The notes under the pieces are model-generated. The model made no database searches. It worked only from the letters and a program-made list of their open reading frames with translations, and was not told where the DNA came from. The position numbers and the translations under genes were made by a program. Below, piece by piece: positions 1-64,000 of a stretch of 64,000 bases of DNA. The number at the start of each line of letters is the position of its first letter. The first letter of the stretch is position 1. Source of the stretch: Polynucleobacter sp. AM-26B4. Lineage in GTDB: Bacteria > Pseudomonadota > Gammaproteobacteria > Burkholderiales > Burkholderiaceae. The stretch is from NCBI RefSeq assembly GCF_018882285.1, contig NZ_JACVOT010000001.1, positions 248,001 through 312,000 of the forward strand. Reading direction: 5' to 3'.

Positions 1-152
1 AAGATGGGTCGATCATTGGCAATCAGTTCTGCAAATAAACTCAGTACGAACAAACCGGTGAAAATCCACAAACTCCAGTAGCCCAAACGATTGGCCTTGA
101 ATCTAGCCCATTGATCACTTTCTCGCAATTGCTTAAGCCATCCCTTTTTCAT
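1..152 (-). CDS. yejE: ABC transporter permease YejE, N-terminal part (cut by window edge)
   Basis: This is the start of a second permease of a YejABEF-type oligopeptide importer. Only the first 50 residues lie in the window. They show a basic, cytosolic N-terminus (MKKGWLKQLRESDQW) followed by one hydrophobic segment (about residues 24-43), as in the DppC/YejE family. The ATG at 150-152 overlaps the TGA of yejB by four bases (ATGA), so the two are translationally coupled. The rest of yejE, and probably the ATPase yejF, lie to the left of the window. The assignment rests mainly on the adjacent yejB and yejA. Confidence 0.8.
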   Translation of the reverse strand, partial: MKKGWLKQLRESDQWARFKANRLGYWSLWIFTGLFVLSLFAELIANDRPI

Positions 153-1231
153 GATCGACCTCCTGACTGGCTGTCAAACTGAATACGAGGATCTACCAAG
201 ACATAAGCAATGTCAGAAATTAATTTGGTGAATAAACCAATCAAGGTAAATAAATACAAAGTACCTAACACCACTGGATAGTCTCTTTTCATGACGGCTT
301 CATAAGATAAGAGTCCCAAGCCATCCAGAGAGAATAAAGTTTCAATTAACAGTGAACCCGTGAAGAAGGCTCCAATGAACGCGGATGGGAAACCTGTGAC
401 CAAAGGAATCATTGCATTACGGAACACATGCTTCCAAAGCACTTTGTCTTCACTCAAACCTTTGGCTCTGGCAGTGATCACATATTGTTTACGTATCTCT
501 TCTATAAAAGAATTCTTGGTGAGCATGGTGATGACGGCAAAGTTACCCAACACAGATGCCGTGATCGGTAAAACCAAATGCCAAAAGTAATCCATGACTT
601 TGCCAATCAAACTGAGCTCTGCCCAGTTATCTGAGGTCAAGCCTCTCAAGGGGAATAACTGGAAGAAACTACCACCACCGAACAGCACCAGCAATAGAAC
701 ACCCAATACAAATCCTGGAATCGCGTAACCAATCAAAATCACCACACTCGTTGCTGTATCAAAACGAGTACCAGCACGCACCGCTTTTTTAATGCCGAGT
801 GGGATTGATATCAAATAAGTGATCAAAAATGTCCACAGTCCCAAACTGATCGAGACAGGCATTTTTGATAGAACAAGATCTCCCACACTTTTGTGTTGGT
901 AATAACTTTGGCCTAAATCAAACATGGCAAAGCGGCCCAGCATATTGATGTAACGCTCCCAAAGAGGTTGATCAAATCCATACAAGGCTTTAATTTCTTT
1001 CAGACGCTCTTCATCAATGCCTTGGCGACCGCGATAAAAGTTACCACCACCTGACGATTCAACTGCAGCCACACTGGCATCACCCCGACCTTTGAGCTCG
1101 AGCATCATCTGTTCAACAGGACCGCCTGGTACAAATTGAATCACCGCAAATGTCAAAGTGATGACGCCCAACAGTGTTGGAATCATCAATAAGATTCTTC
1201 GAGCAATGTATCTCCACAAAGCACTGTTCAT
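149..1231 (-). CDS. yejB: ABC transporter permease YejB
   Basis: Inner-membrane permease of a binding-protein-dependent peptide importer (DppB/OppB family, YejB branch). The first membrane segment follows the basic WRYIARR stretch, and the protein ends with the typical DPR-x-Q tail of DppB-like permeases. The family EAA loop is visible as RAKGLSEDKVLWKHVFRNA before the last membrane helices. The ATG at 1229-1231 was chosen because it overlaps the yejA stop by four bases (ATGA) and gives 360 residues, close to E. coli YejB. A longer in-frame start exists 60 bases upstream but lies inside yejA. It works with YejA (binding protein) and YejE. Confidence 0.92.
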   Translation of the reverse strand: MNSALWRYIARRILLMIPTLLGVITLTFAVIQFVPGGPVEQMMLELKGRGDASVAAVESSGGGNFYRGRQGIDEERLKEIKALYGFDQPLWERYINMLGRFAMFDLGQSYYQHKSVGDLVLSKMPVSISLGLWTFLITYLISIPLGIKKAVRAGTRFDTATSVVILIGYAIPGFVLGVLLLVLFGGGSFFQLFPLRGLTSDNWAELSLIGKVMDYFWHLVLPITASVLGNFAVITMLTKNSFIEEIRKQYVITARAKGLSEDKVLWKHVFRNAMIPLVTGFPSAFIGAFFTGSLLIETLFSLDGLGLLSYEAVMKRDYPVVLGTLYLFTLIGLFTKLISDIAYVLVDPRIQFDSQSGGRS

Positions 1232-3120
1232 CGCCCAGCTCCTGCTTGAGAATTTGATGGAGGATTGCGCCACCAAGTGGAAAGAATCCATGATTCAGCT
1301 GCGAAATAATTAGGCGGTATTGAAAACCCCATATCTGATTTATATGCCACGCGATGCGTGGCACTGTACCAATGCGGCACGATGTAATAGCTGTGAGTCA
1401 ATACTCTGTCCAAGGCTCTGGTGGCTGTGATGAGATCTTTTCTGGTCTGCGCCTTCACAATCGATGAGATCAAAGCATCAACCACTGGAGATTGCACCCC
1501 AAGAATATTGTCTGAGCCTTTGGTTGTGGCAGATTGACTGCCATAGCGATCCCATAATTCATTGCCAGGACTTTGCGAGTCAGGGAACTTCATGCTGGTC
1601 ATTTGAAAATCAAATTCTTCTAATCGTTTTTGATACAAAGCGTAATCAGTGGTTCTGATATCCACTTTCATGCCAAGCTTTTCAAGATTACGCACATACG
1701 CAGATACCAAACGAGACATGGCGCCACCATCGTCCATGAACTCAAAACGGAATGCTTGTCCTTGGGCATTTCTTAAAGCGCCATCTTTGTAAACCCAGCC
1801 AGCTTGTGCCAGTAACTCTCTGGCTTTTCTGAGGTTTTGGCGCAAGCTTGAAGGTTCTTCAGTGGTTACAGGCAAGAGCATTGGGCCCAATGCATTCTTT
1901 GGGAAATGCTGAGGATAGGCTTTTTGCAAAGGCTCTAATAATTTTCGTTCTTGGGCACTTGGCAAACTACCAGCTTCAAAAGAGGCGCCCAACTCACTGT
2001 TCGAGAAGTAGCTATCAATGCGATGGTATTGGCCATAAAAGAGTTGGCGGTTCATCCACTCAAAATCTAAGGCCAAGGTCAAAGCTTGGCGAACACGCTG
2101 GTCTTTGAATATAGGATGACGCGTGTTCATCACAAAGCCTTGCATCCCTGCTCCATTGCGATGCTGGAAATGTTGTTTCTTTAAAGTGCCATCTCTGAAT
2201 TTAGGTCCAACATAACTCTTGGCCCAGTTCTTGGCGCGGTACTCAACCAATGTGTCGAACTCACCTGCTTTAAAAGCTTCTATTCTTGCTGTGTCATCTT
2301 TGTATAAACGGTAAGAAACTTTTTCAAAGTTAAAAAAGCCAACACGTACATTCAGTTTGGCGCCCCAATACTCTGGGTTTTTCTTGAATACGATGTTTTT
2401 ACCAATGTCATAGCTCTCAATCAAGTATGGGCCACTGGCAATTGGTTTTTCAAAAGTGAATTGATTGAATGGCTTTCCGGCGCCCTGCGCATCCTTGCCC
2501 CATTTTTCTGAGAAGATGGGCATTGATCCAACCAAAAGTGGCAACTCGGTATTTTTACGATGAAAGTCAAAACGAATCACTCGCTCAGACAGGATCACAG
2601 CTTGTTTGACATCCGCATAAACCGTTCTAAATTGCGGACTGGCCAATTTACTCATCAGAGTGTCAAAGGAGTATTTAACGTCTTTGGCCAATACCGGAGA
2701 ATTGTCATTAAAGCGGGCCAATGGGTTTAAGCGAAAGGTCACACTTAATTCATCTTTGGCCAAATTAACATCTTCTGCCAAAAGTCCATAAGAAGATGCC
2801 ACTTCATCAGCGCTGCCAATCAACAAGCTTTCAAACATCAATTGAGCAACGCCTGGTGCAGCAACACCCTTCATTGAAAAAGGGTTAAATTTGTCGAAAC
2901 TGGTCCTGCGGTCAGGATTAGGCAGATACAAAGTTCCGCCCTGGGGAGCATTTGGATTCACATATGAAAAATGCTTAAAGCCAGGGGGATATTGCAAGTC
3001 GCCATACTGGGCAAAGCCGTGGGCGGCCAATGCACCTGTTGAGACACTCCACCCCGCCAAAACTGACAAGCTTAAAATGAGGGGTAAAAGTAAGGGTCTA
3101 ATCATCTGCATGTGTGACAA
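1228..3120 (-). CDS. yejA: periplasmic peptide-binding protein YejA (SBP family 5)
   Basis: Extracytoplasmic solute-binding protein of the YejABEF peptide importer. The N-terminus is a classic signal peptide: short basic start, hydrophobic run (LLLPLILSLSVLAGW), small residues and a likely cut near ALAAHG. The mature part begins with HGFAQYGDLQYPPGF, typical of YejA, and contains the FNPF and SGPY motifs of family 5 binding proteins. The length of 630 residues is normal. It is the first gene of the operon, starts 49 bases from the divergent fabI and overlaps yejB by four bases. A second ATG three codons in (MQMIRP) is an equally possible start. The ligand is inferred from the family (oligopeptides, microcin C-like peptides), not seen. 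Confidence 0.9.
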   Translation of the reverse strand: MSHMQMIRPLLLPLILSLSVLAGWSVSTGALAAHGFAQYGDLQYPPGFKHFSYVNPNAPQGGTLYLPNPDRRTSFDKFNPFSMKGVAAPGVAQLMFESLLIGSADEVASSYGLLAEDVNLAKDELSVTFRLNPLARFNDNSPVLAKDVKYSFDTLMSKLASPQFRTVYADVKQAVILSERVIRFDFHRKNTELPLLVGSMPIFSEKWGKDAQGAGKPFNQFTFEKPIASGPYLIESYDIGKNIVFKKNPEYWGAKLNVRVGFFNFEKVSYRLYKDDTARIEAFKAGEFDTLVEYRAKNWAKSYVGPKFRDGTLKKQHFQHRNGAGMQGFVMNTRHPIFKDQRVRQALTLALDFEWMNRQLFYGQYHRIDSYFSNSELGASFEAGSLPSAQERKLLEPLQKAYPQHFPKNALGPMLLPVTTEEPSSLRQNLRKARELLAQAGWVYKDGALRNAQGQAFRFEFMDDGGAMSRLVSAYVRNLEKLGMKVDIRTTDYALYQKRLEEFDFQMTSMKFPDSQSPGNELWDRYGSQSATTKGSDNILGVQSPVVDALISSIVKAQTRKDLITATRALDRVLTHSYYIVPHWYSATHRVAYKSDMGFSIPPNYFAAESWILSTWWRNPPSNSQAGAGR

Positions 3121-3169
3121 TTGTAATTAGACATTCACAAATTCAGCAAAAAGAAAAAAGGAAGCAAAA

Positions 3170-3958
3170 ATGGGTTTCTTAACCGGTAAAAAAATCGTCC
3201 TAACAGGTCTACTTTCTAACCGTTCAATCGCTTATGGCATTGCCAAGGCTTGCCACCGCGAAGGCGCAGAATTAGCCTTCACCTACGTGGGCGATCGTTT
3301 TAAAGACCGAATCACCGAATTTGCCGCTGAATTCAATAGCACTCTGATTTTTGACTGTGATGTGGGCAGTGATGAGCAAATTGACAAGCTTTTTGCCGAT
3401 TTATCAGCCACATGGCCTAAATTCGACGGTTTGATCCACTCCATTGGCTTTGCCCCACGCGAAGCCATCGCCGGTGACTTCTTAGACGGTCTTTCAAGAG
3501 AGTCTTTCAAGATTGCTCATGACATCTCAGCCTATAGCTTCCCTGCAATGGCCAAAGCTGCGCTACCGATGTTGAACGACAAGTCAGCTTTATTGACTTT
3601 GACTTACCTTGGCTCACAAATGGTGGTGCCTAACTACAACACCATGGGCTTGGCAAAAGCATCACTTGAAGCCAGCGTGCGTTACTTGGCTAATTCAGTA
3701 GGCCCTAAAGGTGTTCGTTGTAACGGCATCTCTGCAGGACCGATCAAAACTTTGGCTGCTTCAGGCATCAAAGGTTTTGGCAAGATTTTGGATTTCGTAG
3801 AGGCAAATGCCCCTTTGCGTCGCAACGTGACTGTAGAAGATGTTGGTAATGCTGCTGCATTCTTAATGTCTGATCTAGCAAGCGGCATCACTGGCGAAAT
3901 CACCTACGTGGACGGAGGCTTTAGCCACGTTGTAGGCGGTATGGCAGAGGCTGAGTAA
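3170..3958 (+). CDS. fabI: enoyl-[acyl-carrier-protein] reductase (NADH) FabI
   Basis: Reduces the trans-2 double bond of enoyl-ACP in the last step of each cycle of type II fatty acid synthesis, in the cytosol. It is a short-chain dehydrogenase with the FabI form of the cofactor motif ([13 protein letters not shown], residues 13-25) and the catalytic residues Tyr146, Tyr156 and Lys163 (YNTMGLAK), the same numbering as in E. coli FabI. The conserved [13 protein letters not shown] segment that covers the substrate is present. The length of 262 residues is standard. A good ribosome site (AGGAAG) lies 7 bases before the ATG. It is monocistronic, divergent from yejA and followed by a tRNA-Ser gene. 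Confidence 0.97.
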
Positions 3959-3983
3959 GCCATCCATTAAAAACACAGGGGCG

Positions 3984-3989
3984 TATAAT
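3984..3989 (+). promoter_or_regulatory. -10 box of the tRNA-Ser promoter
   Basis: A perfect TATAAT lies 13 bases before the first base of tRNA-Ser. No good -35 hexamer is found at 16-18 bases upstream, so the promoter call rests on the -10 box and position only. Confidence 0.5.
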
Positions 3990-4002
3990 GACGCTCTTGC
4001 AC

Positions 4003-4093
4003 GGAGAGATGGATGAGTGGTTTAAGTCACACGCCTGGAAAGCGTGCGTAGGTTCATAGCCTACCGCGGGTTCGAATCCCGCTTTCTCCGCCA
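4003..4093 (+). tRNA. tRNA-Ser (anticodon GGA)
   Basis: A full cloverleaf of the long-variable-arm class. The acceptor stem is GGAGAGA with TTTCTCC (4083-4089). The anticodon arm CACGC-CTGGAAA-GCGTG gives GGA, reading UCC/UCU. A long variable arm follows (GTAGG-TTCATAG-CCTAC). The T arm is GCGGG-TTCGAAT-CCCGC. The discriminator is G, as expected for serine, and CCA is encoded at 4091-4093. Confidence 0.97.
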
Positions 4094-4109
4094 GTTATTA
4101 GGTGAACCA

Positions 4110-4132
4110 AGGGGCTGACCCGTTCAGCCCCT
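4110..4132. terminator. perfect hairpin after tRNA-Ser, no T tract
   Basis: AGGGGCTGA and TCAGCCCCT form a perfect 9-bp stem around the loop CCCGT, 16 bases after the tRNA 3' end. It is GC-rich and well placed to end the tRNA transcript. It lacks a T run on either side, so it may instead act as a processing or stability element. Confidence 0.5.
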
Positions 4133-4211
4133 GTTACCGAGATTCATTCAATCCCAGGATAAATAAAGCTGCGGACACCCGCCTTAGAACGTTAGGGATA
4201 GTTTTTGCAAA

Positions 4212-4556
4212 TTACTCCCTCAACCAAGTTTTAATAGCAAGGGCAAGTTCAGGATGAGTGGTCTTAGAGGGTGTCGTTTTTACTGCTGAAAGCAGGCTCG
4301 TTAATGAGTTCTTATTTGGCTCTATTGGACCAAAGAAAAGTACATCCGTCTCATCAAAAATGATCACCGTTGGGAATGTTTCAATTTCTATTTCATCGGT
4401 TAAGGATTCAAAATCATTGATATCTATCCAATTGATATCAAATCCTGAGAGATCATTTAAAGTAACTTTATAGCTTCTACATACACTGCACCAATCAGCA
4501 CAAACAACAAGTATCTTAATAGCTCCAGATTCCTCTGATTTGACTGGGCACGTCAT
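4212..4556 (-). CDS. thioredoxin-like protein with WCSVC motif
   Basis: A small cytosolic protein with a thioredoxin fold. The active-site motif is W22-C23-S-V-C26 near the N-terminus, and the cis-proline stands in ETFPT (Pro62), followed by a beta strand (VIIF). The protein has 114 residues, within the usual thioredoxin range, and no signal peptide. The CSVC pair differs from the CGPC of housekeeping thioredoxin, so its partner and redox potential are unknown. It is divergent from the cbiX-like gene with 27 bases between the ATG codons and sits beside the sulfate reduction block. A role as electron donor to the CysH reductase is possible but not shown by the sequence. Confidence 0.75.
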   Translation of the reverse strand: MTCPVKSEESGAIKILVVCADWCSVCRSYKVTLNDLSGFDINWIDINDFESLTDEIEIETFPTVIIFDETDVLFFGPIEPNKNSLTSLLSAVKTTPSKTTHPELALAIKTWLRE

Positions 4557-4583
4557 GACTTGGCTTTTAATTTACAATTATTC

Positions 4584-4949
4584 ATGGTTAAAAATGCAAT
4601 CATTCTGTTCAGTCATGGTGCCCGCGACCCAAGGTGGAAAGAACCCATCATCAATGTTCAGAAATTAATTCAAGCTCAAAATCCTGAGGTGATTGTTGAG
4701 CTCGCCTTCTTGGAGCTAATGTCCCCAACATTGAGCGAATGTATTGAAGAAATCATCTCAAAAGAAATTTATCAAATGACTCTTGTGCCAATATTTTTTG
4801 GGCAAGGCGGTCACATCAGAGAAGATTTACCTAAACTTCTTGCAGCTTGCAGCCAGAAATACCCCCAAATGGATTTAACCGTAAAGCCTGCTGTTGGTGA
4901 GGACATCGGAGTTTTGCAAGCGATTGCCAAATACTGCGCCGACCAGTAA
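4584..4949 (+). CDS. short CbiX-type sirohydrochlorin chelatase
   Basis: Probably inserts metal (Fe for siroheme or Co for cobalamin) into sirohydrochlorin. The 121-residue protein is a single CbiX domain with the N-terminal metal-binding histidine in ILFSHGARDPRW and the second one in PIFFGQGGHIREDLP, both typical of half-length CbiX(S)/SirB proteins. The ATG at 4584 was preferred over a TTG at 4560 because the family starts just before the first strand (AIILFSHG). No strong ribosome site is visible. Its 3' end overlaps the convergent cobA by 75 bases. With CobA next door and the siroheme enzyme CysI in the same block, iron chelation for siroheme is the likeliest job. Confidence 0.8.
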   Translation: MVKNAIILFSHGARDPRWKEPIINVQKLIQAQNPEVIVELAFLELMSPTLSECIEEIISKEIYQMTLVPIFFGQGGHIREDLPKLLAACSQKYPQMDLTVKPAVGEDIGVLQAIAKYCADQ

Positions 4950-5633
4950 TAAGGCAGGCGACTCTGAATTAAACCAATTTATGGCTTGCCCTTGAGACAT
5001 CTCATCGAGAGTCAAAGCCAAGGAACGCTCTTTCAGAGTACTGATTGATTCAATGATTTGTACAGGCGTTGATTTTGGTCTGCCTTGCTTTAGCAATTGC
5101 TCGGCTAATTGAACTGAATTAGAACGCCCCATGTAAATCACTAAAGTATCAGCATTCGGCAATGACGCCTCTTGTTCATTTTCTGCTTTGACTTGCGTAT
5201 AAAACGCCACACTCCTTGAAACACCTCTTAGAGTCAAAGATTGTTTTAGTGATGCTGAAGCTGCCAAAGCAGCTGTAATGCCTGGGACTACTTCTACATC
5301 AACCCCGGAGCTTTCTAAAGCAGTAATTTCTTCATCAGCGCGCCCGAAAATCATCGGATCTCCGCCTTTGAGTCGAATAATGTGCTTGTACTTTCTACTT
5401 GCATCAATCAAGCGCTTATTGATAAAGGATTGAGCGGCTGAATGTCTGCCACAACGTTTACCAACAGGAACCAAGATGGCTTGGCTGCAATAATCAAGCA
5501 TTGCAGGGTCAACCAAAGCATCATGAAAAACAATTTCAGCCGCTTGCAATAACTTCATTCCACGAACAGTGATTAAATCAGCGGCGCCAGGGCCTGCACC
5601 GACCAAATAAACCTTCCCTATTGATTGGTTCAT
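4875..5633 (-). CDS. cobA: uroporphyrinogen-III C-methyltransferase
   Basis: Adds two methyl groups from SAM to uroporphyrinogen III to make precorrin-2, the entry step to siroheme. The N-terminal VYLVGAGPGAADLITVRG and the RLKGGDPMIFGR motif are the two signatures of this tetrapyrrole methylase family, and the conserved VPGITAALAA is also present. Its 252 residues cover only the methyltransferase; the dehydrogenase/ferrochelatase half of CysG is absent. It is the last gene of the sulfate assimilation operon, placed directly after cysN with no spacer. It makes the precursor of the siroheme used by CysI. Confidence 0.92.
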   Translation of the reverse strand: MNQSIGKVYLVGAGPGAADLITVRGMKLLQAAEIVFHDALVDPAMLDYCSQAILVPVGKRCGRHSAAQSFINKRLIDASRKYKHIIRLKGGDPMIFGRADEEITALESSGVDVEVVPGITAALAASASLKQSLTLRGVSRSVAFYTQVKAENEQEASLPNADTLVIYMGRSNSVQLAEQLLKQGRPKSTPVQIIESISTLKERSLALTLDEMSQGQAINWFNSESPALLLVGAVFGNRLQNSDVLTNSRLYG

Positions 5634-6971
5634 TTACAGTGCCTCCCGAATCATTCCAGCAGCCACAGTATGATTGGTTGCCTCATCGATCAAAACGAAT
5701 GATCCCGTAGCCAAGGACTCATCAAATAAATCAGCAGCAATCGGTTTTTGCAAGGCAAGCTCTACTTGGCCAATCATGTTGACACCCAATGAATTTCCCT
5801 CAACACCTTGTGACAAAGTTTCAATATCTAAAATCTGAATAATATTTTTTACTTTTGCAAATACTGTATTAGTCGTATGCCTTAATATGTACTTTCTTGA
5901 TGTAGATAAGGCATCTTGATCTAACCAACAAATATCAGCAATTAGTTGCCTGCTCAAAAGATCTGAAGCATTGTCTTGCGCAACAATCATGTCACCGCGC
6001 GACACATCCACATCTTCGACAAAAGTCATAGCAATTACATCCCCGGCTGTTGCCACATCAACGCTTTGGTTTTGCTTAAAGCTATCAATGCCATTGGAAA
6101 TATAAATCTCTGCAACGGTGGCTGATGAGCCCGCCGGAAGAATCGTCACCGATTGACCTTGACGAATTTCACCTGACTCAATCCTGCCAAGATAACCTCT
6201 GAAATCCTCTGCAGCACTGCCATCTTGTCTAGCCACATATTGCACCGGAAATCTCAAATTCTTTTCTAATATCTCAGATGAAATATCAAGGCCCTCTAAC
6301 CAAGCAAGCAAGGTTGGCCCTTGATACCAATTGAAATGCTTTGAAGGATTGACAATATTGTCTCCAAGCAAAGCCGATACTGGAAAAACTTGAGGTGTTG
6401 GTAATTTCAAGGTCTTTGCTAAATTTAGAATTTCTTCTTTAATTTTTATGAAAACTTCTTCATCAAAATTCAACAAGTCAATTTTGTTCACAGCAACGGC
6501 AATATGCTTTAACCCCAACATTTTCACAATCGCAGCATGACGCTTGGTTTGTGCCAACAAACTGATATTGGCTGTACTGGTATCTAGACGGGTGGCATCT
6601 ACTAATAAAATAGCCACATCGGCTTGTGAAGCGCCCGTGACCATATTGCGAGTGTATTGCTCATGACCTGGAGCATCAGCGACGATGAATTTCCTTTTAA
6701 TTGTTGAAAAATAACGGTATGCAACATCAATGGTGATGCCCTGCTCACGCTCAGCCTCAAGACCATCAGTTAATAGAGCTAAATCGATGGCAGCATCAGA
6801 CGCTGTCACTCGAGAATGCTTTGTTTTAGAGAGCGCCTGAATCTGATCAGTCAAAACCGCTTTGGTGTCATAGAGCAGACGACCAATTAAAGTACTCTTG
6901 CCGTCATCCACACTGCCACAAGTGATGAATCTAACCACACCATGAATGTTTTTATCTTGAGTATGATTCAT
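5634..6971 (-). CDS. cysN: sulfate adenylyltransferase subunit 1 (GTPase)
   Basis: GTPase subunit of ATP sulfurylase. It couples GTP hydrolysis to the synthesis of adenosine 5'-phosphosulfate (APS) from sulfate and ATP by CysD. The GTP-binding motifs are clear: GSVDDGKS (residues 19-26), DAPGH (99-103) and NKID (162-165), followed by EF-Tu-like beta-barrel domains. The 445 residues match CysN alone; there is no APS kinase (CysC) fusion. The ATG shares one base with the cysD stop (TAATG), and the stop abuts cobA. Confidence 0.95.
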   Translation of the reverse strand: MNHTQDKNIHGVVRFITCGSVDDGKSTLIGRLLYDTKAVLTDQIQALSKTKHSRVTASDAAIDLALLTDGLEAEREQGITIDVAYRYFSTIKRKFIVADAPGHEQYTRNMVTGASQADVAILLVDATRLDTSTANISLLAQTKRHAAIVKMLGLKHIAVAVNKIDLLNFDEEVFIKIKEEILNLAKTLKLPTPQVFPVSALLGDNIVNPSKHFNWYQGPTLLAWLEGLDISSEILEKNLRFPVQYVARQDGSAAEDFRGYLGRIESGEIRQGQSVTILPAGSSATVAEIYISNGIDSFKQNQSVDVATAGDVIAMTFVEDVDVSRGDMIVAQDNASDLLSRQLIADICWLDQDALSTSRKYILRHTTNTVFAKVKNIIQILDIETLSQGVEGNSLGVNMIGQVELALQKPIAADLFDESLATGSFVLIDEATNHTVAAGMIREAL

Positions 6972-7900
6972 TAGAAATATCCCTCCTTTTTACGGCGCTC
7001 CATCGAAGCCTCACTGGTTTGATCATCCATGCGAGTGGCACCACGTTCAGTGATTTCTGAAAGCACTGTTTCAGCAATGATTTTTTCAGGCGTATTGGCC
7101 TCACTTAATACTGGGCATGTGCAACTGATGTCACCTACTGTACGGAAACGAACACTCAGTAATTCGCTAGTCTCATCTGATCCCTTTGGCGTTATTGGCG
7201 TAACTGGTACCAGTAATCCATTTTTCTTAACAACTTCACGTTGATGTGCGTAGTAAATGCTTGGGAGCGCCAAATTTTCTCGTGCGATGTACTGCCAAAC
7301 ATCCAGTTCTGTCCAATTTGAAATTGGAAAAACTCGCATGTTTTCGCCTTTTGAGATTCGCGCATTGTATAAATTCCAAAGCTCCGGTCTTTGTGCTTTT
7401 GGATCCCATTGACCGAATTCATCGCGGAATGAAAAGATTCTCTCTTTAGCCCTGGCCTTCTCTTCGTCACGTCTTGCACCACCCATCAAGGCATCAAACT
7501 CGTGTTTTTCAATTGCCTCTAAAAGAGTGGTTGCCTGCGCCGCATTTCGAGAATCAGTACTTTTTCTTAATTTAACACTGCCTTTTTTAATGGATTCCTC
7601 AACATACTCAACAATCAGATCTGCTCCTGTTTGCTGAACAATTTCATCTCTAAATTGAATGACTTCTGAGTAGTTATGGCCAGTATCAATGTGCAACAAA
7701 GGAAACGGCAAACGAATAGGGCGAGCGCCAAAGCGGAATGCTTTTCTAGCCAAATGAAACATCACAATTGAATCTTTTCCGCCAGAAAACAACATAGCAG
7801 GACGACTGGCTTGAGCAATCAGCTCACGAATAATATAAATGGACTCAGCCTCTAGCCAATCCAAATGCTCATTGTGTAATTGTGTTTGTTCTTGTGTCAT
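6971..7900 (-). CDS. cysD: sulfate adenylyltransferase subunit 2
   Basis: Catalytic subunit of ATP sulfurylase; it forms APS with CysN. The PP-loop ATP pyrophosphatase motif SGGKDS stands at residues 39-44, and the conserved RDEEKARAKERIFS and SNWTELDVWQYI segments are typical of CysD. The ATG at 7898-7900 (MTQEQTQ) was chosen because it gives the standard length of 309 residues and starts 5 bases after the cysH stop. An ATG 27 bases upstream lies inside cysH. Confidence 0.95.
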   Translation of the reverse strand: MTQEQTQLHNEHLDWLEAESIYIIRELIAQASRPAMLFSGGKDSIVMFHLARKAFRFGARPIRLPFPLLHIDTGHNYSEVIQFRDEIVQQTGADLIVEYVEESIKKGSVKLRKSTDSRNAAQATTLLEAIEKHEFDALMGGARRDEEKARAKERIFSFRDEFGQWDPKAQRPELWNLYNARISKGENMRVFPISNWTELDVWQYIARENLALPSIYYAHQREVVKKNGLLVPVTPITPKGSDETSELLSVRFRTVGDISCTCPVLSEANTPEKIIAETVLSEITERGATRMDDQTSEASMERRKKEGYF

Positions 7901-7905
7901 GATTT

Positions 7906-8634
7906 TTATTTCAGATGCAAACCGCACTCTTTACTTTCTTTGTTTAACCACCACCAACGCCCTGCCCTCAAATCTTCATCGGCACGAATAGCTCTCGTAC
8001 AAGGCTCACAACCTATGCTGGGATAGCCCTTTTGATGCAATGGATGCAATGGGACCTTTTGCCAAGCCAAATAAGCCCACAATTCATCATCAGTCCAATC
8101 AAAAATCGGATTGAATTTTGGGATACCTCTAACTTCATCTAGCTCCTGAAACGCCAATTCATTCCTGGTCACTGATTGCGAGCGCCTTAAACCTGTGATC
8201 CAAGCATCGGCGCCATTCAAGCTCAACTCAAGTGGCTTCACTTTTCTGACATAACAACAGTTCTTCTTGGCTTCTTCGCTGTCATAAAAGCCATTCAAGC
8301 CATGCTGAGCTATGAATGCTTGAACATCTTGAGCTTGAGGCTCTACCGCATCAATTGAGAGACCATAGTGGTTTTCAACGGTCTTTTTCATCGCAATGGT
8401 TTCAGCGTGAAGACGACCCGTCAAGAGAGTGAAAATATGAATCGACTTAGCACTTTTTGCAATTCCATCAGTCACTGCCATGTCCTCAGCAGCCAAACTG
8501 GTTGCAAAGCGAACATCACCATATTGACCGCTGATGTTTGTCAGACGCTCTTCCAAATTGTTTTGTAACTTTGAAAGATGACTTTCAGGCAACTCTACTT
8601 TTGGAATCTGCCACAAATCACTATTACTTAACAT
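7906..8634 (-). CDS. cysH: adenylyl-sulfate (APS) reductase, Fe-S type
   Basis: Reduces APS to sulfite and AMP with electrons from thioredoxin. The protein has 242 residues from the ATG at 8634 (MLSNSDLW). Besides the catalytic cysteine of KECGLH (Cys237), it carries Cys126-Cys127 and Cys209/Cys212, the CC...CxxC set that binds a [4Fe-4S] cluster in APS-type enzymes. PAPS reductases lack these residues. This fits the absence of an APS kinase gene in the operon. The chosen start overlaps the stop of the DUF934 gene by 11 bases. The specificity is inferred from the cysteine pattern. Confidence 0.93.
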   Translation of the reverse strand: MLSNSDLWQIPKVELPESHLSKLQNNLEERLTNISGQYGDVRFATSLAAEDMAVTDGIAKSAKSIHIFTLLTGRLHAETIAMKKTVENHYGLSIDAVEPQAQDVQAFIAQHGLNGFYDSEEAKKNCCYVRKVKPLELSLNGADAWITGLRRSQSVTRNELAFQELDEVRGIPKFNPIFDWTDDELWAYLAWQKVPLHPLHQKGYPSIGCEPCTRAIRADEDLRAGRWWWLNKESKECGLHLK

Positions 8635-9163
8635 GACTACCTCTGCCCAATTGGTCACGGCTTGCGCGCCAGTCGTTTTGTAGTCGATGATGAATGATTT
8701 CAAATTGCTCTAGGGCAACTGCTTCACTTTGATCTGCTCTCAATAAGAAGCTATCAAAACCTACTTTTGCCATTTGTAACAGTTGATCAATTAGTACATC
8801 ACCAATCGCTCGTAACTCACCCTGCCAACCCAATCTTTCTCTGAGTATGGCTGCGTGACTGAAACCTCGGCCATCTCTAAAAATAGGGAAATCGACAGCG
8901 ATGATCGACCAAAATTTCAATCCCGCCAGAATCACATCTCGATGAGCAGTCAAATCAGCATCACTGGCAAACCAGACACCTAATTCACCCGCCAAATACT
9001 TGGCCTGAATATCTGCAGACCCTGAATGATCAAGCCAATACTGAAATGGCACCAAATAGGGGCCCGTACCCAAAGGTTCTTGCGTATCCACAGGAAGAAT
9101 TTGCCATTGGTTTTCTGCAAGCTGGGCAACCCCACCCTTCTGATAATGTATGAGCTTAGCCAT
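8624..9163 (-). CDS. DUF934 protein of the sulfate reduction operon
   Basis: A 179-residue protein of the DUF934 family, which is found almost only next to cysI and cysH in proteobacteria. The conserved core DFPIFRDGRGFSHAAILR, then LGWQGELRAIGDVLIDQL, is plain. No enzyme motif is known to me; an accessory role in sulfite reduction is inferred from the constant neighbourhood. The ATG at 9161-9163 (MAKLIHY) has GGAG 9 bases upstream and overlaps the cysI stop by 8 bases; earlier in-frame ATGs lie deeper in cysI. Confidence 0.85.
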   Translation of the reverse strand: MAKLIHYQKGGVAQLAENQWQILPVDTQEPLGTGPYLVPFQYWLDHSGSADIQAKYLAGELGVWFASDADLTAHRDVILAGLKFWSIIAVDFPIFRDGRGFSHAAILRERLGWQGELRAIGDVLIDQLLQMAKVGFDSFLLRADQSEAVALEQFEIIHHRLQNDWRASRDQLGRGSHVK

Positions 9164-10868
9164 TTGCATCTTCTCCAATTTTGTTGTTTTTATCTTTTTT
9201 CTCTTTATTGGCGTAGACCCTGGTTTTAAATGGCTCTACTCCCACGCGACGATAGGTCTGGATGAATGATTCTTCGGGCTCACGCAATTCAATGTAGACC
9301 TGAATCAAGTCACTGATGACATCAGGCATATCACTGGCAAAGAATGAGGGGCCAATCACTTTGCCGATGGCGGCTTGCAGTCCTTGCTCACCACCCAAAG
9401 TAACTTGATACCATTCCTGACCATCTTTATCGACACCCAAAATGCCAATATTGCCAACGTGGTGATGACCGCAAGAATTAATGCACCCTGAAATATTGAG
9501 TGTAATGTCACCAATATCAAATAGATAATCTAAGTCATCAAATCTCTTTTGAATGTCATTCGCAATTGGAATAGATTTGGCATTTGCCAACGAACAGAAA
9601 TCTCCACCAGGGCAGGCAATGATGTCCGTTAGTAAGCCAATATTAGGTAAAGCCAAGCCTAACGATTTGGCTTCTTTCCACAACTCATATAAACGCGTTT
9701 CCTCAACATCTGCCAAGACCAAATTTTGCTCGTGGGTTGAGCGTATCAAACCAAAACTGTATTGATCTGCCAAATTAGAAATTTTGATCATCTGAGATGA
9801 ATCAATATCTCCAGGCGCAACAGTTCCATGGGGTTTTAAAGACAACAAAACACTGGCATAGCCTGAGATTTGATGTTTTTTAACGTTTCTCTCAAGCCAA
9901 CGAGTGAACGATGTTCTCTCTGATTCAGGAGCTTGTAAAACAATCGCGCCCTCATTCAAAGATGGAAGAGTTTTATAAGCGGGCTTAACAAAATACTGAG
10001 CAACTTGATTCCACTCTTCTTGGGTGAAAGCTTGGTGGCCACCCTGCCAAAATTGATACTCTTCATTCACTTGACGAGTGAATTCCTCAACCCCAAGAGC
10101 TTTCAGGAGAATCTTAATTCTGGCTTTATATAAATTATCACGACGTCCATGCAGGTTATAAACACGCAGGACTGCAGATATATAGTTTGGTAACTCTTGC
10201 CAAGGTAAACCATATTGAATAATGGTTCCAATAATGGGTGTACGACCCATTCCACCGCCGACCAAAACATCAGCAACCAACTCACCCTTTTCATTATTTC
10301 TCAAGAAAAGGCCTAAATCATGAGCCGCAACAATCGCACGATCCTCTTTGGAAGAGCTGACTGCAATCTTGAATTTTCTTGGGAGAAAGGCAAACTCTGG
10401 ATGAAGCGTTGACCATTGACGCAATAACTCACAAATCGGTCGAGGATCAACAATTTCATCGGCTGCAACACCAGCGAATGGATCACTGGTGATATTGCGA
10501 ACACAGTTACCAGATGTCTGGATGGCATGCATTTGCACACTGGCCAAATCTGCCAGTATTTCTGGGGTTTCTTCTAGCTTAAGCCAGTTAAATTGGATGT
10601 TTTGACGGGTTGTGAAATGCCCATAGCCACGATCATATTTATCAGCAATCTTGGCAAACATGCGCATTTGTTGACTATTGAACAGACCATACGGGATCGC
10701 AATCCGCAACATGTAGGCATGACGCTGTAAATAAAGTCCATTTTGCAGGCGCAAAGGACGAAACTCTTCTTCAGGAAGCGTGCCTTGCAAACGTCTTTCA
10801 ACTTGACCTCTGAACTGCTTGACGCGATCATCAACAATGCTTTGATCAATGGGGTTGTATTGGTACAT
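9156..10868 (-). CDS. cysI: nitrite/sulfite reductase hemoprotein subunit
   Basis: Six-electron reduction of sulfite to sulfide with siroheme and a [4Fe-4S] cluster. The cluster/siroheme ligands are visible: Cys419 and Cys425 in ACPGGDFC and Cys462 and Cys466 in GCINSCGHH (numbered from the ATG at 10868). The N-terminal siroheme-binding GHFTTRQNIQFNW is also conserved. The length of 570 residues is normal. The start MYQYNPID has GGA 9 bases upstream; an ATG 18 bases earlier touches the fpr stop. Its siroheme environment also resembles nitrite reductases, but the cys context decides for sulfite. There is no CysJ flavoprotein; electrons probably come through Fpr and a ferredoxin encoded elsewhere. 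Confidence 0.92.
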   Translation of the reverse strand: MYQYNPIDQSIVDDRVKQFRGQVERRLQGTLPEEEFRPLRLQNGLYLQRHAYMLRIAIPYGLFNSQQMRMFAKIADKYDRGYGHFTTRQNIQFNWLKLEETPEILADLASVQMHAIQTSGNCVRNITSDPFAGVAADEIVDPRPICELLRQWSTLHPEFAFLPRKFKIAVSSSKEDRAIVAAHDLGLFLRNNEKGELVADVLVGGGMGRTPIIGTIIQYGLPWQELPNYISAVLRVYNLHGRRDNLYKARIKILLKALGVEEFTRQVNEEYQFWQGGHQAFTQEEWNQVAQYFVKPAYKTLPSLNEGAIVLQAPESERTSFTRWLERNVKKHQISGYASVLLSLKPHGTVAPGDIDSSQMIKISNLADQYSFGLIRSTHEQNLVLADVEETRLYELWKEAKSLGLALPNIGLLTDIIACPGGDFCSLANAKSIPIANDIQKRFDDLDYLFDIGDITLNISGCINSCGHHHVGNIGILGVDKDGQEWYQVTLGGEQGLQAAIGKVIGPSFFASDMPDVISDLIQVYIELREPEESFIQTYRRVGVEPFKTRVYANKEKKDKNNKIGEDANG

Positions 10869-10886
10869 GATTATTTTTCCATTCAA

Positions 10887-11663
10887 TCAAGATTCAACGA
10901 ATGCTCGTTCATACACGTAGTCACCTAAGCGACCAAGACTTGGTGAAACCTTGAAGCCTTTGGCATCGAGCATTTCTGAGATCTCTTTGAGCATCGATGG
11001 GCTGCCGCAAATCATGCCGCGATCATTCGCCGGATCCAATGGTGGCAAACCAATGTCTTTGAACAACTGACCATTTTCAATCGCAGTGGTTAAGCGACCC
11101 GTGTGCTTGAATGCTTCTCTTGTGACTGTTGGGTAGTAGATCAATTTCTCACGAACCATCTCACCCAAGAACTCATCATTGGGTAATTCGTTCTTGATGT
11201 AATCTTCATAAGCCAACTCGCTGACCAAACGCACACCATGAATCAACACCACTTTTTCAAAGCGTTCATAAGTGTCAGGATCGCGGATGATGCTCATGAA
11301 TGGCGCTAAACCTGTGCCTGTGCTGAACAAGTACAGATTCTTACCAGGATTCAAATCATCAATCACCAAAGTACCCACAGACTTTTCACTGACCAAAATA
11401 GGATCCCCTACTTTGATATTTTGAAGACGTGATGTCAGTGGGCCGTTTTCAACTTTGATACTTAAGAATTCGAGGTGCTCCTCGTAATTGGCACTCGCCA
11501 CACTGTAAGCTCTTGTCAAAGGCTTTCCATCAACCTCCAAGCCAATCATCAAGAAATGGCCATTGCGAAAGCGCAAGCCTTTATTTCTGGTGGTAGTGAA
11601 ACTAAATAGTGTGTCGTTCCAATGCTTAACGCTCAGGACTGTTTCATTTGAATACTTAGCCAT
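10887..11663 (-). CDS. fpr: ferredoxin--NADP reductase, copy 1 (in cys operon)
   Basis: FAD flavoprotein that passes electrons between NADPH and ferredoxin. The FAD motif RAYSVAS stands at residues 51-57, the NADP-side motif is STGTGLAPFMSIIRD, and the C-terminus has YVYERAFVES. The length of 258 residues is that of bacterial Fpr. It lies between tauE (8 bases before it) and cysI (18 bases after), so it is probably the electron source for CysI. It is about 97% identical at protein level to the gene at 12819-13595: only 8 of 258 residues differ, all in the first 50 or last 14 residues. Confidence 0.93.
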   Translation of the reverse strand: MAKYSNETVLSVKHWNDTLFSFTTTRNKGLRFRNGHFLMIGLEVDGKPLTRAYSVASANYEEHLEFLSIKVENGPLTSRLQNIKVGDPILVSEKSVGTLVIDDLNPGKNLYLFSTGTGLAPFMSIIRDPDTYERFEKVVLIHGVRLVSELAYEDYIKNELPNDEFLGEMVREKLIYYPTVTREAFKHTGRLTTAIENGQLFKDIGLPPLDPANDRGMICGSPSMLKEISEMLDAKGFKVSPSLGRLGDYVYERAFVES

Positions 11664-11671
11664 CTTTTAAG

Positions 11672-12640
11672 TCACACCAAAATTTTGTATAAATTAAACG
11701 CACTTAAAGTTGAAATCAGTAAACCTACTGAAAGCAACAAAAATCTAACGGATAAGCGGCTGGTTAAATAAGCTGCAAAAGGTGCAGCAAATAATCCACC
11801 GAAGACCAAGCCGGCTACTAAAACCCAATGATCAACGCCACCCAATAATAGAAAACTAGTTCCAGTTGCTAACGCCACAAAAAATTCAGCTGTATTGACA
11901 GTTCCGATTGTTTTGCGAGGATTGTTACCCTGACCAATGAGAGATGATGTGACAACTGGTCCCCATCCACCACCGCCTACCGCATCAAGAAAACCGCCAC
12001 TCACCGCAAGCTTTCTTACATGCTTAAGCTCGTGAGATGCTTTTTCTTGTCTTGTCTTAAATGCTTTTCTTAAAATGATGATGCCCATTACTAAAAGATA
12101 TGCAGTAATAAAAGGCTTTAATAATTTCCCATCAATCGATGTTAGAAAAACAACTCCGATTACGCCACCAAGAACGCCAGGAATAACGATTTTTTTAAAT
12201 AAATTTTTGTCTACATTCCCGAATCTAATGTGTGATACACCTGAAAATGCTGTGGTAAATATTTCTGCGACATGAACAGCCCCAGATGCTGCAACAGGTG
12301 ACGCTCCAATTCCCAAAAGAAATGAGTTAGAAGTTATTCCATAGGCCATTCCTAGCGCGCCATCAACAATTTGTGCCGCCAAACCCACACCAACAGCAAG
12401 CCAAAAATATTCCGATGTCAATAAAGCTGCCAATGAAGTAGCAAGAGAATGTCTGACATGATGATCCGCCTGACTGAACCAGTAGCCTAAGAGAGACATT
12501 GCAACTAAAAAGCTAAACAGGACAATACGGCGATCAATACTGAATAAGGCCCCACCCTTTTCAATCGGGGGAAGTCCAATGGCCAGATGCTCTTGATTTT
12601 CTGGCGTATCTGAAATATCTGTATGTCTATTTGTTCGCAT
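11672..12640 (-). CDS. TauE/SafE family membrane exporter
   Basis: An integral membrane protein of 322 residues with about eight membrane segments after a hydrophilic N-terminus of about 45 residues. TauE/SafE features seen are ALGMAYGITSNSFLLGIG and the repeated half GGFLDAVGGGGWGPVVTSSLIGQG. The family exports sulfite or sulfonate-derived anions, or acts on other organosulfur compounds. As the first gene of the cys operon, export of excess sulfite, or sulfate-related transport, is the likely role. The unusually long N-terminal tail carries no motif I recognise. Confidence 0.85.
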   Translation of the reverse strand: MRTNRHTDISDTPENQEHLAIGLPPIEKGGALFSIDRRIVLFSFLVAMSLLGYWFSQADHHVRHSLATSLAALLTSEYFWLAVGVGLAAQIVDGALGMAYGITSNSFLLGIGASPVAASGAVHVAEIFTTAFSGVSHIRFGNVDKNLFKKIVIPGVLGGVIGVVFLTSIDGKLLKPFITAYLLVMGIIILRKAFKTRQEKASHELKHVRKLAVSGGFLDAVGGGGWGPVVTSSLIGQGNNPRKTIGTVNTAEFFVALATGTSFLLLGGVDHWVLVAGLVFGGLFAAPFAAYLTSRLSVRFLLLSVGLLISTLSAFNLYKILV

Positions 12641-12760
12641 AGCCCTAACCCTTTAACTTGAATGGTTAGAACTATATGGAACTTAAGTTATTACGTAAAA
12701 TAATAATTAATTGTTATTCAATTACTTTTAGTAATATAAATAAAGTTATGGTATTAATGC
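12641..12760 (-). promoter_or_regulatory. promoter/operator region of the cys operon with three palindromes
   Basis: A very AT-rich stretch between the fpr-2 terminator and tauE. It holds three short palindromes: AACTTAAGTT (12680-12689), TTACGTAA (12691-12698) and TTACTTTTAGTAA (12722-12734). These are candidate binding sites for a CysB-like LysR regulator or for RNA polymerase contacts. No unequivocal -35/-10 pair could be fixed. Confidence 0.45.
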
Positions 12761-12796
12761 AAAATGCCCTCAATTTGAATCAAATGAGGGCATTTT
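12761..12796 (-). terminator. intrinsic terminator of fpr copy 2
   Basis: A perfect 12-bp stem (AAAATGCCCTCA / TGAGGGCATTTT) around a 12-base AT-rich loop, 22 bases after the fpr-2 stop. The stem ends in T runs on both strands, so it can end the minus-strand fpr-2 transcript and separates it from the tauE-cys operon. Confidence 0.88.
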
Positions 12797-12818
12797 CTCT
12801 AGCTAGAAAAGATAATTT

Positions 12819-13595
12819 TTACTTTTCCACAAACGCTCTTTCGTAAACGTAGTCGCCTAATTGGCCAAGGCTAGGTGAAACCTTGAAACCTTTGGCATCA
12901 AGCATTTCTGAAATCTCTTTGAGCATTGATGGGCTGCCGCAAATCATGCCGCGATCATTCGCCGGATCCAATGGTGGTAAACCAATGTCTTTGAACAACT
13001 GACCATTTTCAATCGCAGTAGTTAAACGACCTGTGTGCTTGAATGCCTCTCTTGTGACTGTTGGGTAGTAGATTAGTTTTTCGCGAACCATCTCACCCAA
13101 GAATTCGTCATTCGGTAATTCGTTCTTGATGTAATCTTCATAAGCCAACTCGCTGACCAAACGCACTCCATGAATCAACACCACTTTTTCAAAGCGTTCA
13201 TAAGTGTCAGGGTCGCGGATGATGCTCATGAATGGAGCTAGGCCTGTGCCTGTGCTGAACAAGTAAAGATTCTTACCAGGATTCAAATCATCAATCACCA
13301 AAGTACCCACAGACTTTTCACTGACCAAAATAGGATCGCCTACTTTGATATTTTGAAGACGTGAAGTTAATGGGCCGTTTTCAACTTTGATACTTAAGAA
13401 CTCGAGATGTTCTTCGTAGTTGGCGCTCGCCACACTGTAGGCTCTCACCAAAGGCTTGCCTTCAACTTCCAAACCAATCATCAAGAAATGACCATTGCGA
13501 AAGCGCAGACTTTTATTTCTGGTGGTGGTGAAGCTAAATAATGTGTCGTTCCAATGCTTAACGCTCAGAACTGTTTCGGTGTTGTAACTGGCCAT
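12819..13595 (-). CDS. fpr: ferredoxin--NADP reductase, copy 2 (free-standing)
   Basis: A second Fpr of the same length (258 residues) as the copy in the cys operon, with the same FAD (RAYSVAS) and NADP motifs. Residues 51-244 are identical to copy 1; differences are at positions 3, 5, 6, 29, 45, 50, 245 and 258. It has its own terminator on the left and a 117-base leader on the right, so it is likely transcribed alone. It may be the housekeeping Fpr for iron-sulfur or oxidative stress needs, with copy 1 dedicated to sulfite reduction; this split is inferred. The leader has a 7-bp inverted repeat (CTAGGTT/AACCTAG, 13607-13635). Confidence 0.93.
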   Translation of the reverse strand: MASYNTETVLSVKHWNDTLFSFTTTRNKSLRFRNGHFLMIGLEVEGKPLVRAYSVASANYEEHLEFLSIKVENGPLTSRLQNIKVGDPILVSEKSVGTLVIDDLNPGKNLYLFSTGTGLAPFMSIIRDPDTYERFEKVVLIHGVRLVSELAYEDYIKNELPNDEFLGEMVREKLIYYPTVTREAFKHTGRLTTAIENGQLFKDIGLPPLDPANDRGMICGSPSMLKEISEMLDAKGFKVSPSLGQLGDYVYERAFVEK

Positions 13596-13712
13596 GGTTT
13601 TATGCTCTAGGTTTCTTGGGATTCTTGTAACCTAGTATTTTAAACGCTTCGGCACGTCTCATCTGAGTTACGTCGCAGATTGACCGAAAGATAAGGCTTT
13701 ATTTGATTTGGA

Positions 13713-14126
13713 TCAGTGCTGGGCTTGCCACGCAGCAATGCCTGCTTTGGCCACTTCAGCATCTTGGCTTGATTTAACACCAGAAACCCCAATCGCCCCA
13801 ATCGTCTGACCTTCATGAACAATGTTCACGCCACCTTCTAACATGCCCTGCAAAACAGGTACTGATAAATAAGCAATGCGCCCACCATTGATCATGTCTT
13901 CGTAGGCTTTGCTTTCTTTTCTGCCCAAAGCTGAAGATCGGGCTTTTTCTTGAGCAATCGAAGCTGAGACAGCCGGACAGTCATCTCTTCTGGTGAAACC
14001 TAATAGATGACCGCCATCATCCACAACCGCAATGGAAACAGCGAATTGATTTTTTTCTGCAAAATCATTCGCTGCTTGCAACAACACATCAACGTCTGCT
14101 TTGGTGAGGTATGGTTTTTGTTTCAT
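13713..14126 (-). CDS. GlcG/HbpS family protein
   Basis: A 137-residue single-domain protein of the GlcG/HbpS (heme-degrading/cofactor) family. The hallmark strand AVSIAVVDDGGHLLGFTR and the segment INGGRIAYLSVPVLQGMLEGG are clear, as is the closing IGAIGVSGVKSSQDAEVAKAGI. The function of these proteins is not settled; glcG sits in the glycolate oxidase operon of E. coli. Here it follows an aminotransferase that may use glyoxylate and lies near a glycolate-oxidase-like FAD enzyme, which fits a 2-hydroxyacid setting. It begins 21 bases after the aminotransferase stop and has no signal peptide. Confidence 0.85.
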   Translation of the reverse strand: MKQKPYLTKADVDVLLQAANDFAEKNQFAVSIAVVDDGGHLLGFTRRDDCPAVSASIAQEKARSSALGRKESKAYEDMINGGRIAYLSVPVLQGMLEGGVNIVHEGQTIGAIGVSGVKSSQDAEVAKAGIAAWQAQH

Positions 14127-14147
14127 GTCTCCTCCATCCCCAATCTT

Positions 14148-15332
14148 TTAAAGCAATAAGTCTTGTGCTGCCACAACTCCACTACCTTTTAACTTGATGC
14201 CAAATGCTTTCATACCCATTTCGCAACCACTCAATGCGCCCAACAAGGCCAACTCATTACAGTCGCCCAAGTGGCCAATGCGGAACATCTTGCCTTTGAC
14301 TTTGCCAAGACCTGTGCCCAATGAAAGGTTGTATCTTTCGTGAATCAATTTTCTTAACTTGTCAGCATCAACACCTTCAGGTGTGACCACACCAGTCAAT
14401 ACAGGTGAGTAAACGGCTGGGTCTTTACATTGAACCTCTAAGCCCCATACTTCAACGGCTGCACGACATGCTTTGGCCAAACGTTGATGACGCGCAAACA
14501 CATTGTCTAGACCTTCAGTCAAAATCATATCCAAGGCTTCATGCAAACCGTACAACAAATTAGTAGACGGTGTGGTTGGCCAGTAGCCAGTTTTATTGGA
14601 CTCTAGAATCTCGTCCCATGCCCAAAATGCTTTTGGTAGTTTTGCTGTTTTATTAGCTTCTAATGCTTTTGGTGACAAAGCATTGAAACCCAAACCTGGT
14701 GGCAACATCAAACCTTTTTGTGAACCACTCACTGTCACATCAACACCCCACTCATCATGGCGGTAATCAGCTGATGCCAAACCTGAAATCGTATCAACCA
14801 TCAATAAAGCAGGATGCTTGGCAGCATCGATGGCTTTTCTAACCGCTGCAATGTTTGAAGTCACACCAGTGGATGTTTCGTTATGAACCACGCACACTGC
14901 TTTGATTTGGTGTGAAGTGTCAGCCTTTAAACGCTCTTCGATCATGGCTGCATCAACACCATAGCGCCAACCCTCTGCACCTGGCTTACCTAAGAATTCT
15001 GTTTTGATGCCCAAACGATCAGCCAACTTTTGCCACAAAGTAGCGAATTGACCAGTTTCATACATCAACACGTGGTCACCGGCTGACAAAGTATTGACCA
15101 AAGCTGCTTCCCATGCACCTGTTCCAGATGATGGGTAAATGATCACAGGATGCTTAGTCTTGAAAATCTTCTGCATGTCCGCCAATAACTTCAGACCCAA
15201 CTGACCAAACTCAGGACCACGGTGGTCGATGGTTTGAAAGCTGATTGCTCTTAATACACGTGCCGGCGCAGGACTTGGGCCTGGGATGTGCAAAAAGTGG
15301 CGTCCAGAGGAATGATTATCAAGTTTTAGCAT
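14148..15332 (-). CDS. alanine/serine--glyoxylate aminotransferase family enzyme
   Basis: A class V PLP-dependent aminotransferase of the AGXT/SGAT family. It begins with the substrate-binding HIPGPSPAPARVLRA, has the cofactor region YPSSGTGAWEAAL and the Schiff-base lysine in SGSQKGLMLPPG, with the PLP aspartate in LMVDTISGLAS. The length of 394 residues is normal. The likely reaction is transfer of an amino group from serine or alanine to glyoxylate; other donors, such as taurine or 2-aminoethylphosphonate, are used by close relatives. The ATG at 15332 has GAG 8 bases upstream; an ATG 12 bases earlier is possible. It is divergent from the gntR regulator with about 200 bases between, and probably under its control. 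Confidence 0.85.
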   Translation of the reverse strand: MLKLDNHSSGRHFLHIPGPSPAPARVLRAISFQTIDHRGPEFGQLGLKLLADMQKIFKTKHPVIIYPSSGTGAWEAALVNTLSAGDHVLMYETGQFATLWQKLADRLGIKTEFLGKPGAEGWRYGVDAAMIEERLKADTSHQIKAVCVVHNETSTGVTSNIAAVRKAIDAAKHPALLMVDTISGLASADYRHDEWGVDVTVSGSQKGLMLPPGLGFNALSPKALEANKTAKLPKAFWAWDEILESNKTGYWPTTPSTNLLYGLHEALDMILTEGLDNVFARHQRLAKACRAAVEVWGLEVQCKDPAVYSPVLTGVVTPEGVDADKLRKLIHERYNLSLGTGLGKVKGKMFRIGHLGDCNELALLGALSGCEMGMKAFGIKLKGSGVVAAQDLLL

Positions 15333-15402
15333 GTTTGGTCTCACTCGGTTTTTTTGTTAGTCGTGATGAAAGTGTAAGTCATTTTTTGAGAAATTGCATT
15401 TT

Positions 15403-15410
15403 TGTATGCA
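15403..15410. promoter_or_regulatory. candidate GntR operator, left copy
   Basis: TTTTTGTATGCAAAAAA contains TGTATGCA with flanking A/T runs. It fits the TnGTnnnACnA-like pattern of FadR-type GntR operators and resembles the second copy 106 bases away. It lies just upstream of the aminotransferase gene. Confidence 0.4.
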
Positions 15411-15508
15411 AAAAATATTGCTCATGACTTTCCCTATAGTGGTAAATACTAGGTAAATAATGGGTTTTTTACCCTTCTTTTTAAAATCCCTATCGGTTAT
15501 ATTAAATG

Positions 15509-15516
15509 TGTATACA
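15509..15516. promoter_or_regulatory. candidate GntR operator, right copy
   Basis: A perfect palindrome TGTATACA followed by an A run, 17 bases before the gntR start codon, where a bound regulator would block its own transcription. It pairs with the similar TGTATGCA at 15403-15410. Confidence 0.45.
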
Positions 15517-15532
15517 AAAATAGGTTTTATTG

Positions 15533-16219
15533 ATGGCATCCGTAATTCAACTAAATTCGCAAAATTTGCACGAAATCACCTTCCAGAAACTGCGCAGCTT
15601 ATTGGTTGAAGGTGCGATTGCCCCTGGCAGCAAATTAAATGAGCGTGAACTGGCCGAGCAACTCAATGTGTCTCGCACTCCAATTCGTGAAGCAATCAGG
15701 CGTTTAGCAGCTGATGGCTTGGTTGAATTGATCGCCAACCGTGGCGCCATTGCTGTTCAATTGAGCAAAGAGGATGTGATCAATACATTTGATGTGATTG
15801 CCAATCTTGAGGGTTTCTCTGGAGAGTTGGCAGCTCAAAACATCACAGATGCTGCCCTGTCAGAACTTGAAGCCATGCATTATGAAATGATGGCCTCTTA
15901 TGCTCGCCGTGATTTATCGAGCTACTACAGATTAAATTTAAAAATACATAACGCTATCAACACAGCAGCAGCCAACCCTGTCTTGAGTCAATTGTTTGTT
16001 CAAGTCAATGCGCGCATTGAGGCTTTGCGCTTTCGCTCAAACCAAGATGAAGTGAAATGGGAAAAAGCTGTGGGTGAACACCAAGAAATGATTGATGCAC
16101 TCAAAGCGCGAGACGGTGCGCGCATGAAGCGAGTCATGATGAATCACGTGATGAATAAACGTGATGTGGTGATTCAGTTGATGGATTCAGAAAACTTATC
16201 TCACTCAGTAAAAGCATGA
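15533..16219 (+). CDS. GntR family regulator (FadR-like, FCD domain)
   Basis: A transcription factor of 228 residues. The N-terminal winged helix shows the standard GntR core (NERELAEQLNVSRTPIREAIRRL), and the helical C-terminal half with HNAINTAAANPVL and late histidines is an FCD ligand-binding domain, usually specific for small organic acids. The ATG at 15533 was chosen over a TTG one codon earlier. It overlaps the following FAD oxidase gene by four bases (ATGA), so it probably heads and regulates that operon and the divergent aminotransferase gene. The effector is unknown. Confidence 0.9.
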   Translation: MASVIQLNSQNLHEITFQKLRSLLVEGAIAPGSKLNERELAEQLNVSRTPIREAIRRLAADGLVELIANRGAIAVQLSKEDVINTFDVIANLEGFSGELAAQNITDAALSELEAMHYEMMASYARRDLSSYYRLNLKIHNAINTAAANPVLSQLFVQVNARIEALRFRSNQDEVKWEKAVGEHQEMIDALKARDGARMKRVMMNHVMNKRDVVIQLMDSENLSHSVKA

Positions 16220-19200
16220 ACAAACCACTCGCACTCCAAGAAGTCATGATTGACACCAAGTTTCTAGCCAAGCGGCTTGAATCTGAAACGTCTGGCGAGG
16301 TGATGACTGATGTGGCCAGTCGTGGGCGCTATGCCACCGATGCATCCATTTACCAAACCATGCCAGTGGCAGTCTTTGTACCAAAAACTGCAGAAGACAT
16401 TGTTGCAGCAATTCAAATCGCTGCAGATCTTGGTGTTCCTGTTTTACCGCGCGGTGGTGGCACCAGTCAATGTGGTCAAACAACAGGCCCTGCTTTGGTG
16501 ATTGATAACACCAAATATTTCAGAAATATTTTAGATATCAATCTTGAGCAAGGGTATGTGGATGTTCAGCCAGGCATTGTGCTGGATCATCTGAACGCAG
16601 CCCTCAAAAAACACCAAGTTTGGTATCCGGTTGATGTCTCAACCGCAGCACAAGCTACGATTGGTGGTATGGCCGGCAACAACTCTTGCGGCAGCCGCTC
16701 AATTGCCTATGGCAACATGGTTCACAACGTCTTGGGCGTTGATGCTTGGTTAGCCGATGGTCAAGCAGCTTCATTTGGCTTGATGAAAAACGCTACGGGT
16801 AAAGCTTTAGAGCTTGGTCAATTTGTTCAATCATTAGCTCATCAGCATCAAGCAGAGATTGAAGCAAAGTGGCCAAAAGTGATGCGCCGAGTGGCAGGTT
16901 ACAACTTAGACATATTCAATAATCAAAGTGAGCGCCCTTACACGCAAGACGGTCAGGTAAATTTAGCGCACCTCTTGGTGGGTAGCGAAGGCAGCTTGGC
17001 TTATTACAAACAATTGCGCCTTGCACTATCTCCACTACCAAAACATAAAACCTTGGGCGTGGTTAACTTCACCAGCTTCTATGAAGCGATGGACAGCGCA
17101 CAACACATTGTTAAGTTAATGCCTTCTGCCGTTGAATTGGTCGATCGCACCATGATTGATTTATCACGCAGCAACCCTGCATTTAAATCAGTGATTGAAA
17201 CTGCTTTGATTGATGTGGCAGGCAAAACTCCTGAAGCTATTTTGTTGGTGGAGTTCTCTGGTGAAGAGCTTGCCCCTCTAGAGAAAAAAGTCAAAGACTT
17301 GGTCAGCTTGATGGCTGACCTAGGTCACCCTGGCTGCGTGGTAGAAATGATTAACGCAGAGTCTCAAAAAAATTTATGGGAAGTTCGCAAAGCAGGCTTG
17401 AACATCATGATGAGCTTAAAAGGTGATGGTAAGCCAGTGAGCTTCATTGAAGACTGCGCTGTTCCTTTGGAGAGCTTGGCTGAGTACACGCAAGATCTCA
17501 CTGAAGTGTTCTCAAAGTATGGCTCGCGCGGCACATGGTATGCCCATGCATCAGTGGGCACCTTGCACGTTCGCCCGATACTAGACATGCGTCGCGGTGG
17601 CGCGCAGAAGATGCGTGCCATCGCTGAAGAAGCCGCAGCATTGGTGAAGCGCTACAAAGGCGCCTTCAGTGGCGAACACGGTGATGGTATCTGCCGAGGT
17701 GAGTGGATCCAGTGGCAATTTGGTCCGAAGTTAACAGAAGCACTGGGCGAAATCAAACACGCTTTTGACCCAAATAATTTATTCAATCCAGGCAAGATCA
17801 TCAATCCTCCAAAAATGGATGATGAGTCTTTGTTCAGATTCCCTCAAACATACCGTGTAATTCCACTCAAGACCTCCTTGGACTGGTCAAGCTGGGATGT
17901 GCAAAATGATCCAGTGACTGAAAAAACAACAGCGCCTGGAACAGGTGGCGACCCCAGCGGTGGTTTTGCAAAAGCTGTAGAGATGTGTAACAACAATGGT
18001 CATTGCCGCAAATTTGATGCTGGCACCATGTGCCCTAGCTATCGCGTGACCCGTGATGAGAAACACTTGACCAGAGGTCGCGCCAATACATTGCGCTTAG
18101 CCCTATCGAATCAATTAGGTAAAGATGCCTTCTTATCAGAAGATGTCAAAGAAGCTTTTGATTTATGTGTCAGTTGCAAAGGATGCAAGCGAGAGTGCCC
18201 TACTGGCGTTGATATGGCAAAAATGAAGATTGAGTATTTGAGCCATTACAAAAAATCGCATGGCTGGACTCTCAGAGATCGTTTGATTGCTCATTTACCA
18301 CGCTACTCTCATCACATTGCAGCGATCCCTGGTTTGGCATTTATGTTGAACTTAAGGAATACGATTCCTGGCCTGGCCTTTTTAGGCGAAAAGCTCACAC
18401 AGATATCTGCCAAACGCAGTTTGCCAACATGGCGTCGTGACACAGCTTGGCGCTCAATGATCGGCAGCACGGAAGATGCTTTGTTTGCCAGCGCCAAACC
18501 TGTGGTTTTGTGGGCAGACACATTCAACGGTTGCTTTGAAACAGAAAATATCAAAGCGGCCGTCAATGTGCTTGAGGCCAGCGGCTACACCGTTCACATT
18601 CCTCAGAAAAAACAAGGTCACTATTGCTGCGGCAGAACTTATTTGGCCAGCGGGATGGTGGATGAAGCTCGTGCCAGCGCACAAGAATTATTAGATGCTT
18701 TCACGCGCTACACAGATAAAAATATTCCAATCATTGGTTTAGAGCCTTCTTGCATTTTGACTTTGCGCGATGAGTTTTTGGTGATGGGCTTTGGTGATTC
18801 AGCCAAGACCTTGGCCAAAGGCAGTCAGACCTTTGAAGAGTTTTTAGTTTCAGAAGCAACAGCCGGTCGCTTTGCTCCAGAACTAAAAGCTTGTGAGCAA
18901 CAAATCTTGTTGCACGGTCACTGCCACCAAAAGTCATTCGATGCCGTTAAACCAATCATTTCATTACTCAAAATGATTCCACAGGCTCAACCACAATTGA
19001 TTGAGTCTTCATGCTGCGGTATGGCGGGAAGCTTTGGCTATGAGAGTGAGCACCACCAAGTGTCATTGCAAATGGCAGAGATGCAATTACTTCCTGCCAT
19101 TCGCCAAGCACCTGATGCCATCGTCTTGGCAGATGGCTCGAGCTGCCGCCATCAAATCAAAGATGGTGCCGACAGAGAAGCTTTGCACGTGGCCCGTATT

Positions 19201-19221
19201 TTGGAAATGCATTTGAAATAA
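16216..19221 (+). CDS. large FAD-linked oxidase with Fe-S and CCG domains (YdiJ/D-2-hydroxyglutarate dehydrogenase type)
   Basis: A 1001-residue three-part redox enzyme. The N-terminal FAD-binding PCMH domain shows PVLPRGGGTSQCGQTTG and IGGMAGNNSCGSRSI. The FAD-oxidase C-terminal domain follows, with EHGDGICRGEW. Then come two [4Fe-4S] sites, CNNNGHC...C (near residue 590) and CVSCKGCKRECP (near 651), and two CCG repeats (HYCCGRT near 803, SSCCGMAG near 932) as in GlpC and LutA. The architecture matches YdiJ/D-2-HGDH and fused D-lactate or glycolate dehydrogenases. It likely oxidises a D-2-hydroxy acid and passes electrons to the quinone pool. It overlaps gntR by four bases. The substrate cannot be told from the sequence. 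Confidence 0.88.
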   Translation: MNKPLALQEVMIDTKFLAKRLESETSGEVMTDVASRGRYATDASIYQTMPVAVFVPKTAEDIVAAIQIAADLGVPVLPRGGGTSQCGQTTGPALVIDNTKYFRNILDINLEQGYVDVQPGIVLDHLNAALKKHQVWYPVDVSTAAQATIGGMAGNNSCGSRSIAYGNMVHNVLGVDAWLADGQAASFGLMKNATGKALELGQFVQSLAHQHQAEIEAKWPKVMRRVAGYNLDIFNNQSERPYTQDGQVNLAHLLVGSEGSLAYYKQLRLALSPLPKHKTLGVVNFTSFYEAMDSAQHIVKLMPSAVELVDRTMIDLSRSNPAFKSVIETALIDVAGKTPEAILLVEFSGEELAPLEKKVKDLVSLMADLGHPGCVVEMINAESQKNLWEVRKAGLNIMMSLKGDGKPVSFIEDCAVPLESLAEYTQDLTEVFSKYGSRGTWYAHASVGTLHVRPILDMRRGGAQKMRAIAEEAAALVKRYKGAFSGEHGDGICRGEWIQWQFGPKLTEALGEIKHAFDPNNLFNPGKIINPPKMDDESLFRFPQTYRVIPLKTSLDWSSWDVQNDPVTEKTTAPGTGGDPSGGFAKAVEMCNNNGHCRKFDAGTMCPSYRVTRDEKHLTRGRANTLRLALSNQLGKDAFLSEDVKEAFDLCVSCKGCKRECPTGVDMAKMKIEYLSHYKKSHGWTLRDRLIAHLPRYSHHIAAIPGLAFMLNLRNTIPGLAFLGEKLTQISAKRSLPTWRRDTAWRSMIGSTEDALFASAKPVVLWADTFNGCFETENIKAAVNVLEASGYTVHIPQKKQGHYCCGRTYLASGMVDEARASAQELLDAFTRYTDKNIPIIGLEPSCILTLRDEFLVMGFGDSAKTLAKGSQTFEEFLVSEATAGRFAPELKACEQQILLHGHCHQKSFDAVKPIISLLKMIPQAQPQLIESSCCGMAGSFGYESEHHQVSLQMAEMQLLPAIRQAPDAIVLADGSSCRHQIKDGADREALHVARILEMHLK

Positions 19222-19358
19222 GTTTTAGTTTGTTTGTTTGATTTTGTATTGCTGTAAGAGTTTTAATTTTTTGTACTTATGTATTTGTAGTTTGATTTAA
19301 CCAGAAGTAAGGGTAAGTTTTTAGAACTGTAGTCATCATTGTTCAACGAGGAGAGATC

Positions 19359-20345
19359 ATGAACACAAGACGTAAAATCATTGCCACAGCTGTGGCAGCA
19401 CTAACAAGTTCAGTACTGGCATCCCCAGTTTTAGCTCAAGCAGCTTGGCCAACAAAACCAATTCGCTTGGTCGTAGGCTTTGCTCCAGGTGGCGGCACAG
19501 ACATTGTGGCACGCGCATTGGCTCCAAAAATGAGTGAGATCTTGGGTCAAAACATCATCATTGAAAACAGATCAGGTGCTGCTGGCACGATTGGTGCGGA
19601 CATAGTTGCCAAGTCACCAGCAGATGGTTACACATTGTTGATGGGTCACTCAAATTCAAATGCGATCGCCCCATTTGTTTTACCAAAAGTGCCTTTTAAC
19701 GCTGGCACAGATTTCACACCAATCACTTATGTCGGCTATGTACCTAACGTACTAGTTTTACACCCTTCAATTCCAGCAAAAACAGTTCCTGAATTGATCA
19801 GCTTGGCTAAAAACAATCCAGCTCAGATGACTTATGGTTCTTCTGGTATTGGTAGCACACAGCACTTGGCTGGCGCTTTGTTCTCAAAGATCGCTAAAGT
19901 TCAAATGAATCACGTGCCATACAAAGGCAGTGGTCAAGCGATTGTTGACTTAATGGCTGGCCAGATCAATATGAACTTTGATACCTTGCCACCAGTATTG
20001 CCACACATTCGCGCTGGCAAGTTAAAGCCTTTGGCTATTTCAACACCGAAGCGTTTGTCAATTCTTCCAGATGTTCCAACATTTGAAGAAGTAGGCATCA
20101 AAGGTTTTGAAGTGACTAACTGGTACTCAGTGATGGGTCCAAAAAACATGCCTAAAGACATGGTTGCAAAAATTGATGCTGCGGTTCGTGCTGCCATGAA
20201 CGATCCAAAGAACAAAACAACTTTGGATGCGCAAGGTTTGCAAACAGCTGGTCCTCAAACACCAGATGAGTTCTCAGTGTTCTTGAAAGCTGAACTCACC
20301 AAGTACTCAAAGCTTGTTAAAGAGTTGAACGTAAAGGCTGAGTAA
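19359..20345 (+). CDS. Bug family (TctC-like) periplasmic binding protein
   Basis: Periplasmic receptor of the tripartite tricarboxylate transporter family, 328 residues. The signal peptide (MNTRRKIIATAVAALTSSVLA) ends near LAQA, and the mature protein starts with WPTKPIRLVVGFAPGGGTDIVARALA, the typical Bug signature. GAAGTIGADIVAKSPADGYTLL is also characteristic. A strong ribosome site (GAGGAG) precedes the ATG. A 137-base gap separates it from the oxidase gene, and its stop shares one base with the CoA-transferase start. No TctA or TctB membrane genes are nearby, so it is an orphan receptor, as is common in Burkholderiales. The ligand is presumably the carboxylate handled by the neighbouring enzymes. 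Confidence 0.92.
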   Translation: MNTRRKIIATAVAALTSSVLASPVLAQAAWPTKPIRLVVGFAPGGGTDIVARALAPKMSEILGQNIIIENRSGAAGTIGADIVAKSPADGYTLLMGHSNSNAIAPFVLPKVPFNAGTDFTPITYVGYVPNVLVLHPSIPAKTVPELISLAKNNPAQMTYGSSGIGSTQHLAGALFSKIAKVQMNHVPYKGSGQAIVDLMAGQINMNFDTLPPVLPHIRAGKLKPLAISTPKRLSILPDVPTFEEVGIKGFEVTNWYSVMGPKNMPKDMVAKIDAAVRAAMNDPKNKTTLDAQGLQTAGPQTPDEFSVFLKAELTKYSKLVKELNVKAE

Positions 20346-21577
20346 TGACGTCTCCCCAAACTGGAGTAACTTCACGCCCACTGCCCCTGGTGGGCGTGAA
20401 AGTTCTAGACATCAGCCAAGTAATGGCTGGCCCATACACCTGCATGCTATTGGCAGACATGGGGGCTGATGTGATCAAAATAGAACCTCCAGGTTCTGGG
20501 GATCAAACACGGGGCGCGATGGGATTCAAAATGAAAGGCCCAGATAGCATGGGCTTTTTAAACATGAATCGCAATAAACGCAGCATCACGATCAATTTGA
20601 AATCTGATGCGGGCAAAAAAATTCTTTTTGAATTAGTCAAAGATGCCGATATCTTGGTAGAAAACTATCGACCAGGAGTCATGAAAAAGTTAGGCGTTTC
20701 TTACGAAGTTTTAAGCAAAATTAATCCTCGCTTGGTTTATGCCAGCATCTCTGGCTTTGGCCAAAGTGGGCCTTGGGCAGATCGTCCAGGCTTTGACTTG
20801 ATGGCCCAAGCAATGTCAGGCGTGATGGCCATGACAGGCCATGGTGATGGCCGACCTGTTAAAGCAGGCGTACCAGTGGCAGATATCGGGTGCGCACTAT
20901 TTGCCACTTATGGCATTTTGTCTGCTTATATTGGTTCTAAAAATACAGGGCAAGGTCAATACATCGATGCCTCATTGTTTGACTCAGCTTTGGCTTTCTC
21001 GATTTGGGATACCGCTGAGTATTGGGGCACAGGCAAACCCCCTGTTGCTTTGGGCACGGCCAATCGCATGAGCGCACCGTACCAAGCCGTCAAAGCGAAG
21101 AATGAATATTTTGTGATGGGCGCAACCAATAACAAACTTTGGCAAAAGCTATGTGAGATCTTGGGACGCGATGATTTATTCAATGACGCACGTTGCAAAA
21201 CAATCTCCGATCGTTTGGCCAATCGCGAATACATCATCGATGAACTAGAAAAGTCATTTGCGGCTAAAGATGCCGATGTTTGGATTGATGAATTACTGGC
21301 CAAAGGTATTCCAGCAGGTCCTATCTTGGATTACCCAAGAGCTTTTGCCAGTGAGCATGGTCAACATCGAAAAATGAAGATTGAAATAGACCACCCATTA
21401 GAAGGCAAAGTTCCAAATATTGGTTTTGCTGTGAAGATGCAAGGCACCCCACAGCAAGTTCGCCGCCACCCTCCTTTGCTCGGCGAGCACACCCATGAAG
21501 TTTTGCAAGAAGCAGGATTTACTGCTGATCAAATCAAAGCTTTTGAACAAGATGGTGCATTTTCAGTGGAGCAATGA
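20345..21577 (+). CDS. family III CoA-transferase (CaiB/BaiF)
   Basis: Transfers coenzyme A between carboxylic acids. The family opening LPLVGVKVLDISQVMAGPY, ADMGADVIKIEPPGSGDQTRG and the catalytic-aspartate region RPGFDLMAQAMSGVMAMTG are all present. The length of 410 residues is standard. It starts on the stop of the TctC gene (TAATG) and is followed 3 bases later by an enoyl-CoA hydratase. The pair would activate an organic acid and then hydrate or cleave it. The natural acid is not identifiable; citramalate, itaconate, mesaconate and oxalate/formate enzymes belong to the same family. Confidence 0.9.
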   Translation: MTSPQTGVTSRPLPLVGVKVLDISQVMAGPYTCMLLADMGADVIKIEPPGSGDQTRGAMGFKMKGPDSMGFLNMNRNKRSITINLKSDAGKKILFELVKDADILVENYRPGVMKKLGVSYEVLSKINPRLVYASISGFGQSGPWADRPGFDLMAQAMSGVMAMTGHGDGRPVKAGVPVADIGCALFATYGILSAYIGSKNTGQGQYIDASLFDSALAFSIWDTAEYWGTGKPPVALGTANRMSAPYQAVKAKNEYFVMGATNNKLWQKLCEILGRDDLFNDARCKTISDRLANREYIIDELEKSFAAKDADVWIDELLAKGIPAGPILDYPRAFASEHGQHRKMKIEIDHPLEGKVPNIGFAVKMQGTPQQVRRHPPLLGEHTHEVLQEAGFTADQIKAFEQDGAFSVEQ

Positions 21578-21580
21578 TTC

Positions 21581-22384
21581 GTGAGCGATACAAAGACAGT
21601 TAACCCGGATGCATCAGGAAAAGTTCATCTAAAGATTGATGATGCGATTGCGTGGGTGTCTTTTGATCGCCCTGCCGCCAGAAATGCCATGACCTGGTCG
21701 ATGTACAGTGACCTCAAAGCAATTTGCGAAAAACTTCATACAGACAAAACCATTAAAGCTGTCATCTTGCGCGGTGTTGGTGGCCAATCATTTGTATCAG
21801 GCACTGATATTGAACAATTCAAATCATTCCAAGATGGTCAGGATGGCATTGACTACGAAGCCTTGATTGATCTTCACATTGATGCTTTAGAACAACTGCC
21901 CATGCCAACCATTGCGATCATTGATGGCTTGGCCGTTGGTGGCGGTCTAGCGATTGCAACTGCTTGTGATTTTAGGATTTCCAATCAAAGTGCCCGCTTT
22001 GGTGCACCCATTGCAAAGACAGTGGGTAATTGTTTATCGCCAACCAATATTGCCAGGCTGATGGCCCACTTAGGCATCCCAACGCTCAAAAGAATGTTGC
22101 TGTTGGCTGAACTGATCAATGCAGATGAGTTGCTCGCTTCTGGCTATATTCATACTGTGGCAGACAGCACAGAACTTGAATCAATCGCTAAAGCAATGGC
22201 TGAAAAAGTCGTGCATTTAGCACCTTTGACCATCCGCTCATCCAAGTTGACAATCAGTCGAATCCATCAACATCAATTACCTGACTGCGATGATTTGATC
22301 AAAGCCTGCTATGGCAGCTCTGATTTCAAGGAAGGTGTTCAAGCGTTTGGTGAAAAAAGACCGCCTCGTTGGCAAGGGTCTTGA
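21581..22384 (+). CDS. enoyl-CoA hydratase/isomerase family protein
   Basis: A crotonase-fold enzyme of 267 residues. The N-terminal RPAARNAMTWSMYSDL, the oxyanion-hole segment GQSFVSGTDIEQF and the second one IIDGLAVGGGLAIATACDFRI match the family. The usual catalytic Glu pair is not obvious at GNCLSPTNIARL, so it could be a lyase, isomerase or hydrolase rather than a plain hydratase. It starts with GTG 3 bases after the CoA-transferase stop and is the last gene of this operon. It converges on the Rrf2 gene across a 12-bp palindrome (GCTTAATTAAGC, 22385-22396). Confidence 0.87.
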   Translation: MSDTKTVNPDASGKVHLKIDDAIAWVSFDRPAARNAMTWSMYSDLKAICEKLHTDKTIKAVILRGVGGQSFVSGTDIEQFKSFQDGQDGIDYEALIDLHIDALEQLPMPTIAIIDGLAVGGGLAIATACDFRISNQSARFGAPIAKTVGNCLSPTNIARLMAHLGIPTLKRMLLLAELINADELLASGYIHTVADSTELESIAKAMAEKVVHLAPLTIRSSKLTISRIHQHQLPDCDDLIKACYGSSDFKEGVQAFGEKRPPRWQGS

Positions 22385-22390
22385 GCTTAA

Positions 22391-22966
22391 TTAAGCCGTT
22401 TTCTTTTTCTTGAGTAAATAAGATCCCCAGTTAAACACTGAGCTCACGATTGGTTGTTTCTTCACTTTTGCACGTGGACTGGCTTTGACCTCGGCTGACT
22501 TGGTGATTTTTTTCTTGCTTTGAACTTGTACTGACTGCTCAAACTGCTTTTTGCCAGATCTAACACCAGCAGCAATTTTCTTGGCAGTCTCTGGATCAAG
22601 CAATGACAACAGAGTCACGGAGTTCATGTAACCCAACATTTCTTGATGCAAGGTATCCCACAGAGCATGGCAAGCCAATTGCTGATCTTGTTGCTCTGGC
22701 ATGATGCCATCCACAGCCATGATAATTTGACCCACAGAAATCTCATCAGGATTTCTGGCAAGTGTGTATCCGCCGCCTGGACCTCTCATGCTGTCGACCA
22801 AACCTGCTTGACGCAACTTGGCAAACAATTGCTCCAAATAGCTCAAAGAAACATTTTGTCTTGAACTAATCGAAGCCAAAGTTTGGCTGGGCTGATCACT
22901 CGCGAAATGATTCGCTAAATCAACCATGGCAATAACGGCGTAACGACCTTTGGTAGCAACTCTCAT
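22391..22966 (-). CDS. IscR-like Rrf2 family regulator with degenerate cluster site
   Basis: A 191-residue Rrf2 regulator. The winged helix (MRVATKGRYAVIAMVDLA, then ISLSYLEQLF-like NVSLSYLEQLFAKLRQAGLV and RGPGGGY) is very close to IscR. In IscR three cysteines and a histidine bind a [2Fe-2S] cluster; here the matching stretch MPEQQDQQLACHALW keeps the histidine but has only one cysteine, shifted by two positions. A 60-residue lysine-rich tail (KSKKKITKSAEVK and similar) extends the protein beyond IscR length. It may bind DNA without a cluster or use a different one. It is monocistronic; no isc genes are nearby. Confidence 0.88.
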   Translation of the reverse strand: MRVATKGRYAVIAMVDLANHFASDQPSQTLASISSRQNVSLSYLEQLFAKLRQAGLVDSMRGPGGGYTLARNPDEISVGQIIMAVDGIMPEQQDQQLACHALWDTLHQEMLGYMNSVTLLSLLDPETAKKIAAGVRSGKKQFEQSVQVQSKKKITKSAEVKASPRAKVKKQPIVSSVFNWGSYLLKKKKTA

Positions 22967-23087
22967 AGTTCTAATCTAGCATAAATTATTGATTTAAATA
23001 AATTCCCCAAAAAAACATAAATTTCCCTTCAATTTTTAGGTTATTTTCAATAAATCAGTTCTGCGCTCCAGAAGCGCCATTAATAGC

Positions 23088-23480
23088 TCAAGCTTTTTTA
23101 TATGTGACTGCAGCAATCAGCAAGCTGACCCAAGCTGAAATCAGCATGAAACCCCCTAAAGGCGTGACCACCCCCACCCTCCAGGCGCTGAGTGTTAGCA
23201 AATATAAGCTACCAGAAAACAAAACGGTTCCCACGACCATCAAGCTGGCTGATATCAATAAAGCTTTTGAGGCAATCGACTGGCTCAATAAAGCCACAAT
23301 GCCCAAAAGCGCTAATGCATGAATTAATTGATATAAAACAGCGGTTTGGAATACATTCAATAAATAAGGGCTCAATTGTTGGGATAAAGCATGTGCGCCA
23401 TAAGCACCCGCAGCGACCCCGGTTGCCCCAAAAATACCCACAAAAACTAAAAAGACTCTTGGTGCACGGCTCATATTCAT
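23088..23480 (-). CDS. DUF423 family membrane protein
   Basis: A 130-residue inner-membrane protein of the DUF423 (YgdD-like) family with four hydrophobic segments. The signature GATGVAAGAYGAHAL near the N-terminus and FQTAVLYQLIHALALL in the second helix are typical; SGSLYLLTLS and TPLGGFMLISAW close the protein. The start has AGGA 8 bases upstream. It stands alone between the Rrf2 gene and the cytochrome gene, divergent from the latter. The function of the family is not known. Confidence 0.88.
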   Translation of the reverse strand: MNMSRAPRVFLVFVGIFGATGVAAGAYGAHALSQQLSPYLLNVFQTAVLYQLIHALALLGIVALLSQSIASKALLISASLMVVGTVLFSGSLYLLTLSAWRVGVVTPLGGFMLISAWVSLLIAAVTYKKA

Positions 23481-23705
23481 TCTGCTTTCCTGAAAATCAT
23501 GGGTTAATTGTTGCCATCATACTGGTCTTATTCTGCTCTGGAATGACTTAGATCATTTGTTCATCAATGTCCCAAAATTGCTCTGAATAATCTCGATAAA
23601 TCTCAATTTAATTAATCATGCGAAAAGTAAAATCTTTAGCTAAAATAACGCTCAAGGCGCTAATTACTTAGTGGTTTTATCTAACTACCAAGTATGAATG
23701 CCCCC

Positions 23706-23734
23706 TTAACTATTTGAAGCAGGCTTTCTATACT
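23706..23734 (+). promoter_or_regulatory. sigma-70-type promoter of the cytochrome c gene
   Basis: TTAACT (23706-23711) and TATACT (23729-23734) are spaced by 17 bases, and lie 43 bases before the ATG of the cytochrome gene. Just upstream there is an imperfect inverted repeat (ACTTAGTGGTT and AACTACCAAGT, about 23668-23695) that could be an operator. The rest of the 296-base gap 23481-23776 shows nothing else I can name. Confidence 0.6.
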
Positions 23735-23776
23735 TCTCATGGGTGAGGTTGTTTTGTAACCAATTGGAGAGAACAC

Positions 23777-24085
23777 ATGAAATTGATTAGCGCATTAGTT
23801 GCATCAGCATTGATGGTATCTGCACCAGCATTTGCTTCAAAAGAAATCGCCAGCAAAAATGCTTGTATGGGTTGCCACGCTGTAGACAAAAAAGTAGTTG
23901 GCCCTGCTTACAAAGATATCGCTGCTAAATACAAAGGTCAAGCTGACGCTGTTGACAAATTGGCTAAGAAAGTTAAAGCCGGTGGTTCAGGTGTTTGGGG
24001 TCCAATCCCAATGCCAGCAAACGCTACAATCAGTGAAGCTGATGCTAAGACAGTTGTTAAATGGATTTTGGACGGCGCTAAGTAA
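23777..24085 (+). CDS. class I cytochrome c (c551/c552 type)
   Basis: A small periplasmic electron carrier of 102 residues. The signal peptide ends at FAS, and the heme site is Cys30-Met-Gly-Cys33-His34 with the distal methionine in WGPIPMPAN (Met79), as in cytochrome c551. The strong ribosome site GGAGAG stands 7 bases before the ATG. It is monocistronic, with a good promoter and a strong terminator. It probably feeds a terminal oxidase or a denitrification/peroxidase enzyme encoded elsewhere. Confidence 0.93.
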   Translation: MKLISALVASALMVSAPAFASKEIASKNACMGCHAVDKKVVGPAYKDIAAKYKGQADAVDKLAKKVKAGGSGVWGPIPMPANATISEADAKTVVKWILDGAK

Positions 24086-24107
24086 TTTCTTAGCATCATC
24101 CACTGAG

Positions 24108-24138
24108 AATGGCTGGTTTTTAACCAGCCATTTTTTTT
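24108..24138 (+). terminator. intrinsic terminator of the cytochrome c gene
   Basis: An 11-bp perfect stem (AATGGCTGGTT / AACCAGCCATT) with a 3-base loop is followed by six T, 23 bases after the stop codon. Confidence 0.95.
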
Positions 24139-24254
24139 GGAAAAAATAACCTTAATGGGTCGTGATTGATTGTTAATCATCAGTTATTAAAAGAATATAA
24201 CTAATAGCTGAGTGATAGTATTACTCAATCCAATTAATCTCAAAGAGCTCAGGT

Positions 24255-25598
24255 ATGCGCCCATACGATCACCCACTAAGAACCGTTCTGCATGAAGAGG
24301 TTCACGCAAGACCACCTGTTGCTCTGTGGCCAAAAGATCGCATCCTCAATCAAGCCTTCTTACTCAAAGGTTCTGATCGTCAACAACAGCTTGACTGGAT
24401 CAATGCCATCAGCGAACAAACAAAGCAGTCCATTGATCCAAATCATGGACAAACGTTTCGCATCATTGAATTAAGGCCAGCCCCACAGCGCATCATCATC
24501 AAATGGGAATTGCATGGAGAGTTCTCATCTATCTCAGCAATAGTTCAACAAAAAGATTTGATTGTTGAAGCTCCCATCAAGACGCGCCCTGCTATTGAGC
24601 AGGAAGTGAATGAGTTATTGAGTAAGTTAAGTATCAAGCCAATGCATGAGGCGGGAGGTCTACGGATTTCCGCAATTGACATTGCTTTTGAGGATCGCAG
24701 TCTTTTTTCAGCTGCAGATGAGGTGGCTCATTTGTTCTCAGGAAACACTTTGATTGGCAGCACCATCTTGAACAACAAAAAAGCTCAACTGTGGACAGAT
24801 TTACAAATTGATCAAGATGGCTATATTTCTTATTTGGTGCCTCATACTGGCATGGGCTCTCGACAAGCTGGACGAGTCGCCCGCCGCATCACTGAAATTG
24901 AAATTTATCGCATGGCCTCCATGCTGGCATTTCCGGTAGCAAAAAGTTTATCGGGTCCTTTGCGCAATGCTGAAGCAGAATTATCAGAATTATCAAAAGA
25001 AATTTCAATGGCACAAGGCCAAGAGCTTGTTACACCTCACCAAGATGGGGAGTTCTTAGAGCGCATCTCTACCTTAGCATCCAAGATTGAAGAATGGATT
25101 TCTGAGCATGGTCTTCGCTTCACTGCCGCTGAAGCTTATAGTCAATTAGCAGCAAAGAATCTTGAAGAATTGAATGAGATGCCTTTGCCAGGGGTACAGA
25201 CCTTATCGGAGTTCATGGAACGTCGTTTTACTCCAGCAATGAGCACTTGCTCATGGACTCAGCGTCGCTTGCGCGAGTTATCCGATCGAATCTCACGCAC
25301 CACGCAAATTTTGAGAACGCGTATTGAGTTTGTGAACGAGAGCCAAACTCAAGAGTTATTGGCGAGCATGGATCGTCGCGCAAAAATCCAGCTGCGCCTT
25401 CAAGAAACTGTGGAAGGTTTATCAGTTTTAGTATTAACTTATTACGCCGTGAGTTTGATCATCTATATGGCCAAAGGTGCCAAAGAATTAGGCTTGATGG
25501 TTCCAGCAGAACTCATCGGTGGTGCGTCAGCGCCCATCATCGCCTACGGCATTTACACACTGAACAAACTTCGCAAGAAAAAGTTCAAACCTAATTAA
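24255..25598 (+). CDS. DUF3422 family membrane-anchored protein
   Basis: A 447-residue protein that begins with the family signature YDHPLRTVLHEEVHARPP. The long cytosolic part has a helical stretch (residues about 230-400) and ends with two membrane helices (LSVLVLTYYAVSLIIYMA and ELIGGASAPIIAYGIYTL) and a basic tail. A conserved SRQAGRVARRITEIEIYRMASML segment lies in the middle. The role of the family is unknown; it is common in alpha- and betaproteobacteria. It is probably a single-gene unit and converges on the FAD dehydrogenase gene. Confidence 0.88.
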   Translation: MRPYDHPLRTVLHEEVHARPPVALWPKDRILNQAFLLKGSDRQQQLDWINAISEQTKQSIDPNHGQTFRIIELRPAPQRIIIKWELHGEFSSISAIVQQKDLIVEAPIKTRPAIEQEVNELLSKLSIKPMHEAGGLRISAIDIAFEDRSLFSAADEVAHLFSGNTLIGSTILNNKKAQLWTDLQIDQDGYISYLVPHTGMGSRQAGRVARRITEIEIYRMASMLAFPVAKSLSGPLRNAEAELSELSKEISMAQGQELVTPHQDGEFLERISTLASKIEEWISEHGLRFTAAEAYSQLAAKNLEELNEMPLPGVQTLSEFMERRFTPAMSTCSWTQRRLRELSDRISRTTQILRTRIEFVNESQTQELLASMDRRAKIQLRLQETVEGLSVLVLTYYAVSLIIYMAKGAKELGLMVPAELIGGASAPIIAYGIYTLNKLRKKKFKPN

Positions 25599-25643
25599 GT
25601 TGCTTGCCTTGGCTTAGTTTGGTTTAACTCAGTTTTATTTGAG

Positions 25644-27275
25644 TCAGCTTGACTGGTCTTGAATCATGCTGAGCGCTAAGGCTTCAGCAACTTTGATGCC
25701 ATCAACACCAGCGGATAGAATGCCGCCAGCGTAACCCGCGCCTTCCCCAGCTGGGTACAAGCCCTTGATGTTCAAGCTTTGACAATTATTACCTCTGGTG
25801 ATTCTTAAAGGCGATGATGTTCTGGTTTCTACCCCGGTTAAAACAGCATCATGCATGGCAAAGCCTTTGATCTTTTTCTCAAATGCCGGCAAGGCCTCTC
25901 TCATGGCTTCAATCACAAAGTCAGGCAGTGCTTGCGCCAAATCTGTCAGGTGGACGCCTGGCTTATAAGATGGAATGACTTTGCCAAATTCTGTGGAGGT
26001 TTGTCCAGCAATAAAGTCGCCCACCAATTGCCCAGGTGCTTCGTAGTTTCTACCACCCAACTCAAATGCCTTGGACTCAAGAGCTCTTTGAAAATCAATG
26101 CCTGCTAAAGGGTTCTCAGCACTACCGCCATAATCCTCAGGATCAACGTTCACAACAATGCCTGCATTGGCATTGCGCTCATTGCGAGAGTATTGACTCA
26201 TGCCATTGGTGACCACCCGGTTCTCTTCCGAAGTTGCGGCAACCACGGTGCCGCCAGGGCACATACAAAAGCTATAAACAGCTCGGCCATTTTTGGCATG
26301 GTGTACCAACTTGTAATCGGCTGCGCCAATCAAAGGATTGCCAGCATGCGGGCCAAGTCTGGCACGATCGATCAATGATTGCGGGTGCTCAATCCTAAAG
26401 CCAACTGAGAAGGGTTTAGGTTCAATGTAAACACCGGCCTCATGCAATGCCTTGAAAGTATCTCTGGCACTGTGACCGAGCGCCATGATGACATGACGGG
26501 CAGCTAATTTTTCACCACTCTCTAGCTGTAAGCCTGCGATCGCGCCATCCTTGATTTCAAAGCCAGTGACTTTTTGCTGAAAACGCACTTCACCACCAAG
26601 GCTGATGATTTCTTGGCGCATCTTTTCAACAACACCCACCAAACGGAAAGTACCAATGTGTGGCTTTGCCACATAAGCAATCTCTTCAGGTGCTCCTGCT
26701 TTGATGAATTCTTGAATGACTTTGCGACCATAAAATTTAGGGTCTTTGATTTGACTATAGAGCTTTCCATCCGAGAATGTGCCTGCGCCGCCTTCACCAA
26801 ACTGCACATTGGATTCCGGATTAAGGACATTCTTGCGCCATAAACCCCAGGTGTCTTGGGTGCGCTCTCGCACTTGTTTGCCACGCTCTAAAACAATGGG
26901 TTTAAAACCCATTTGTGCCAGCACAAGAGCTGCAAAAATTCCGCATGGTCCGAAACCAATGACAACCGGTCTCTCTGATAATGGCTTGCCCGACTGATCC
27001 CGTGCCTGAGCCACAAAGTGGTAACTGGTATCAGGCGATGGTCGCACATGTTGATCGTGTCCGAATTTAGCCAGAATGGTTTCTTCATTTTTGACTGACA
27101 CATCAATGGTGTAAATAAATGCCAAGGCAATATTTTTACGAGCGTCATAACTGCGCTTGAAAACTATAAAATTAACTAAATCTTTAGAAGAAATGCCCAA
27201 ACGCTTTAAGATAGCGGCTTCAAGCTCCTCTGGAGCATGCTCAATGGGCAAACGCAGTTCTGTAATACGAATCAT
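25644..27275 (-). CDS. FAD-dependent dehydrogenase of the COG2509 type
   Basis: A cytosolic flavoprotein of 543 residues. The Rossmann motif is PVVIGFGPCGIFAALVLAQMGFKPIVLERG, followed by NVQFGEGGAGTFSDGKLYSQIKD, which is typical of this group. The C-terminal YPAGEGAGYAGGILSAGVDG binds FAD. The N-terminal 90 residues form the small domain with KRSYDARK seen in these proteins. The ATG at 27275 (MIRITELRLP) was chosen because earlier starts run towards the divergent DUF1415 gene, 41 bases away. Its substrate is unknown. Confidence 0.87.
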   Translation of the reverse strand: MIRITELRLPIEHAPEELEAAILKRLGISSKDLVNFIVFKRSYDARKNIALAFIYTIDVSVKNEETILAKFGHDQHVRPSPDTSYHFVAQARDQSGKPLSERPVVIGFGPCGIFAALVLAQMGFKPIVLERGKQVRERTQDTWGLWRKNVLNPESNVQFGEGGAGTFSDGKLYSQIKDPKFYGRKVIQEFIKAGAPEEIAYVAKPHIGTFRLVGVVEKMRQEIISLGGEVRFQQKVTGFEIKDGAIAGLQLESGEKLAARHVIMALGHSARDTFKALHEAGVYIEPKPFSVGFRIEHPQSLIDRARLGPHAGNPLIGAADYKLVHHAKNGRAVYSFCMCPGGTVVAATSEENRVVTNGMSQYSRNERNANAGIVVNVDPEDYGGSAENPLAGIDFQRALESKAFELGGRNYEAPGQLVGDFIAGQTSTEFGKVIPSYKPGVHLTDLAQALPDFVIEAMREALPAFEKKIKGFAMHDAVLTGVETRTSSPLRITRGNNCQSLNIKGLYPAGEGAGYAGGILSAGVDGIKVAEALALSMIQDQSS

Positions 27276-27316
27276 AAGGCTATACGATACACAATCTGTC
27301 AAAGAAATTGGAAACT

Positions 27317-27865
27317 ATGTCCTCAAATGCCAGCAATATTATTCAAGAAACACAGGATTGGCTGATCAAGGCAGTCATAGGTTTGAACCTGTGCCCTTTT
27401 GCCAAAGCAGTGCATGTCAAAGAGCAAATCAAGTATGTGGTGAGTGAAGCGACAACGGTAGAACAATTGCTTGAAGATCTGGCTCAAGAGTTAGAGTTTT
27501 TAGCAGAAGTATCTCGTGAAAAAACAGACACCACTTTATTGATTCATCCAGAAGTGTTGGGTGACTTCCTTGATTACAACGATTTTTTAGAGTTAGCAGA
27601 TCAATTACTAGAAGACTTGGATTTGGATGGTGAATTACAGATTGCGAGTTTTCATCCGCAATACCAATTTGCTGGAACTGACATTGATGATGTGACAAAT
27701 TTCACCAATCGCTCCCCCTACCCAACCTTGCATTTGATCCGTGAAGATAGCATTGACGAAGCAGTCAAAGCATTCCCAGAAGCAGAAGCTATTTTTGAAA
27801 CCAATATGCAAACCATGGAAAAGCTTGGAACGGATGGCTGGGAAAAACTATTTCCTAAAAAATAA
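27317..27865 (+). CDS. DUF1415 family protein
   Basis: A 182-residue cytosolic protein of the DUF1415 family. The signature LIKAVIGLNLCPFAKAVH near the N-terminus has the conserved LCPFA, and FHPQYQFAGTDIDDVTNFTNRSPYPTLHLIRE is the second conserved block. The ATG at 27317 was chosen over a TTG 9 bases earlier. No function is known. It is divergent from the COG2509 dehydrogenase, 41 bases between the start codons. Confidence 0.87.
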   Translation: MSSNASNIIQETQDWLIKAVIGLNLCPFAKAVHVKEQIKYVVSEATTVEQLLEDLAQELEFLAEVSREKTDTTLLIHPEVLGDFLDYNDFLELADQLLEDLDLDGELQIASFHPQYQFAGTDIDDVTNFTNRSPYPTLHLIREDSIDEAVKAFPEAEAIFETNMQTMEKLGTDGWEKLFPKK

Positions 27866-27873
27866 GCTTGCCT

Positions 27874-27920
27874 CAGTGACTATTCAGGTGACTATTTAGG
27901 TGATTGTTTAGCGGATTATT
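27874..27920. repeat. four degenerate 12-base tandem units
   Basis: The convergent gap between DUF1415 and the symporter holds CAGTGACTATT, CAGGTGACTATT, TAGGTGATTGTT and TAGCGGATTATT in direct succession. The units are 11 or 12 bases with 2-4 differences between neighbours. It may be slippage-born and without function. Confidence 0.65.
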
Positions 27921-27931
27921 TAAGTTCGCGC

Positions 27932-29989
27932 TTAAACCGAAGACCGAGCTTCGCGGAGGTAGTCCACCAAACGATTGATCACAGGTGGATTTTCCTTGGT
28001 GATGTATGAAACCAAGAATGCAGCAATGAAGCTGGCAGGAATGCCGAATGCACCTGAGGCAATCGGGTCAATCCCAAACCAGCGCTCTCCAAATACACCT
28101 GTTAGTCGAGAAACAAAGGGGTAGTTCAAGGCAATGTATGTACCACTCACAAAGAATCCTGTGAGCATGCCAGCGATGGCTCCCCACTGATTGATTCGTT
28201 TTGAGAATACCGCCAAAATCAACACTGCAAAAAAGCTAGACGCTGCCAATGAGAAAGCAGCACCCACTAAGAACAAAATATCGCCAGGTCGCAGTGATGT
28301 GACATAAGCCGCGAATAAGGCAACACCCAATAGAACGATTTTTGCAACCGTGACTCGTCGCTGGTGAGAAGCACTCTTGTTGACCAAGTGATAGTAGACG
28401 TCATGTGAAATGGCATTCGCAATCGTCAGCAACAAGCCATCAGCTGTGGATAAGGCTGCCGCCAAAGCCCCTGCAGCCACCAGTCCAGAGATCACATAAG
28501 GCAAGCCAGCAATTTCTGGGGCAGCCAGAATGATCATGTCAGGAGAAATTGAGAGCTCCGCCCACTGCACAAAACCATCACCATTGATATCAATGATTGA
28601 TAAAACTGGTGGATCTAATTTTCGCCAGTTCAAAACCCAATTAGGCAATTCTGCATAAGAAATACCCACCAGATTTTTAAATAACTCCAACTTCACCATG
28701 GCCGCTAAAGCAGGCACACTGAGGTAGAAAATAGCAACAAAGAGCAAAGTCCAAAAGACCGAGTAACGCGTGGCCGATACGCTCGTGGTGGTGTAGTAAC
28801 GCGTCAAGATATGAGGCAAGCTAGCTGTACCAAACATCAAGCAAAAAATAAGAAGAACAAAATTCAACTGGTCGAGGCTTGAATCCCCCACACCTTTGCT
28901 AGACCCTGGATCCATCGATGGAATGGCTGTTTGACTTTTCAGTTGAGCATCTTTTTTCTGTGTCTGCCAAAGTTCATAAGCACTGCCAGGATCTTTGGGG
29001 AACTCATTGAATCTCTTTTCAAGGGCCTTCAATTCTTTCAGAGGGATTTGGCTGGTACGTGCTTCTTGTAGCTTTTTCTCAGCTTCTTTTTTTCCTTCAA
29101 AATATGAATTAGGCAATGTATTTATTTTTTTATCTAAAAGCATTGCTTGCTTTAGGTAGTACTCACGAACCTTGTTTTCCTCAGCGGTAACTTCAAAATC
29201 TTTTTCATGAAACTCAATTTCTTGAAGAACTTGGCCATACATTGCTTGCGGAAAAATAGAATTGTGCTTTTTGTATGAAATCATGCTCAATGGCAAGAGC
29301 AAGGCAATCATGAAAATGATGTACTGAGCTACCTGAGTCCAGGTCACTGCACGCATTCCACCCAAGAAAGAGCAAACCAAGATGCCTGCCAAACCAAAGA
29401 AGACGCCCACCCCAAACTCAACCCCAATGAAGCGATTCACAATCAAACCCACGCCTTGAATTTGAGCCACCAAATAAACGAATGAACATATGATGGTGGT
29501 GGCAACCGCTACAACTCTGACGGATTTACTGCCGCCCTCTTTACCTTGGCTATAACGTATGGCTAAGAAATCTGGGATGGTATAGGAGCCAAATTTACGG
29601 ATGTATGGTGCGATCAGCATCGCCACCAAACAAAATCCACCAGTCCAACCAACAATGAATGCAAGACCTTTATAACCAGAACTGAACAGAATACCCACCA
29701 GGCCAATGAAGGTAGCCGCACTCATCCAATCAGCGGCTGTTGCCATGCCATTAAAAATGGCGGGGATCTTACGACCGGCCACGTAGTAATCAGTGATATC
29801 AGAGGTGCGGGAAATGAGTCCAATGCTGGCATAAATCGCAATGGTTACAAATAAGAAAACATAACCAAGCCAGATGCCTGAACCTGTAGCAACTTCAAGC
29901 AAACCTAAAAAGTAAACGAACAGCAAAAAACCTGCCGTGAACAGCAAGTAGTAAAAACCTATCTTTTTTGATTCAGACCGAATCTCCAT
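27932..29989 (-). CDS. sodium:solute symporter, acetate-type, with coiled insert and EF-hand loop
   Basis: A 685-residue member of the sodium:solute symporter family, closest to the VC_2705/ActP-like group that takes up acetate and short monocarboxylates. YYVAGRKIPAIFNGMATAADWMSAATFIGL and SYTIPDFLAIRYSQGKEG are family motifs, and GALAAALSTADGLLLTIANAISHDVY is the Na-site region. It is larger than ActP because of a charged, helical insert (about residues 240-355). A perfect EF-hand loop, DINGDGFVQWAE, occupies residues 467-478. It lies downstream of acs on the same strand, separated by a hairpin, which supports acetate as substrate. Confidence 0.85.
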   Translation of the reverse strand: MEIRSESKKIGFYYLLFTAGFLLFVYFLGLLEVATGSGIWLGYVFLFVTIAIYASIGLISRTSDITDYYVAGRKIPAIFNGMATAADWMSAATFIGLVGILFSSGYKGLAFIVGWTGGFCLVAMLIAPYIRKFGSYTIPDFLAIRYSQGKEGGSKSVRVVAVATTIICSFVYLVAQIQGVGLIVNRFIGVEFGVGVFFGLAGILVCSFLGGMRAVTWTQVAQYIIFMIALLLPLSMISYKKHNSIFPQAMYGQVLQEIEFHEKDFEVTAEENKVREYYLKQAMLLDKKINTLPNSYFEGKKEAEKKLQEARTSQIPLKELKALEKRFNEFPKDPGSAYELWQTQKKDAQLKSQTAIPSMDPGSSKGVGDSSLDQLNFVLLIFCLMFGTASLPHILTRYYTTTSVSATRYSVFWTLLFVAIFYLSVPALAAMVKLELFKNLVGISYAELPNWVLNWRKLDPPVLSIIDINGDGFVQWAELSISPDMIILAAPEIAGLPYVISGLVAAGALAAALSTADGLLLTIANAISHDVYYHLVNKSASHQRRVTVAKIVLLGVALFAAYVTSLRPGDILFLVGAAFSLAASSFFAVLILAVFSKRINQWGAIAGMLTGFFVSGTYIALNYPFVSRLTGVFGERWFGIDPIASGAFGIPASFIAAFLVSYITKENPPVINRLVDYLREARSSV

Positions 29990-30020
29990 ATGCAGATTAT
30001 GACTCAGACCTAAGAAAATA

Positions 30021-30045
30021 GGCCGGTACTGTTAGGTAACCGGCC
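30021..30045 (-). terminator. hairpin between acs and the symporter
   Basis: GGCCGGT and ACCGGCC form a 7-bp GC-rich stem. On the minus strand it is followed by TATTTT. It probably ends acs transcripts wholly or in part before the symporter gene. Confidence 0.65.
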
Positions 30046-30079
30046 TTAATTACTACAAGATGATACTAGTCAAGGAAAC

Positions 30080-32062
30080 TTAAATCGCGTGCTTGAGTTG
30101 CTCCAAAATCGCTGGATTTTCAAGTGTTGATGTGTCTTGAGTGATTTCTTCACCTTTTGCCAAAACACGCAACAAACGACGCATGATCTTGCCTGAACGT
30201 GTCTTAGGTAAGTTGTCACCAAAACGAATTTCTTTTGGCTTGGCGATTGGACCAATCTCTTTACCTACCCAGTTACGCAAGTCTGTTGCAATCTTCTTCG
30301 CATCGTCACCTGTTGGGCGCTTACCTTTCAGCACCACGAAGGCCACAATCGCTTCGCCAGTCATGTCGTCAGGACGACCAACCACCGCGGCTTCAGCCAC
30401 CAATGGATTAGCAACCAAGCATGACTCAATCTCCATCGTGCCCATGCGGTGACCTGAAACGTTCAACACGTCATCGATACGACCTGTGATGGTGAAGTAA
30501 CCAGTGTCTTTGTTACGAATCGCGCCGTCACCAGCCAAGTACAAAGTACCACCCAACTCTTCTGGGAAGTAGCTCTTCTTGAAGCGCTCTGGGTCACCCC
30601 AAATGTTACGAATCATTGAAGGCCATGGGCGCTTCACAACCAAAATACCACCTTGGCCATTAGGCATATCACCACCAGCCTCATCCACAATCGCTGCCAT
30701 GATGCCTGGCAATGGCAATGTGCAAGAACCTGGAACCAATGGTGTTGCTCCTGGCAATGGCGTGATCATGTGACCACCAGTTTCTGTTTGCCAGAAGGTA
30801 TCCACAATCGGACACTTCTCACCACCAATATTCTTGTAGTACCACATCCATGCTTCAGGATTGATTGGCTCACCCACAGAACCCAAGATACGCAAGCTCT
30901 TCAAGTTGTACTTCTTCGGATGAACTGCAGGATCTGTATCAGAAGCCTTGATCAATGAACGAATCGCTGTTGGTGCTGTGTAGAAAATAGATACTTTGTG
31001 ACGCTGAATCATTTCCCAGAAACGACCGGCGTTTGGATAAGTAGGCACGCCTTCGAAAACGATTTGCGTACCACCGCATGCCAAAGGACCATAAGCAATG
31101 TAGCTATGTCCTGTAACCCAACCGATATCAGCTGTACACCAGAACACATCGCTATCACGCAAGTCGAAGGTCCACTTCATTGTCAACATCGCCCACAACA
31201 AGTACCCACCTGTTGAGTGCTGAACGCCCTTAGGCTTACCTGTTGAACCAGATGTGTAAAGAACGAACAAAGGATGCTCTGCGCTCACCCACTCTGGCTC
31301 ACATACTTTAGGCTGGCCAGCAGAAACGTCATGCATCCACTTATCGCGACCGGCCTTCATTGGCACATCGCCACCAGTACGCTTGTAAACAATCACGTGC
31401 TTGAGCTTCTCGCAACCACCCAAATCCAAAGCTTCATCAGCAATGGTCTTCAATGGCAATGCTTTACCGCCGCGCAATTGTTGGTCTGCAGTGATCAAAG
31501 CCACGGCGCCCACGTCCACAATACGCTCTTGCAATGATTTGGCTGAGAATCCGCCGAACACCACTGAGTGTGTAGCGCCGATACGTGCACACGCTTGCAT
31601 CGCCACAACACCTTCGATTGACATCGACATATAGATAACTACGCGGTCACCTTTTTTGATGCCTAGTTTTTTCAAGCCGTTAGCAAATGTTGCTACACGG
31701 TCATGCAATTCTTGATAAGTTACTTTTGAAACTTCACCGCCATCCGCTTCAAAAATGATGGCAGTTTTCTTAGCCATGCCATTTTTGATATTGCGATCGA
31801 TACAGTTATATGAAGCATTCGTTAAACCATCTTCGAACCATTTGTAAAAAGGAGCCTTTGATTCATCTAAAACTTTGGTGAATGGCTTCTTCCAAAATAA
31901 GTTTTCTTTTGCTAAACGTGCCCAAGTACCATTGAAATCTTTATCAAAAGCTTTGCACATTGCCTTGTACTGATCCATGCTTGTGATGGCTGCTTGCTTA
32001 GCAAATGCTTTTGGCGGGTTAAACACACGATTTTCTACCAACATTTGTTCCATACCGGACAT
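30080..32062 (-). CDS. acs: acetyl-CoA synthetase
   Basis: Converts acetate, ATP and CoA to acetyl-CoA via acetyl-AMP. The length of 660 residues is typical. The AMP-binding motif [19 protein letters not shown], the WWQTE-like [16 protein letters not shown] and the C-terminal [13 protein letters not shown], whose first lysine before SGK is the usual acetylation site region, are all present. AGGAG lies 8 bases before the ATG (MSGMEQ). The neighbouring symporter gene suggests a unit for acetate scavenging. Confidence 0.97.
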
Positions 32063-32296
32063 ACTTTTCTCCTACTTTCTAGGCAGTGTTTTAGACAATT
32101 TTCGAGATTAGGCTCGCGGACTGACAATTGACTGACAACATCAATAAAGTTCAGCCCCCATCAGGGTTACCCCTAAGTGCCGCAGGGATAACAACCTTAT
32201 TTCCTCAAACACTTAAGATAAACATGTAAGCGATATCTGTAAATGGCAACTTTCCCTAGGTAAAATAGATATCTTTCAAACCTTTATATAAAAATT

Positions 32297-33817
32297 ATGA
32301 GTGCAATTCGCCAAGACGACTTTATTCAGAGCATTGCTGATGGTTTTCAGTACATTTCTTACTACCACCCTTTGGATTACATCACCGCCCTAGGCAAAGC
32401 CTATGAGCGCGAGGAAAGCCCGGCCGCCAAGGACGCGATTGCCCAAATTTTGACCAATAGCCGTATGTGCGCTGAAGGTAAGCGCCCGATGTGCCAAGAC
32501 ACCGGTATCGCAGTGGTGTTTTTGAAGGTTGGCATGAATGTGAAATGGGACGCCAAGATGAGCGTTTCTGAAATGGTCAATGAAGGTGTGCGTCGCGCAT
32601 ACAACCACCCAGATAACAAATTACGAGCATCAGTCCTATTGGATCCAGCAGGTAAGCGCACCAACTCTAAAGACAACACCCCAGCCGTGATTCATTATGA
32701 AATCGTTGAAGGTGATGGCGTTGAGGTGATTTGTGCGGCCAAAGGTGGTGGCTCAGAAAACAAGAGCAAGATGGTCATGTTGAACCCGTCTGACTCAATC
32801 GTTGATTGGGTGGTCAAAACTGTCCCAACCATGGGCGCTGGCTGGTGTCCTCCTGGCATTCTAGGCATCGGCATTGGTGGCACTCCAGAAAAAGCCATGC
32901 TGTTAGCCAAAGAATCTTTGATGGCTCCGGTGGATATTCATGAGCTGATTGCCCGCGGTCCAAAAACCCGTATTGAAGAATTACGTTTAGAGATCATGGA
33001 CAAGGTCAATGCTCTTGGCATTGGCGCACAAGGCTTGGGTGGTTTAACGACAGTGTTGGATGTCAAGATCATGGATTACCCAACCCATGCAGCCTCATTG
33101 CCAGTAGCAATGATTCCTAACTGCGCGGCCACACGCCACGTGCACTTCCATTTACACGGTGATGGCCCAGCTGTATTAACACCTCCATCAATTTCAGAAT
33201 GGCCTGATGTTGCTTGGACACCGAACACAGAAAAATCAACTCGCGTGAACCTAGACACACTCACACCAGAGGAAGTGGCTAGCTGGAAACCAGGTCAAAC
33301 TTTATTGTTGAACGGCAAGATGTTGACGGGTCGTGACGCTGCTCACAAGCGCATTGCCGACATGTTGGCCAAAGGTGAAAAGCTACCAGTCGACTTCAAG
33401 AATCGCGTGATTTATTACGTGGGTCCTGTGGATCCAGTGCGCAATGAAGTGGTTGGCCCTGCAGGTCCAACGACTGCTACCCGCATGGACAAGTTCACCG
33501 AGATGATGCTGGCAGAAACTGGCTTGATCTCAATGGTGGGTAAAGCAGAACGTGGCCCAGTAGCGATTGAAGCGATCAAGAAACACAAGTCTGCTTATTT
33601 AATGGCTGTTGGTGGTGCTGCTTACTTGGTATCAAAAGCAATCAAAGAATCGAAAGTGGTTGGCTTTGCTGATTTAGGCATGGAAGCCATTTACGAATTC
33701 ACGATCCAAGACATGCCTGTGACAGTGGCGGTTGATTCAACTGGTACCTCTGTACACAACACAGGTCCTAAAGAGTGGCAAGCCAAGATTGGAAAAATTC
33801 CAGTCTCTCAAGCTTGA
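32297..33817 (+). CDS. fumarate hydratase, class I (Fe-S)
   Basis: Interconverts fumarate and malate in the TCA cycle with an oxygen-sensitive [4Fe-4S] cluster. It is the single-chain class I form of 506 residues with an alpha part (RMCAEGKRPMCQDTGIAVVF, with a cluster cysteine) and a beta part (GPTTATRMDKF, PVTVAVDSTG). IPNCAATRHVHFHLHGDGPA carries the next cysteine. It is monocistronic or read through to murI 26 bases downstream. The 234-base gap to acs must hold both divergent promoters; I cannot fix them. Confidence 0.95.
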   Translation: MSAIRQDDFIQSIADGFQYISYYHPLDYITALGKAYEREESPAAKDAIAQILTNSRMCAEGKRPMCQDTGIAVVFLKVGMNVKWDAKMSVSEMVNEGVRRAYNHPDNKLRASVLLDPAGKRTNSKDNTPAVIHYEIVEGDGVEVICAAKGGGSENKSKMVMLNPSDSIVDWVVKTVPTMGAGWCPPGILGIGIGGTPEKAMLLAKESLMAPVDIHELIARGPKTRIEELRLEIMDKVNALGIGAQGLGGLTTVLDVKIMDYPTHAASLPVAMIPNCAATRHVHFHLHGDGPAVLTPPSISEWPDVAWTPNTEKSTRVNLDTLTPEEVASWKPGQTLLLNGKMLTGRDAAHKRIADMLAKGEKLPVDFKNRVIYYVGPVDPVRNEVVGPAGPTTATRMDKFTEMMLAETGLISMVGKAERGPVAIEAIKKHKSAYLMAVGGAAYLVSKAIKESKVVGFADLGMEAIYEFTIQDMPVTVAVDSTGTSVHNTGPKEWQAKIGKIPVSQA

Positions 33818-33843
33818 TCTAACTCATTTAGGTCAGAGAACAA

Positions 33844-34656
33844 TTGGCAACAATCGGGGTTTTTGATTCAGGTATCGGTGGTCTCACCGTCCTGAATGAA
33901 GCCCTGCGCCAAGCGCCCTCTCATCATTATGTTTACTTGGCTGATTCAGCCAACGCCCCTTACGGTGAAAAATCAAGTGATTGGGTTGCAGCCAGAAGTT
34001 TGGACTTGTGTCACTGGTTAGTGCGCGAAGGATGCCAAGCACTCATCATCGCTTGCAATACAGCCACTGCTGAAGCCATTGCACACATCAGACATGAAAT
34101 GCCTGCGATCCCTATCATTGGCATCGAGCCAGGCGTGAAGCCAGCGGTTCATAAAAGTCAAAATCACAAGATCGGCGTTCTCGCGACTCAAAACACTTTA
34201 AAAAGTGATAAGTTCAAAGCACTCTTAGACGGCTTAGAGGGTCTTGGTCACGATTGCAAATTGATCACTCAAGCAGGCTCAGGCCTTGTGCCATTGATTG
34301 AATCAGGAGCCTTGAATGCTCCAGAAACAGAAGCCTTGTTGCGCGAGCACTTGGCACCCATGCAAGCAGCTGAAATTGATACCTTGGTTTTGGGTTGCAC
34401 CCATTACCCTTTTTTAGCGCCCTTGATTAAAAAAATCATTGGTACTGAAGTTGAGATCATTGATACCAGTGAGGCAGTGGTTAAACAACTTTGTCGCAAA
34501 TTAGAAGAACATCATTTACTACAATCAGCCCCACCAAGAATCATTCACTTGTATTCCACATTGGATGCTGAGGGATTGTTGGCTCATGCCAAACAATTAA
34601 TTCCTGCAGCATTTGAACAACACAGCGTTCAAACATCCACAGTCTTTATTTCTTAA
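33844..34656 (+). CDS. murI: glutamate racemase
   Basis: Makes D-glutamate for peptidoglycan. The N-terminal GVFDSGIGGLTVL and the two catalytic cysteines, in ACNTATAEA and LGCTHYPFL, are clear. The length is 270 residues. The most likely start is a TTG (33844), preceded by a GGTCAGAGAA ribosome-like site, because no ATG occurs before the conserved first strand. It sits 26 bases after the fumarase and 17 bases before the TonB-like gene. Confidence 0.95.
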   Translation: MATIGVFDSGIGGLTVLNEALRQAPSHHYVYLADSANAPYGEKSSDWVAARSLDLCHWLVREGCQALIIACNTATAEAIAHIRHEMPAIPIIGIEPGVKPAVHKSQNHKIGVLATQNTLKSDKFKALLDGLEGLGHDCKLITQAGSGLVPLIESGALNAPETEALLREHLAPMQAAEIDTLVLGCTHYPFLAPLIKKIIGTEVEIIDTSEAVVKQLCRKLEEHHLLQSAPPRIIHLYSTLDAEGLLAHAKQLIPAAFEQHSVQTSTVFIS

Positions 34657-34673
34657 CGCTCACTTCATAGATC

Positions 34674-35288
34674 ATGATGCAAAGCCTAAGAACTTGGATC
34701 CTTGCAAATAAGATTGCTGCATTTGTGGTGTTCATGCATTTATTGCTGATCATTGGGTTTCAGTCAGGGATGGATCGAACCAAGTCTGCGTCAAACATGG
34801 GCGACACAGTTGTTGCTAATTTATTGGATGCAAATCCTCAAAAAGAAAAATCGACGGTGTCTCGACCAACCCCAGTCAAACCAGTTGAAAAAAAGAAAGT
34901 GGAAGCCACTCCTACCCCCATCACCACAACCACGGGCAGCTTCACACCACCAAACCAAGAATCCTCACTGCCAGCCTCTAGCTTAGGTGGCAGCAGCACT
35001 GGTGACCCCAAAACAATTTCCATCAGCCAAGCTCAATGCAGCGTACCTGAACCTTTTTATCCAAACTTATCGAGACGCATGGGTGAGGAAGGTAAAACCA
35101 TGGTGCGTTTGTTCATCAACGAGTCTGGCGCAGTTGAAAAAGTAGCCCTTGCACAAAGCAGTGGTATTCATCGCTTAGATCAAGCCGCACTCGATGCAGG
35201 CATGAGGGTCAGATGTAAACCCTTTATAGAATTTGGTAAAGTGATTAAAGTAACGGCCATACAACCTTATATTTTCCGTTTGGAGTAA
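34674..35288 (+). CDS. TonB-family energy transducer
   Basis: An inner-membrane protein that transmits proton-motive energy to outer-membrane receptors. One N-terminal membrane helix (IAAFVVFMHLLLIIGF) is followed by a proline/lysine-rich linker (RPTPVKPVEKKKVEATPTP) and a C-terminal TonB domain (about residues 115-204) with the family YPNLSRRMGEEGKTMVRLFINESG and a central V-x-x-SSG pattern. The length of 204 residues is short but normal. It forms an operon with exbB and exbD directly downstream. No TonB-dependent receptor is present in the window. Confidence 0.88.
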   Translation: MMQSLRTWILANKIAAFVVFMHLLLIIGFQSGMDRTKSASNMGDTVVANLLDANPQKEKSTVSRPTPVKPVEKKKVEATPTPITTTTGSFTPPNQESSLPASSLGGSSTGDPKTISISQAQCSVPEPFYPNLSRRMGEEGKTMVRLFINESGAVEKVALAQSSGIHRLDQAALDAGMRVRCKPFIEFGKVIKVTAIQPYIFRLE

Positions 35289-35292
35289 TTGA

Positions 35293-36006
35293 ATGAATCA
35301 AACTTTTGGCCTTGCCAATATGTGGGCACAAGGCGATGCCGTCACCAGAACAGTTGCCATCATTTTATTGGTGATGTCGATTGTTTCTTGGGTCATTATT
35401 TTGACCAAAGTCTTGGCGCTTTATAAAGTTAAAAAAATGGCCAAAGAAGTGGAATGTTTTTGGCATGCACCATCCTTTGATGTGGCTCTTGGTCAAATGA
35501 GCACAGACCAAAATCCCTATGGCGATCTTGCTAACAGTGCCCAAGAGGCCATGCAACACCACAATCAACAATCAGGTGCACGCAGCGAACTGAATCAAAC
35601 CATCAACGCTTCTGATTGGCTCACACGTTGCTTAAAAATCAGCATTGATAAATCAGTGGGCGGCCTACAACAAGGTTTGACATTCTTAGCGTCAACAGGC
35701 GCCACAGCACCCTTCATTGGTTTGTTTGGCACCGTGTGGGGCATTTACCATGCCTTGGTGGGTATTGGCACTTCAGGCACCGCCACGATTGACCAAGTGG
35801 CTGGCCCAATTGGTGAAGCCTTGATCATGACGGCCTTGGGCTTGGCAGTGGCGATTCCAGCTGTTTTGGGCTACAACGCCATCAGCCGTATCAATAAAGT
35901 GTTAATTGCTGAACTCAATCGCTTTGGCAATGACTTGTATGCCTACTTCATCACTGGTGCCACAGTCGGCGGTTCCAGCAATACTCGCATCAGCTCTCAG
36001 GATTAA
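35293..36006 (+). CDS. exbB: MotA/TolQ/ExbB proton channel protein
   Basis: Proton channel subunit that energises TonB. The 237-residue protein has three membrane segments: one near the N-terminus (VAIILLVMSIVSWVIILTKV) and two in the conserved C-terminal half (TGATAPFIGLFGTVWGIYHAL and EALIMTALGLAVAIPAVLGYN). The order tonB-exbB-exbD with gaps of 4 and 2 bases makes ExbB more likely than TolQ. The ATG has GGAG 8 bases upstream. Confidence 0.92.
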   Translation: MNQTFGLANMWAQGDAVTRTVAIILLVMSIVSWVIILTKVLALYKVKKMAKEVECFWHAPSFDVALGQMSTDQNPYGDLANSAQEAMQHHNQQSGARSELNQTINASDWLTRCLKISIDKSVGGLQQGLTFLASTGATAPFIGLFGTVWGIYHALVGIGTSGTATIDQVAGPIGEALIMTALGLAVAIPAVLGYNAISRINKVLIAELNRFGNDLYAYFITGATVGGSSNTRISSQD

Positions 36007-36008
36007 TC

Positions 36009-36425
36009 ATGGCCTTTGGTAACGAACCAATCGGAGATGATGACAGCCCACCGATGGCTGAAATCAATATGACACCTTTGGTGGATGTGATGTTGGTCTT
36101 ATTGATTGTTTTCATGATCACGATTCCGGTGATGCAACATGCGGTCAAAGTAGACTTGCCGCAAGCCAGCAGTCAACGCAATGATGTTAAACCTGAATCA
36201 ATCAATTTGAGTATTGGAGCCAACGGCCAAGTGTTTTGGAATAGCTCTCCCATCGATCTAAATACTTTATCGATTTACGCTCAAACAGCGGCGAAGAAGT
36301 CGCCACAACCTGAAGTGCAACTTAAAGCCGATAAAAATGTTCGTTATGAATCTGTGGCGCAGGTTTTATCAACGGCCAAACGTTCAGGATTAACAAAAAT
36401 AGGATTTGTGACAGAGCCTAATTAA
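36009..36425 (+). CDS. exbD: ExbD/TolR family protein
   Basis: Partner of ExbB in the proton channel. The 138-residue protein shows the family sequence AEINMTPLVDVMLVLLIVFMIT with the conserved proton-carrying aspartate in the single membrane helix, and a periplasmic C-terminal domain. It ends 28 bases before the convergent DUF2805 gene. Confidence 0.93.
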   Translation: MAFGNEPIGDDDSPPMAEINMTPLVDVMLVLLIVFMITIPVMQHAVKVDLPQASSQRNDVKPESINLSIGANGQVFWNSSPIDLNTLSIYAQTAAKKSPQPEVQLKADKNVRYESVAQVLSTAKRSGLTKIGFVTEPN

Positions 36426-36453
36426 ATTTTGATTTGAAGTTTGATTCAAATGT

Positions 36454-36714
36454 TTATTTAGGTTTGTACTGAGTTGGGCAGTAAGCGCGTTTTACATCCC
36501 CGCTTCGCAAGGCAGCGTGCTTGGTGCCCCGCCCTGTGACACGTTTACGCCACATCCGAAATGAGCTTGGCTTCATTTCTTGGCGCATCAAATCAATCAC
36601 CCGAGATTCATTCAAACCGTAGGTTTGCATGATGGCATCGAATGGTGTGCGATCCTCCCAAGCCATTTCAATGATGCGTGATACATCTGCTGGTGCAATG
36701 ATAGGTTTCTTCAT
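36454..36714 (-). CDS. DUF2805 / TIGR03643 family small protein
   Basis: An 86-residue basic protein. The N-terminal IIEMAWEDRTPFDAIMQTYGLNESRVIDLMRQEM is a helix-turn-helix-like fold, followed by KPSSFRMWRKRVTGRGTKHA, the family signature. It may bind nucleic acid, but no function is known. It is the last gene of a three-gene run (PLD nuclease, DUF2256, DUF2805) and begins 22 bases after the DUF2256 stop. Confidence 0.87.
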   Translation of the reverse strand: MKKPIIAPADVSRIIEMAWEDRTPFDAIMQTYGLNESRVIDLMRQEMKPSSFRMWRKRVTGRGTKHAALRSGDVKRAYCPTQYKPK

Positions 36715-36736
36715 GTCAGTGATTGTATTAACAGAA

Positions 36737-36874
36737 TCACTTCTTTGCTCGGCAGCGGTCTGAGCAATATTTCACTTCTTCCCAAACTTTTTCCCACTTT
36801 TTACGCCAAGCAAAGGGTCGGCCACAAGTTAAACAGACCTTGGTGGGCAAGTCTGATTTTTTGCGCATCTTCAT
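36737..36874 (-). CDS. DUF2256 family zinc-ribbon-like mini-protein
   Basis: A 45-residue protein found by translating the gap. It reads [20 protein letters not shown], then a central [21 protein letters not shown] and a basic end. The two CxxC-type pairs (CLTC and CSDRC) and the FxWRKKW core are the signature of DUF2256. It likely binds one zinc ion. It lies between the PLD nuclease (12 bases upstream) and DUF2805 (22 bases downstream) on the same strand. In other bacteria I recall DUF2256 and DUF2805 genes near photolyase/cryptochrome genes; none is seen here. Confidence 0.88.
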
Positions 36875-36886
36875 AATGAGTCTGAA

Positions 36887-37495
36887 TTAGCGCTTTGGTT
36901 TTTGAGAAGGCAAGTCAGTGACTTTTTCAGAGTGTTCCCAGTGAGCCTTCCAATTGTCAGCGTATCTTTTGGCCGCGTAACTTGAGCGCACGATCATGAT
37001 GTTCTCAGCGTTACGCTTTTCCGCTGAATTGGTGAAGTTATAACTGCCTGTGATCACGATGTCATCGTCGATCAACATCACCTTATTGTGCTGTATCGCA
37101 TGTTTGCCATCACTGCGCACGTCAATGCCAGCCGCCAACAAGATTGGCAAGGTCTCACGATTGTTTTGGGCGCTTTTTTCATCCTGGATGAGCCCAACAT
37201 CAACCCCTCTGCGTTTCGCTCTCACAAGGGCCTCTGCAAGGTTTGTGGCTGTGAAGCCGTACGCCATGACTTTGATTGATTGTTTGGCGCCATCGATTTG
37301 CTTGATCAAGCCTGAGGCTGCTCCAGCAGGTGGCGTGAAATAAATGGCCAAGATTTCTGCAGGCTGAGGTTGCGCTTGAACGCTCTGCCACCATGACACA
37401 GTTGCCAAAAGGCTCAAGCATAGAAAAATCGCAACTCTTTGACTTGTTTTACCGCCAATACCTCGAAAAGCCCACCTTGTTTTTACAGTTGTCAT
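36887..37495 (-). CDS. secreted phospholipase D-like nuclease (Nuc type)
   Basis: A single-domain PLD-superfamily protein of 202 residues. The HKD motif is HNKVMLIDDDIVITGSYNFT, with the conserved GSxNFT extension. One HKD motif and the small size match the Nuc/BfiL-type endonucleases that work as dimers. The N-terminus has a basic stretch then a hydrophobic helix (VAIFLCLSLLATVSWW) and a cut near VQAQ, so it is exported. The ATG at 37495 (MTTVKTRW) was chosen over a GTG 9 bases earlier. It leads the run with the DUF2256 and DUF2805 genes. Confidence 0.87.
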   Translation of the reverse strand: MTTVKTRWAFRGIGGKTSQRVAIFLCLSLLATVSWWQSVQAQPQPAEILAIYFTPPAGAASGLIKQIDGAKQSIKVMAYGFTATNLAEALVRAKRRGVDVGLIQDEKSAQNNRETLPILLAAGIDVRSDGKHAIQHNKVMLIDDDIVITGSYNFTNSAEKRNAENIMIVRSSYAAKRYADNWKAHWEHSEKVTDLPSQKPKR

Positions 37496-37644
37496 TAGAA
37501 GCACCAGAAATTAAGGAAAATCAAAAAATATTGCAAATACGGGTTTTAAAAGTAAAACACTAAATTAGTAATAAATGGGATTTTAGAAGGAAAGTTTTCA
37601 GCGTGCATTTTGTACAGATTTAAGAGAATGCGACGCCCCATAAA

Positions 37645-37671
37645 AAAACCCAGCTCAAGGAGCTGGGTTTT
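37645..37671 (-). terminator. intrinsic terminator of the MFS gene
   Basis: A perfect 12-bp stem (AAAACCCAGCTC / GAGCTGGGTTTT) with a 3-base loop, 22 bases after the MFS stop. The minus strand continues with a T run, as needed for termination. It can also end rightward transcription. Confidence 0.93.
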
Positions 37672-37693
37672 AATGGTTCAAACTAATGATTAA

Positions 37694-39361
37694 TTAGTCA
37701 TTCGCATAAATATCAACGTCTTTAGTTTCACGGACAAACAACATACCGATCACGAAAGTCATTGCTGCGATAGCGATTGGGTACCATAAACCGTAGTAAA
37801 TGTTACCGTTCTGGGCAACCAAAGCGAATGAAATCGTTGGTAGCAAGCCTCCAAACCAACCATTACCGATGTGGTATGGCAATGACATAGATGTGTAACG
37901 AATACGTGTTGGGAACATCTCAACAAGCATTGCTGCGATAGGACCATAAACCATCGTTACATAAATCACCAAGATCACCAATAATCCTAGAATTGCAGGA
38001 ATATTTACATCAGCAGGATTTGCTTTAGCTGGGTAACCGGCTGCATTCAATCCTTCACGAACAGCTTTCTTAAAGGCTGCATCTTTGGCTTTAGCTTCAT
38101 CAGCTGGAAGACCTTTTGATGAGTAACCTTCAATCACTGTCTCACCAATTTTCACAGTCGCCACAGTGCCAGCTGGCCCTGGAACTGTTGAATAGCTGGC
38201 TGAGTTAGATGCCATCACTTGCTTAGCAATATCGCATGAGCTTGTGAACTTAGCAGTACCTGTTGGGTTGAATTGGAAAGTACATTCAGCTTCATCAACT
38301 GTGATAGTTGCTGGAGCTTCTTTCATTGCCTTTTCCAAAGCTGGGTTTGCAAAGTGTGTCATTGCATTGAAGATTGACACTGGTGTATTAGGGATATAAG
38401 TGATGATCGCCAATAACAAACCAGCCATGATGATCATTTTTCTACCGATTCTGTCTGATAGTGCACCAAATACGATGAAGAACGGTGTACCAATCACCAA
38501 TGAAGCGGCGATCAACAAGTTAGCTGTCTTAGGATCTACTTTTAACACTTGTGTCAAATAGAACAAAGCATAGAACTGACCTGTGTACCAAACAACCGCT
38601 TGACCAGCCACAAGACCAAAAAGAGCCAAGATAACGATCTTTAAGTTTTTCCATTGACCGAAAGATTCTGTCAAAGGAGCTTTTGAAAGCTTGTTCTCTT
38701 CTTTCATCTTCTTGAAAGCTGGAGATTCGTTCATAGACAAACGAATGTAAACAGAAACAGCCAATAATAAGATTGAAACAAGGAACGGAATACGCCAGCC
38801 CCAAACTTCAAAGTTTGCGCCTGTGAATTCACGAGTGAACAAAATCACTAGCAAAGACAAGAAAAGACCTAAAGTTGCTGTTGTTTGAATCCATGCTGTG
38901 TAAGCACCACGACGACCGTGAGGAGCGTGCTCAGCAACATAAGTTGCAGCACCACCGTATTCGCCACCAAGAGCCAAACCTTGCAACATACGCAAGATGA
39001 TTAGGATCACTGGAGCAGCTACACCAATCGTTTCATACGTTGGCAAGATACCTACGATGAAAGTCGCGCCACCCATCAACAAGATGGTAACGAGGAAGGT
39101 GTATTTACGACCAATCAAGTCACCTAAGCGACCAAACACCAAAGCGCCAAACGGACGTACGATGAAACCGGCCGCAAAAGCTAACAAGGCGAAAATGAAA
39201 GCAGAACCAGCATCTAGGCCAGAGAAGAACTGCTTAGCAATAATGGCTGCCAATGAGCCATATAAATAAAAGTCATACCATTCGAATACCGTGCCAAGTG
39301 AAGAAGCAAAGATAACCTTGCGCTCTTCAGCCGTCATCGGTGCGGCTTTTGTTGTTGCCAT
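37694..39361 (-). CDS. MFS transporter (MHS family) with extra loop domain
   Basis: A metabolite:H+ symporter-type MFS carrier of 555 residues. The N-terminal EWYDFYLYGSLAAIIAKQFF and the loop GRLGDLIGRKYTF are the signatures of the MHS (proline/betaine, ketoglutarate) branch. GALSDRIGRKMII marks the second half. Between the ninth and tenth membrane helices there is an insert of about 110 residues (324-454) with no membrane segment and two cysteines. Members usually have about 430 residues. It stands alone, with its own terminator. The substrate is probably an organic acid. Confidence 0.87.
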   Translation of the reverse strand: MATTKAAPMTAEERKVIFASSLGTVFEWYDFYLYGSLAAIIAKQFFSGLDAGSAFIFALLAFAAGFIVRPFGALVFGRLGDLIGRKYTFLVTILLMGGATFIVGILPTYETIGVAAPVILIILRMLQGLALGGEYGGAATYVAEHAPHGRRGAYTAWIQTTATLGLFLSLLVILFTREFTGANFEVWGWRIPFLVSILLLAVSVYIRLSMNESPAFKKMKEENKLSKAPLTESFGQWKNLKIVILALFGLVAGQAVVWYTGQFYALFYLTQVLKVDPKTANLLIAASLVIGTPFFIVFGALSDRIGRKMIIMAGLLLAIITYIPNTPVSIFNAMTHFANPALEKAMKEAPATITVDEAECTFQFNPTGTAKFTSSCDIAKQVMASNSASYSTVPGPAGTVATVKIGETVIEGYSSKGLPADEAKAKDAAFKKAVREGLNAAGYPAKANPADVNIPAILGLLVILVIYVTMVYGPIAAMLVEMFPTRIRYTSMSLPYHIGNGWFGGLLPTISFALVAQNGNIYYGLWYPIAIAAMTFVIGMLFVRETKDVDIYAND

Positions 39362-39527
39362 GATGATTCCCTTATAAGATTATTAAAATGTAACTGCAGG
39401 CGCGATTATGTTTTTCCAATGGATGGACTTTTCTTACAAAACAGAATTATTCAGGGAAAACACCTACAAAATAACCACTTTTTCTTCTAGGAAATTAAGT
39501 TTTAAACAAATCTCTTCAAAATGTTGT

Positions 39528-39535
39528 AAGCGCTT
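39528..39535. promoter_or_regulatory. palindrome AAGCGCTT, left copy
   Basis: TGTAAGCGCTTTGT resembles operators of LacI-family regulators (central CG, AAGCGCTT core). A second copy lies 37 bases away. The site lies between the divergent MFS and small-membrane-protein genes. Confidence 0.4.
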
Positions 39536-39564
39536 TGTAATGAAAAAAACAATAATTTTGGCGT

Positions 39565-39572
39565 AAGCGCTT
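39565..39572. promoter_or_regulatory. palindrome AAGCGCTT, right copy
   Basis: GCGTAAGCGCTTCAG has the same 8-base palindrome as the left copy, 45 bases before the start codon of the first small membrane protein. The 37-base spacing is 3.5 helical turns, so bound dimers would face opposite sides of the helix. No other element stands out in 39362-39616. Confidence 0.4.
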
Positions 39573-39616
39573 CAGAGTAAAATTCGGAACTTACACAATC
39601 ATACAAAGCCTGAATC

Positions 39617-39835
39617 ATGGTTATCCTCTTTGGAATTTTTGCAATACTTCTACCTGTAGCCGCCGGCATTTTTGTGTGGAAAAGATTTGATCAAATCTTC
39701 TTAAAGACCGCGCAAGTTGATAGCAATGACAGTCTTCCAATTTATTTGAAGAAACTCGCTGCAGTTTCTTTAACAACAGGATTTTTACTGTTTGTTTGTT
39801 TCCAGTTACTCTTCATTTTCAGCGGTCAAGCATGA
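39617..39835 (+). CDS. small membrane protein, unknown (two helices)
   Basis: A 72-residue protein with two clear membrane helices (VILFGIFAILLPVAAGIFVW and SLTTGFLLFVCFQLLFIF) joined by a short charged loop (KRFDQIFLKTAQVDSNDSLPIYLKK). I do not recognise the family. It overlaps the next gene by four bases (ATGA), which supports it as a real, translationally coupled gene. It is the first of three small genes in a row. Confidence 0.7.
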   Translation: MVILFGIFAILLPVAAGIFVWKRFDQIFLKTAQVDSNDSLPIYLKKLAAVSLTTGFLLFVCFQLLFIFSGQA

Positions 39836-40185
39836 TTTTTATCAAAAAGATTCTCCCCAACCTACTTGTCCTATCAAGCATTCTGATGATGTTCATCGTT
39901 TCACAAACAAGTAACAATCAAGAAATACAAGAAATCTTTCGATTGATTGATGACCTGGCAACCAATTTAATTTTGGTGATTGTGGCCATCACCTTGGGAC
40001 TTTTTGTGGCGCAATACCTTTATGTACTTGTAGGCCTGGTTGCAGCCATGGCTCTGGTGGTCATGGTCCCCGCACTCAACACCGCACTTAATCTAAGTGT
40101 TGATTATGTTTTAGCTTGCGGATTGGTTTGCTTGGGCTTTTCAGCCATTTCAAATATTTATGCCAACTACAGAGGCATTGAGTAA
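39832..40185 (+). CDS. small membrane protein, unknown (four helices)
   Basis: A 117-residue, very hydrophobic protein with about four membrane helices (LLVLSSILMMFIV, DLATNLILVIVAITLGLFVAQYLYVL, VGLVAAMALVVMVPAL, LACGLVCLGFSAI). The ATG at 39832 was chosen because it overlaps the stop of the previous gene (ATGA). No family recognised. It may form a complex with the two small neighbours. Confidence 0.68.
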   Translation: MIFIKKILPNLLVLSSILMMFIVSQTSNNQEIQEIFRLIDDLATNLILVIVAITLGLFVAQYLYVLVGLVAAMALVVMVPALNTALNLSVDYVLACGLVCLGFSAISNIYANYRGIE

Positions 40186-40226
40186 TTTTTATTTATAACA
40201 AATGTTTAATAAGGGAGTAAGAAGAA

Positions 40227-40412
40227 ATGAGTAATCGCGCAATCGCAATCATGGTTTTAGTTTTGGTAGCAGCAACTGGGTATTTATTGGTAACCGGTGA
40301 TGGCGACATCGACATGGGTGGTGAAAAGCATGGCGCTGACGCAGTTCACGTTGAAGACAAAAAGCCAGCTACTGCACCAGCCGCTCCTGCAGCTGAACCA
40401 GCAAAGAAGTAA
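40227..40412 (+). CDS. small anchored protein with acidic and Ala/Pro tail, unknown
   Basis: A 61-residue protein with one membrane helix (IAIMVLVLVAATGYLLVT) followed by an acidic stretch (GDGDIDMGGEKHG) and an Ala/Pro-rich C-terminus ending in KK. A good ribosome site (GGGAGTAAGAAGAA) precedes the ATG. It lies 41 bases after the four-helix gene and 44 bases before a strong terminator, so it closes the three-gene unit. Function unknown. Confidence 0.68.
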   Translation: MSNRAIAIMVLVLVAATGYLLVTGDGDIDMGGEKHGADAVHVEDKKPATAPAAPAAEPAKK

Positions 40413-40455
40413 TTAGCTAGACTAAGCTACTGAACTATTCAGCAGCAAGAAAGAC

Positions 40456-40488
40456 AAAGCCCCTGATAGTGTATCTATCAGGGGCTTT
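40456..40488 (+). terminator. intrinsic terminator after the three small membrane genes
   Basis: A perfect 14-bp stem (AAAGCCCCTGATAG / CTATCAGGGGCTTT) with loop TGTAT, followed by a T-rich run (TTGTTTTT). Confidence 0.95.
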
Positions 40489-40526
40489 TTGTTTTTACTT
40501 GAATCATTTAGTCATGACTCAGTGAG

Positions 40527-40614
40527 TGGTGCCCGAGGCCGGAATCGAACCGGCACGGCTGTTTAAGCCGAGGGATTTTAAATCCCTTACGTCTACCTAT
40601 TTCGTCACTCGGGC
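40527..40614 (-). tRNA. tRNA-Leu (anticodon UAA)
   Basis: Acceptor stem GCCCGAG (40608-40614) pairs with CTCGGGC (40531-40537). The anticodon arm AGGGA-TTTAAAA-TCCCT gives UAA, reading UUA/UUG. A long variable arm (CGGCTTAAACAGCCG) fits leucine. Discriminator A, and CCA encoded at 40527-40529. It lies between the terminators of the small-gene unit and the TRAP operon. Confidence 0.97.
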
Positions 40615-40732
40615 AAACATACTGCATAAAGTTAGAGGTAAATAGTCGCCTTGCTTAGTGACTGATTTACTTCTTATTAAATACTTTGATTTCATTATTA
40701 TTTAATGAAGTCAGTATTTTACATACATTAAA

Positions 40733-40760
40733 AATAAACCCCGCAAAAGCGGGGTTTATT
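40733..40760 (-). terminator. intrinsic terminator of the TRAP operon
   Basis: AATAAACCCCGC and GCGGGGTTTATT form a perfect 12-bp stem with an AAAA loop, 19 bases after the dctM stop. On the minus strand the stem is followed by TTT. Confidence 0.93.
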
Positions 40761-40779
40761 AACTGGGCGAACCAGCTTT

Positions 40780-42702
40780 TTAACTGTACAACACGCTTGG
40801 CAACCACAAACCAATCGCTGGGAACATGTATAACAAGATCAAGGCCAGAACTTGGATCGCCATGAATGGCATCATGCCTGCGAAAATCTGGTTGAGTGTC
40901 ACATGCGGTGGGGCCACACCTTTGAGGTAGAAAGCCGCCATTGCCACAGGTGGTGATAAGAATGCTGTTTGCAAGTTCAAGGCAACCAATAGACCAAAGA
41001 ACAATGGGTCAACTTGGAAGTGCACCAACAAAGGAATAAAGATCGGCATGAAAATCACGATGATCTCTGTCCACTCTAATGGCCAACCTAACAAGAAGAT
41101 GATGACCTGCGAAAGGATCAAGAATTCAATCTTGCTTAGACCAAGACCCAAGACCCACTTTTCAATCAACTCTTGTCCACCTAGCAAGGCAAATGCTGCT
41201 GAGAAAATAGATGATCCGACAAATAACCAGCAAACCATGGCGCTTGTTTTAGCCGTCAAGAAGACAGACTCTTTGACAACATCCATGTTGAGCTGTTTGT
41301 AGGCCCAAGCGAGTGCAAAACCACCGAATGAGCCAAGAGCGGCCGCTTCAGTTGGTGTTGCCAAACCAAACACAATCGCACCCAATACAACCAAGATCAG
41401 AGCTGCTAGTGGGAAGAAAGACCCCAGTAACATTTTGAAAATCTCTAAACGGTGCATGGTCAGTGTGTAATAAAACAGCGCACCTATCAACAAACCAATG
41501 CCAAGGGTGATCCAATACCATAGTGGTACAGGGGCGCGCTCTGCGGGAGCAGCATCACTCGCTGGAATTTCTGACACACCAGTTGAAGCCATACTTGCAC
41601 CAGCTGGTTTTACTGGCTTAGCATCATCCTCAGCACCTGGAGGCAAAGCAACGCCATCTGCTTGAGGCTGTGCTGCATCTTCTGCAGACTCCAAGCTCAT
41701 CATGCCGCCATCACTGACCATCTCAACCACTGCTGAAGAAACTTCAACCGGCTTGGTTGCCACACCGTACATCGATGTCATCACAACCGCGAAGAAAATC
41801 AATGGGCCGATGATGATCATGAATTGCTTGAACAACTCACCCAAGCTCATATTGCTAGCTGCACGACCCTTCATCACCCCTAACAAACCAGGCAAAGCGC
41901 GCTGACTGTATTTAGCCAAAATTTCTGAGGGAGGTGTTAACTTCACCAAGCGATCTTCATCAGCCATTGGTGGCGCAAGTTCAGGCTTAAGCTTAGCAAC
42001 AATGATCACATAACCAATGTACAAAGTCGCCAACATGATGCCCGGGAAGAATGCACCTGCATACAACTTAACCACTGACACACCAGCAGTCGCACCATAC
42101 ACAATCAACATCACAGATGGTGGAATCAAAATACCCAAGCAACCACCAGCAGTGATAGCACCTGCTGAGAGTTTGACGCTATAACCAGCCTTCAACATCG
42201 ATGGCAAAGCCAATAAACCCATCAAAGTGACCACGGCGCCCACAATACCGGTTGCGGTTGCAAAAATAGCGCACGTCACCAAAGTAGCTACTGCTAGAGC
42301 ACCTGGCAATCTAGCCAAAGCCAAATGCAAGCTTTTGAAAAGCTTTTCAATCAAGTTGGCACGTTCAACCAAATACCCCATGAACACAAACAATGGAATA
42401 GAGATCAAGACATCATTGGTCATCACCGAGAACGCTCTTTGCACCATGAGTGCCAAAGTACGATCGACCGCTTGAGTGGTTCCTTCACCTTGGCTCAAGA
42501 AAGCAAACAAGGCGAAAATCATGCCCATACCCATCAAAGTAAAGGCGGTAGGGAAACCCAACATGATGGCAACCACCACCAAGCTGAGCATCAATAATCC
42601 TAAATGACCATTGGTCATTTCTGAGAATGATGGCATTGCAATCAATGTGCCGACCACGATCGCGGCCATGATAATAAAACCGAAATATAGTTCCTTACGC
42701 AT
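40780..42702 (-). CDS. dctM: TRAP transporter large permease DctM, with inserted Pro/Ala-rich loop
   Basis: The 640-residue membrane permease of a TRAP dicarboxylate-type importer. It has the N-terminal MLGFPTAFTLMGMG, GYLVERANLIEKLF and TATGIVGAVVTLMG segments and the C-terminal GLATPTEAAALGSFGG of DctM. Usual DctM proteins have about 425-450 residues. Here an extra stretch (about 300-390) follows FFAVVMTSMYGVAT and holds many Ala, Pro, Asp and Glu residues (such as AQPQADGVALPPGAEDDAKP). It then runs into an additional hydrophobic segment. It follows dctQ by 2 bases and is the last gene. Confidence 0.9.
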   Translation of the reverse strand: MRKELYFGFIIMAAIVVGTLIAMPSFSEMTNGHLGLLMLSLVVVAIMLGFPTAFTLMGMGMIFALFAFLSQGEGTTQAVDRTLALMVQRAFSVMTNDVLISIPLFVFMGYLVERANLIEKLFKSLHLALARLPGALAVATLVTCAIFATATGIVGAVVTLMGLLALPSMLKAGYSVKLSAGAITAGGCLGILIPPSVMLIVYGATAGVSVVKLYAGAFFPGIMLATLYIGYVIIVAKLKPELAPPMADEDRLVKLTPPSEILAKYSQRALPGLLGVMKGRAASNMSLGELFKQFMIIIGPLIFFAVVMTSMYGVATKPVEVSSAVVEMVSDGGMMSLESAEDAAQPQADGVALPPGAEDDAKPVKPAGASMASTGVSEIPASDAAPAERAPVPLWYWITLGIGLLIGALFYYTLTMHRLEIFKMLLGSFFPLAALILVVLGAIVFGLATPTEAAALGSFGGFALAWAYKQLNMDVVKESVFLTAKTSAMVCWLFVGSSIFSAAFALLGGQELIEKWVLGLGLSKIEFLILSQVIIFLLGWPLEWTEIIVIFMPIFIPLLVHFQVDPLFFGLLVALNLQTAFLSPPVAMAAFYLKGVAPPHVTLNQIFAGMMPFMAIQVLALILLYMFPAIGLWLPSVLYS

Positions 42703-42704
42703 GA

Positions 42705-43292
42705 TTAAGCACCCTTCTTTTCATCTTCATGGCTTACCATGGCTTTTAATTTATCTACGTCGACTTCTTCTACGTCATGTTCACGCTTAGGCCATTCGCC
42801 TGTTTGAAGACAAATAACGCAGCGAATAATTTCAACGAAACCTTGTAGCAACAATAAGCCGCCAGCAATTGGAATGATCAATTTGAATGGCCAAATTGGA
42901 GGGCCATTGGCAGTTTGAGTCGTGTGCTCATTGATTGCGATAGACTCCGCTGCAAAATTAATACCAGCGTAGACCAAGGCGATGATGCCTGGAATGAAGA
43001 AAATAAAGTAAAGAATTAGGTCAAATAGAGCCTGTGTTCTTGGTTGGAAAAAACCATAAAGAACATCGCCCCTCACATGCCCATTTTTTGACAGGGTGTA
43101 GGCGCCTGCCATCATGAACATCACACCGTAGAGCATATAGGTGAAATCAAACACCCAGTCATGCGGGTTATTAAATGCATAGCGATTGAAAACTTCCCAA
43201 CAAATCAGAACAGTTAAAAGAACCACTGAAATGGCTGAGAACTGACCAGCTCTGGTGGATAGCTTATCCACTGCTAAAAGGATTTTTTGCAT
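42705..43292 (-). CDS. dctQ: TRAP transporter small permease DctQ
   Basis: A 195-residue small membrane subunit with four helices. The family features WEVFNRYAFNNPHDWVFDFTYMLYGVMFMM and LKNGHVRGDVLY-like LSKNGHVRGDVLY are clear. It connects the receptor DctP with the channel DctM. It lies 2 bases before dctM and 103 bases after dctP, with a hairpin in that gap. The last 30 residues are charged. Confidence 0.92.
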   Translation of the reverse strand: MQKILLAVDKLSTRAGQFSAISVVLLTVLICWEVFNRYAFNNPHDWVFDFTYMLYGVMFMMAGAYTLSKNGHVRGDVLYGFFQPRTQALFDLILYFIFFIPGIIALVYAGINFAAESIAINEHTTQTANGPPIWPFKLIIPIAGGLLLLQGFVEIIRCVICLQTGEWPKREHDVEEVDVDKLKAMVSHEDEKKGA

Positions 43293-43340
43293 AAGTCTCT
43301 CGTATTATTTTTATAGTAATAATTACATAACCACAAACTA

Positions 43341-43375
43341 CAAACACCCACGCAGTATAACTGAGTGGGTGTTTG
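43341..43375 (-). terminator. intra-operon hairpin between dctP and dctQ
   Basis: CAAACACCCAC and GTGGGTGTTTG make an 11-bp stem, with an inner CAGT/ACTG pairing. There is no proper T run. It lies 20 bases after the dctP stop. It may protect dctP mRNA or attenuate transcription into dctQM. Confidence 0.6.
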
Positions 43376-43395
43376 AGTTACAACAAAACTACGGA

Positions 43396-44529
43396 TTAAG
43401 ACTTAGCTGGAGCCTTCTTAGGTCCAAAGTAATGGTTGTAAGCCATCTTGTAATCCACGTTGGTATCGTTCTGCCAGCGGCAAGCACGCTGAGCAAATGT
43501 ACGCATAGATTCAAGAACACGCTTGAAATCAGCATTTTCTGTTGATTTAGCAGCAATGATCTTGTCCCAAGCAGCCAATTGAGCACGCAAGATTGGGTCA
43601 GGCGTCTTGTAGAACTTAACGCCTTGCTTCTGTTGCATTTCAATATAGTCTTTTGAGTAACGATCGATGGCTTTCCAGCTCATTTCTGCTGAAGAAGCTT
43701 GAACAGCTACGTTGATCATGGCGCGCAATTCTGCAGGCATAGAGTCTAGTTTCTTCTTGTTGAAAAGAATCTCAAACTGCTCTGAACACTGGTGGAATGA
43801 TTGCAACATACATACTTTAGATACGTCTGGGAAGCCCAATAGACGGTCAGAAGATGCATTGTTGAATTCAGCAGCGTCTAATAGACCACGGTCCATCGCT
43901 GGAACAATCTCAGCACCTGGCAAAGCGTTCACTGAAACTTCCATGTCTTTGAAGATGTCAATTGAAAGACCAACTGTACGGTACTTTAGACCCTTCATGT
44001 CTGCAACCTTAGCAACTGGCTTCTTGAACCAGCCGAGTGGCTGTGTTGGCATTGGGCCATATAGGTATGACACAACGTCAATGTTCAATGATTTGTAGAT
44101 GCTTTCCAACATGGCTTTACCACCGCCGTATTCGTGCCATGCAAGCACCATGTTAGGGTCCATACCAAACGCTGGACCTGATCCCCATAGCGCCAAAGCT
44201 GGGCTCTTACCATACCAGTAAGCAACCACACCGTGACCACCGTCCAATGTACCTTTGCTAACCGCATCCAATAGACCAAAAGCTGGAACAACTGAACCTG
44301 CTGGCAAAAGATCAATCTTCAAGCGACCTGAAGACATTTTGTTGATCTTGTCGCAGAAATCTTGTGCGTACTCATGGAAAATATCTTTTGTTGGCCATGT
44401 TGACTGGAAGCGCAAGTTAACTGTTTGCGCTTTTGCAATCATTGGGAAGCCAAGCGTACCTGCGCCAGCAGCTGCAGCTGTTGACGTGGCAATAAATTTA
44501 CGACGTGATTGAACTTTCTTTTCTGACAT
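43396..44529 (-). CDS. dctP: TRAP transporter periplasmic receptor DctP
   Basis: The 377-residue binding protein of the TRAP system. It has a twin-arginine signal (SRRKFIAT, residues 8-15) followed by a long Ala-rich hydrophobic run and a cut near AKAQ, so it is probably exported folded. The mature part has STWPTKDIFHEYAQDF and MKGLKYRTVG; the latter arginine is the usual carboxylate-binding one. It is the first gene of dctPQM. The ligand class is a monocarboxylate or 2-oxo/aromatic acid; this is inferred. Confidence 0.9.
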   Translation of the reverse strand: MSEKKVQSRRKFIATSTAAAAGAGTLGFPMIAKAQTVNLRFQSTWPTKDIFHEYAQDFCDKINKMSSGRLKIDLLPAGSVVPAFGLLDAVSKGTLDGGHGVVAYWYGKSPALALWGSGPAFGMDPNMVLAWHEYGGGKAMLESIYKSLNIDVVSYLYGPMPTQPLGWFKKPVAKVADMKGLKYRTVGLSIDIFKDMEVSVNALPGAEIVPAMDRGLLDAAEFNNASSDRLLGFPDVSKVCMLQSFHQCSEQFEILFNKKKLDSMPAELRAMINVAVQASSAEMSWKAIDRYSKDYIEMQQKQGVKFYKTPDPILRAQLAAWDKIIAAKSTENADFKRVLESMRTFAQRACRWQNDTNVDYKMAYNHYFGPKKAPAKS

Positions 44530-44659
44530 TTAAGTCTCCTCTTGTATGAACAGATCTACCAACCTTGAGAATATATTTCGCAAGATGAGATTAATTTAGC
44601 ACTCTGTGAAAAAATACGCACCTATATAAACGTTATTTTTGCTAGGGGTTTTACCTAAT

Positions 44660-47233
44660 ATGTATCTTGGAGCTTCAAATCAAAGACCCAGCCGAGGAGT
44701 TTTTTGGCGACGCCTACTGCTAATTTTGGTACTTTTGCTGATTACGGCTCTTGGTGCATTGGTGGTGTACTTTTTGTCTACCAAAGACCAGTTAGATGCA
44801 GAGCTAATCACCCCTGGCATCAGCGCCCCAGTCACCATCAAATTTGATGAACATGCCCTTCCCCATGTCTTAGCGGCAAGCCAAGAAGATGCATGGCACA
44901 CCCTGGGCTTTCTGCATGCCACTGAGAGACCTTGGCAGATGGAATTCAACCGCCGCTTGGCATCTGGAAAACTATCTGAAATTCTTGGCAAAGACACGGT
45001 GGCGATTGATAAATTCATACGCACCTTGGGAATACGTCGCGCCGCTGAAAAGCAATATGAAAACTACCCCATTGAATACAAACGTCACATCCAAGCTTAT
45101 GTCGATGGCGTGAATGAGGGATTTGCTCGTTTAGGCTGGGCACTTCCACCTGAGTTCATGATCCTAGGAGTTAAGCCTGGCAATTGGGGGCCGGCCGATT
45201 CTGTGGCCTGGTCATTGATGATGGCCTTGGATCTTGGGGGCAATTGGCACAAGGAGTTTTTGCGCCTTGAGATGTCAGCCACCATGAGCACTGAACATAT
45301 TTGGCAGGCCTTACCGCCCTATCCAGGCGAAGCACCAGCCACTTCGGTTGATTTCGCCAAGATGTATCGCGATTTGGGATTGTTCAAAGAAAAGCTGGCA
45401 ACGAAGACCAAGTCCTCATCAAAAGGTATTGAGCAAAGCCTAGCAACAACCGAGAAAGAAAAAGAATTTTTAAACTTTCTACCAGGTGGCTCAGAAGGCA
45501 TTGGGTCTAATAACTGGGCAGTCGCAGGCAATAAAACCGTCAGCGGCAAACCCTTATTGGCCAATGATCCTCATTTGGGCTTAACCACTCCCGCTATTTG
45601 GTACTTTGCTCATATCCAAGCACCGAAGTTAAATGTCATCGGCGCTACTTTGCCAGGCATACCTGGTGTGGTTTTAGGTCACAACACCCATGTGGCCTGG
45701 AGCTTCACTAATACTGATCCTGATGTACAAGATTTATTCATAGAGGCCTTGGATCCAAATAATCCTGGTCGGTATAAAACACCTCAGGGTTATGAAAACT
45801 TTGTGCTTCGAGAAGAGACGATTGCCATCAAAGGCCAAGAGCCTTTCAAGTTTCTGAGCCGAGAAACCAGGCACGGCCCTGTTATCTCTGATGCTTATCA
45901 ACGTGCGCAAGATTTGATCAACACAGATCGATTTGCCATTTCTTTGCGTTGGACCGCATTGGAAGCTTCTAATCAAACGTTAAAAGCTGGCTTCCAAATG
46001 AATGATGCGCAAAACTTAGAAGAGTTCAAGAGCGCGCTGAAAAATTATCACTCTCCTATGCAAAACGTGGTGATGGCTGATAAGGATGGTCAGATTGCTT
46101 ACCGTGCTGCAGGCGTGGCTCCTAAAAGAAGCAAAGGTAAAGGTTTATTTGGAACGGCGCCCGGTCTTGGTTGGGATGCTCAATACGATTGGGGCCCTTA
46201 CTTTGGTAAAGATGATTTACCCAAAGAAACCAATCCATCAAGCTCATTCATCGCTACAGCCAATCAACGCGTGCACAGTGCCAACGATCCACATCCTTTG
46301 ACCACTGATTGGCACATGCCCTATCGTTATCAACGCATTGAACAATTGATCAATGCCACCGATCAACATGATGTGACCAGTATGAAAGCCATTCAAGCTG
46401 ATGCTCTGTCATTATCAGCGGTGGATTTGATTCCGTTGTTACAGGCTGCGAACTCAACCCATAAATATGCCAGTGAAGCAAAAACCATCATTGCAAACTT
46501 CGATGGCAAGATGAGTGTTGATAGTGCAGGCGCGACCATTTATAACGCATGGGCTCATCAGTTAACGCGCTTGATGTTCGCTGACAAACTGGGAAAAAGC
46601 TTTGCGATTGAGTATGGCAAAAGAGATTTTCGCTCGGGTCTTCATCACATCATGAAGCTGCACCAGGCCGGCAATACTCAAGTAGCATTTTGGTGTGACA
46701 AACCAAGTACCCCAGAAGTTGAAACTTGTGAGAACCTCATGGACGAGGCTTTTACTTTGGCTTTAGAAGATTTGAGCAAGCGCATGGGTGGATCACCTCA
46801 ATCTTGGAAGTGGGGTGAGGTACACGTGGCTGTTTCAGAGCATCGCCCATTCAGCAAAGTGTCTTTATTGAAAAATAAATTTGAGATCACCCGCCCTACT
46901 CCTGGCGATGCTTTCACTGTGAATTTGGGCTTCATGGACTCAGGCAATGCTAGCAACCCGTTCACTGTGAACAAAGGGGCGAGTATGCGTGTAATCTATG
47001 ACTTATCCAATTTAGATCAGTCTCAATTCATTTACCAAACGGGACAATCGGGCTGGATCAATAGTCGTCATTACTCCAGTTATGCAAACGCTTGGGCCAA
47101 ACAAGAATATGTGCCCTTGACCATGAACCCGAGCAAAATTGTTCATACCTCAGTTTTAAAACCTGACTTGAGCATTGCCGCTGAAAACAAAAAACGCTTA
47201 GAAAAAGAAGCCAAAGAAATAAAAAGGAAGTGA
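44660..47233 (+). CDS. penicillin acylase family Ntn hydrolase (S45)
   Basis: A large amidohydrolase made as one precursor and cut into alpha and beta chains. An N-terminal basic stretch and membrane helix (LLLILVLLLITALGALVVYFL) anchors or exports it. The beta-chain begins at Ser283 in GSNNWAVAGNKTVSGKPLLANDPHL, where the catalytic serine follows a glycine. The alpha part has FLHATERPWQMEFNRRLASGKLSEILG. Total length 857 residues from the ATG at 44660; a TTG start 21 bases earlier is less likely. Relatives cleave penicillins, cyclic imides or acyl-homoserine lactones. It is divergent from dctP and followed 5 bases later by a histidine phosphatase gene. Confidence 0.88.
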   Translation: MYLGASNQRPSRGVFWRRLLLILVLLLITALGALVVYFLSTKDQLDAELITPGISAPVTIKFDEHALPHVLAASQEDAWHTLGFLHATERPWQMEFNRRLASGKLSEILGKDTVAIDKFIRTLGIRRAAEKQYENYPIEYKRHIQAYVDGVNEGFARLGWALPPEFMILGVKPGNWGPADSVAWSLMMALDLGGNWHKEFLRLEMSATMSTEHIWQALPPYPGEAPATSVDFAKMYRDLGLFKEKLATKTKSSSKGIEQSLATTEKEKEFLNFLPGGSEGIGSNNWAVAGNKTVSGKPLLANDPHLGLTTPAIWYFAHIQAPKLNVIGATLPGIPGVVLGHNTHVAWSFTNTDPDVQDLFIEALDPNNPGRYKTPQGYENFVLREETIAIKGQEPFKFLSRETRHGPVISDAYQRAQDLINTDRFAISLRWTALEASNQTLKAGFQMNDAQNLEEFKSALKNYHSPMQNVVMADKDGQIAYRAAGVAPKRSKGKGLFGTAPGLGWDAQYDWGPYFGKDDLPKETNPSSSFIATANQRVHSANDPHPLTTDWHMPYRYQRIEQLINATDQHDVTSMKAIQADALSLSAVDLIPLLQAANSTHKYASEAKTIIANFDGKMSVDSAGATIYNAWAHQLTRLMFADKLGKSFAIEYGKRDFRSGLHHIMKLHQAGNTQVAFWCDKPSTPEVETCENLMDEAFTLALEDLSKRMGGSPQSWKWGEVHVAVSEHRPFSKVSLLKNKFEITRPTPGDAFTVNLGFMDSGNASNPFTVNKGASMRVIYDLSNLDQSQFIYQTGQSGWINSRHYSSYANAWAKQEYVPLTMNPSKIVHTSVLKPDLSIAAENKKRLEKEAKEIKRK

Positions 47234-47238
47234 TTTCT

Positions 47239-47844
47239 ATGAAAAGTATTTCTCAAAGTTCGCAAAGTTGGCAAATTCGACTAAGTCGTTTATTACTCAG
47301 CTGCTTTCTCTTGGCAGCTAGTCAGTTCACTCATGCAGGCTTGAAAGAAGATCTAGAAACTGGTTCTTATGTTTTGATGATGCGTCATGCTGATGCGCCA
47401 GGCTATAGCGACCCTGACGGATATAACTTGAATGATTGCAGTACCCAAAGAAATCTAGGCGCCACTGGTAAGACTCAAGCCAAGATGATTGGGCAATGGT
47501 TGACCACTCAAGGCATTGAAAGTGCGCAAGTTTTTAGCAGTCCTTGGTGTCGCTGCAAAGACACTGCCGCCCTATTGAACAAAGGTACTGTGCAAGTTGA
47601 GGTTGGCCTTGGATCATTTTTTGAAAATCGTGGCAGTCGTCAAGAGCAAACTCGTTTGACTCAAAACAAAATTGCACAACTCTTAAAAGTATCACCGCGC
47701 AAACCGGTGATCATGGTCACGCATCAAGTGAATATCCAAGCCTTTGCAGGACAATCATTGAGCTCAGGCAGTATGGTGTTGGTGAAAGTCAATCAATTAG
47801 GTCAGTACGTGTCTCATCAACTGATCAATCATCCTCACCCTTGA
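47239..47844 (+). CDS. exported histidine phosphatase family protein
   Basis: A 201-residue histidine phosphatase (phosphoglycerate mutase fold). The catalytic motif is LMMRHADAPG with the nucleophile histidine of RHA; the second histidine lies in MVTHQVNIQAF. A signal peptide (LLLSCFLLAASQFTHAG) sends it out of the cytoplasm. GGAAG stands 8 bases before the ATG at 47239; a GTG 9 bases earlier overlaps the acylase gene. The substrate is unknown. Confidence 0.85.
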   Translation: MKSISQSSQSWQIRLSRLLLSCFLLAASQFTHAGLKEDLETGSYVLMMRHADAPGYSDPDGYNLNDCSTQRNLGATGKTQAKMIGQWLTTQGIESAQVFSSPWCRCKDTAALLNKGTVQVEVGLGSFFENRGSRQEQTRLTQNKIAQLLKVSPRKPVIMVTHQVNIQAFAGQSLSSGSMVLVKVNQLGQYVSHQLINHPHP

Positions 47845-47861
47845 GGCAAGGATTATCCAGA

Positions 47862-48623
47862 TTAAGAACTGTGGCTGTCTTGAAAGCCACCACGTCTGTA
47901 GGTGACTACCAAGGTATCTCGCCATCCTTGCTCTAAGGCTTTAGGATCGATTGGTTGAATCGGTGTGGTTTCATGAACCACACGAGCATCGTCGAGCAAT
48001 AACAAGCTAAAAGGCTTTTGCAAAGTGAAGCGCTGACCTTGCGGGCCATTCGATTCAAATACCCTGGTTTCTCCACCTTTGATACCGTGACGCTGAAGCA
48101 TCAAAACAGCCACGTACTCAACACCATCACGATGAGCACCCTCTGGTGTTGGTCGACCAATACCATCGGTTGTATCAATCCTGAATTGATGCACCTCTAC
48201 AAACCAAGGCTTGGATTCATCAAGATTATTTTGTGTTTGATCAAACTGTAGAGCCAAGTTCAATAAAAAATCTTTGAGTGCTGCTGAGTGGGCAAACGTT
48301 TCTTCACATGGCTCAAACCAACGATCAATACCGCCATGCAATGCGTTATATGAAACTGGTTGCCAGTGGGCACGATGAGGAGCCAATGTGACCGTATTGT
48401 TTTGAATCACAAAACTGGCATGCCTTCTTTGACGATAACGACCACCATCTTTTAAATAAGCATCGGCTGGCAAGTTTTTCCAAGTGGCAGATAAGTCTTG
48501 CCACTCAGTCAAATGATGTTGAGAAAGCTCAAAAAAATGCTCAGGCGATAAAACGACATAGCCATTATCTTGAATAGCTGTTGGCACAGAGGCCAGCGAT
48601 GTTTGTGGTGGATCTAATAGCAT
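47862..48623 (-). CDS. 2-oxoglutarate/Fe(II) dioxygenase, BsmA/IDO type
   Basis: A 253-residue enzyme of the 2OG-Fe dioxygenase family that includes BsmA and L-isoleucine 4-hydroxylase. The iron ligands are probably the HxD of GAHRDGVEYV and the histidine in VVHETTPI, and the oxoglutarate arginine is in DTLVVTYRRGGF. ESNGPQGQRFTLQKPFSLLLLDD is the usual C-terminal block. It likely hydroxylates a free amino acid; which one cannot be told. It converges on the histidine phosphatase gene and has no operon partner. Confidence 0.83.
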   Translation of the reverse strand: MLLDPPQTSLASVPTAIQDNGYVVLSPEHFFELSQHHLTEWQDLSATWKNLPADAYLKDGGRYRQRRHASFVIQNNTVTLAPHRAHWQPVSYNALHGGIDRWFEPCEETFAHSAALKDFLLNLALQFDQTQNNLDESKPWFVEVHQFRIDTTDGIGRPTPEGAHRDGVEYVAVLMLQRHGIKGGETRVFESNGPQGQRFTLQKPFSLLLLDDARVVHETTPIQPIDPKALEQGWRDTLVVTYRRGGFQDSHSS

Positions 48624-48727
48624 GTCAAAAATTGATAAAAATGGCTCATGAATGTCTTGAGGATTGATTATCCTCTGAATGACTCACTTATGGGCAAAGC
48701 CTTATTTGTCCATATGAAGCGGCACCA

Positions 48728-49495
48728 TCAAGCTTTTAGAAAATTCGCTTGGTGCAGTTCTTTGTATTCGCAACCAACCCAACCCTCGTACCCTAAATCA
48801 TCCAAAAGCATGAAGAAATCAAGGTAATTGATTTCTCCTGTGCCAGGTTCATGGCGACCAGGATGATCTGCAATTTGAATATGCTCGATGAAAGGCATCA
48901 GCTCTTCTATATCCAAAATATCTTCACCCATGCGATGGGCATGATAGGCATCGAATTGAAGATGCAAATTGTTCGATGGAACCGCCATGATGGTTTCTAG
49001 AGCATGTTGACTGCTGGACAAGAAAAATCCCGGCATATCAAATGTGTTGATGGGTTCAATCAAGAGCTTGATGTTTGATTTTTTTAACTCTTCTGCCGCA
49101 TAAGTTAAATTTTCTACAAAAGTTTTTTGAGCCTCACCAAAACTCACACCCTCAGGCAATATTCCTGCCAAACAATTTAATTGTTTGACTCCCAAATGTT
49201 GGGCATGAGCAATAGCATCAGGAATGCCGCGTTTGAATTCATCTACCCTGGCTGGATGACAAGCCAAACCTCGATCTCCTTTGGACCAATCACCACCGCG
49301 TAAGTTATGCAGCACCATCGGTAATTCAAGCTGCGTCATTGATTCTGCTATTTCTTTTAGGGCTGCGCCTGAATTCTCTTGATATGGAAATTGGCATTCA
49401 ATGGCTTCAAAGCCATCGTCTTTTGCAGCCTTGATTCGCTCTAAGAAAGGCAGATGCGCATAGAGCAAGGAGAGGTTGGCGGCAAAACGAGGCAT
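48728..49495 (-). CDS. hydroxypyruvate isomerase family protein
   Basis: A TIM-barrel isomerase of 255 residues of the Hyi/OtnI group. RFAANLSLLYAHLPFLERIKAAKDDGFEAIECQFPY at the start and LLIEPINTFDMPGFFLSS, HLQFDAYHAHRMGEDI and HIQIADHPGRHEPGTGEINY are highly conserved family blocks; the glutamate and histidine ligands for a metal are within them. It interconverts hydroxypyruvate and tartronate semialdehyde, or a related hydroxyoxo acid, in glyoxylate metabolism. The ATG at 49495 has AGG 9 bases upstream. It is divergent from the MOSC gene. The partner enzymes of the glyoxylate route (gcl, glxR) are not seen here. Confidence 0.88.
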   Translation of the reverse strand: MPRFAANLSLLYAHLPFLERIKAAKDDGFEAIECQFPYQENSGAALKEIAESMTQLELPMVLHNLRGGDWSKGDRGLACHPARVDEFKRGIPDAIAHAQHLGVKQLNCLAGILPEGVSFGEAQKTFVENLTYAAEELKKSNIKLLIEPINTFDMPGFFLSSSQHALETIMAVPSNNLHLQFDAYHAHRMGEDILDIEELMPFIEHIQIADHPGRHEPGTGEINYLDFFMLLDDLGYEGWVGCEYKELHQANFLKA

Positions 49496-49533
49496 AAATG
49501 ACCTAATTATCAATTCAGTGATTTAATTATGGC

Positions 49534-50142
49534 ATGCGCATCATTTCAATTTCCACAGGCAAGATTGCTCCATTGTTTGGCATAGACCACCCCGATCACC
49601 GCGTGGTCAATTCAGGCATCAAAAAAGACATTGTCAGTTCTTTAGATCACCCGATCAGCATCCAAGTCAGAGCCATTGGCTTGGATGGCGATGAACAAGC
49701 TGACTTCAGTGTGCATGGTGGATTAGAGAAAGCGATCTATGCCTACCCAAGTGAACACTACCCTTTCTGGAATGAACTACTTAGCAGAGAAGCTAAAAGA
49801 ACCAACCCAATTGGTTTTGGTTTTGTTGGCGAAAATCTCAGTGTTGAAGGATTCTCTGAAGAATCTGTTTGGGTTGGTGATAACTGGCAGATTGGCGATG
49901 TTGAACTAGAAGTTGTCAAATTAAGAGAACCCTGCTTCAAATTCAATGCGCGGATGGGCTATAAAGGTGCATCCAAAGCAATGATTCAATCCACTCGCTC
50001 AGGTTGGTATCTGAAAGTTCACAAAGGTGGCAACATCAAAGCTGGTGATGCCATCGTCGTCACACCTGGTCGCAGAGAAATGAGCATTCAGCAACAGAAT
50101 CATTTTTTATTGCGCAAAGAGTCGCAAAAAGATTTGTTTTAA
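49534..50142 (+). CDS. MOSC domain protein (YiiM-like)
   Basis: A 202-residue protein with a MOSC domain, the module of molybdenum cofactor sulfurases and of YiiM, which reduces N-hydroxylated compounds. The opening is ISTGKIAPLFGI, followed by GLDGDEQADFSVHGGLEKAIYAYPSEHYPFW and FGENLSVEGFSE-like VGENLSVEGF and RCPCFK-like REPCFKFNARMG, with the conserved cysteine. The stop directly abuts the phosphatase gene (TAAATG). Confidence 0.87.
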   Translation: MRIISISTGKIAPLFGIDHPDHRVVNSGIKKDIVSSLDHPISIQVRAIGLDGDEQADFSVHGGLEKAIYAYPSEHYPFWNELLSREAKRTNPIGFGFVGENLSVEGFSEESVWVGDNWQIGDVELEVVKLREPCFKFNARMGYKGASKAMIQSTRSGWYLKVHKGGNIKAGDAIVVTPGRREMSIQQQNHFLLRKESQKDLF

Positions 50143-50625
50143 ATGAGCTCCATGAATATTCTCTTTGTGTGCATGGGCAATATTTGCAGAAGTCCAACCG
50201 CCCATGGTGTGTTTCGTCAATACATTGAAGAGTCTGGCTTATCTCATCAAGTGAGAGTCGATTCTGCAGGAACGCATGCTTACCATGTGGGCGAAGCGCC
50301 AGATGCTCGCTCTCAAACACATGCACTCAAGCGTGGCTATGATTTATCAGATTTGGCAGCCAGACAACTCGATGATCGAGATTTTGATCACTATGATTTA
50401 TTGCTGGTGATGGATTGGGAAAACTTTGCGCTGACAGAGCAGCGCTGTCCTCCAAATAAAAAGCATAAGATCCGACGCTTAACTGAGTTTTGCAAAGTTA
50501 ATCAGGCCAGCGTTGTTCCTGACCCTTATTACAAAGGCAGTGAAGGTTTTGAGGAAGTGCTTGATTTGGTCGAGGATGCCTGTGACGGTTTACTTGATCA
50601 CGTGAGACAAAGACTCTTACGTTGA
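50143..50625 (+). CDS. low-molecular-weight protein tyrosine phosphatase
   Basis: Cysteine-dependent phosphatase with the CX5R loop: Cys10-MGNIC-Arg16-S in LFVCMGNICRSPTAHGV. The general acid aspartate is in VPDPYYKG near the end. The length of 160 residues is standard. The ATG abuts the MOSC stop; a second ATG three codons later (MNILFVC) is possible. It forms a two-gene unit with the MOSC gene. Its target is unknown; no exopolysaccharide tyrosine kinase gene is nearby. Confidence 0.93.
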   Translation: MSSMNILFVCMGNICRSPTAHGVFRQYIEESGLSHQVRVDSAGTHAYHVGEAPDARSQTHALKRGYDLSDLAARQLDDRDFDHYDLLLVMDWENFALTEQRCPPNKKHKIRRLTEFCKVNQASVVPDPYYKGSEGFEEVLDLVEDACDGLLDHVRQRLLR

Positions 50626-50731
50626 GAGCGAATGATTTGTAGGAAATTCCTTACAAACAAATCTCCCTTTTCCGATTTTAAAAATTTAGATTGTCTGGCA
50701 AGCTCTTTACTCAATTTTCTTGAGAGCTCAT

Positions 50732-51163
50732 ATGTCTATTTATCTACAGGATCAAAAATCACCCGAATCGGCACAGTCCCACATCTTCACCCTCACCTGC
50801 CATCATGATAGTCAACGCAGTGTTAAAGATCCCGGCATCAAGCCAAATGAGACACCCAAAGAGAATGTGAAGATTGTCGACATTCGGATGATTGAACTGA
50901 TCAAAAAGGAGGATGACTTCAAAGCTTTATTATTCGAAGATCTTTATAGAAAAATCACCTTCGATAAATTAACCAATCCCAAAGTGTTAGCCGAGAAGAT
51001 TCAGTTCCCCATCAAAGATACTCTGGCTCTTTACAAAGGAGATCTTAAAAAGATCAATACCTTTAGATTGCTTCACGCAATCGCACAGTTTGGCTATGAC
51101 ATTCATGTTTGTATGAGGCCAACCGTGGCTTATATACCCGGCGAGGTCTGCTTGGAGCGCTGA
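50732..51163 (+). CDS. unknown protein with XRE/HTH-like C-terminal half
   Basis: A 143-residue protein without a recognised family. The first 50 residues are polar and probably disordered. The rest is helical: LFEDLYRKITFDKLTNPKVLAEKIQFP, then DTLALYKGDLKKINTFRLLHAIAQFGYDIHVCMRP. The last part looks like the third helix and wing of HTH_37/XRE antitoxins (xLLxGxLxxFSxDRLxxLLxxLGxDVxI). It may be a DNA-binding regulator. The ATG at 50732 has GAGAG just upstream. There is no toxin-like partner on the same strand. Confidence 0.55.
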   Translation: MSIYLQDQKSPESAQSHIFTLTCHHDSQRSVKDPGIKPNETPKENVKIVDIRMIELIKKEDDFKALLFEDLYRKITFDKLTNPKVLAEKIQFPIKDTLALYKGDLKKINTFRLLHAIAQFGYDIHVCMRPTVAYIPGEVCLER

Positions 51164-51180
51164 GAGCTTGCAAGTGAACA

Positions 51181-51399
51181 TCAGCGTGAAACATTTCTGT
51201 AACGCTTAAAGAACCATTTCCTGATGTAGGTGGCAACGCCACCTCCCATCACCATTCCAAAGACTATCGGGTTATCCATCAACAATTGCCAAATACCTTG
51301 CCCTGATTCAACACCCACCTGAATCGTTTCTGTGATTTCACCCAACTCATCAGAATTAATCAATTTATCAACCAATAACTCGCACATCGCCTGGCTCAT
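51181..51399 (-). CDS. small unknown protein with a hydrophobic helix
   Basis: A 72-residue protein. The first half is acidic (CELLVDKLINSDELGEITETIQVGVESG), then comes a hydrophobic stretch (LLMDNPIVFGMVMGGGVATYI) and a basic end (RKWFFKRYRNVSR). It looks like a single-span membrane protein with a basic C-terminus. It begins 9 bases after the stop of the basic protein gene at 51409, so the two are co-transcribed. It is not recognised. Confidence 0.5.
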   Translation of the reverse strand: MSQAMCELLVDKLINSDELGEITETIQVGVESGQGIWQLLMDNPIVFGMVMGGGVATYIRKWFFKRYRNVSR

Positions 51400-51408
51400 G
51401 ACATGACC

Positions 51409-51576
51409 TTATAGCCTACCAATGAAAACCAAGGTCGCCAACTTAGCCAAGCCATAGCTCGTACTTTTTGCCAGCTTGATGCTTTTAGATAAAACACTGG
51501 GGCTTCTTCTGCTTGAGGTCTTTTTGCTTCGTTTGGGCGGTGCTTTTCTGGCAAAGTTTCTGATGATCATCTCCAT
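51409..51576 (-). CDS. small basic unknown protein
   Basis: A 55-residue protein found by translating the gap. It starts MEMIIRNFARKAPPKRSKKT, is rich in Lys, Arg and Ser up to residue about 35, and ends with a more hydrophobic part (YGLAKLATLVFIGRL). The AAGGAG ribosome site lies 8 bases before the ATG (51585-51590), the strongest evidence that it is a gene. It is followed 9 bases later by the 72-residue protein gene. No family is recognised; a toxin or membrane-active peptide are possibilities only. Confidence 0.5.
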   Translation of the reverse strand: MEMIIRNFARKAPPKRSKKTSSRRSPSVLSKSIKLAKSTSYGLAKLATLVFIGRL

Positions 51577-51691
51577 CAAGTTTTCTCCTTAAAGAAATCA
51601 TGATGAATCCAGTTAATCTGAATGTGCGGGAAGTGATTCGTCAGAAATTGCTGATTGATATAAAGAGAATTCTTACCCAGCAGTGAACACC

Positions 51692-51901
51692 TTACTTTTT
51701 TAGCTGGGCGAGTAAATGCCGTAAGTTATTGTGATCAATCTCGTGCATCAAATGCAGTAACTCCCCTATTTCACCTCGCGGAAATCCCTCGCGAGCAAAC
51801 CATGACAAATAATTGGCCGGTAATTCACACAGCAATTGTCCGGCATGCTTACCAAAAGGCATTTTCATACTGACCAATTTTTCCAGGGATTCAGGAGTCA
51901 T
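51692..51901 (-). CDS. DUF3820 family protein
   Basis: A 69-residue protein. The signature MPFGKHAGQLLCELPANYLSWFAREGFPRGEIGELL is that of DUF3820, a small family sometimes seen as a C-terminal part of nucleases and also as free proteins. Its role is unknown. The gene starts 63 bases from the divergent LON-domain gene. Confidence 0.83.
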   Translation of the reverse strand: MTPESLEKLVSMKMPFGKHAGQLLCELPANYLSWFAREGFPRGEIGELLHLMHEIDHNNLRHLLAQLKK

Positions 51902-51964
51902 GACCCTGATATTAAAACAGGATTGCGATCAGCAATTTGTTTCAGTCTTGAATACAATGGATTC

Positions 51965-52600
51965 ATGTTAACCAAACTCACCACCATTCCTTTATTTCCT
52001 CTTGGCCAGACGCTTTACCCCTCTGGCGCATTGGACTTGAAAATTTTTGAAATTCGTTATTTGGACATGGTCAAAGACTGTGTGGCCAATTCAACTAACT
52101 TTGGCATCGTGACTTTGGACGAGGGTAAAGAGGTTGTAGATCCCACCAACAAACCCACAGTGTTTTTTCCGACAGGTACTTTGGTAGACATCACTTATTT
52201 TGATGCACCACAGCCTAGTTTATTTTTCATCAAATGTCGCGGCACAAGACGATTTAAAGTTCATCAGAGTCAACAAGAGAAAAATGGCTTATGGATGGGT
52301 GAAGTTGAATTTTTATCTGAAGATGCCAACTATCCAATCCAAACTGAACACCAAACACTTGCCGATAATTTAGGCGCCATCATCGCGTCTTTGCAGAAAA
52401 AAGGTGTGCGTGAAGATCAAATGCCTTTTAGCCAACCTTATGATTTAGAGCAATGTGGTTGGGTGGCCAATCGCTGGTGCGAAATCCTACCTTTGACACC
52501 AGCACAAAAGCATCATCTCTTGAGTATTGATAATGCTCAAATTCGTCTTGATTTAGTCAAAGAGTTGATTGAAGAAATGACTGGCCAAAGCCAGTCTTAG
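51965..52600 (+). CDS. LON substrate-binding domain protein
   Basis: A 211-residue protein with the N-terminal domain of Lon protease but no ATPase or protease part. The motif TTIPLFPLGQTLYPSGALDLKIFEIRYLDMVKDC, then FGIVTLDEGKEV and IKCRGTRRFKV are typical. The ATG at 51965 was chosen because the longer reading frame runs into the divergent DUF3820 gene. Such proteins are common and possibly act as adaptors. Confidence 0.9.
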   Translation: MLTKLTTIPLFPLGQTLYPSGALDLKIFEIRYLDMVKDCVANSTNFGIVTLDEGKEVVDPTNKPTVFFPTGTLVDITYFDAPQPSLFFIKCRGTRRFKVHQSQQEKNGLWMGEVEFLSEDANYPIQTEHQTLADNLGAIIASLQKKGVREDQMPFSQPYDLEQCGWVANRWCEILPLTPAQKHHLLSIDNAQIRLDLVKELIEEMTGQSQS

Positions 52601-52674
52601 TTTTTATTTTGGTTTTTCTTCCATCTGTGATCTTTCAAATAGAATGAATACATCACTTACATTGATGGGTAATC

Positions 52675-53943
52675 ATGACCATTATTCCTAAACGTTATTC
52701 CGCTGCTTTTGCTGGTGCCACTGGCAATATGCTGGAATGGTTTGACTTTGCCATTTATGGTTATTTCGCAACCGCCCTTGGCAAGGTCTTCTTCCCAGCC
52801 AGCGACCCCACTCTTCAAACAGTTGCTTCATTTGGTATTTTTGCCATTGGTTATTTAGCAAGACCAATTGGCAGTTTGATTTTGGGCCCAGTGGGTGACC
52901 TACTCGGTAGAAGAAAAATGATGATCTGGAGCATCATGATCATGGGCGTGGCCAGTTTCATGGTGGCGTTGCTGCCCAGTTACGCTCAGGTAGGTGCTAT
53001 CGCTGCATATGCACTGCTTTTCCTACGCATGACCCAAGGTTTTTCAATTGGTGGTGAATACACAGGCAGCATGGTGTATGCCGCTGAAGCATCTCCGCAA
53101 GGCAAAGAAGGTCTGATGTCTGGTATTGCTCACGCAGGAGCATTGCTGGGATTTTTCTTGGGTTCTTTAGTCGCAGCCCTCACCGCTTTTGTGTTTGGCG
53201 AAAATGCTGTGAACGATTGGGCTTGGCGCCTACCTTTTCTTTTAGGCGCCTTGGTAGCGATTGCTGGCTGGAAGCTAAGGGCTCATATGCCTGAGACCCT
53301 GGAAACCGCCATCCAACACAAGCTTAGCTTTAAAGAATTATTGGCTTTGATTACCCTGCGCTTAAAAGAAGTGGCTCATGGTTGGCGAGTACTGGTTCAA
53401 ATTGCAGCTTTGATTTCTTTTTCGAATGTGCTGTTTTATGTTCAGTTTGTTTATTTTGTTGATTACGCTGCCAAACATGGTGGCTCGATGCAATCAGCCA
53501 ACACCGTGGCCACTGCGATTCAATTTGTCGGCATTCCCTTGGTTGTTTTAGGTGGCTGGTTAGCCGATAAGATTGGCAGAATCAAGATCACTTGGTACGC
53601 CACATGGGCTGGCGCTATTTTGTGTGTTCCTGCAATCTTAGCGTCTCAATTCGGCGGCGTGGTAGGTCTTGCGATTGGTCAATCTTTGATTGTGGCGCCA
53701 GTGATGTTGCTGTTTGGTGCTCAAGGTATTTTGATCAGTCGTTTGGTCAAACCTGAGCAACGTTGCTCAGTGTTTGCTATTGGTTATAGTCTGGCCGTTG
53801 CGATATTTGCTGGCACTGCACCGATGGTCACAGCTTGGCTACTTGAAATCAATGCATGGACTTGGGGCCCTGCTGCATATTGTTTCACTTATGCAATCCC
53901 AGCCATTTATGCACTTCGCTCATTAAGAAATGAAAATCAATGA
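52675..53943 (+). CDS. MFS transporter (MHS family)
   Basis: A 422-residue carrier with the MHS signature GATGNMLEWFDFAIYGYFATALGKVFF and the loop GPVGDLLGRRKMMIWSI. The second half has GGWLADKIGRIKITWYA. The length is normal, unlike the larger MHS gene at 37694. The likely substrates are organic acids. It overlaps the next gene by four bases (ATGA), so both are probably translated together. Confidence 0.9.
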   Translation: MTIIPKRYSAAFAGATGNMLEWFDFAIYGYFATALGKVFFPASDPTLQTVASFGIFAIGYLARPIGSLILGPVGDLLGRRKMMIWSIMIMGVASFMVALLPSYAQVGAIAAYALLFLRMTQGFSIGGEYTGSMVYAAEASPQGKEGLMSGIAHAGALLGFFLGSLVAALTAFVFGENAVNDWAWRLPFLLGALVAIAGWKLRAHMPETLETAIQHKLSFKELLALITLRLKEVAHGWRVLVQIAALISFSNVLFYVQFVYFVDYAAKHGGSMQSANTVATAIQFVGIPLVVLGGWLADKIGRIKITWYATWAGAILCVPAILASQFGGVVGLAIGQSLIVAPVMLLFGAQGILISRLVKPEQRCSVFAIGYSLAVAIFAGTAPMVTAWLLEINAWTWGPAAYCFTYAIPAIYALRSLRNENQ

Positions 53944-54320
53944 TTCCAGTTTTAAATGCTCAAGAGTTATTAGCTCTAGCTTCACAACAACATGAACAGC
54001 AGTGCTCAAATTGCGCCTCACATGATTTTTCTTGCTGGGAAACAATTCTCAGCACCTTTGATCGCGATGGCTTGAAGACAGTCGGCACACTCCAGCATCC
54101 TGATGCAGAAGAAATTTGGGATGAATACCATCCGAATGGCACAACCATTTGGTCAGAGAATGCGCCGATTGCGGTGAACTTCCATCCATACAATCGCTGC
54201 ACAGTTGATCAATGCCCGGAATGCTCAACTGTTTATTTGCGTTACACCGAATATGGTGGTTATTACGTCGACGAAAGAATTCGGGTGGTCAAACCTGAAT
54301 TAATCATTCAGTCTCCTTGA
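53940..54320 (+). CDS. conserved unknown protein with cysteine pairs
   Basis: A 126-residue soluble protein. It has CSNCASHDFSCW at the N-terminal part and CTVDQCPECSTVYLRYTEYGGYYVDERIR near the end. The cysteines and histidines suggest a zinc site. The overlap with the MFS gene stop (ATGA) indicates coupled translation. I do not recognise the family. Confidence 0.65.
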   Translation: MIPVLNAQELLALASQQHEQQCSNCASHDFSCWETILSTFDRDGLKTVGTLQHPDAEEIWDEYHPNGTTIWSENAPIAVNFHPYNRCTVDQCPECSTVYLRYTEYGGYYVDERIRVVKPELIIQSP

Positions 54321-54342
54321 TTTAAGAAGCCAATGAGTTATG

Positions 54343-54380
54343 CAAGCATTGAAGCTGTGTTGATGCTGTATCAATGCTTG
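54343..54380. terminator. inverted repeat between converging genes
   Basis: CAAGCATTGA and TCAATGCTTG form a 10-bp stem with an 18-base loop. The right arm overlaps the stop codon of the membrane gene. No T run is present; it may be a weak bidirectional terminator. Confidence 0.45.
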
Positions 54381-54907
54381 TGAGTTGAATGATCGTGTCC
54401 TTTGCTTTTATCTGTTTCTGAAGACATTTCAGCCGCACCATGAGCATGTCCGCCAGCGGACGGATGAGCTTTGAAGTAATTCGCTGCGTAGATAGAGCCC
54501 ATTGTCACGATGAAGACACTGATGCCACCATAGATAAGAACCCCTTTGATTTTGGCATGAGGCCTTCCCTCCATCCAATACACAGCAATCAAACTCATTA
54601 AGAATCCAACGGGTACAACCCATAAGCTTCTGTCTGGAGAATCTGGAAAGTGCTGAAGACCGCCCGTAAAAAAGCCTAGGCCTACAGATGCAATCACACC
54701 AATGGCCAATAAATTGGTCCATGTATTACTTGTTTGAGGATTTGATATTTTCTCTAAAATACCGGCAATCAAATAAATACCCACACCAATCGCAGCAGTG
54801 ATCATTGATCGTTGTTCACTGAATGCACCGTGAGTCACCGCTCCAGCAATAAAACTAATGCCAGTGTATTTACATAAAGTAGCAATGTGGCCCAGAGAGA
54901 ATTTCAT
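54371..54907 (-). CDS. membrane protein with His-rich C-terminal tail, unknown
   Basis: A 178-residue protein with four to five membrane helices (SFIAGAVTHGAF, MITAAIGVGIYLIAGIL, WTNLLAIGVIASVGLGFFTGGL, VVPVGFLMSLIAVYWM, GVLIYGGISVFIVTMGSIYAAN). The tail is rich in His, Ser and charged residues (GGHAHGAAEM and GHDHSTHKH). Such tails bind Cu, Zn or Ni in metal-handling proteins. I do not recognise the family. It stands alone between converging and same-strand genes. Confidence 0.68.
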   Translation of the reverse strand: MKFSLGHIATLCKYTGISFIAGAVTHGAFSEQRSMITAAIGVGIYLIAGILEKISNPQTSNTWTNLLAIGVIASVGLGFFTGGLQHFPDSPDRSLWVVPVGFLMSLIAVYWMEGRPHAKIKGVLIYGGISVFIVTMGSIYAANYFKAHPSAGGHAHGAAEMSSETDKSKGHDHSTHKH

Positions 54908-54977
54908 GATGTTCGCTTTAAATTTAAAAATTTAATTTAGCAGAAGTGGTGATATTTAGCTGAGGGCCCATATCCCC

Positions 54978-56288
54978 CTAATTGACAAAGGGTAATTGAT
55001 CCCAATGACTGGTGTACTTAGGCGAAACATTCTCTGACTTCATTTTCCAAGCTTGGTCAGTGCCTGTCGCAGCTACTCGCAAGGCCTGGGCTCCATAACG
55101 TGTATTAATTGAATCTAGAGTTTTCATGAGGCGCACTGATTTTCCTTTGACCTGATGATCTTCAAACAATGAAGACTGAACCAGTGGCTTATCAGTCATC
55201 AAACCCAACATCACGCCAGCCTTTTTATATCTGAAGCCTTTTTTATAAATCTCTTTCAGTCCTTTGATGGCCATTTCAGTCAAGACCAAGGTGTCATCCG
55301 TTGGATGCACTAAAGGTATTTGAATACTTTGACTGTACTGAGGTTCATTTCTCATGAATACATTGGTCTGAACAAAGACGCTGATTGAACTGGTCAATGA
55401 CTCTTGCTCTCTTAATTTTTCGGCGGCTCTGGCTGTGTGTGTCGCAACTGATTCAGCCAATTCTTCCAAACTGAGAACTAATTTGCCAAAACTTCTAGAA
55501 GCGATGATTTGTTGCTTGGGTGGGGCCACCTCCTCCAGAGCCAAGCAAGAGAGTCCACGTAATTCATAACAAAGTCTTTCAATCACTACCCCAAATTGCA
55601 ATCTCATCATTTGCGGAGATACTTGTACTAGATCAAGTACGGTGTGTATGCCCATGCCCTCTAAACGTTTGGCAATTTTTCGACCAACACCCCAAACTTC
55701 AGCTGCAGATACCTCACTCATCCATTGATAGAGTTCTTGTTTGGGCATATTGCTTAAATCACACACACCATTGAATGATGGATTCTTTTTGGCCAAGTGA
55801 TTGGCAAACTTGGCCAAAGTTTTGCTGGGTGCAATGCCCACGCAAACAGGCAAACCAGTCCACTGCTTGATGCGCTGTTTGATCTCAGCGCCTAAATGCG
55901 TGGGAGATTCGTGAGCATTTAAAACAGATTCAATTTGCAGGAAGCTTTCATCCACACTGTAGACCTCTAGCTTGGGCGTGAACTGTCGCAGTATCTCCAC
56001 CACGCGCTGACTCATGTCGTGATACAGGGTGTAATTAGATGAACAAGCCAGGATGCCATGCTGCTTGGCCAAGTCTTTCATCTGAAACCAAGGCGTGCCC
56101 ATTTTGACACCCAAGGCTTTGACTTCAGCACTGCGTGCCACAGCACAACCATCATTATTGGACAACACCACCATGGGTGTTTTTTCTAACTGAGGGGCAA
56201 AGACTCGTTCACAAGACACATAGAAATTATTCACATCCACCAAAGCAAACAGTGGTGCATGGGTGGAATGTTGACTGGGGGAGCTCAT
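54978..56288 (-). CDS. umuC: DNA polymerase V catalytic subunit (Y family)
   Basis: Error-prone translesion polymerase. [16 protein letters not shown] carries the first catalytic aspartate; [21 protein letters not shown] and [11 protein letters not shown], with the Asp-Glu pair, are the UmuC signatures. It has 436 residues. The ATG at 56288 starts two bases after the umuD stop; a TTG 6 bases earlier is less likely. It is co-transcribed with umuD under a LexA box. Confidence 0.95.
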
Positions 56289-56290
56289 GA

Positions 56291-56776
56291 TCAAACTCGA
56301 GATGAACTACTGGAATAACGTCTGACAACACCAATGACCACGCCCCATATTTGTAGCTCATGGCCTTCACTGAATGTGATGTTGGGATAGTCAGGGTTTT
56401 CTGGACGCAATTCAATGAGTCCTTTGTATTTGTACAAACGCTTGATCGTGTACTCACCATTGACCACCGCCACCACAATGTCTTTGTGTTTTGGCTTTAA
56501 GGCTCGATCAACGACCACCTTATCGCCATGATGGATGCCAGCCACAATCATTGATTCACCTCTCACAGTAAACATGAAAGTGGCTGGCTTATTCTGTATC
56601 AGATAGCTATTCAGATCCAATCCATCAGCCGCATAATCAGCCGCAGGACTCGGAAATCCTGCTGATAATGGGTGCATGATGAGTGGCGTCTCATTCACCG
56701 ATAAATCACCGGACAAGCCTTGAGGCACTTGGCTCAAGCTGGTTTGATGAAGAAGTTGATTGATCGATTGAGTCAT
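56291..56776 (-). CDS. umuD: UmuD-type SOS self-cleaving protease subunit
   Basis: Accessory subunit of DNA polymerase V; RecA-triggered self-cleavage activates it. The 161 residues contain the Ala39-Gly40 cleavage site ([11 protein letters not shown]), the catalytic Ser75 ([10 protein letters not shown]) and Lys112 (YTIKRLY). LexA box CTG-N10-CAG lies 7 bases upstream of the start codon, with candidate -35 TTGCTG (56822-56827) and -10 TATACT (56798-56803). The leader would be very short and lacks a clear ribosome site. Confidence 0.95.
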
Positions 56777-56783
56777 AATAATA

Positions 56784-56799
56784 CTGTATATTTATACAG
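56784..56799. promoter_or_regulatory. LexA box (SOS operator)
   Basis: CTGTATATTTATACAG is a perfect CTG-N10-CAG palindrome, extending to TACTGTATA...TATACAGTA. It overlaps the probable -10 region of umuD and lies 62 bases before the divergent HNH gene. SOS repression of umuDC is expected; control of the HNH gene is likely but not shown. Confidence 0.95.
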
Positions 56800-56860
56800 T
56801 ATATATGAATTAAGTCGGATTCAGCAAATTTGTTATTCCAACATTAAGATAGACCCCATC

Positions 56861-57220
56861 ATGTTGGGGAAAATCCGTCAAAAACTACTGGCCAATACGT
56901 TTCCGAAAGAAGTTTCGGCAGCAGAACTGATCTGCCCTATTTGCGACCGCCCGATTCCAAGCTCGCAAAAAGATGCGCATCACTTTGTTCCAAAATCAAA
57001 GGGTGGAAAGGCCACCGAGTATTTGCATCGTATTTGTCACAGGCAAATACATGCTTTGTTCACAGAAACACAATTGGCCAGAGAATTGAATACAGCCGAA
57101 GCCATCAAAGAGAAAGCTGAGATGCAAAAGTTCATTGCTTGGGTGCAATCCAAGCCCAATGATTTTTACCAACGCAGCTCAAAGAGCCAGCAGTTTAAAA
57201 ACGCCAAAAACCTGATCTAG
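56861..57220 (+). CDS. HNH-type endonuclease domain protein
   Basis: A 119-residue protein with a zinc-finger HNH nuclease domain. Cys25 and Cys28 (CPIC) start the finger; DAHHFVPKSKGGKATEYLHRICHRQIHALF holds His40-His41, Cys59, His60 and His64. The start at 56861 (MLGKIRQKLL) was chosen because upstream in-frame codons cross the LexA box. The family includes small HNH proteins of unknown role. It shares its promoter region with umuDC, so SOS induction is probable. Confidence 0.82.
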   Translation: MLGKIRQKLLANTFPKEVSAAELICPICDRPIPSSQKDAHHFVPKSKGGKATEYLHRICHRQIHALFTETQLARELNTAEAIKEKAEMQKFIAWVQSKPNDFYQRSSKSQQFKNAKNLI

Positions 57221-57542
57221 GGAAATAAATTTCTCGGTATTTCTGCTCCTGCTTAAGAGATGTCACCAAGAAGCGCACGATTTCATCATGCTTGGTAGAG
57301 CAATCTAACTTTCGTTGTGCAATGCGCTCTTTGGCAGCAGCAACAATCACCTCGTTCAAATCAAAGGCCCTGCTATCCAAACCTGTTTGAGCTCCCAAAC
57401 AAAGTTGGAAGTCACTCATGGTGTCAATCCGTTGCGTGATCTGCTGTGGCGTCAAAGAGGCACAACCACCAAGCAAGACCAATGCCAGACAAGCAATTTG
57501 CTTACTCAATCGATGCATGGAATATTGTTTGAACATGGTCAT
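57195..57542 (-). CDS. small unknown lipoprotein
   Basis: A 115-residue protein. The N-terminal LSKQIACLALVLLGGCASL is a lipoprotein signal with lipobox LGGC. The mature part is polar and helical (LTPQQITQRIDTMSDFQLCLGAQTG, then a KERIAQRKLDC stretch). Two cysteines may form a disulfide bond. The 3' end overlaps the HNH gene by 26 bases. A start 8 codons in (MHRLSKQ) is possible. No family assigned. Confidence 0.72.
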   Translation of the reverse strand: MTMFKQYSMHRLSKQIACLALVLLGGCASLTPQQITQRIDTMSDFQLCLGAQTGLDSRAFDLNEVIVAAAKERIAQRKLDCSTKHDEIVRFLVTSLKQEQKYREIYFPRSGFWRF

Positions 57543-57556
57543 ACTTTAGCAAATAT

Positions 57557-58741
57557 TTATAGAGTCACGCCACTTGCTTTGAGTGGGGAGTGCTCTGCCA
57601 GTTCATCGATATAGTTTTCAATACCACTGCTCTCTCGAATCAAGAATCGCTCAACAGCTTTTGAGAACTCAGGGTCTTTGATCCAGTGCGCAGATTGCAT
57701 CTTGACCGGCATGAAGCCTCTGGCCATTTTGTGCTGACCTTGAGCGCCTCCTTCGAAAACATCAATGCCATGAGTGATGCAATATTCAATGGCTTGGTAA
57801 TAGGCTGTTTCAAAATGCAGGCAAGGCACATACTCCAATGTACCCCAATATCGACCATAAGCCGTTTTAGCACTTCCCGACTGATCAATGAAGAGCAAAG
57901 AGGCGGCAATTGCTTGCTCATTTTTATGCGCCACAATCAAATGAAGATTTTCAGGCATGGTTTGGGCCAGCATTTGAAAAAATGATTCACTCAAATAAGG
58001 TGATGAGCGGTGTTCGTAATAGGTATTTGCGTAGCAACGATAGAACAATGACCAATCCTCTTGGGTCGCATCCGAGCCATCAATGTGACGAAAAGATATT
58101 CCTGCATTTTGTACCTGAGATCGTTCGCTGCGAATATTTTTACGGCGTTTCATATTGAGCTGACTTAAGAAGTCATCCATGCTTTGATAAGCATGGTTTT
58201 TCCAATGAAACTGGACGGCATCTCTGGCCATAAATCCTTGCTTCAATAGAATCTCTTGAGTGTCTTGATCAGCAAATAAAACATGCGCTGATGAGATGTC
58301 GTTTTGCACCAATAATTGTTTTAATTGCCGAATCAACAGAATCCGAATTTCATCAGAGTGCTTGCCCTCACCCACCAGTAGGCGCGCACCCCTGACTGGC
58401 GTGAATGGTATGGCACAAAGTGCTTTGGGGTAATACGACAGGCCATGTTGTTGGTAGGCTTCCGCCCACGACCAATCAAAAACATATTCGCCATAAGAAT
58501 GACTTTTTAAATACAGAGGCATTAAACCGATGGGATTTTTATCACTAGAATCGTAAATGGCCAGATGCGCTATTTGCCAACCAGTGTTGCTACCAACACA
58601 AGCGCAATCTTCTAAGGCACTTAAAAATTCATGGCGCAAAAAAGGCGTCGCGTCTTTACCCAAAAGATGATTCCAACTCTCTTTTGAGACCAGATGAATG
58701 CTATCGAGGATACGACATTCAAAGCTATTGTTTGCAGACAC
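57557..58741 (-). CDS. DUF482 / GNAT-like peptidoglycan-associated acyltransferase family protein
   Basis: A 394-residue protein of the FemAB-related N-acyltransferase group (DUF482). FLRHEFLSALEDCACVGSNTGW, then QLNMKRRKNIRSERSQVQ, with a basic run, and FYRCYANTYYEHRSSPYLSE are typical. ACLHFETAYYQAIEYCI-like CLHFETAYYQAIEYCITHGIDVFEGGAQGQHKMARGF closes the domain. It probably transfers an acyl or aminoacyl group; the acceptor is not known. It starts with GTG at 58741 and lies alone on the minus strand. Confidence 0.85.
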   Translation of the reverse strand: MSANNSFECRILDSIHLVSKESWNHLLGKDATPFLRHEFLSALEDCACVGSNTGWQIAHLAIYDSSDKNPIGLMPLYLKSHSYGEYVFDWSWAEAYQQHGLSYYPKALCAIPFTPVRGARLLVGEGKHSDEIRILLIRQLKQLLVQNDISSAHVLFADQDTQEILLKQGFMARDAVQFHWKNHAYQSMDDFLSQLNMKRRKNIRSERSQVQNAGISFRHIDGSDATQEDWSLFYRCYANTYYEHRSSPYLSESFFQMLAQTMPENLHLIVAHKNEQAIAASLLFIDQSGSAKTAYGRYWGTLEYVPCLHFETAYYQAIEYCITHGIDVFEGGAQGQHKMARGFMPVKMQSAHWIKDPEFSKAVERFLIRESSGIENYIDELAEHSPLKASGVTL

Positions 58742-58831
58742 TTTTTTGCCGTTTTTCTAAAGGAGTTAAAACAGCATTTGATTGTAATTTAAGACCATGC
58801 AAATTAGCACATGGTCTTAGCCACCCCCAAT

Positions 58832-59440
58832 TTAAAGTCTGATTTGCGTCATCCAGAAATATGTCACAGCCATCAAAATGATTCCAGCCATCCATTTGTA
58901 GGGCCTTACTCGAGAAGGTAAGACGTTTGATTGAAGTGAGACTTTGGCTTTGATTTTCTCTAATATGGCATGAATCAATACACCGCCCACATGAATCGCA
59001 ACAATGGCCATGAGTAAATTACCCAAGGTTTCATGCAGATCTTCAAATAAATCAGGCCCAATCTCTTCATAGACCAAGTAGCCACTGATGGTCACCATCA
59101 ATATGACCGCCAATAGGATATAAGCAGTTAAAAAACCAACGGCATGAAACCCAATGAACTTTTCTGGCTGAGAAGTGAATAAAGAGCGAAGATAAGTCAT
59201 GACTTTTTTAAGTCTTGGAAAAATAGTGCTAAATCTGGCGTACTTCCCGCCAATAATTCCCCAGATAAGACGAAAAACAACCAAGCCAAACATGGTGTAT
59301 CCCATGGTGACATGAGCTAGGCGAAACTTTTCACTGTCTTGAGTGATAACGGCCCCCAGAAAACATATGGCTAAGAGCCAATGAGACACCATGACTGCGG
59401 CATCCCAAGACATCATTCTTTTTGATAACTGATGAATCAT
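58832..59440 (-). CDS. cytochrome b561-type membrane protein of the SHP unit
   Basis: A 202-residue di-heme b membrane protein with four helices. The heme histidines are probably in VMVSHWLLAICF, FRLAHVTMGYTMFG, FIGFHAVGFLTAYILL and LLMAIVAIHVGGVLIHAI. The start overlaps the diheme cytochrome stop (ATGA). It links the quinone pool with the periplasmic cytochromes of the same unit. Confidence 0.88.
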   Translation of the reverse strand: MIHQLSKRMMSWDAAVMVSHWLLAICFLGAVITQDSEKFRLAHVTMGYTMFGLVVFRLIWGIIGGKYARFSTIFPRLKKVMTYLRSLFTSQPEKFIGFHAVGFLTAYILLAVILMVTISGYLVYEEIGPDLFEDLHETLGNLLMAIVAIHVGGVLIHAILEKIKAKVSLQSNVLPSRVRPYKWMAGIILMAVTYFWMTQIRL

Positions 59441-59901
59441 TGAGGCACCTTTACAAACTCATCGTCATACTGCCCTTTGTCGGCAGTTGTGTGACAAGCC
59501 ATACAGTTAGCCTTACTTTTGATACTGGCTCTTTTCCAGGTTTGCTCCGATATCTTTCTGTGCTTTTTAACAAACCAAGCAGCTTCAGTGACACGATCAT
59601 TGGGAGGCGCACCATTGACACGCTTGTACGTTCCTGAGTATTGCACCAACCATTGAGTGACTTCTTTTACGGACTGAGGGTCTAATGAAGCATCCGTACC
59701 ATAGTGTTTATCAAGACCCCCCATGATTCTGAGCCAAGATTCTTTGGGTAAAAAACCTGGGGCGTACAGCATGTGGCAACTGGCACACTCCGTGGTCACT
59801 TTTTCTGGGATTTTTAATGGCAGCATGTTTCCATCTGCCCAAAGAGTTGAAGAGAAAGTAATCAAAATGAATGTGACTAATTGTTGATAAGTTTTTTTCA
59901 T
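59437..59901 (-). CDS. diheme cytochrome c (DHC)
   Basis: A periplasmic electron carrier of 154 residues with signal peptide (LVTFILITFSSTLWA). Two heme sites are seen: Cys39-Ala-Ser-Cys42-His43 and Cys133-Met-Ala-Cys136-His137. The long spacing with LYAPGFLPKESWLRIMGGLDKHYG is the DHC type found next to SHP. It begins 12 bases after the SHP gene stop and overlaps the cytochrome b gene by four bases. Confidence 0.9.
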   Translation of the reverse strand: MKKTYQQLVTFILITFSSTLWADGNMLPLKIPEKVTTECASCHMLYAPGFLPKESWLRIMGGLDKHYGTDASLDPQSVKEVTQWLVQYSGTYKRVNGAPPNDRVTEAAWFVKKHRKISEQTWKRASIKSKANCMACHTTADKGQYDDEFVKVPQ

Positions 59902-59913
59902 GGTGGGCTCTGA

Positions 59914-60312
59914 TTATTTCTTCAAGGAATTTAGATAAGCCATGACGTCTGCTTTTTCTACAACTGTGCACTCTCTTCCCAAGACATCATTACAGTTTCT
60001 CTTGAACCATTTATTGACTTTGGCTTCATCCGTGAATCTTTTGGCATTGAAAGCCGGGGCTAAAGGAGCAATTGATTTATTTGTAGAAGCATGAAGCCCA
60101 TCGCTGGTGGGTGGAGATTTGTGACAAGACGCGCAACTCCATTCCTTGCCATGTTTGGCCTGAAAGAACTGCTCACCTCTCGAAACAGATGGTGCCTGAT
60201 TGGCTTGGGCCGCATATTGCTTTTCTAGCAAAGTTGCATCCAATGCCCAAGCACTTGTGCAACAAGCACCCAATAAAATCCATAAAGTTTTCTTAATTAA
60301 GCTATTTTTCAT
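59914..60312 (-). CDS. SHP-type monoheme cytochrome c (DUF1924)
   Basis: A 132-residue periplasmic protein with signal peptide (TLWILLGACCTSAWA) and one heme site, Cys60-Ala-Ser-Cys63-His64. The family DUF1924 includes the sphaeroides heme protein SHP, which binds oxygen or NO at a high-spin heme. The gene order shp-dhc-cyt b matches that described for SHP. The ATG at 60312 (MKNSLIKK) was chosen because it starts the signal peptide; an earlier ATG 12 bases upstream also reads in frame. It is divergent from the hydrolase gene. Confidence 0.87.
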   Translation of the reverse strand: MKNSLIKKTLWILLGACCTSAWALDATLLEKQYAAQANQAPSVSRGEQFFQAKHGKEWSCASCHKSPPTSDGLHASTNKSIAPLAPAFNAKRFTDEAKVNKWFKRNCNDVLGRECTVVEKADVMAYLNSLKK

Positions 60313-60444
60313 AATGCGCCTCACTTCAATGTTAATAATCTAAAAAATTAAGATTAAGAGAGTATTAACAAAACCCTTATTCAGTGAGGAATTGCCATTA
60401 ATTGGGATAACATGAGTCATAGCAATCAATTTTTTAGGGCAAAT

Positions 60445-61470
60445 ATGATGCAGATCAAAATCCAATCTTTGGCATTAATGATATTTGTTGGACTGACAGC
60501 CACGTCTCAATGGTCATGGGCTCAAAAAGATTGCGTAAAAAATCCCCCCAATGTGGCAAATCTTGTTGAAACACGCCCAGGCTTTCATCGGGTGACAGGA
60601 CCTTTGGCTGAATTCAACCCATGCCATTCATCAGTTGATCTTTCAATGCCCGGATTCTTTTCAGATAAGTTGGCTGAGAAACCACCTCTGATGATCATTG
60701 CTCATGGTGGCAATGGCCCAGGCAGCGCAGAAAAAGAAATGGTTCGTCGCATGAACTCAAAAGGCGTAGCTACCCTACTCTATGACGCCTACAACATGAA
60801 TGGTTTTGAGTACCGTGGCACTAATCTATTTTTAACTGGTACCAGCAATGAATCACGTCAACGCATGATTCTCAAAGCAACAGTAGGTGCTTATCAGTGG
60901 GCCAAGACATTAAGTCAAGTAGACACTTCCAGAATATTTATTCATGGTCTATCGAACGGTGGCAGCGTCGCGCTCAATATGGCAGCACTTGTAGAACCCG
61001 AACATGTGAGAGCAGTTTTTGCTGAAGGCGCAACACCGACGGGCATTGGTATGCCCGACAAAATCAAGGTGCCTTTGTATATGGTGTTTGGCAAAATTGA
61101 TAATTATGGTGGTAAGCGTGAAGATGATTGGATGTATACCCGCACAGACCCCTGCGCCTTTAATCAAATATCACCTCTGGCTGCCATTGGCACTGCTCAT
61201 CGCTGTAACTCAAGAACAAATCCCGAAAAGATGACCATCTCACCACAAGCTTGGGCTGAAGAATTAAAAGCAACAGGCCAAGCGATTGATTTTTGGTTTT
61301 ATGACAACGCGGCCCATGGTTTATTGGCAGGTTTTATTGATCGAGGCATGCGCACCTATGGATCAGGTCCAAGTGCTGCTGTTCGCTATGGTTGGATTGG
61401 GGCAAGTCCAGATGCTGCTAATCAATTTGTGACAGATTTAATGAAAGTGATCGTGGCTAGCTATAAATAG
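60445..61470 (+). CDS. exported dienelactone-hydrolase-like alpha/beta hydrolase
   Basis: An alpha/beta hydrolase. The nucleophile elbow is GLSNGGSV (Ser in IFIHGLSNGGS); the catalytic histidine is probably in YDNAAHGLLAGF. The N-terminus from the ATG at 60445 is a signal peptide (LALMIFVGLTATSQWSWA). AGGG lies 5 bases before this ATG; an ATG 33 bases earlier is also in frame. GGNGPGSAEKEMVRRMNSKG is typical for the dienelactone hydrolase group. Substrate unknown. Confidence 0.82.
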   Translation: MMQIKIQSLALMIFVGLTATSQWSWAQKDCVKNPPNVANLVETRPGFHRVTGPLAEFNPCHSSVDLSMPGFFSDKLAEKPPLMIIAHGGNGPGSAEKEMVRRMNSKGVATLLYDAYNMNGFEYRGTNLFLTGTSNESRQRMILKATVGAYQWAKTLSQVDTSRIFIHGLSNGGSVALNMAALVEPEHVRAVFAEGATPTGIGMPDKIKVPLYMVFGKIDNYGGKREDDWMYTRTDPCAFNQISPLAAIGTAHRCNSRTNPEKMTISPQAWAEELKATGQAIDFWFYDNAAHGLLAGFIDRGMRTYGSGPSAAVRYGWIGASPDAANQFVTDLMKVIVASYK

Positions 61471-61515
61471 ACTGCAATGAATGAAATAGGATTTGGGAGA
61501 ATGTAAACTACTTCT

Positions 61516-62166
61516 ATGAAACCAATTATCACTATCGACTTTGTTTCCGACATCGCCTGCCCTTGGTGCGCTGTTGGTTTTGGCAACTTATCCCAGGCCA
61601 TGGCTCAGTTAGAGATTGTGGTGGATTTTAAAGTTCACTTCCGTGCCTTTCAGTTAAATCCTCACATGCCTCCTGGTGGCCAAGATGCCATGGAGCATTT
61701 AACTCAAAAGTATGGCTTGAGTCTTGAACAGGTAAAAACCAATCAAGCTCAAATCAGAGCCAGAGCTCTTGAGGCTGGTTTCAAGTTCCATCCAGATGGT
61801 CGCAAACGTGTTTACAACACATTTAATAGTCATCGCTTGCTATATTGGGCTGCCAACGAATGTGATCTTGAGAAACAAGCGACTCTGAAAAAAGAGCTTC
61901 TCAATACCTATTTTGTTCTGGCCGTCAGTCTTGATGATGAAAAGAATGTTTTAGATGCTGTGGTTCGAGCAGGACTGGATAAGGCCAGAGCTGCTGAAAT
62001 ATTAGCCAGTGATGAGTTCACTGCAGAAGTAAAAGCTGAAGAAGAGTTTTATAAGAACTTGGGGATTCAGTCAGTGCCGTCACTGATTCTTAATGAAGAG
62101 TATTTACTGCAAGGCGCCCAAGAACCTGAGTCACTGATCAGTGCCTTTGAGCAACTGATCAAGTAA
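61516..62166 (+). CDS. DsbA-family oxidoreductase (FrnE-like)
   Basis: A 216-residue cytosolic thioredoxin-fold protein. The active site is Cys15-Pro-Trp-Cys18 in DIACPWCAVG; RAFQLNPHMPPGGQDAMEHL and VYNTFNSHRLLYWA are characteristic of FrnE/2-hydroxychromene isomerase-like proteins. There is no signal peptide. The cis-proline is in IQSVPSLIL. It may act in disulfide shuffling or oxidative stress; exact role unknown. Confidence 0.9.
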   Translation: MKPIITIDFVSDIACPWCAVGFGNLSQAMAQLEIVVDFKVHFRAFQLNPHMPPGGQDAMEHLTQKYGLSLEQVKTNQAQIRARALEAGFKFHPDGRKRVYNTFNSHRLLYWAANECDLEKQATLKKELLNTYFVLAVSLDDEKNVLDAVVRAGLDKARAAEILASDEFTAEVKAEEEFYKNLGIQSVPSLILNEEYLLQGAQEPESLISAFEQLIK

Positions 62167-62173
62167 CTGACTG

Positions 62174-62557
62174 TCAGAATTTAGGAAATTCACTTTCTTC
62201 TTCAACTTTGTTGAAAGCCAACTTTGTTGGCGTGAAAAATAGTTGGTACAGGCAATAAGCTTTGATACCCAACTGAATCAATACAAGCAGAGCCATACCA
62301 ATACTGCTGCTCTGCATCAAGAACAGTAAGCTCAATGGCAAGAAAATCACAAGCGCGTAAGCCAAAAATAGATATCTGGCCAGGTTACTTCCACCAGAAA
62401 CTTTCCAGATGATGAATAAGTAAAAGGCTGCCTGGACTAAGGGGCCGTTCAAACTATTTTCCGCAAATGACGGGGAACTAAAAGCAAAGTAAGCAACCGG
62501 CAATAGCTGCAATACCAAATCAATCAGGAGTAATTGGCCAGTTAGTTTTAGTTTCAT
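62174..62557 (-). CDS. unknown membrane protein
   Basis: A 127-residue protein with about four membrane helices (LLLIDLVLQLLPVAYFAF, VQAAFYLFIIWKVSG, YLFLAYALVIFLPLSLLFLM, MALLVLIQLGIKAYCLYQLFF) and a charged C-terminal tail. The ATG at 62557 was chosen because a longer frame runs into tRNA-Cys. No family recognised. It lies downstream of the tRNA genes on the same strand and converges with the FrnE gene. Confidence 0.6.
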   Translation of the reverse strand: MKLKLTGQLLLIDLVLQLLPVAYFAFSSPSFAENSLNGPLVQAAFYLFIIWKVSGGSNLARYLFLAYALVIFLPLSLLFLMQSSSIGMALLVLIQLGIKAYCLYQLFFTPTKLAFNKVEEESEFPKF

Positions 62558-62655
62558 TTTTTGGACTATCAAATGGTGGATGAACAGATCTAATACAACC
62601 TTTAGAGGTTCGTAGTTTAGCTTGAGTCTGCTCTGAAGGGGGTGCTTGAGAAAAC

Positions 62656-62729
62656 TGGAGGCGGAACCCAGAATCGAACTGGGGTACACGGCTTTGCAGG
62701 CCGCTGCATAACCACTCTGCCATCCCGCC
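62656..62729 (-). tRNA. tRNA-Cys (anticodon GCA)
   Basis: Acceptor stem GGCGGGA with TTCCGCC. The anticodon arm CGGCC-TGCAAAG-CCG gives GCA. The discriminator is U, as required for cysteine, and CCA is encoded at 62656-62658. It lies downstream of tRNA-Gly on the same strand. Confidence 0.96.
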
Positions 62730-62753
62730 GGGGATGAGTTGTTAAATTAAAAA

Positions 62754-62774
62754 GGGAAGCTGGTTAAGCTTCCC
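62754..62774 (-). terminator. hairpin with T run between tRNA-Gly and tRNA-Cys
   Basis: GGGAAGCT and AGCTTCCC form an 8-bp stem with a GGTTA loop. On the minus strand it is followed by TTTTT, the full form of an intrinsic terminator. It stands between the two tRNA genes. Confidence 0.75.
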
Positions 62775-62782
62775 TCGTAATT

Positions 62783-62858
62783 TGGAGCGGGATAAGAGGC
62801 TCGAACTCTCGACCTATACCTTGGCAAGGTATCGCTCTACCAACTGAGCTAATCCCGC
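62783..62858 (-). tRNA. tRNA-Gly (anticodon GCC)
   Basis: Acceptor stem GCGGGAT with ATCCCGC, D arm GCTC-AGTTGGTA-GAGC, anticodon arm with GCC, reading GGC/GGU, and T arm GAGAG-TTCGAGC-CTCTT. Discriminator U; CCA encoded at 62783-62785. Confidence 0.97.
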
Positions 62859-62988
62859 ATAACAACAAGACCGTTACTTTACCATAATTTCAGCCTATGT
62901 CAAATAAATGGGCTTTTTTGGTGACTTTGTAGATGGGGATTACTGTGGGTAAAGTCTTTGTTTTTACAGACTTTTAATCAATAAGTGA

Positions 62989-63567
62989 TCAAAGATCTGC
63001 TTTGGCCTTGATCATCGGCCAGGCTTTTTGAAGGTAATAGAACATCGACCAAACTGTCAGAACAGCCGCAATCCAAATCAGGGGTTTACCAATCGTTTTG
63101 GTGTGGAAGAGATTGAACAATGTGTCGTTAAAAAGCAAGAATGGAATTGCTATCAGTTGGGCCGCTGTTTTGAGCTTACCCACAAAGTGCACGGCCACGC
63201 TCTTCGATGCGCCAATTTGAGCCATCCACTCTCTTAAAGCTGAGATGGTGATCTCACGACCGATGATGACCAATGCCACCCAAACTTCCACACGGTCAAA
63301 GTTGAGAAGAACCAAAAGTGCTGCTGCCACCATGAGTTTGTCGGCCACCGGATCTAAGAATGCGCCAAAGGCAGATACCTGACCCCACTTGCGAGCCAAG
63401 TAACCATCCAACCAATCTGTAAGGGCTGCACCAACAAAGAAAATCGTTGCCCAAAGGTTTTTTTCATCAATATCCAACCAAGATTCAGGCAAGTAGAAAA
63501 TACCAACCACCAAAGGTATGGTCGCAACGCGTAACCAAGTGAGGAAGATCGGTAAATTAAAGGGCAT
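62989..63567 (-). CDS. pgsA: CDP-diacylglycerol--glycerol-3-phosphate 3-phosphatidyltransferase
   Basis: Makes phosphatidylglycerophosphate, the committed step to phosphatidylglycerol. The CDP-alcohol phosphotransferase motif is complete: Asp51-x2-Asp54-Gly55-x2-Ala58-Arg59, Gly68, Asp72 and Asp76. It has 192 residues and several membrane helices. It lies between uvrC (upstream, 66 bases) and the tRNA-Gly gene, an order common in betaproteobacteria. Confidence 0.96.
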   Translation of the reverse strand: MPFNLPIFLTWLRVATIPLVVGIFYLPESWLDIDEKNLWATIFFVGAALTDWLDGYLARKWGQVSAFGAFLDPVADKLMVAAALLVLLNFDRVEVWVALVIIGREITISALREWMAQIGASKSVAVHFVGKLKTAAQLIAIPFLLFNDTLFNLFHTKTIGKPLIWIAAVLTVWSMFYYLQKAWPMIKAKADL

Positions 63568-63633
63568 GACGCAAGGATAAAGGGTATTACTGAATAATAG
63601 AAGTTCTAAAAACTTGTTTTTGAGTCTTATTTT

Positions 63634-64000
63634 TCAATGCAATTGCTTGTAAATGATCTCAGCTAAGGCTTTTGAAATACCTTCCACTTGCTGAAGCTCT
63701 TCAATGGTGGCACTGGTGACGCCTTTTAATCCACCGAATCGAGCCAAGAGTTTTTGACGTCTCTTAGCCCCTATGCCTTCAATTTCTTCGAGGCGCGAGA
63801 CGTTTCTGGTTTTCTGTCTCTTGGCTCTCATACCAGTGATGGCAAAACGATGAGCCTCATCCCTGATTTGAGCAGTGAGTAAAAGCGCAGGGCTTTCTAA
63901 GCCGAGGGTCATGGGTTCACGCTGATCAGCAAAGATGAGAGTTTCTAAACCAACTTTTCTACCCTCACCTTTGGCAATACCGACAATCATGTGAATGTCT
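63634..64000 (-). CDS. uvrC: excinuclease ABC subunit C, C-terminal part (cut by window edge)
   Basis: The end of UvrC, which cuts DNA on both sides of a lesion in nucleotide excision repair. The visible part has [21 protein letters not shown], close to the RNase H-like nuclease domain, [18 protein letters not shown], with the catalytic histidine, and the C-terminal helix-hairpin-helix pair ([22 protein letters not shown] and [13 protein letters not shown]). The gene starts outside the window to the right. It is followed by pgsA. Confidence 0.96.

Follow-up and report, generated by a model that had tools for sequence, protein, structure and literature searches.

A LexA-type box between umuDC and a divergent HlpB-like HNH gene in one clade of Polynucleobacter

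Introduction

LexA bound at its operator represses transcription, and DNA damage triggers the self-cleavage of LexA. In LexA-controlled umuDC operons of the E. coli type, the box lies 5' of umuD, and umuD precedes umuC. To our knowledge, little is known about the function of HlpB-type stand-alone HNH proteins outside Bacillus. Two such small proteins are described in PMC3765158. HlpB (YisB) of Bacillus subtilis bound DNA with no cleavage seen, and cells survive without it only if addAB is missing as well. Gme HNHE, which also stands alone, weakly nicks acid-damaged DNA with a preference for AP sites. In Prochlorococcus, an HNH gene, PMM1528, is reported to be raised by UV (PMC2921402).

A damage-response operator between a umuD gene and a small divergent gene has been described in Acinetobacter, where ddrR and umuDAb share a common operator with mapped transcription starts (PMC7273328). 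The repressor in this system is UmuDAb instead of LexA, and DdrR, described as a corepressor found only in Acinetobacter, is not an HNH protein. Here, we analysed a 64,000-nucleotide stretch of the Polynucleobacter sp. AM-26B4 genome (the window), in which umuDC and a gene for a small HNH protein diverge from a LexA-type box. Our literature search, made by titles and the beginnings of abstracts and mostly among openly readable papers, found nothing on a umuDC-HNH pairing or on a link between HNH and photolyase genes.

Results

The box upstream of umuD

The window carries umuD and umuC in the order of the E. coli-type operon, with a LexA box 5' of umuD (Table 1). The earlier note had placed this box between umuD and the HNH gene, and it is indeed there, 7 bases from the umuD start and 61 bases from the HNH ATG.

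Table 1. Features of the umuDC-HNH locus and of the second gene preceded by the same box
Feature	Position	Strand	Basis and remarks
umuC, 436 aa, pol V catalytic subunit	54978-56288	-	NCBIfam NF002955, 480.3 bits (cut-off 431)
umuD, 161 aa, pol V autoproteolytic subunit	56291-56776	-	Pfam Peptidase_S24, 105.2 bits; NCBIfam NF007621, 150.7 bits (cut-off 110)
LexA box CTGTATATTTATACAG	56784-56799	.	7-bp perfect arms; predicted umuDC operator, perhaps acting on HNH also
HNH-proximal conserved element ATTAAGATA	56843-56851	+	candidate -10 or leader element of HNH (putative function)
HNH gene, 119 aa, stand-alone, HlpB-like	56861-57220	+	Pfam HNH; HlpB model; alignments A1 and A2
Small lipoprotein-like gene (by eye), convergent	57195-57542	-	shares 26 bases with the 3' end of HNH; outside the unit
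40-aa frame	L011:1564-1686 (own genome C2:1476722-)		box at L011:1501-1516; AAAGGAG upstream; hydrophobic N-terminal half

The 20-mer TACTGTATATTTATACAGTA fits 19 of the 20 positions of the E. coli-type LexA site, scored against what we take to be its consensus, and no other place in the window exceeds 15/20. The pattern CTGT-N8-ACAG occurs in the window only at the box, a count that is not significant by itself since 0.84 occurrences are expected there by chance. Genome-wide, the same loose pattern was dropped as evidence because its 11 occurrences hardly exceed the 8 of the reversed control pattern. The genome encodes lexA (216.8 bits; cut-off 110.95), which carries a box of weaker fit (14/20) directly upstream, and a box matching at 18/20 positions precedes recA (named by eye). 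Boxes at both genes are also what E. coli-type LexA-controlled systems have.

UmuC was matched in 141 of 151 Polynucleobacter genomes, 127 of them above the cut-off. When the best 30 umuDC loci across the genus were examined, all 30 had an exact CTGTN8ACAG beginning 22-32 bp 5' of the extrapolated umuD start; the HNH gene was present in 7 and missing from 23. We assigned the box to umuDC because it is kept upstream of umuD in all of these loci, including those 23. Judged by its sequence and conserved position, CTGTATATTTATACAG is the SOS operator of umuDC, of the ordinary type. The loose genome-wide counts and the modest lexA box would fit a chance match, with neither gene under SOS control, but the 19/20 fit, the conserved position at umuD and the boxes at lexA and recA make this explanation hardly credible.

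With a LexA-type box at its promoter and lexA in the genome, umuDC is placed in the SOS regulon. Toward umuD, the related loci L293, L294, L303 and L306 show by eye TTGACA-N16-TATAAA or TACATA, whose second hexamer falls within the box, and the first hexamer appears decayed in the window's sequence (also by eye). Bound to the box, LexA would keep the umuD promoter shut until DNA damage induces LexA to cleave itself. Compared with E. coli-type umuDC, no essential difference was seen, the divergent HNH neighbour being a clade-specific extra.

The HNH gene and its protein

Homologues beginning M(L/I/T)G(K/R)I set the start of the HNH gene at its ATG, position 56720 marking only how far the reading frame stays open on its 5' side. 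The HNH nuclease domain (PF01844) passes the gathering cut-off narrowly (23.4 versus 21.4 bits) and is the single family above the Pfam cut-off in the protein. The HlpB model NF058586 is matched with 63 bits (E 2.7e-17), below its equivalog cut-off of 130; residues 24-113 align with positions 8-97 of the 99-position model, which is nearly all of it, and the 30 members of alignment A2 all match the same model. By these scores the protein is a relative of HlpB, not filed as HlpB itself. Residues C25, C28, H40, H41, H56, C59, H60 and H64 are invariant in alignments A1 and A2. The protein is a putative nuclease, no cleavage having been seen with HlpB itself.

An AlphaFold model of moderate confidence (pLDDT 74.1) was compared with known structures. 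Foldseek gave no PDB match at E <= 0.001. As far as a moderate model can be compared, the top structural neighbour among the folds listed was Gme HNHE (Gmet_0936, PDB 4h9d; Z 4.9, rmsd 3.0 over 59 residues), which Foldseek scored at E 0.21. Gme HNHE was absent among the sequence matches of the HNH protein up to E 1, and its four-cysteine zinc site differs from that of the window's protein, where a by-eye alignment puts His56 at one of the cysteine positions.

The HNH gene was matched in 106 of the 151 genus genomes (108 loci) and had no match in 45, among them 33 of the 117 most complete. PF12705, AddB-like by frame length, was matched in 150/151. Because the HNH gene is unmatched in 45 genomes while PF12705 is nearly always matched, the gene is probably non-essential in Polynucleobacter, whereas HlpB of B. 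subtilis is essential unless addAB is deleted. Whether HNH presence tracks that of AddAB proved uninformative, since PF12705 is found in all but one genome. The nearest relative by HNH protein is that of P. cosmopolitanus (92% identity), which has the same gene pair and box (strain MWH-MoIso2, L163). A FemAB_like gene is also among the neighbours of HNH in the window.

For the small HNH nuclease, the earlier note had considered roles in repair, in mobile elements or in colicin-like release. HNH domains are common in mobile elements and colicins, and PHROG matches to HNH families do exist, though weak (best E 0.00097). Nevertheless, matches came from 2 phage records out of 50,697 and from 29 plasmid records out of 72,556, all below 60% identity, and the gene is found in most genomes of the genus. 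The 119-residue protein has a single recognised domain, and no receptor domain, immunity gene or lysis gene was recognised among the neighbours viewed. We therefore rejected both the mobile-element and the bacteriocin readings, and consider it very improbable that HNH is a phage-type nuclease or a toxin of colicin type set free by the SOS response. PADLOC returned only a weak type II restriction match (E 0.0062). Two phage records of uncultured origin and more than 630 kb, LR745206.1 and LR756502.1, encode relatives of the HNH protein that align with some 70% of its length at 57% and 48% identity.

Of the three proposed roles, repair is favoured, given the kinship with HlpB and the photolyase neighbours described below. 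The protein is most likely a repair-associated, HNH-fold protein of HlpB-like type, which would have an accessory part in repair and act on damaged or recombining DNA.

Transcription of the HNH gene

Promoter-like hexamers had been proposed near the box in both directions. This claim found no support, because a consensus promoter scan of positions 56650-56950 returned nothing on either strand; by eye as well, no convincing promoter toward HNH was seen at the box. The scan gave one terminator-like stem, which covers the HNH start (56854-56869, minus strand), with 0.2 such stems expected.

Next to the HNH start, the element ATTAAG[A/G]TA occurs in all 11 upstream regions that were aligned (Table 1). 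It is kept at L053 and L054, two loci lacking umuDC in the flank examined; their genomes (G085 and G029) have UmuC matches that are weak and under the cut-off. It is also kept at L049, where the box is displaced, and at L050, where a gene has been inserted. Because the element persists without umuDC and with the box displaced, a proximal promoter of its own is favoured, and HNH is probably transcribed from a promoter close to its start codon. LexA acting from the box about 60 bp upstream would then have at most a modest influence on HNH. Against this view, the scan gave HNH no consensus promoter, neither a proximal one nor one at the box.

Conservation of the umuDC-HNH pairing

A pairing peculiar to this strain would, by the earlier note, have refuted its idea, and that is not the case. 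A box between divergent umuD and HNH was found in 8 of the 108 genus HNH loci, with a box-HNH gap of 61 bases in seven and of 171 bases, 110 bp further, in L049. In a ninth locus, L050, umuD lies 1.6 kb away with one gene inserted, and no box precedes HNH. In the other 99 loci, umuDC is absent from the flank examined, and the 400 bp upstream contain no exact box. The eight pairs and L050 make up a single clade (support 100/84) in the tree of the HNH proteins. This tree comprises 106 of the 108 rows, two having been removed by the >85 aa length filter, and places L141 on a very long branch. In a set of 80 HNH loci, which largely repeats the genus genomes behind the count of 108, seven shared the box, and L169 had umuD with a gene between.

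The pairing was also looked for beyond the genus. Of 43 HNH loci taken to lie outside it, none was flanked by umuC or umuD, and none had a box in the 300 bp upstream. This sample combines 10 loci assigned by record title from the set of 80 with 33 of 37 matched non-genus genomes, four weak ones (G196, G297, G205 and G252) being omitted; the taxon of L241 is unsure, and the same species may be counted twice. A class-wide sample gave an HNH match in 30 of 323 genomes, many of them weak, down to 23 bits. In 1 of the 29 class loci besides the window's own (L353/L384, genome G814), HNH and a umuD-like gene diverge, separated by an SRAP remnant (17.3 bits, under the 27.1 cut-off). The island also holds a UmuC-like fragment, and SDR-like, DCC1-like and DPRP genes lie 6-9 kb off. 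G814 belongs to the same class and another order, an unrelated lineage. Recurrence in other betaproteobacteria, which the earlier note had suggested checking, was not seen, the pairing being that of one small clade of these freshwater bacteria, and HNH most likely came beside umuDC once, in this clade. The similar arrangement in G814 counts against that explanation.

Genes beyond the pair, the downstream neighbours included, vary among the paired genomes. As the gap is exact in seven of the eight although these surroundings differ, the conserved 61 bp could mean selection for the two genes to stay together. The sharing of one LexA box by HNH and umuDC, as first proposed, holds as geometry in the 8 loci and is unproven as regulation, 99 of the 108 loci having no umuDC or box.

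In its regulatory sense, sharing would mean that LexA at this single box represses both umuD and HNH, so that HNH would be SOS-induced in the clade. The near-symmetric, near-consensus box between divergent starts, the gap and the common operator of ddrR-umuDAb, with its mapped starts, are what such a bidirectional operator would lead one to expect. Against it, no HNH promoter was found at the box, the proximal element is conserved where the box is missing, the box lies farther off in L049 and does not precede HNH in L050, and the 43 loci taken as outside the genus are all without it. Shared repression stays a serious rival because of the constant gap and the Acinetobacter precedent, and we regard it as possible at rather less than an even chance.

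Photolyase-type neighbours of the HNH gene

Elsewhere in the genus, HNH keeps other company. DPRP, a photolyase-related gene, adjoins it in 68 of the 108 loci, mostly divergent and with DUF2805 between, and the photolyase gene phrB lies downstream in 6. Another 25 loci have no photolyase-type or umuDC neighbour in the flank examined, which for some of them is short (281 bp upstream in L083, 196 bp in L112). In loci of like size, photolyase-type genes were found in 19 of 29 genus HNH loci and in 0 of 71 controls, the latter consisting of three sets (0/30, 0/30 and 0/11) and not of matched random loci. Because of this difference, we conclude that the HNH gene has a history beside UV-repair genes. 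Outside the genus, the link was seen in 12 of 43 loci; among like-sized loci it was seen in 7/21 at the level of the order and 2/29 at that of the class, these last two being SDR only. On these neighbourhood counts, the linkage of HNH to photolyase-type genes is strong in the genus and weak beyond it. Both the 25 loci without such neighbours and the weak link outside the genus count against the repair reading.

Most of the DPRP-linked loci have a conserved inverted-repeat element of the AAGTTTA-N-TAAACT type between the divergent genes, 57 of the 68 by a strict pattern. This element, similar to GCAAGTTTAAGACTTATTTACTAAACT, is found in the HNH-DUF2805-DPRP intergenic regions, for example just 5' of position 7187 in L063. 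In appearance it is a candidate operator for the photolyase-type gene.

One explanation that joins both neighbourhoods is that HNH is a dedicated UV-damage repair factor whose regulatory partner has changed, from DPRP, to PhrB elsewhere, and to the LexA operator of umuDC in one clade. The pairing would then have turned HNH from a photolyase-partnered into an SOS-responsive gene. We consider this change of partner doubtful, and the switch to SOS responsiveness that goes with it unlikely to the same degree. Loss of DPRP as the cause of the move beside umuDC was ruled out, as DPRP was matched in 17 of the 17 genomes tested, the window's included (in G063 it is broken by stops).

A separate HNH subclade around L111 (L115, L119 and L125 by label only) has no umuDC or photolyase found nearby. 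In L111, HNH follows HscA-like and ferredoxin-like frames and faces a lysyl-tRNA-synthetase-like frame (names given by eye).

A second gene preceded by the same box

The 16-mer CTGTATATTTATACAG occurs once more in the genome, upstream of a 40-aa open frame (Table 1). This exact box starts 57-95 bp upstream of the frame in 13 of 13 close genus loci (L323-L335, its own included). Among 17 more distant loci of the frame, the box type is present only in L352, L351 having been misread by the scan. A Pfam search of the frame gave no match. The frame is a candidate for an SOS-induced small membrane protein. SidA is known as a division inhibitor, and by analogy the frame perhaps encodes a SidA-like one. 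This gene, with its identical box, may be the less expected SOS gene in the genome.

Discussion

The closest relatives of the two halves of this locus lie in different systems. The umuDC operon agrees with the E. coli type, and the HNH protein resembles HlpB and Gme HNHE in standing alone. The arrangement of the two resembles ddrR-umuDAb, in which a small gene also diverges from a umuD gene with a damage-response operator between; both the repressor and the small protein there are of other kinds, and the likeness, on comparison of the arrangements, is analogy and not kinship.

Altogether, the explanation that we prefer, and hold to be somewhat better than an even bet, is that the box is the operator of umuDC and that HNH would be an HlpB-like repair accessory standing beside it with a promoter of its own. 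The recurrent linkage of HNH to photolyase-type genes, together with its place beside pol V in one clade, suggests the hypothesis that the protein takes part in the processing of UV damage. The DPRP-linked and umuDC-linked loci would be two natural regulatory contexts of the same gene in which this could be compared.
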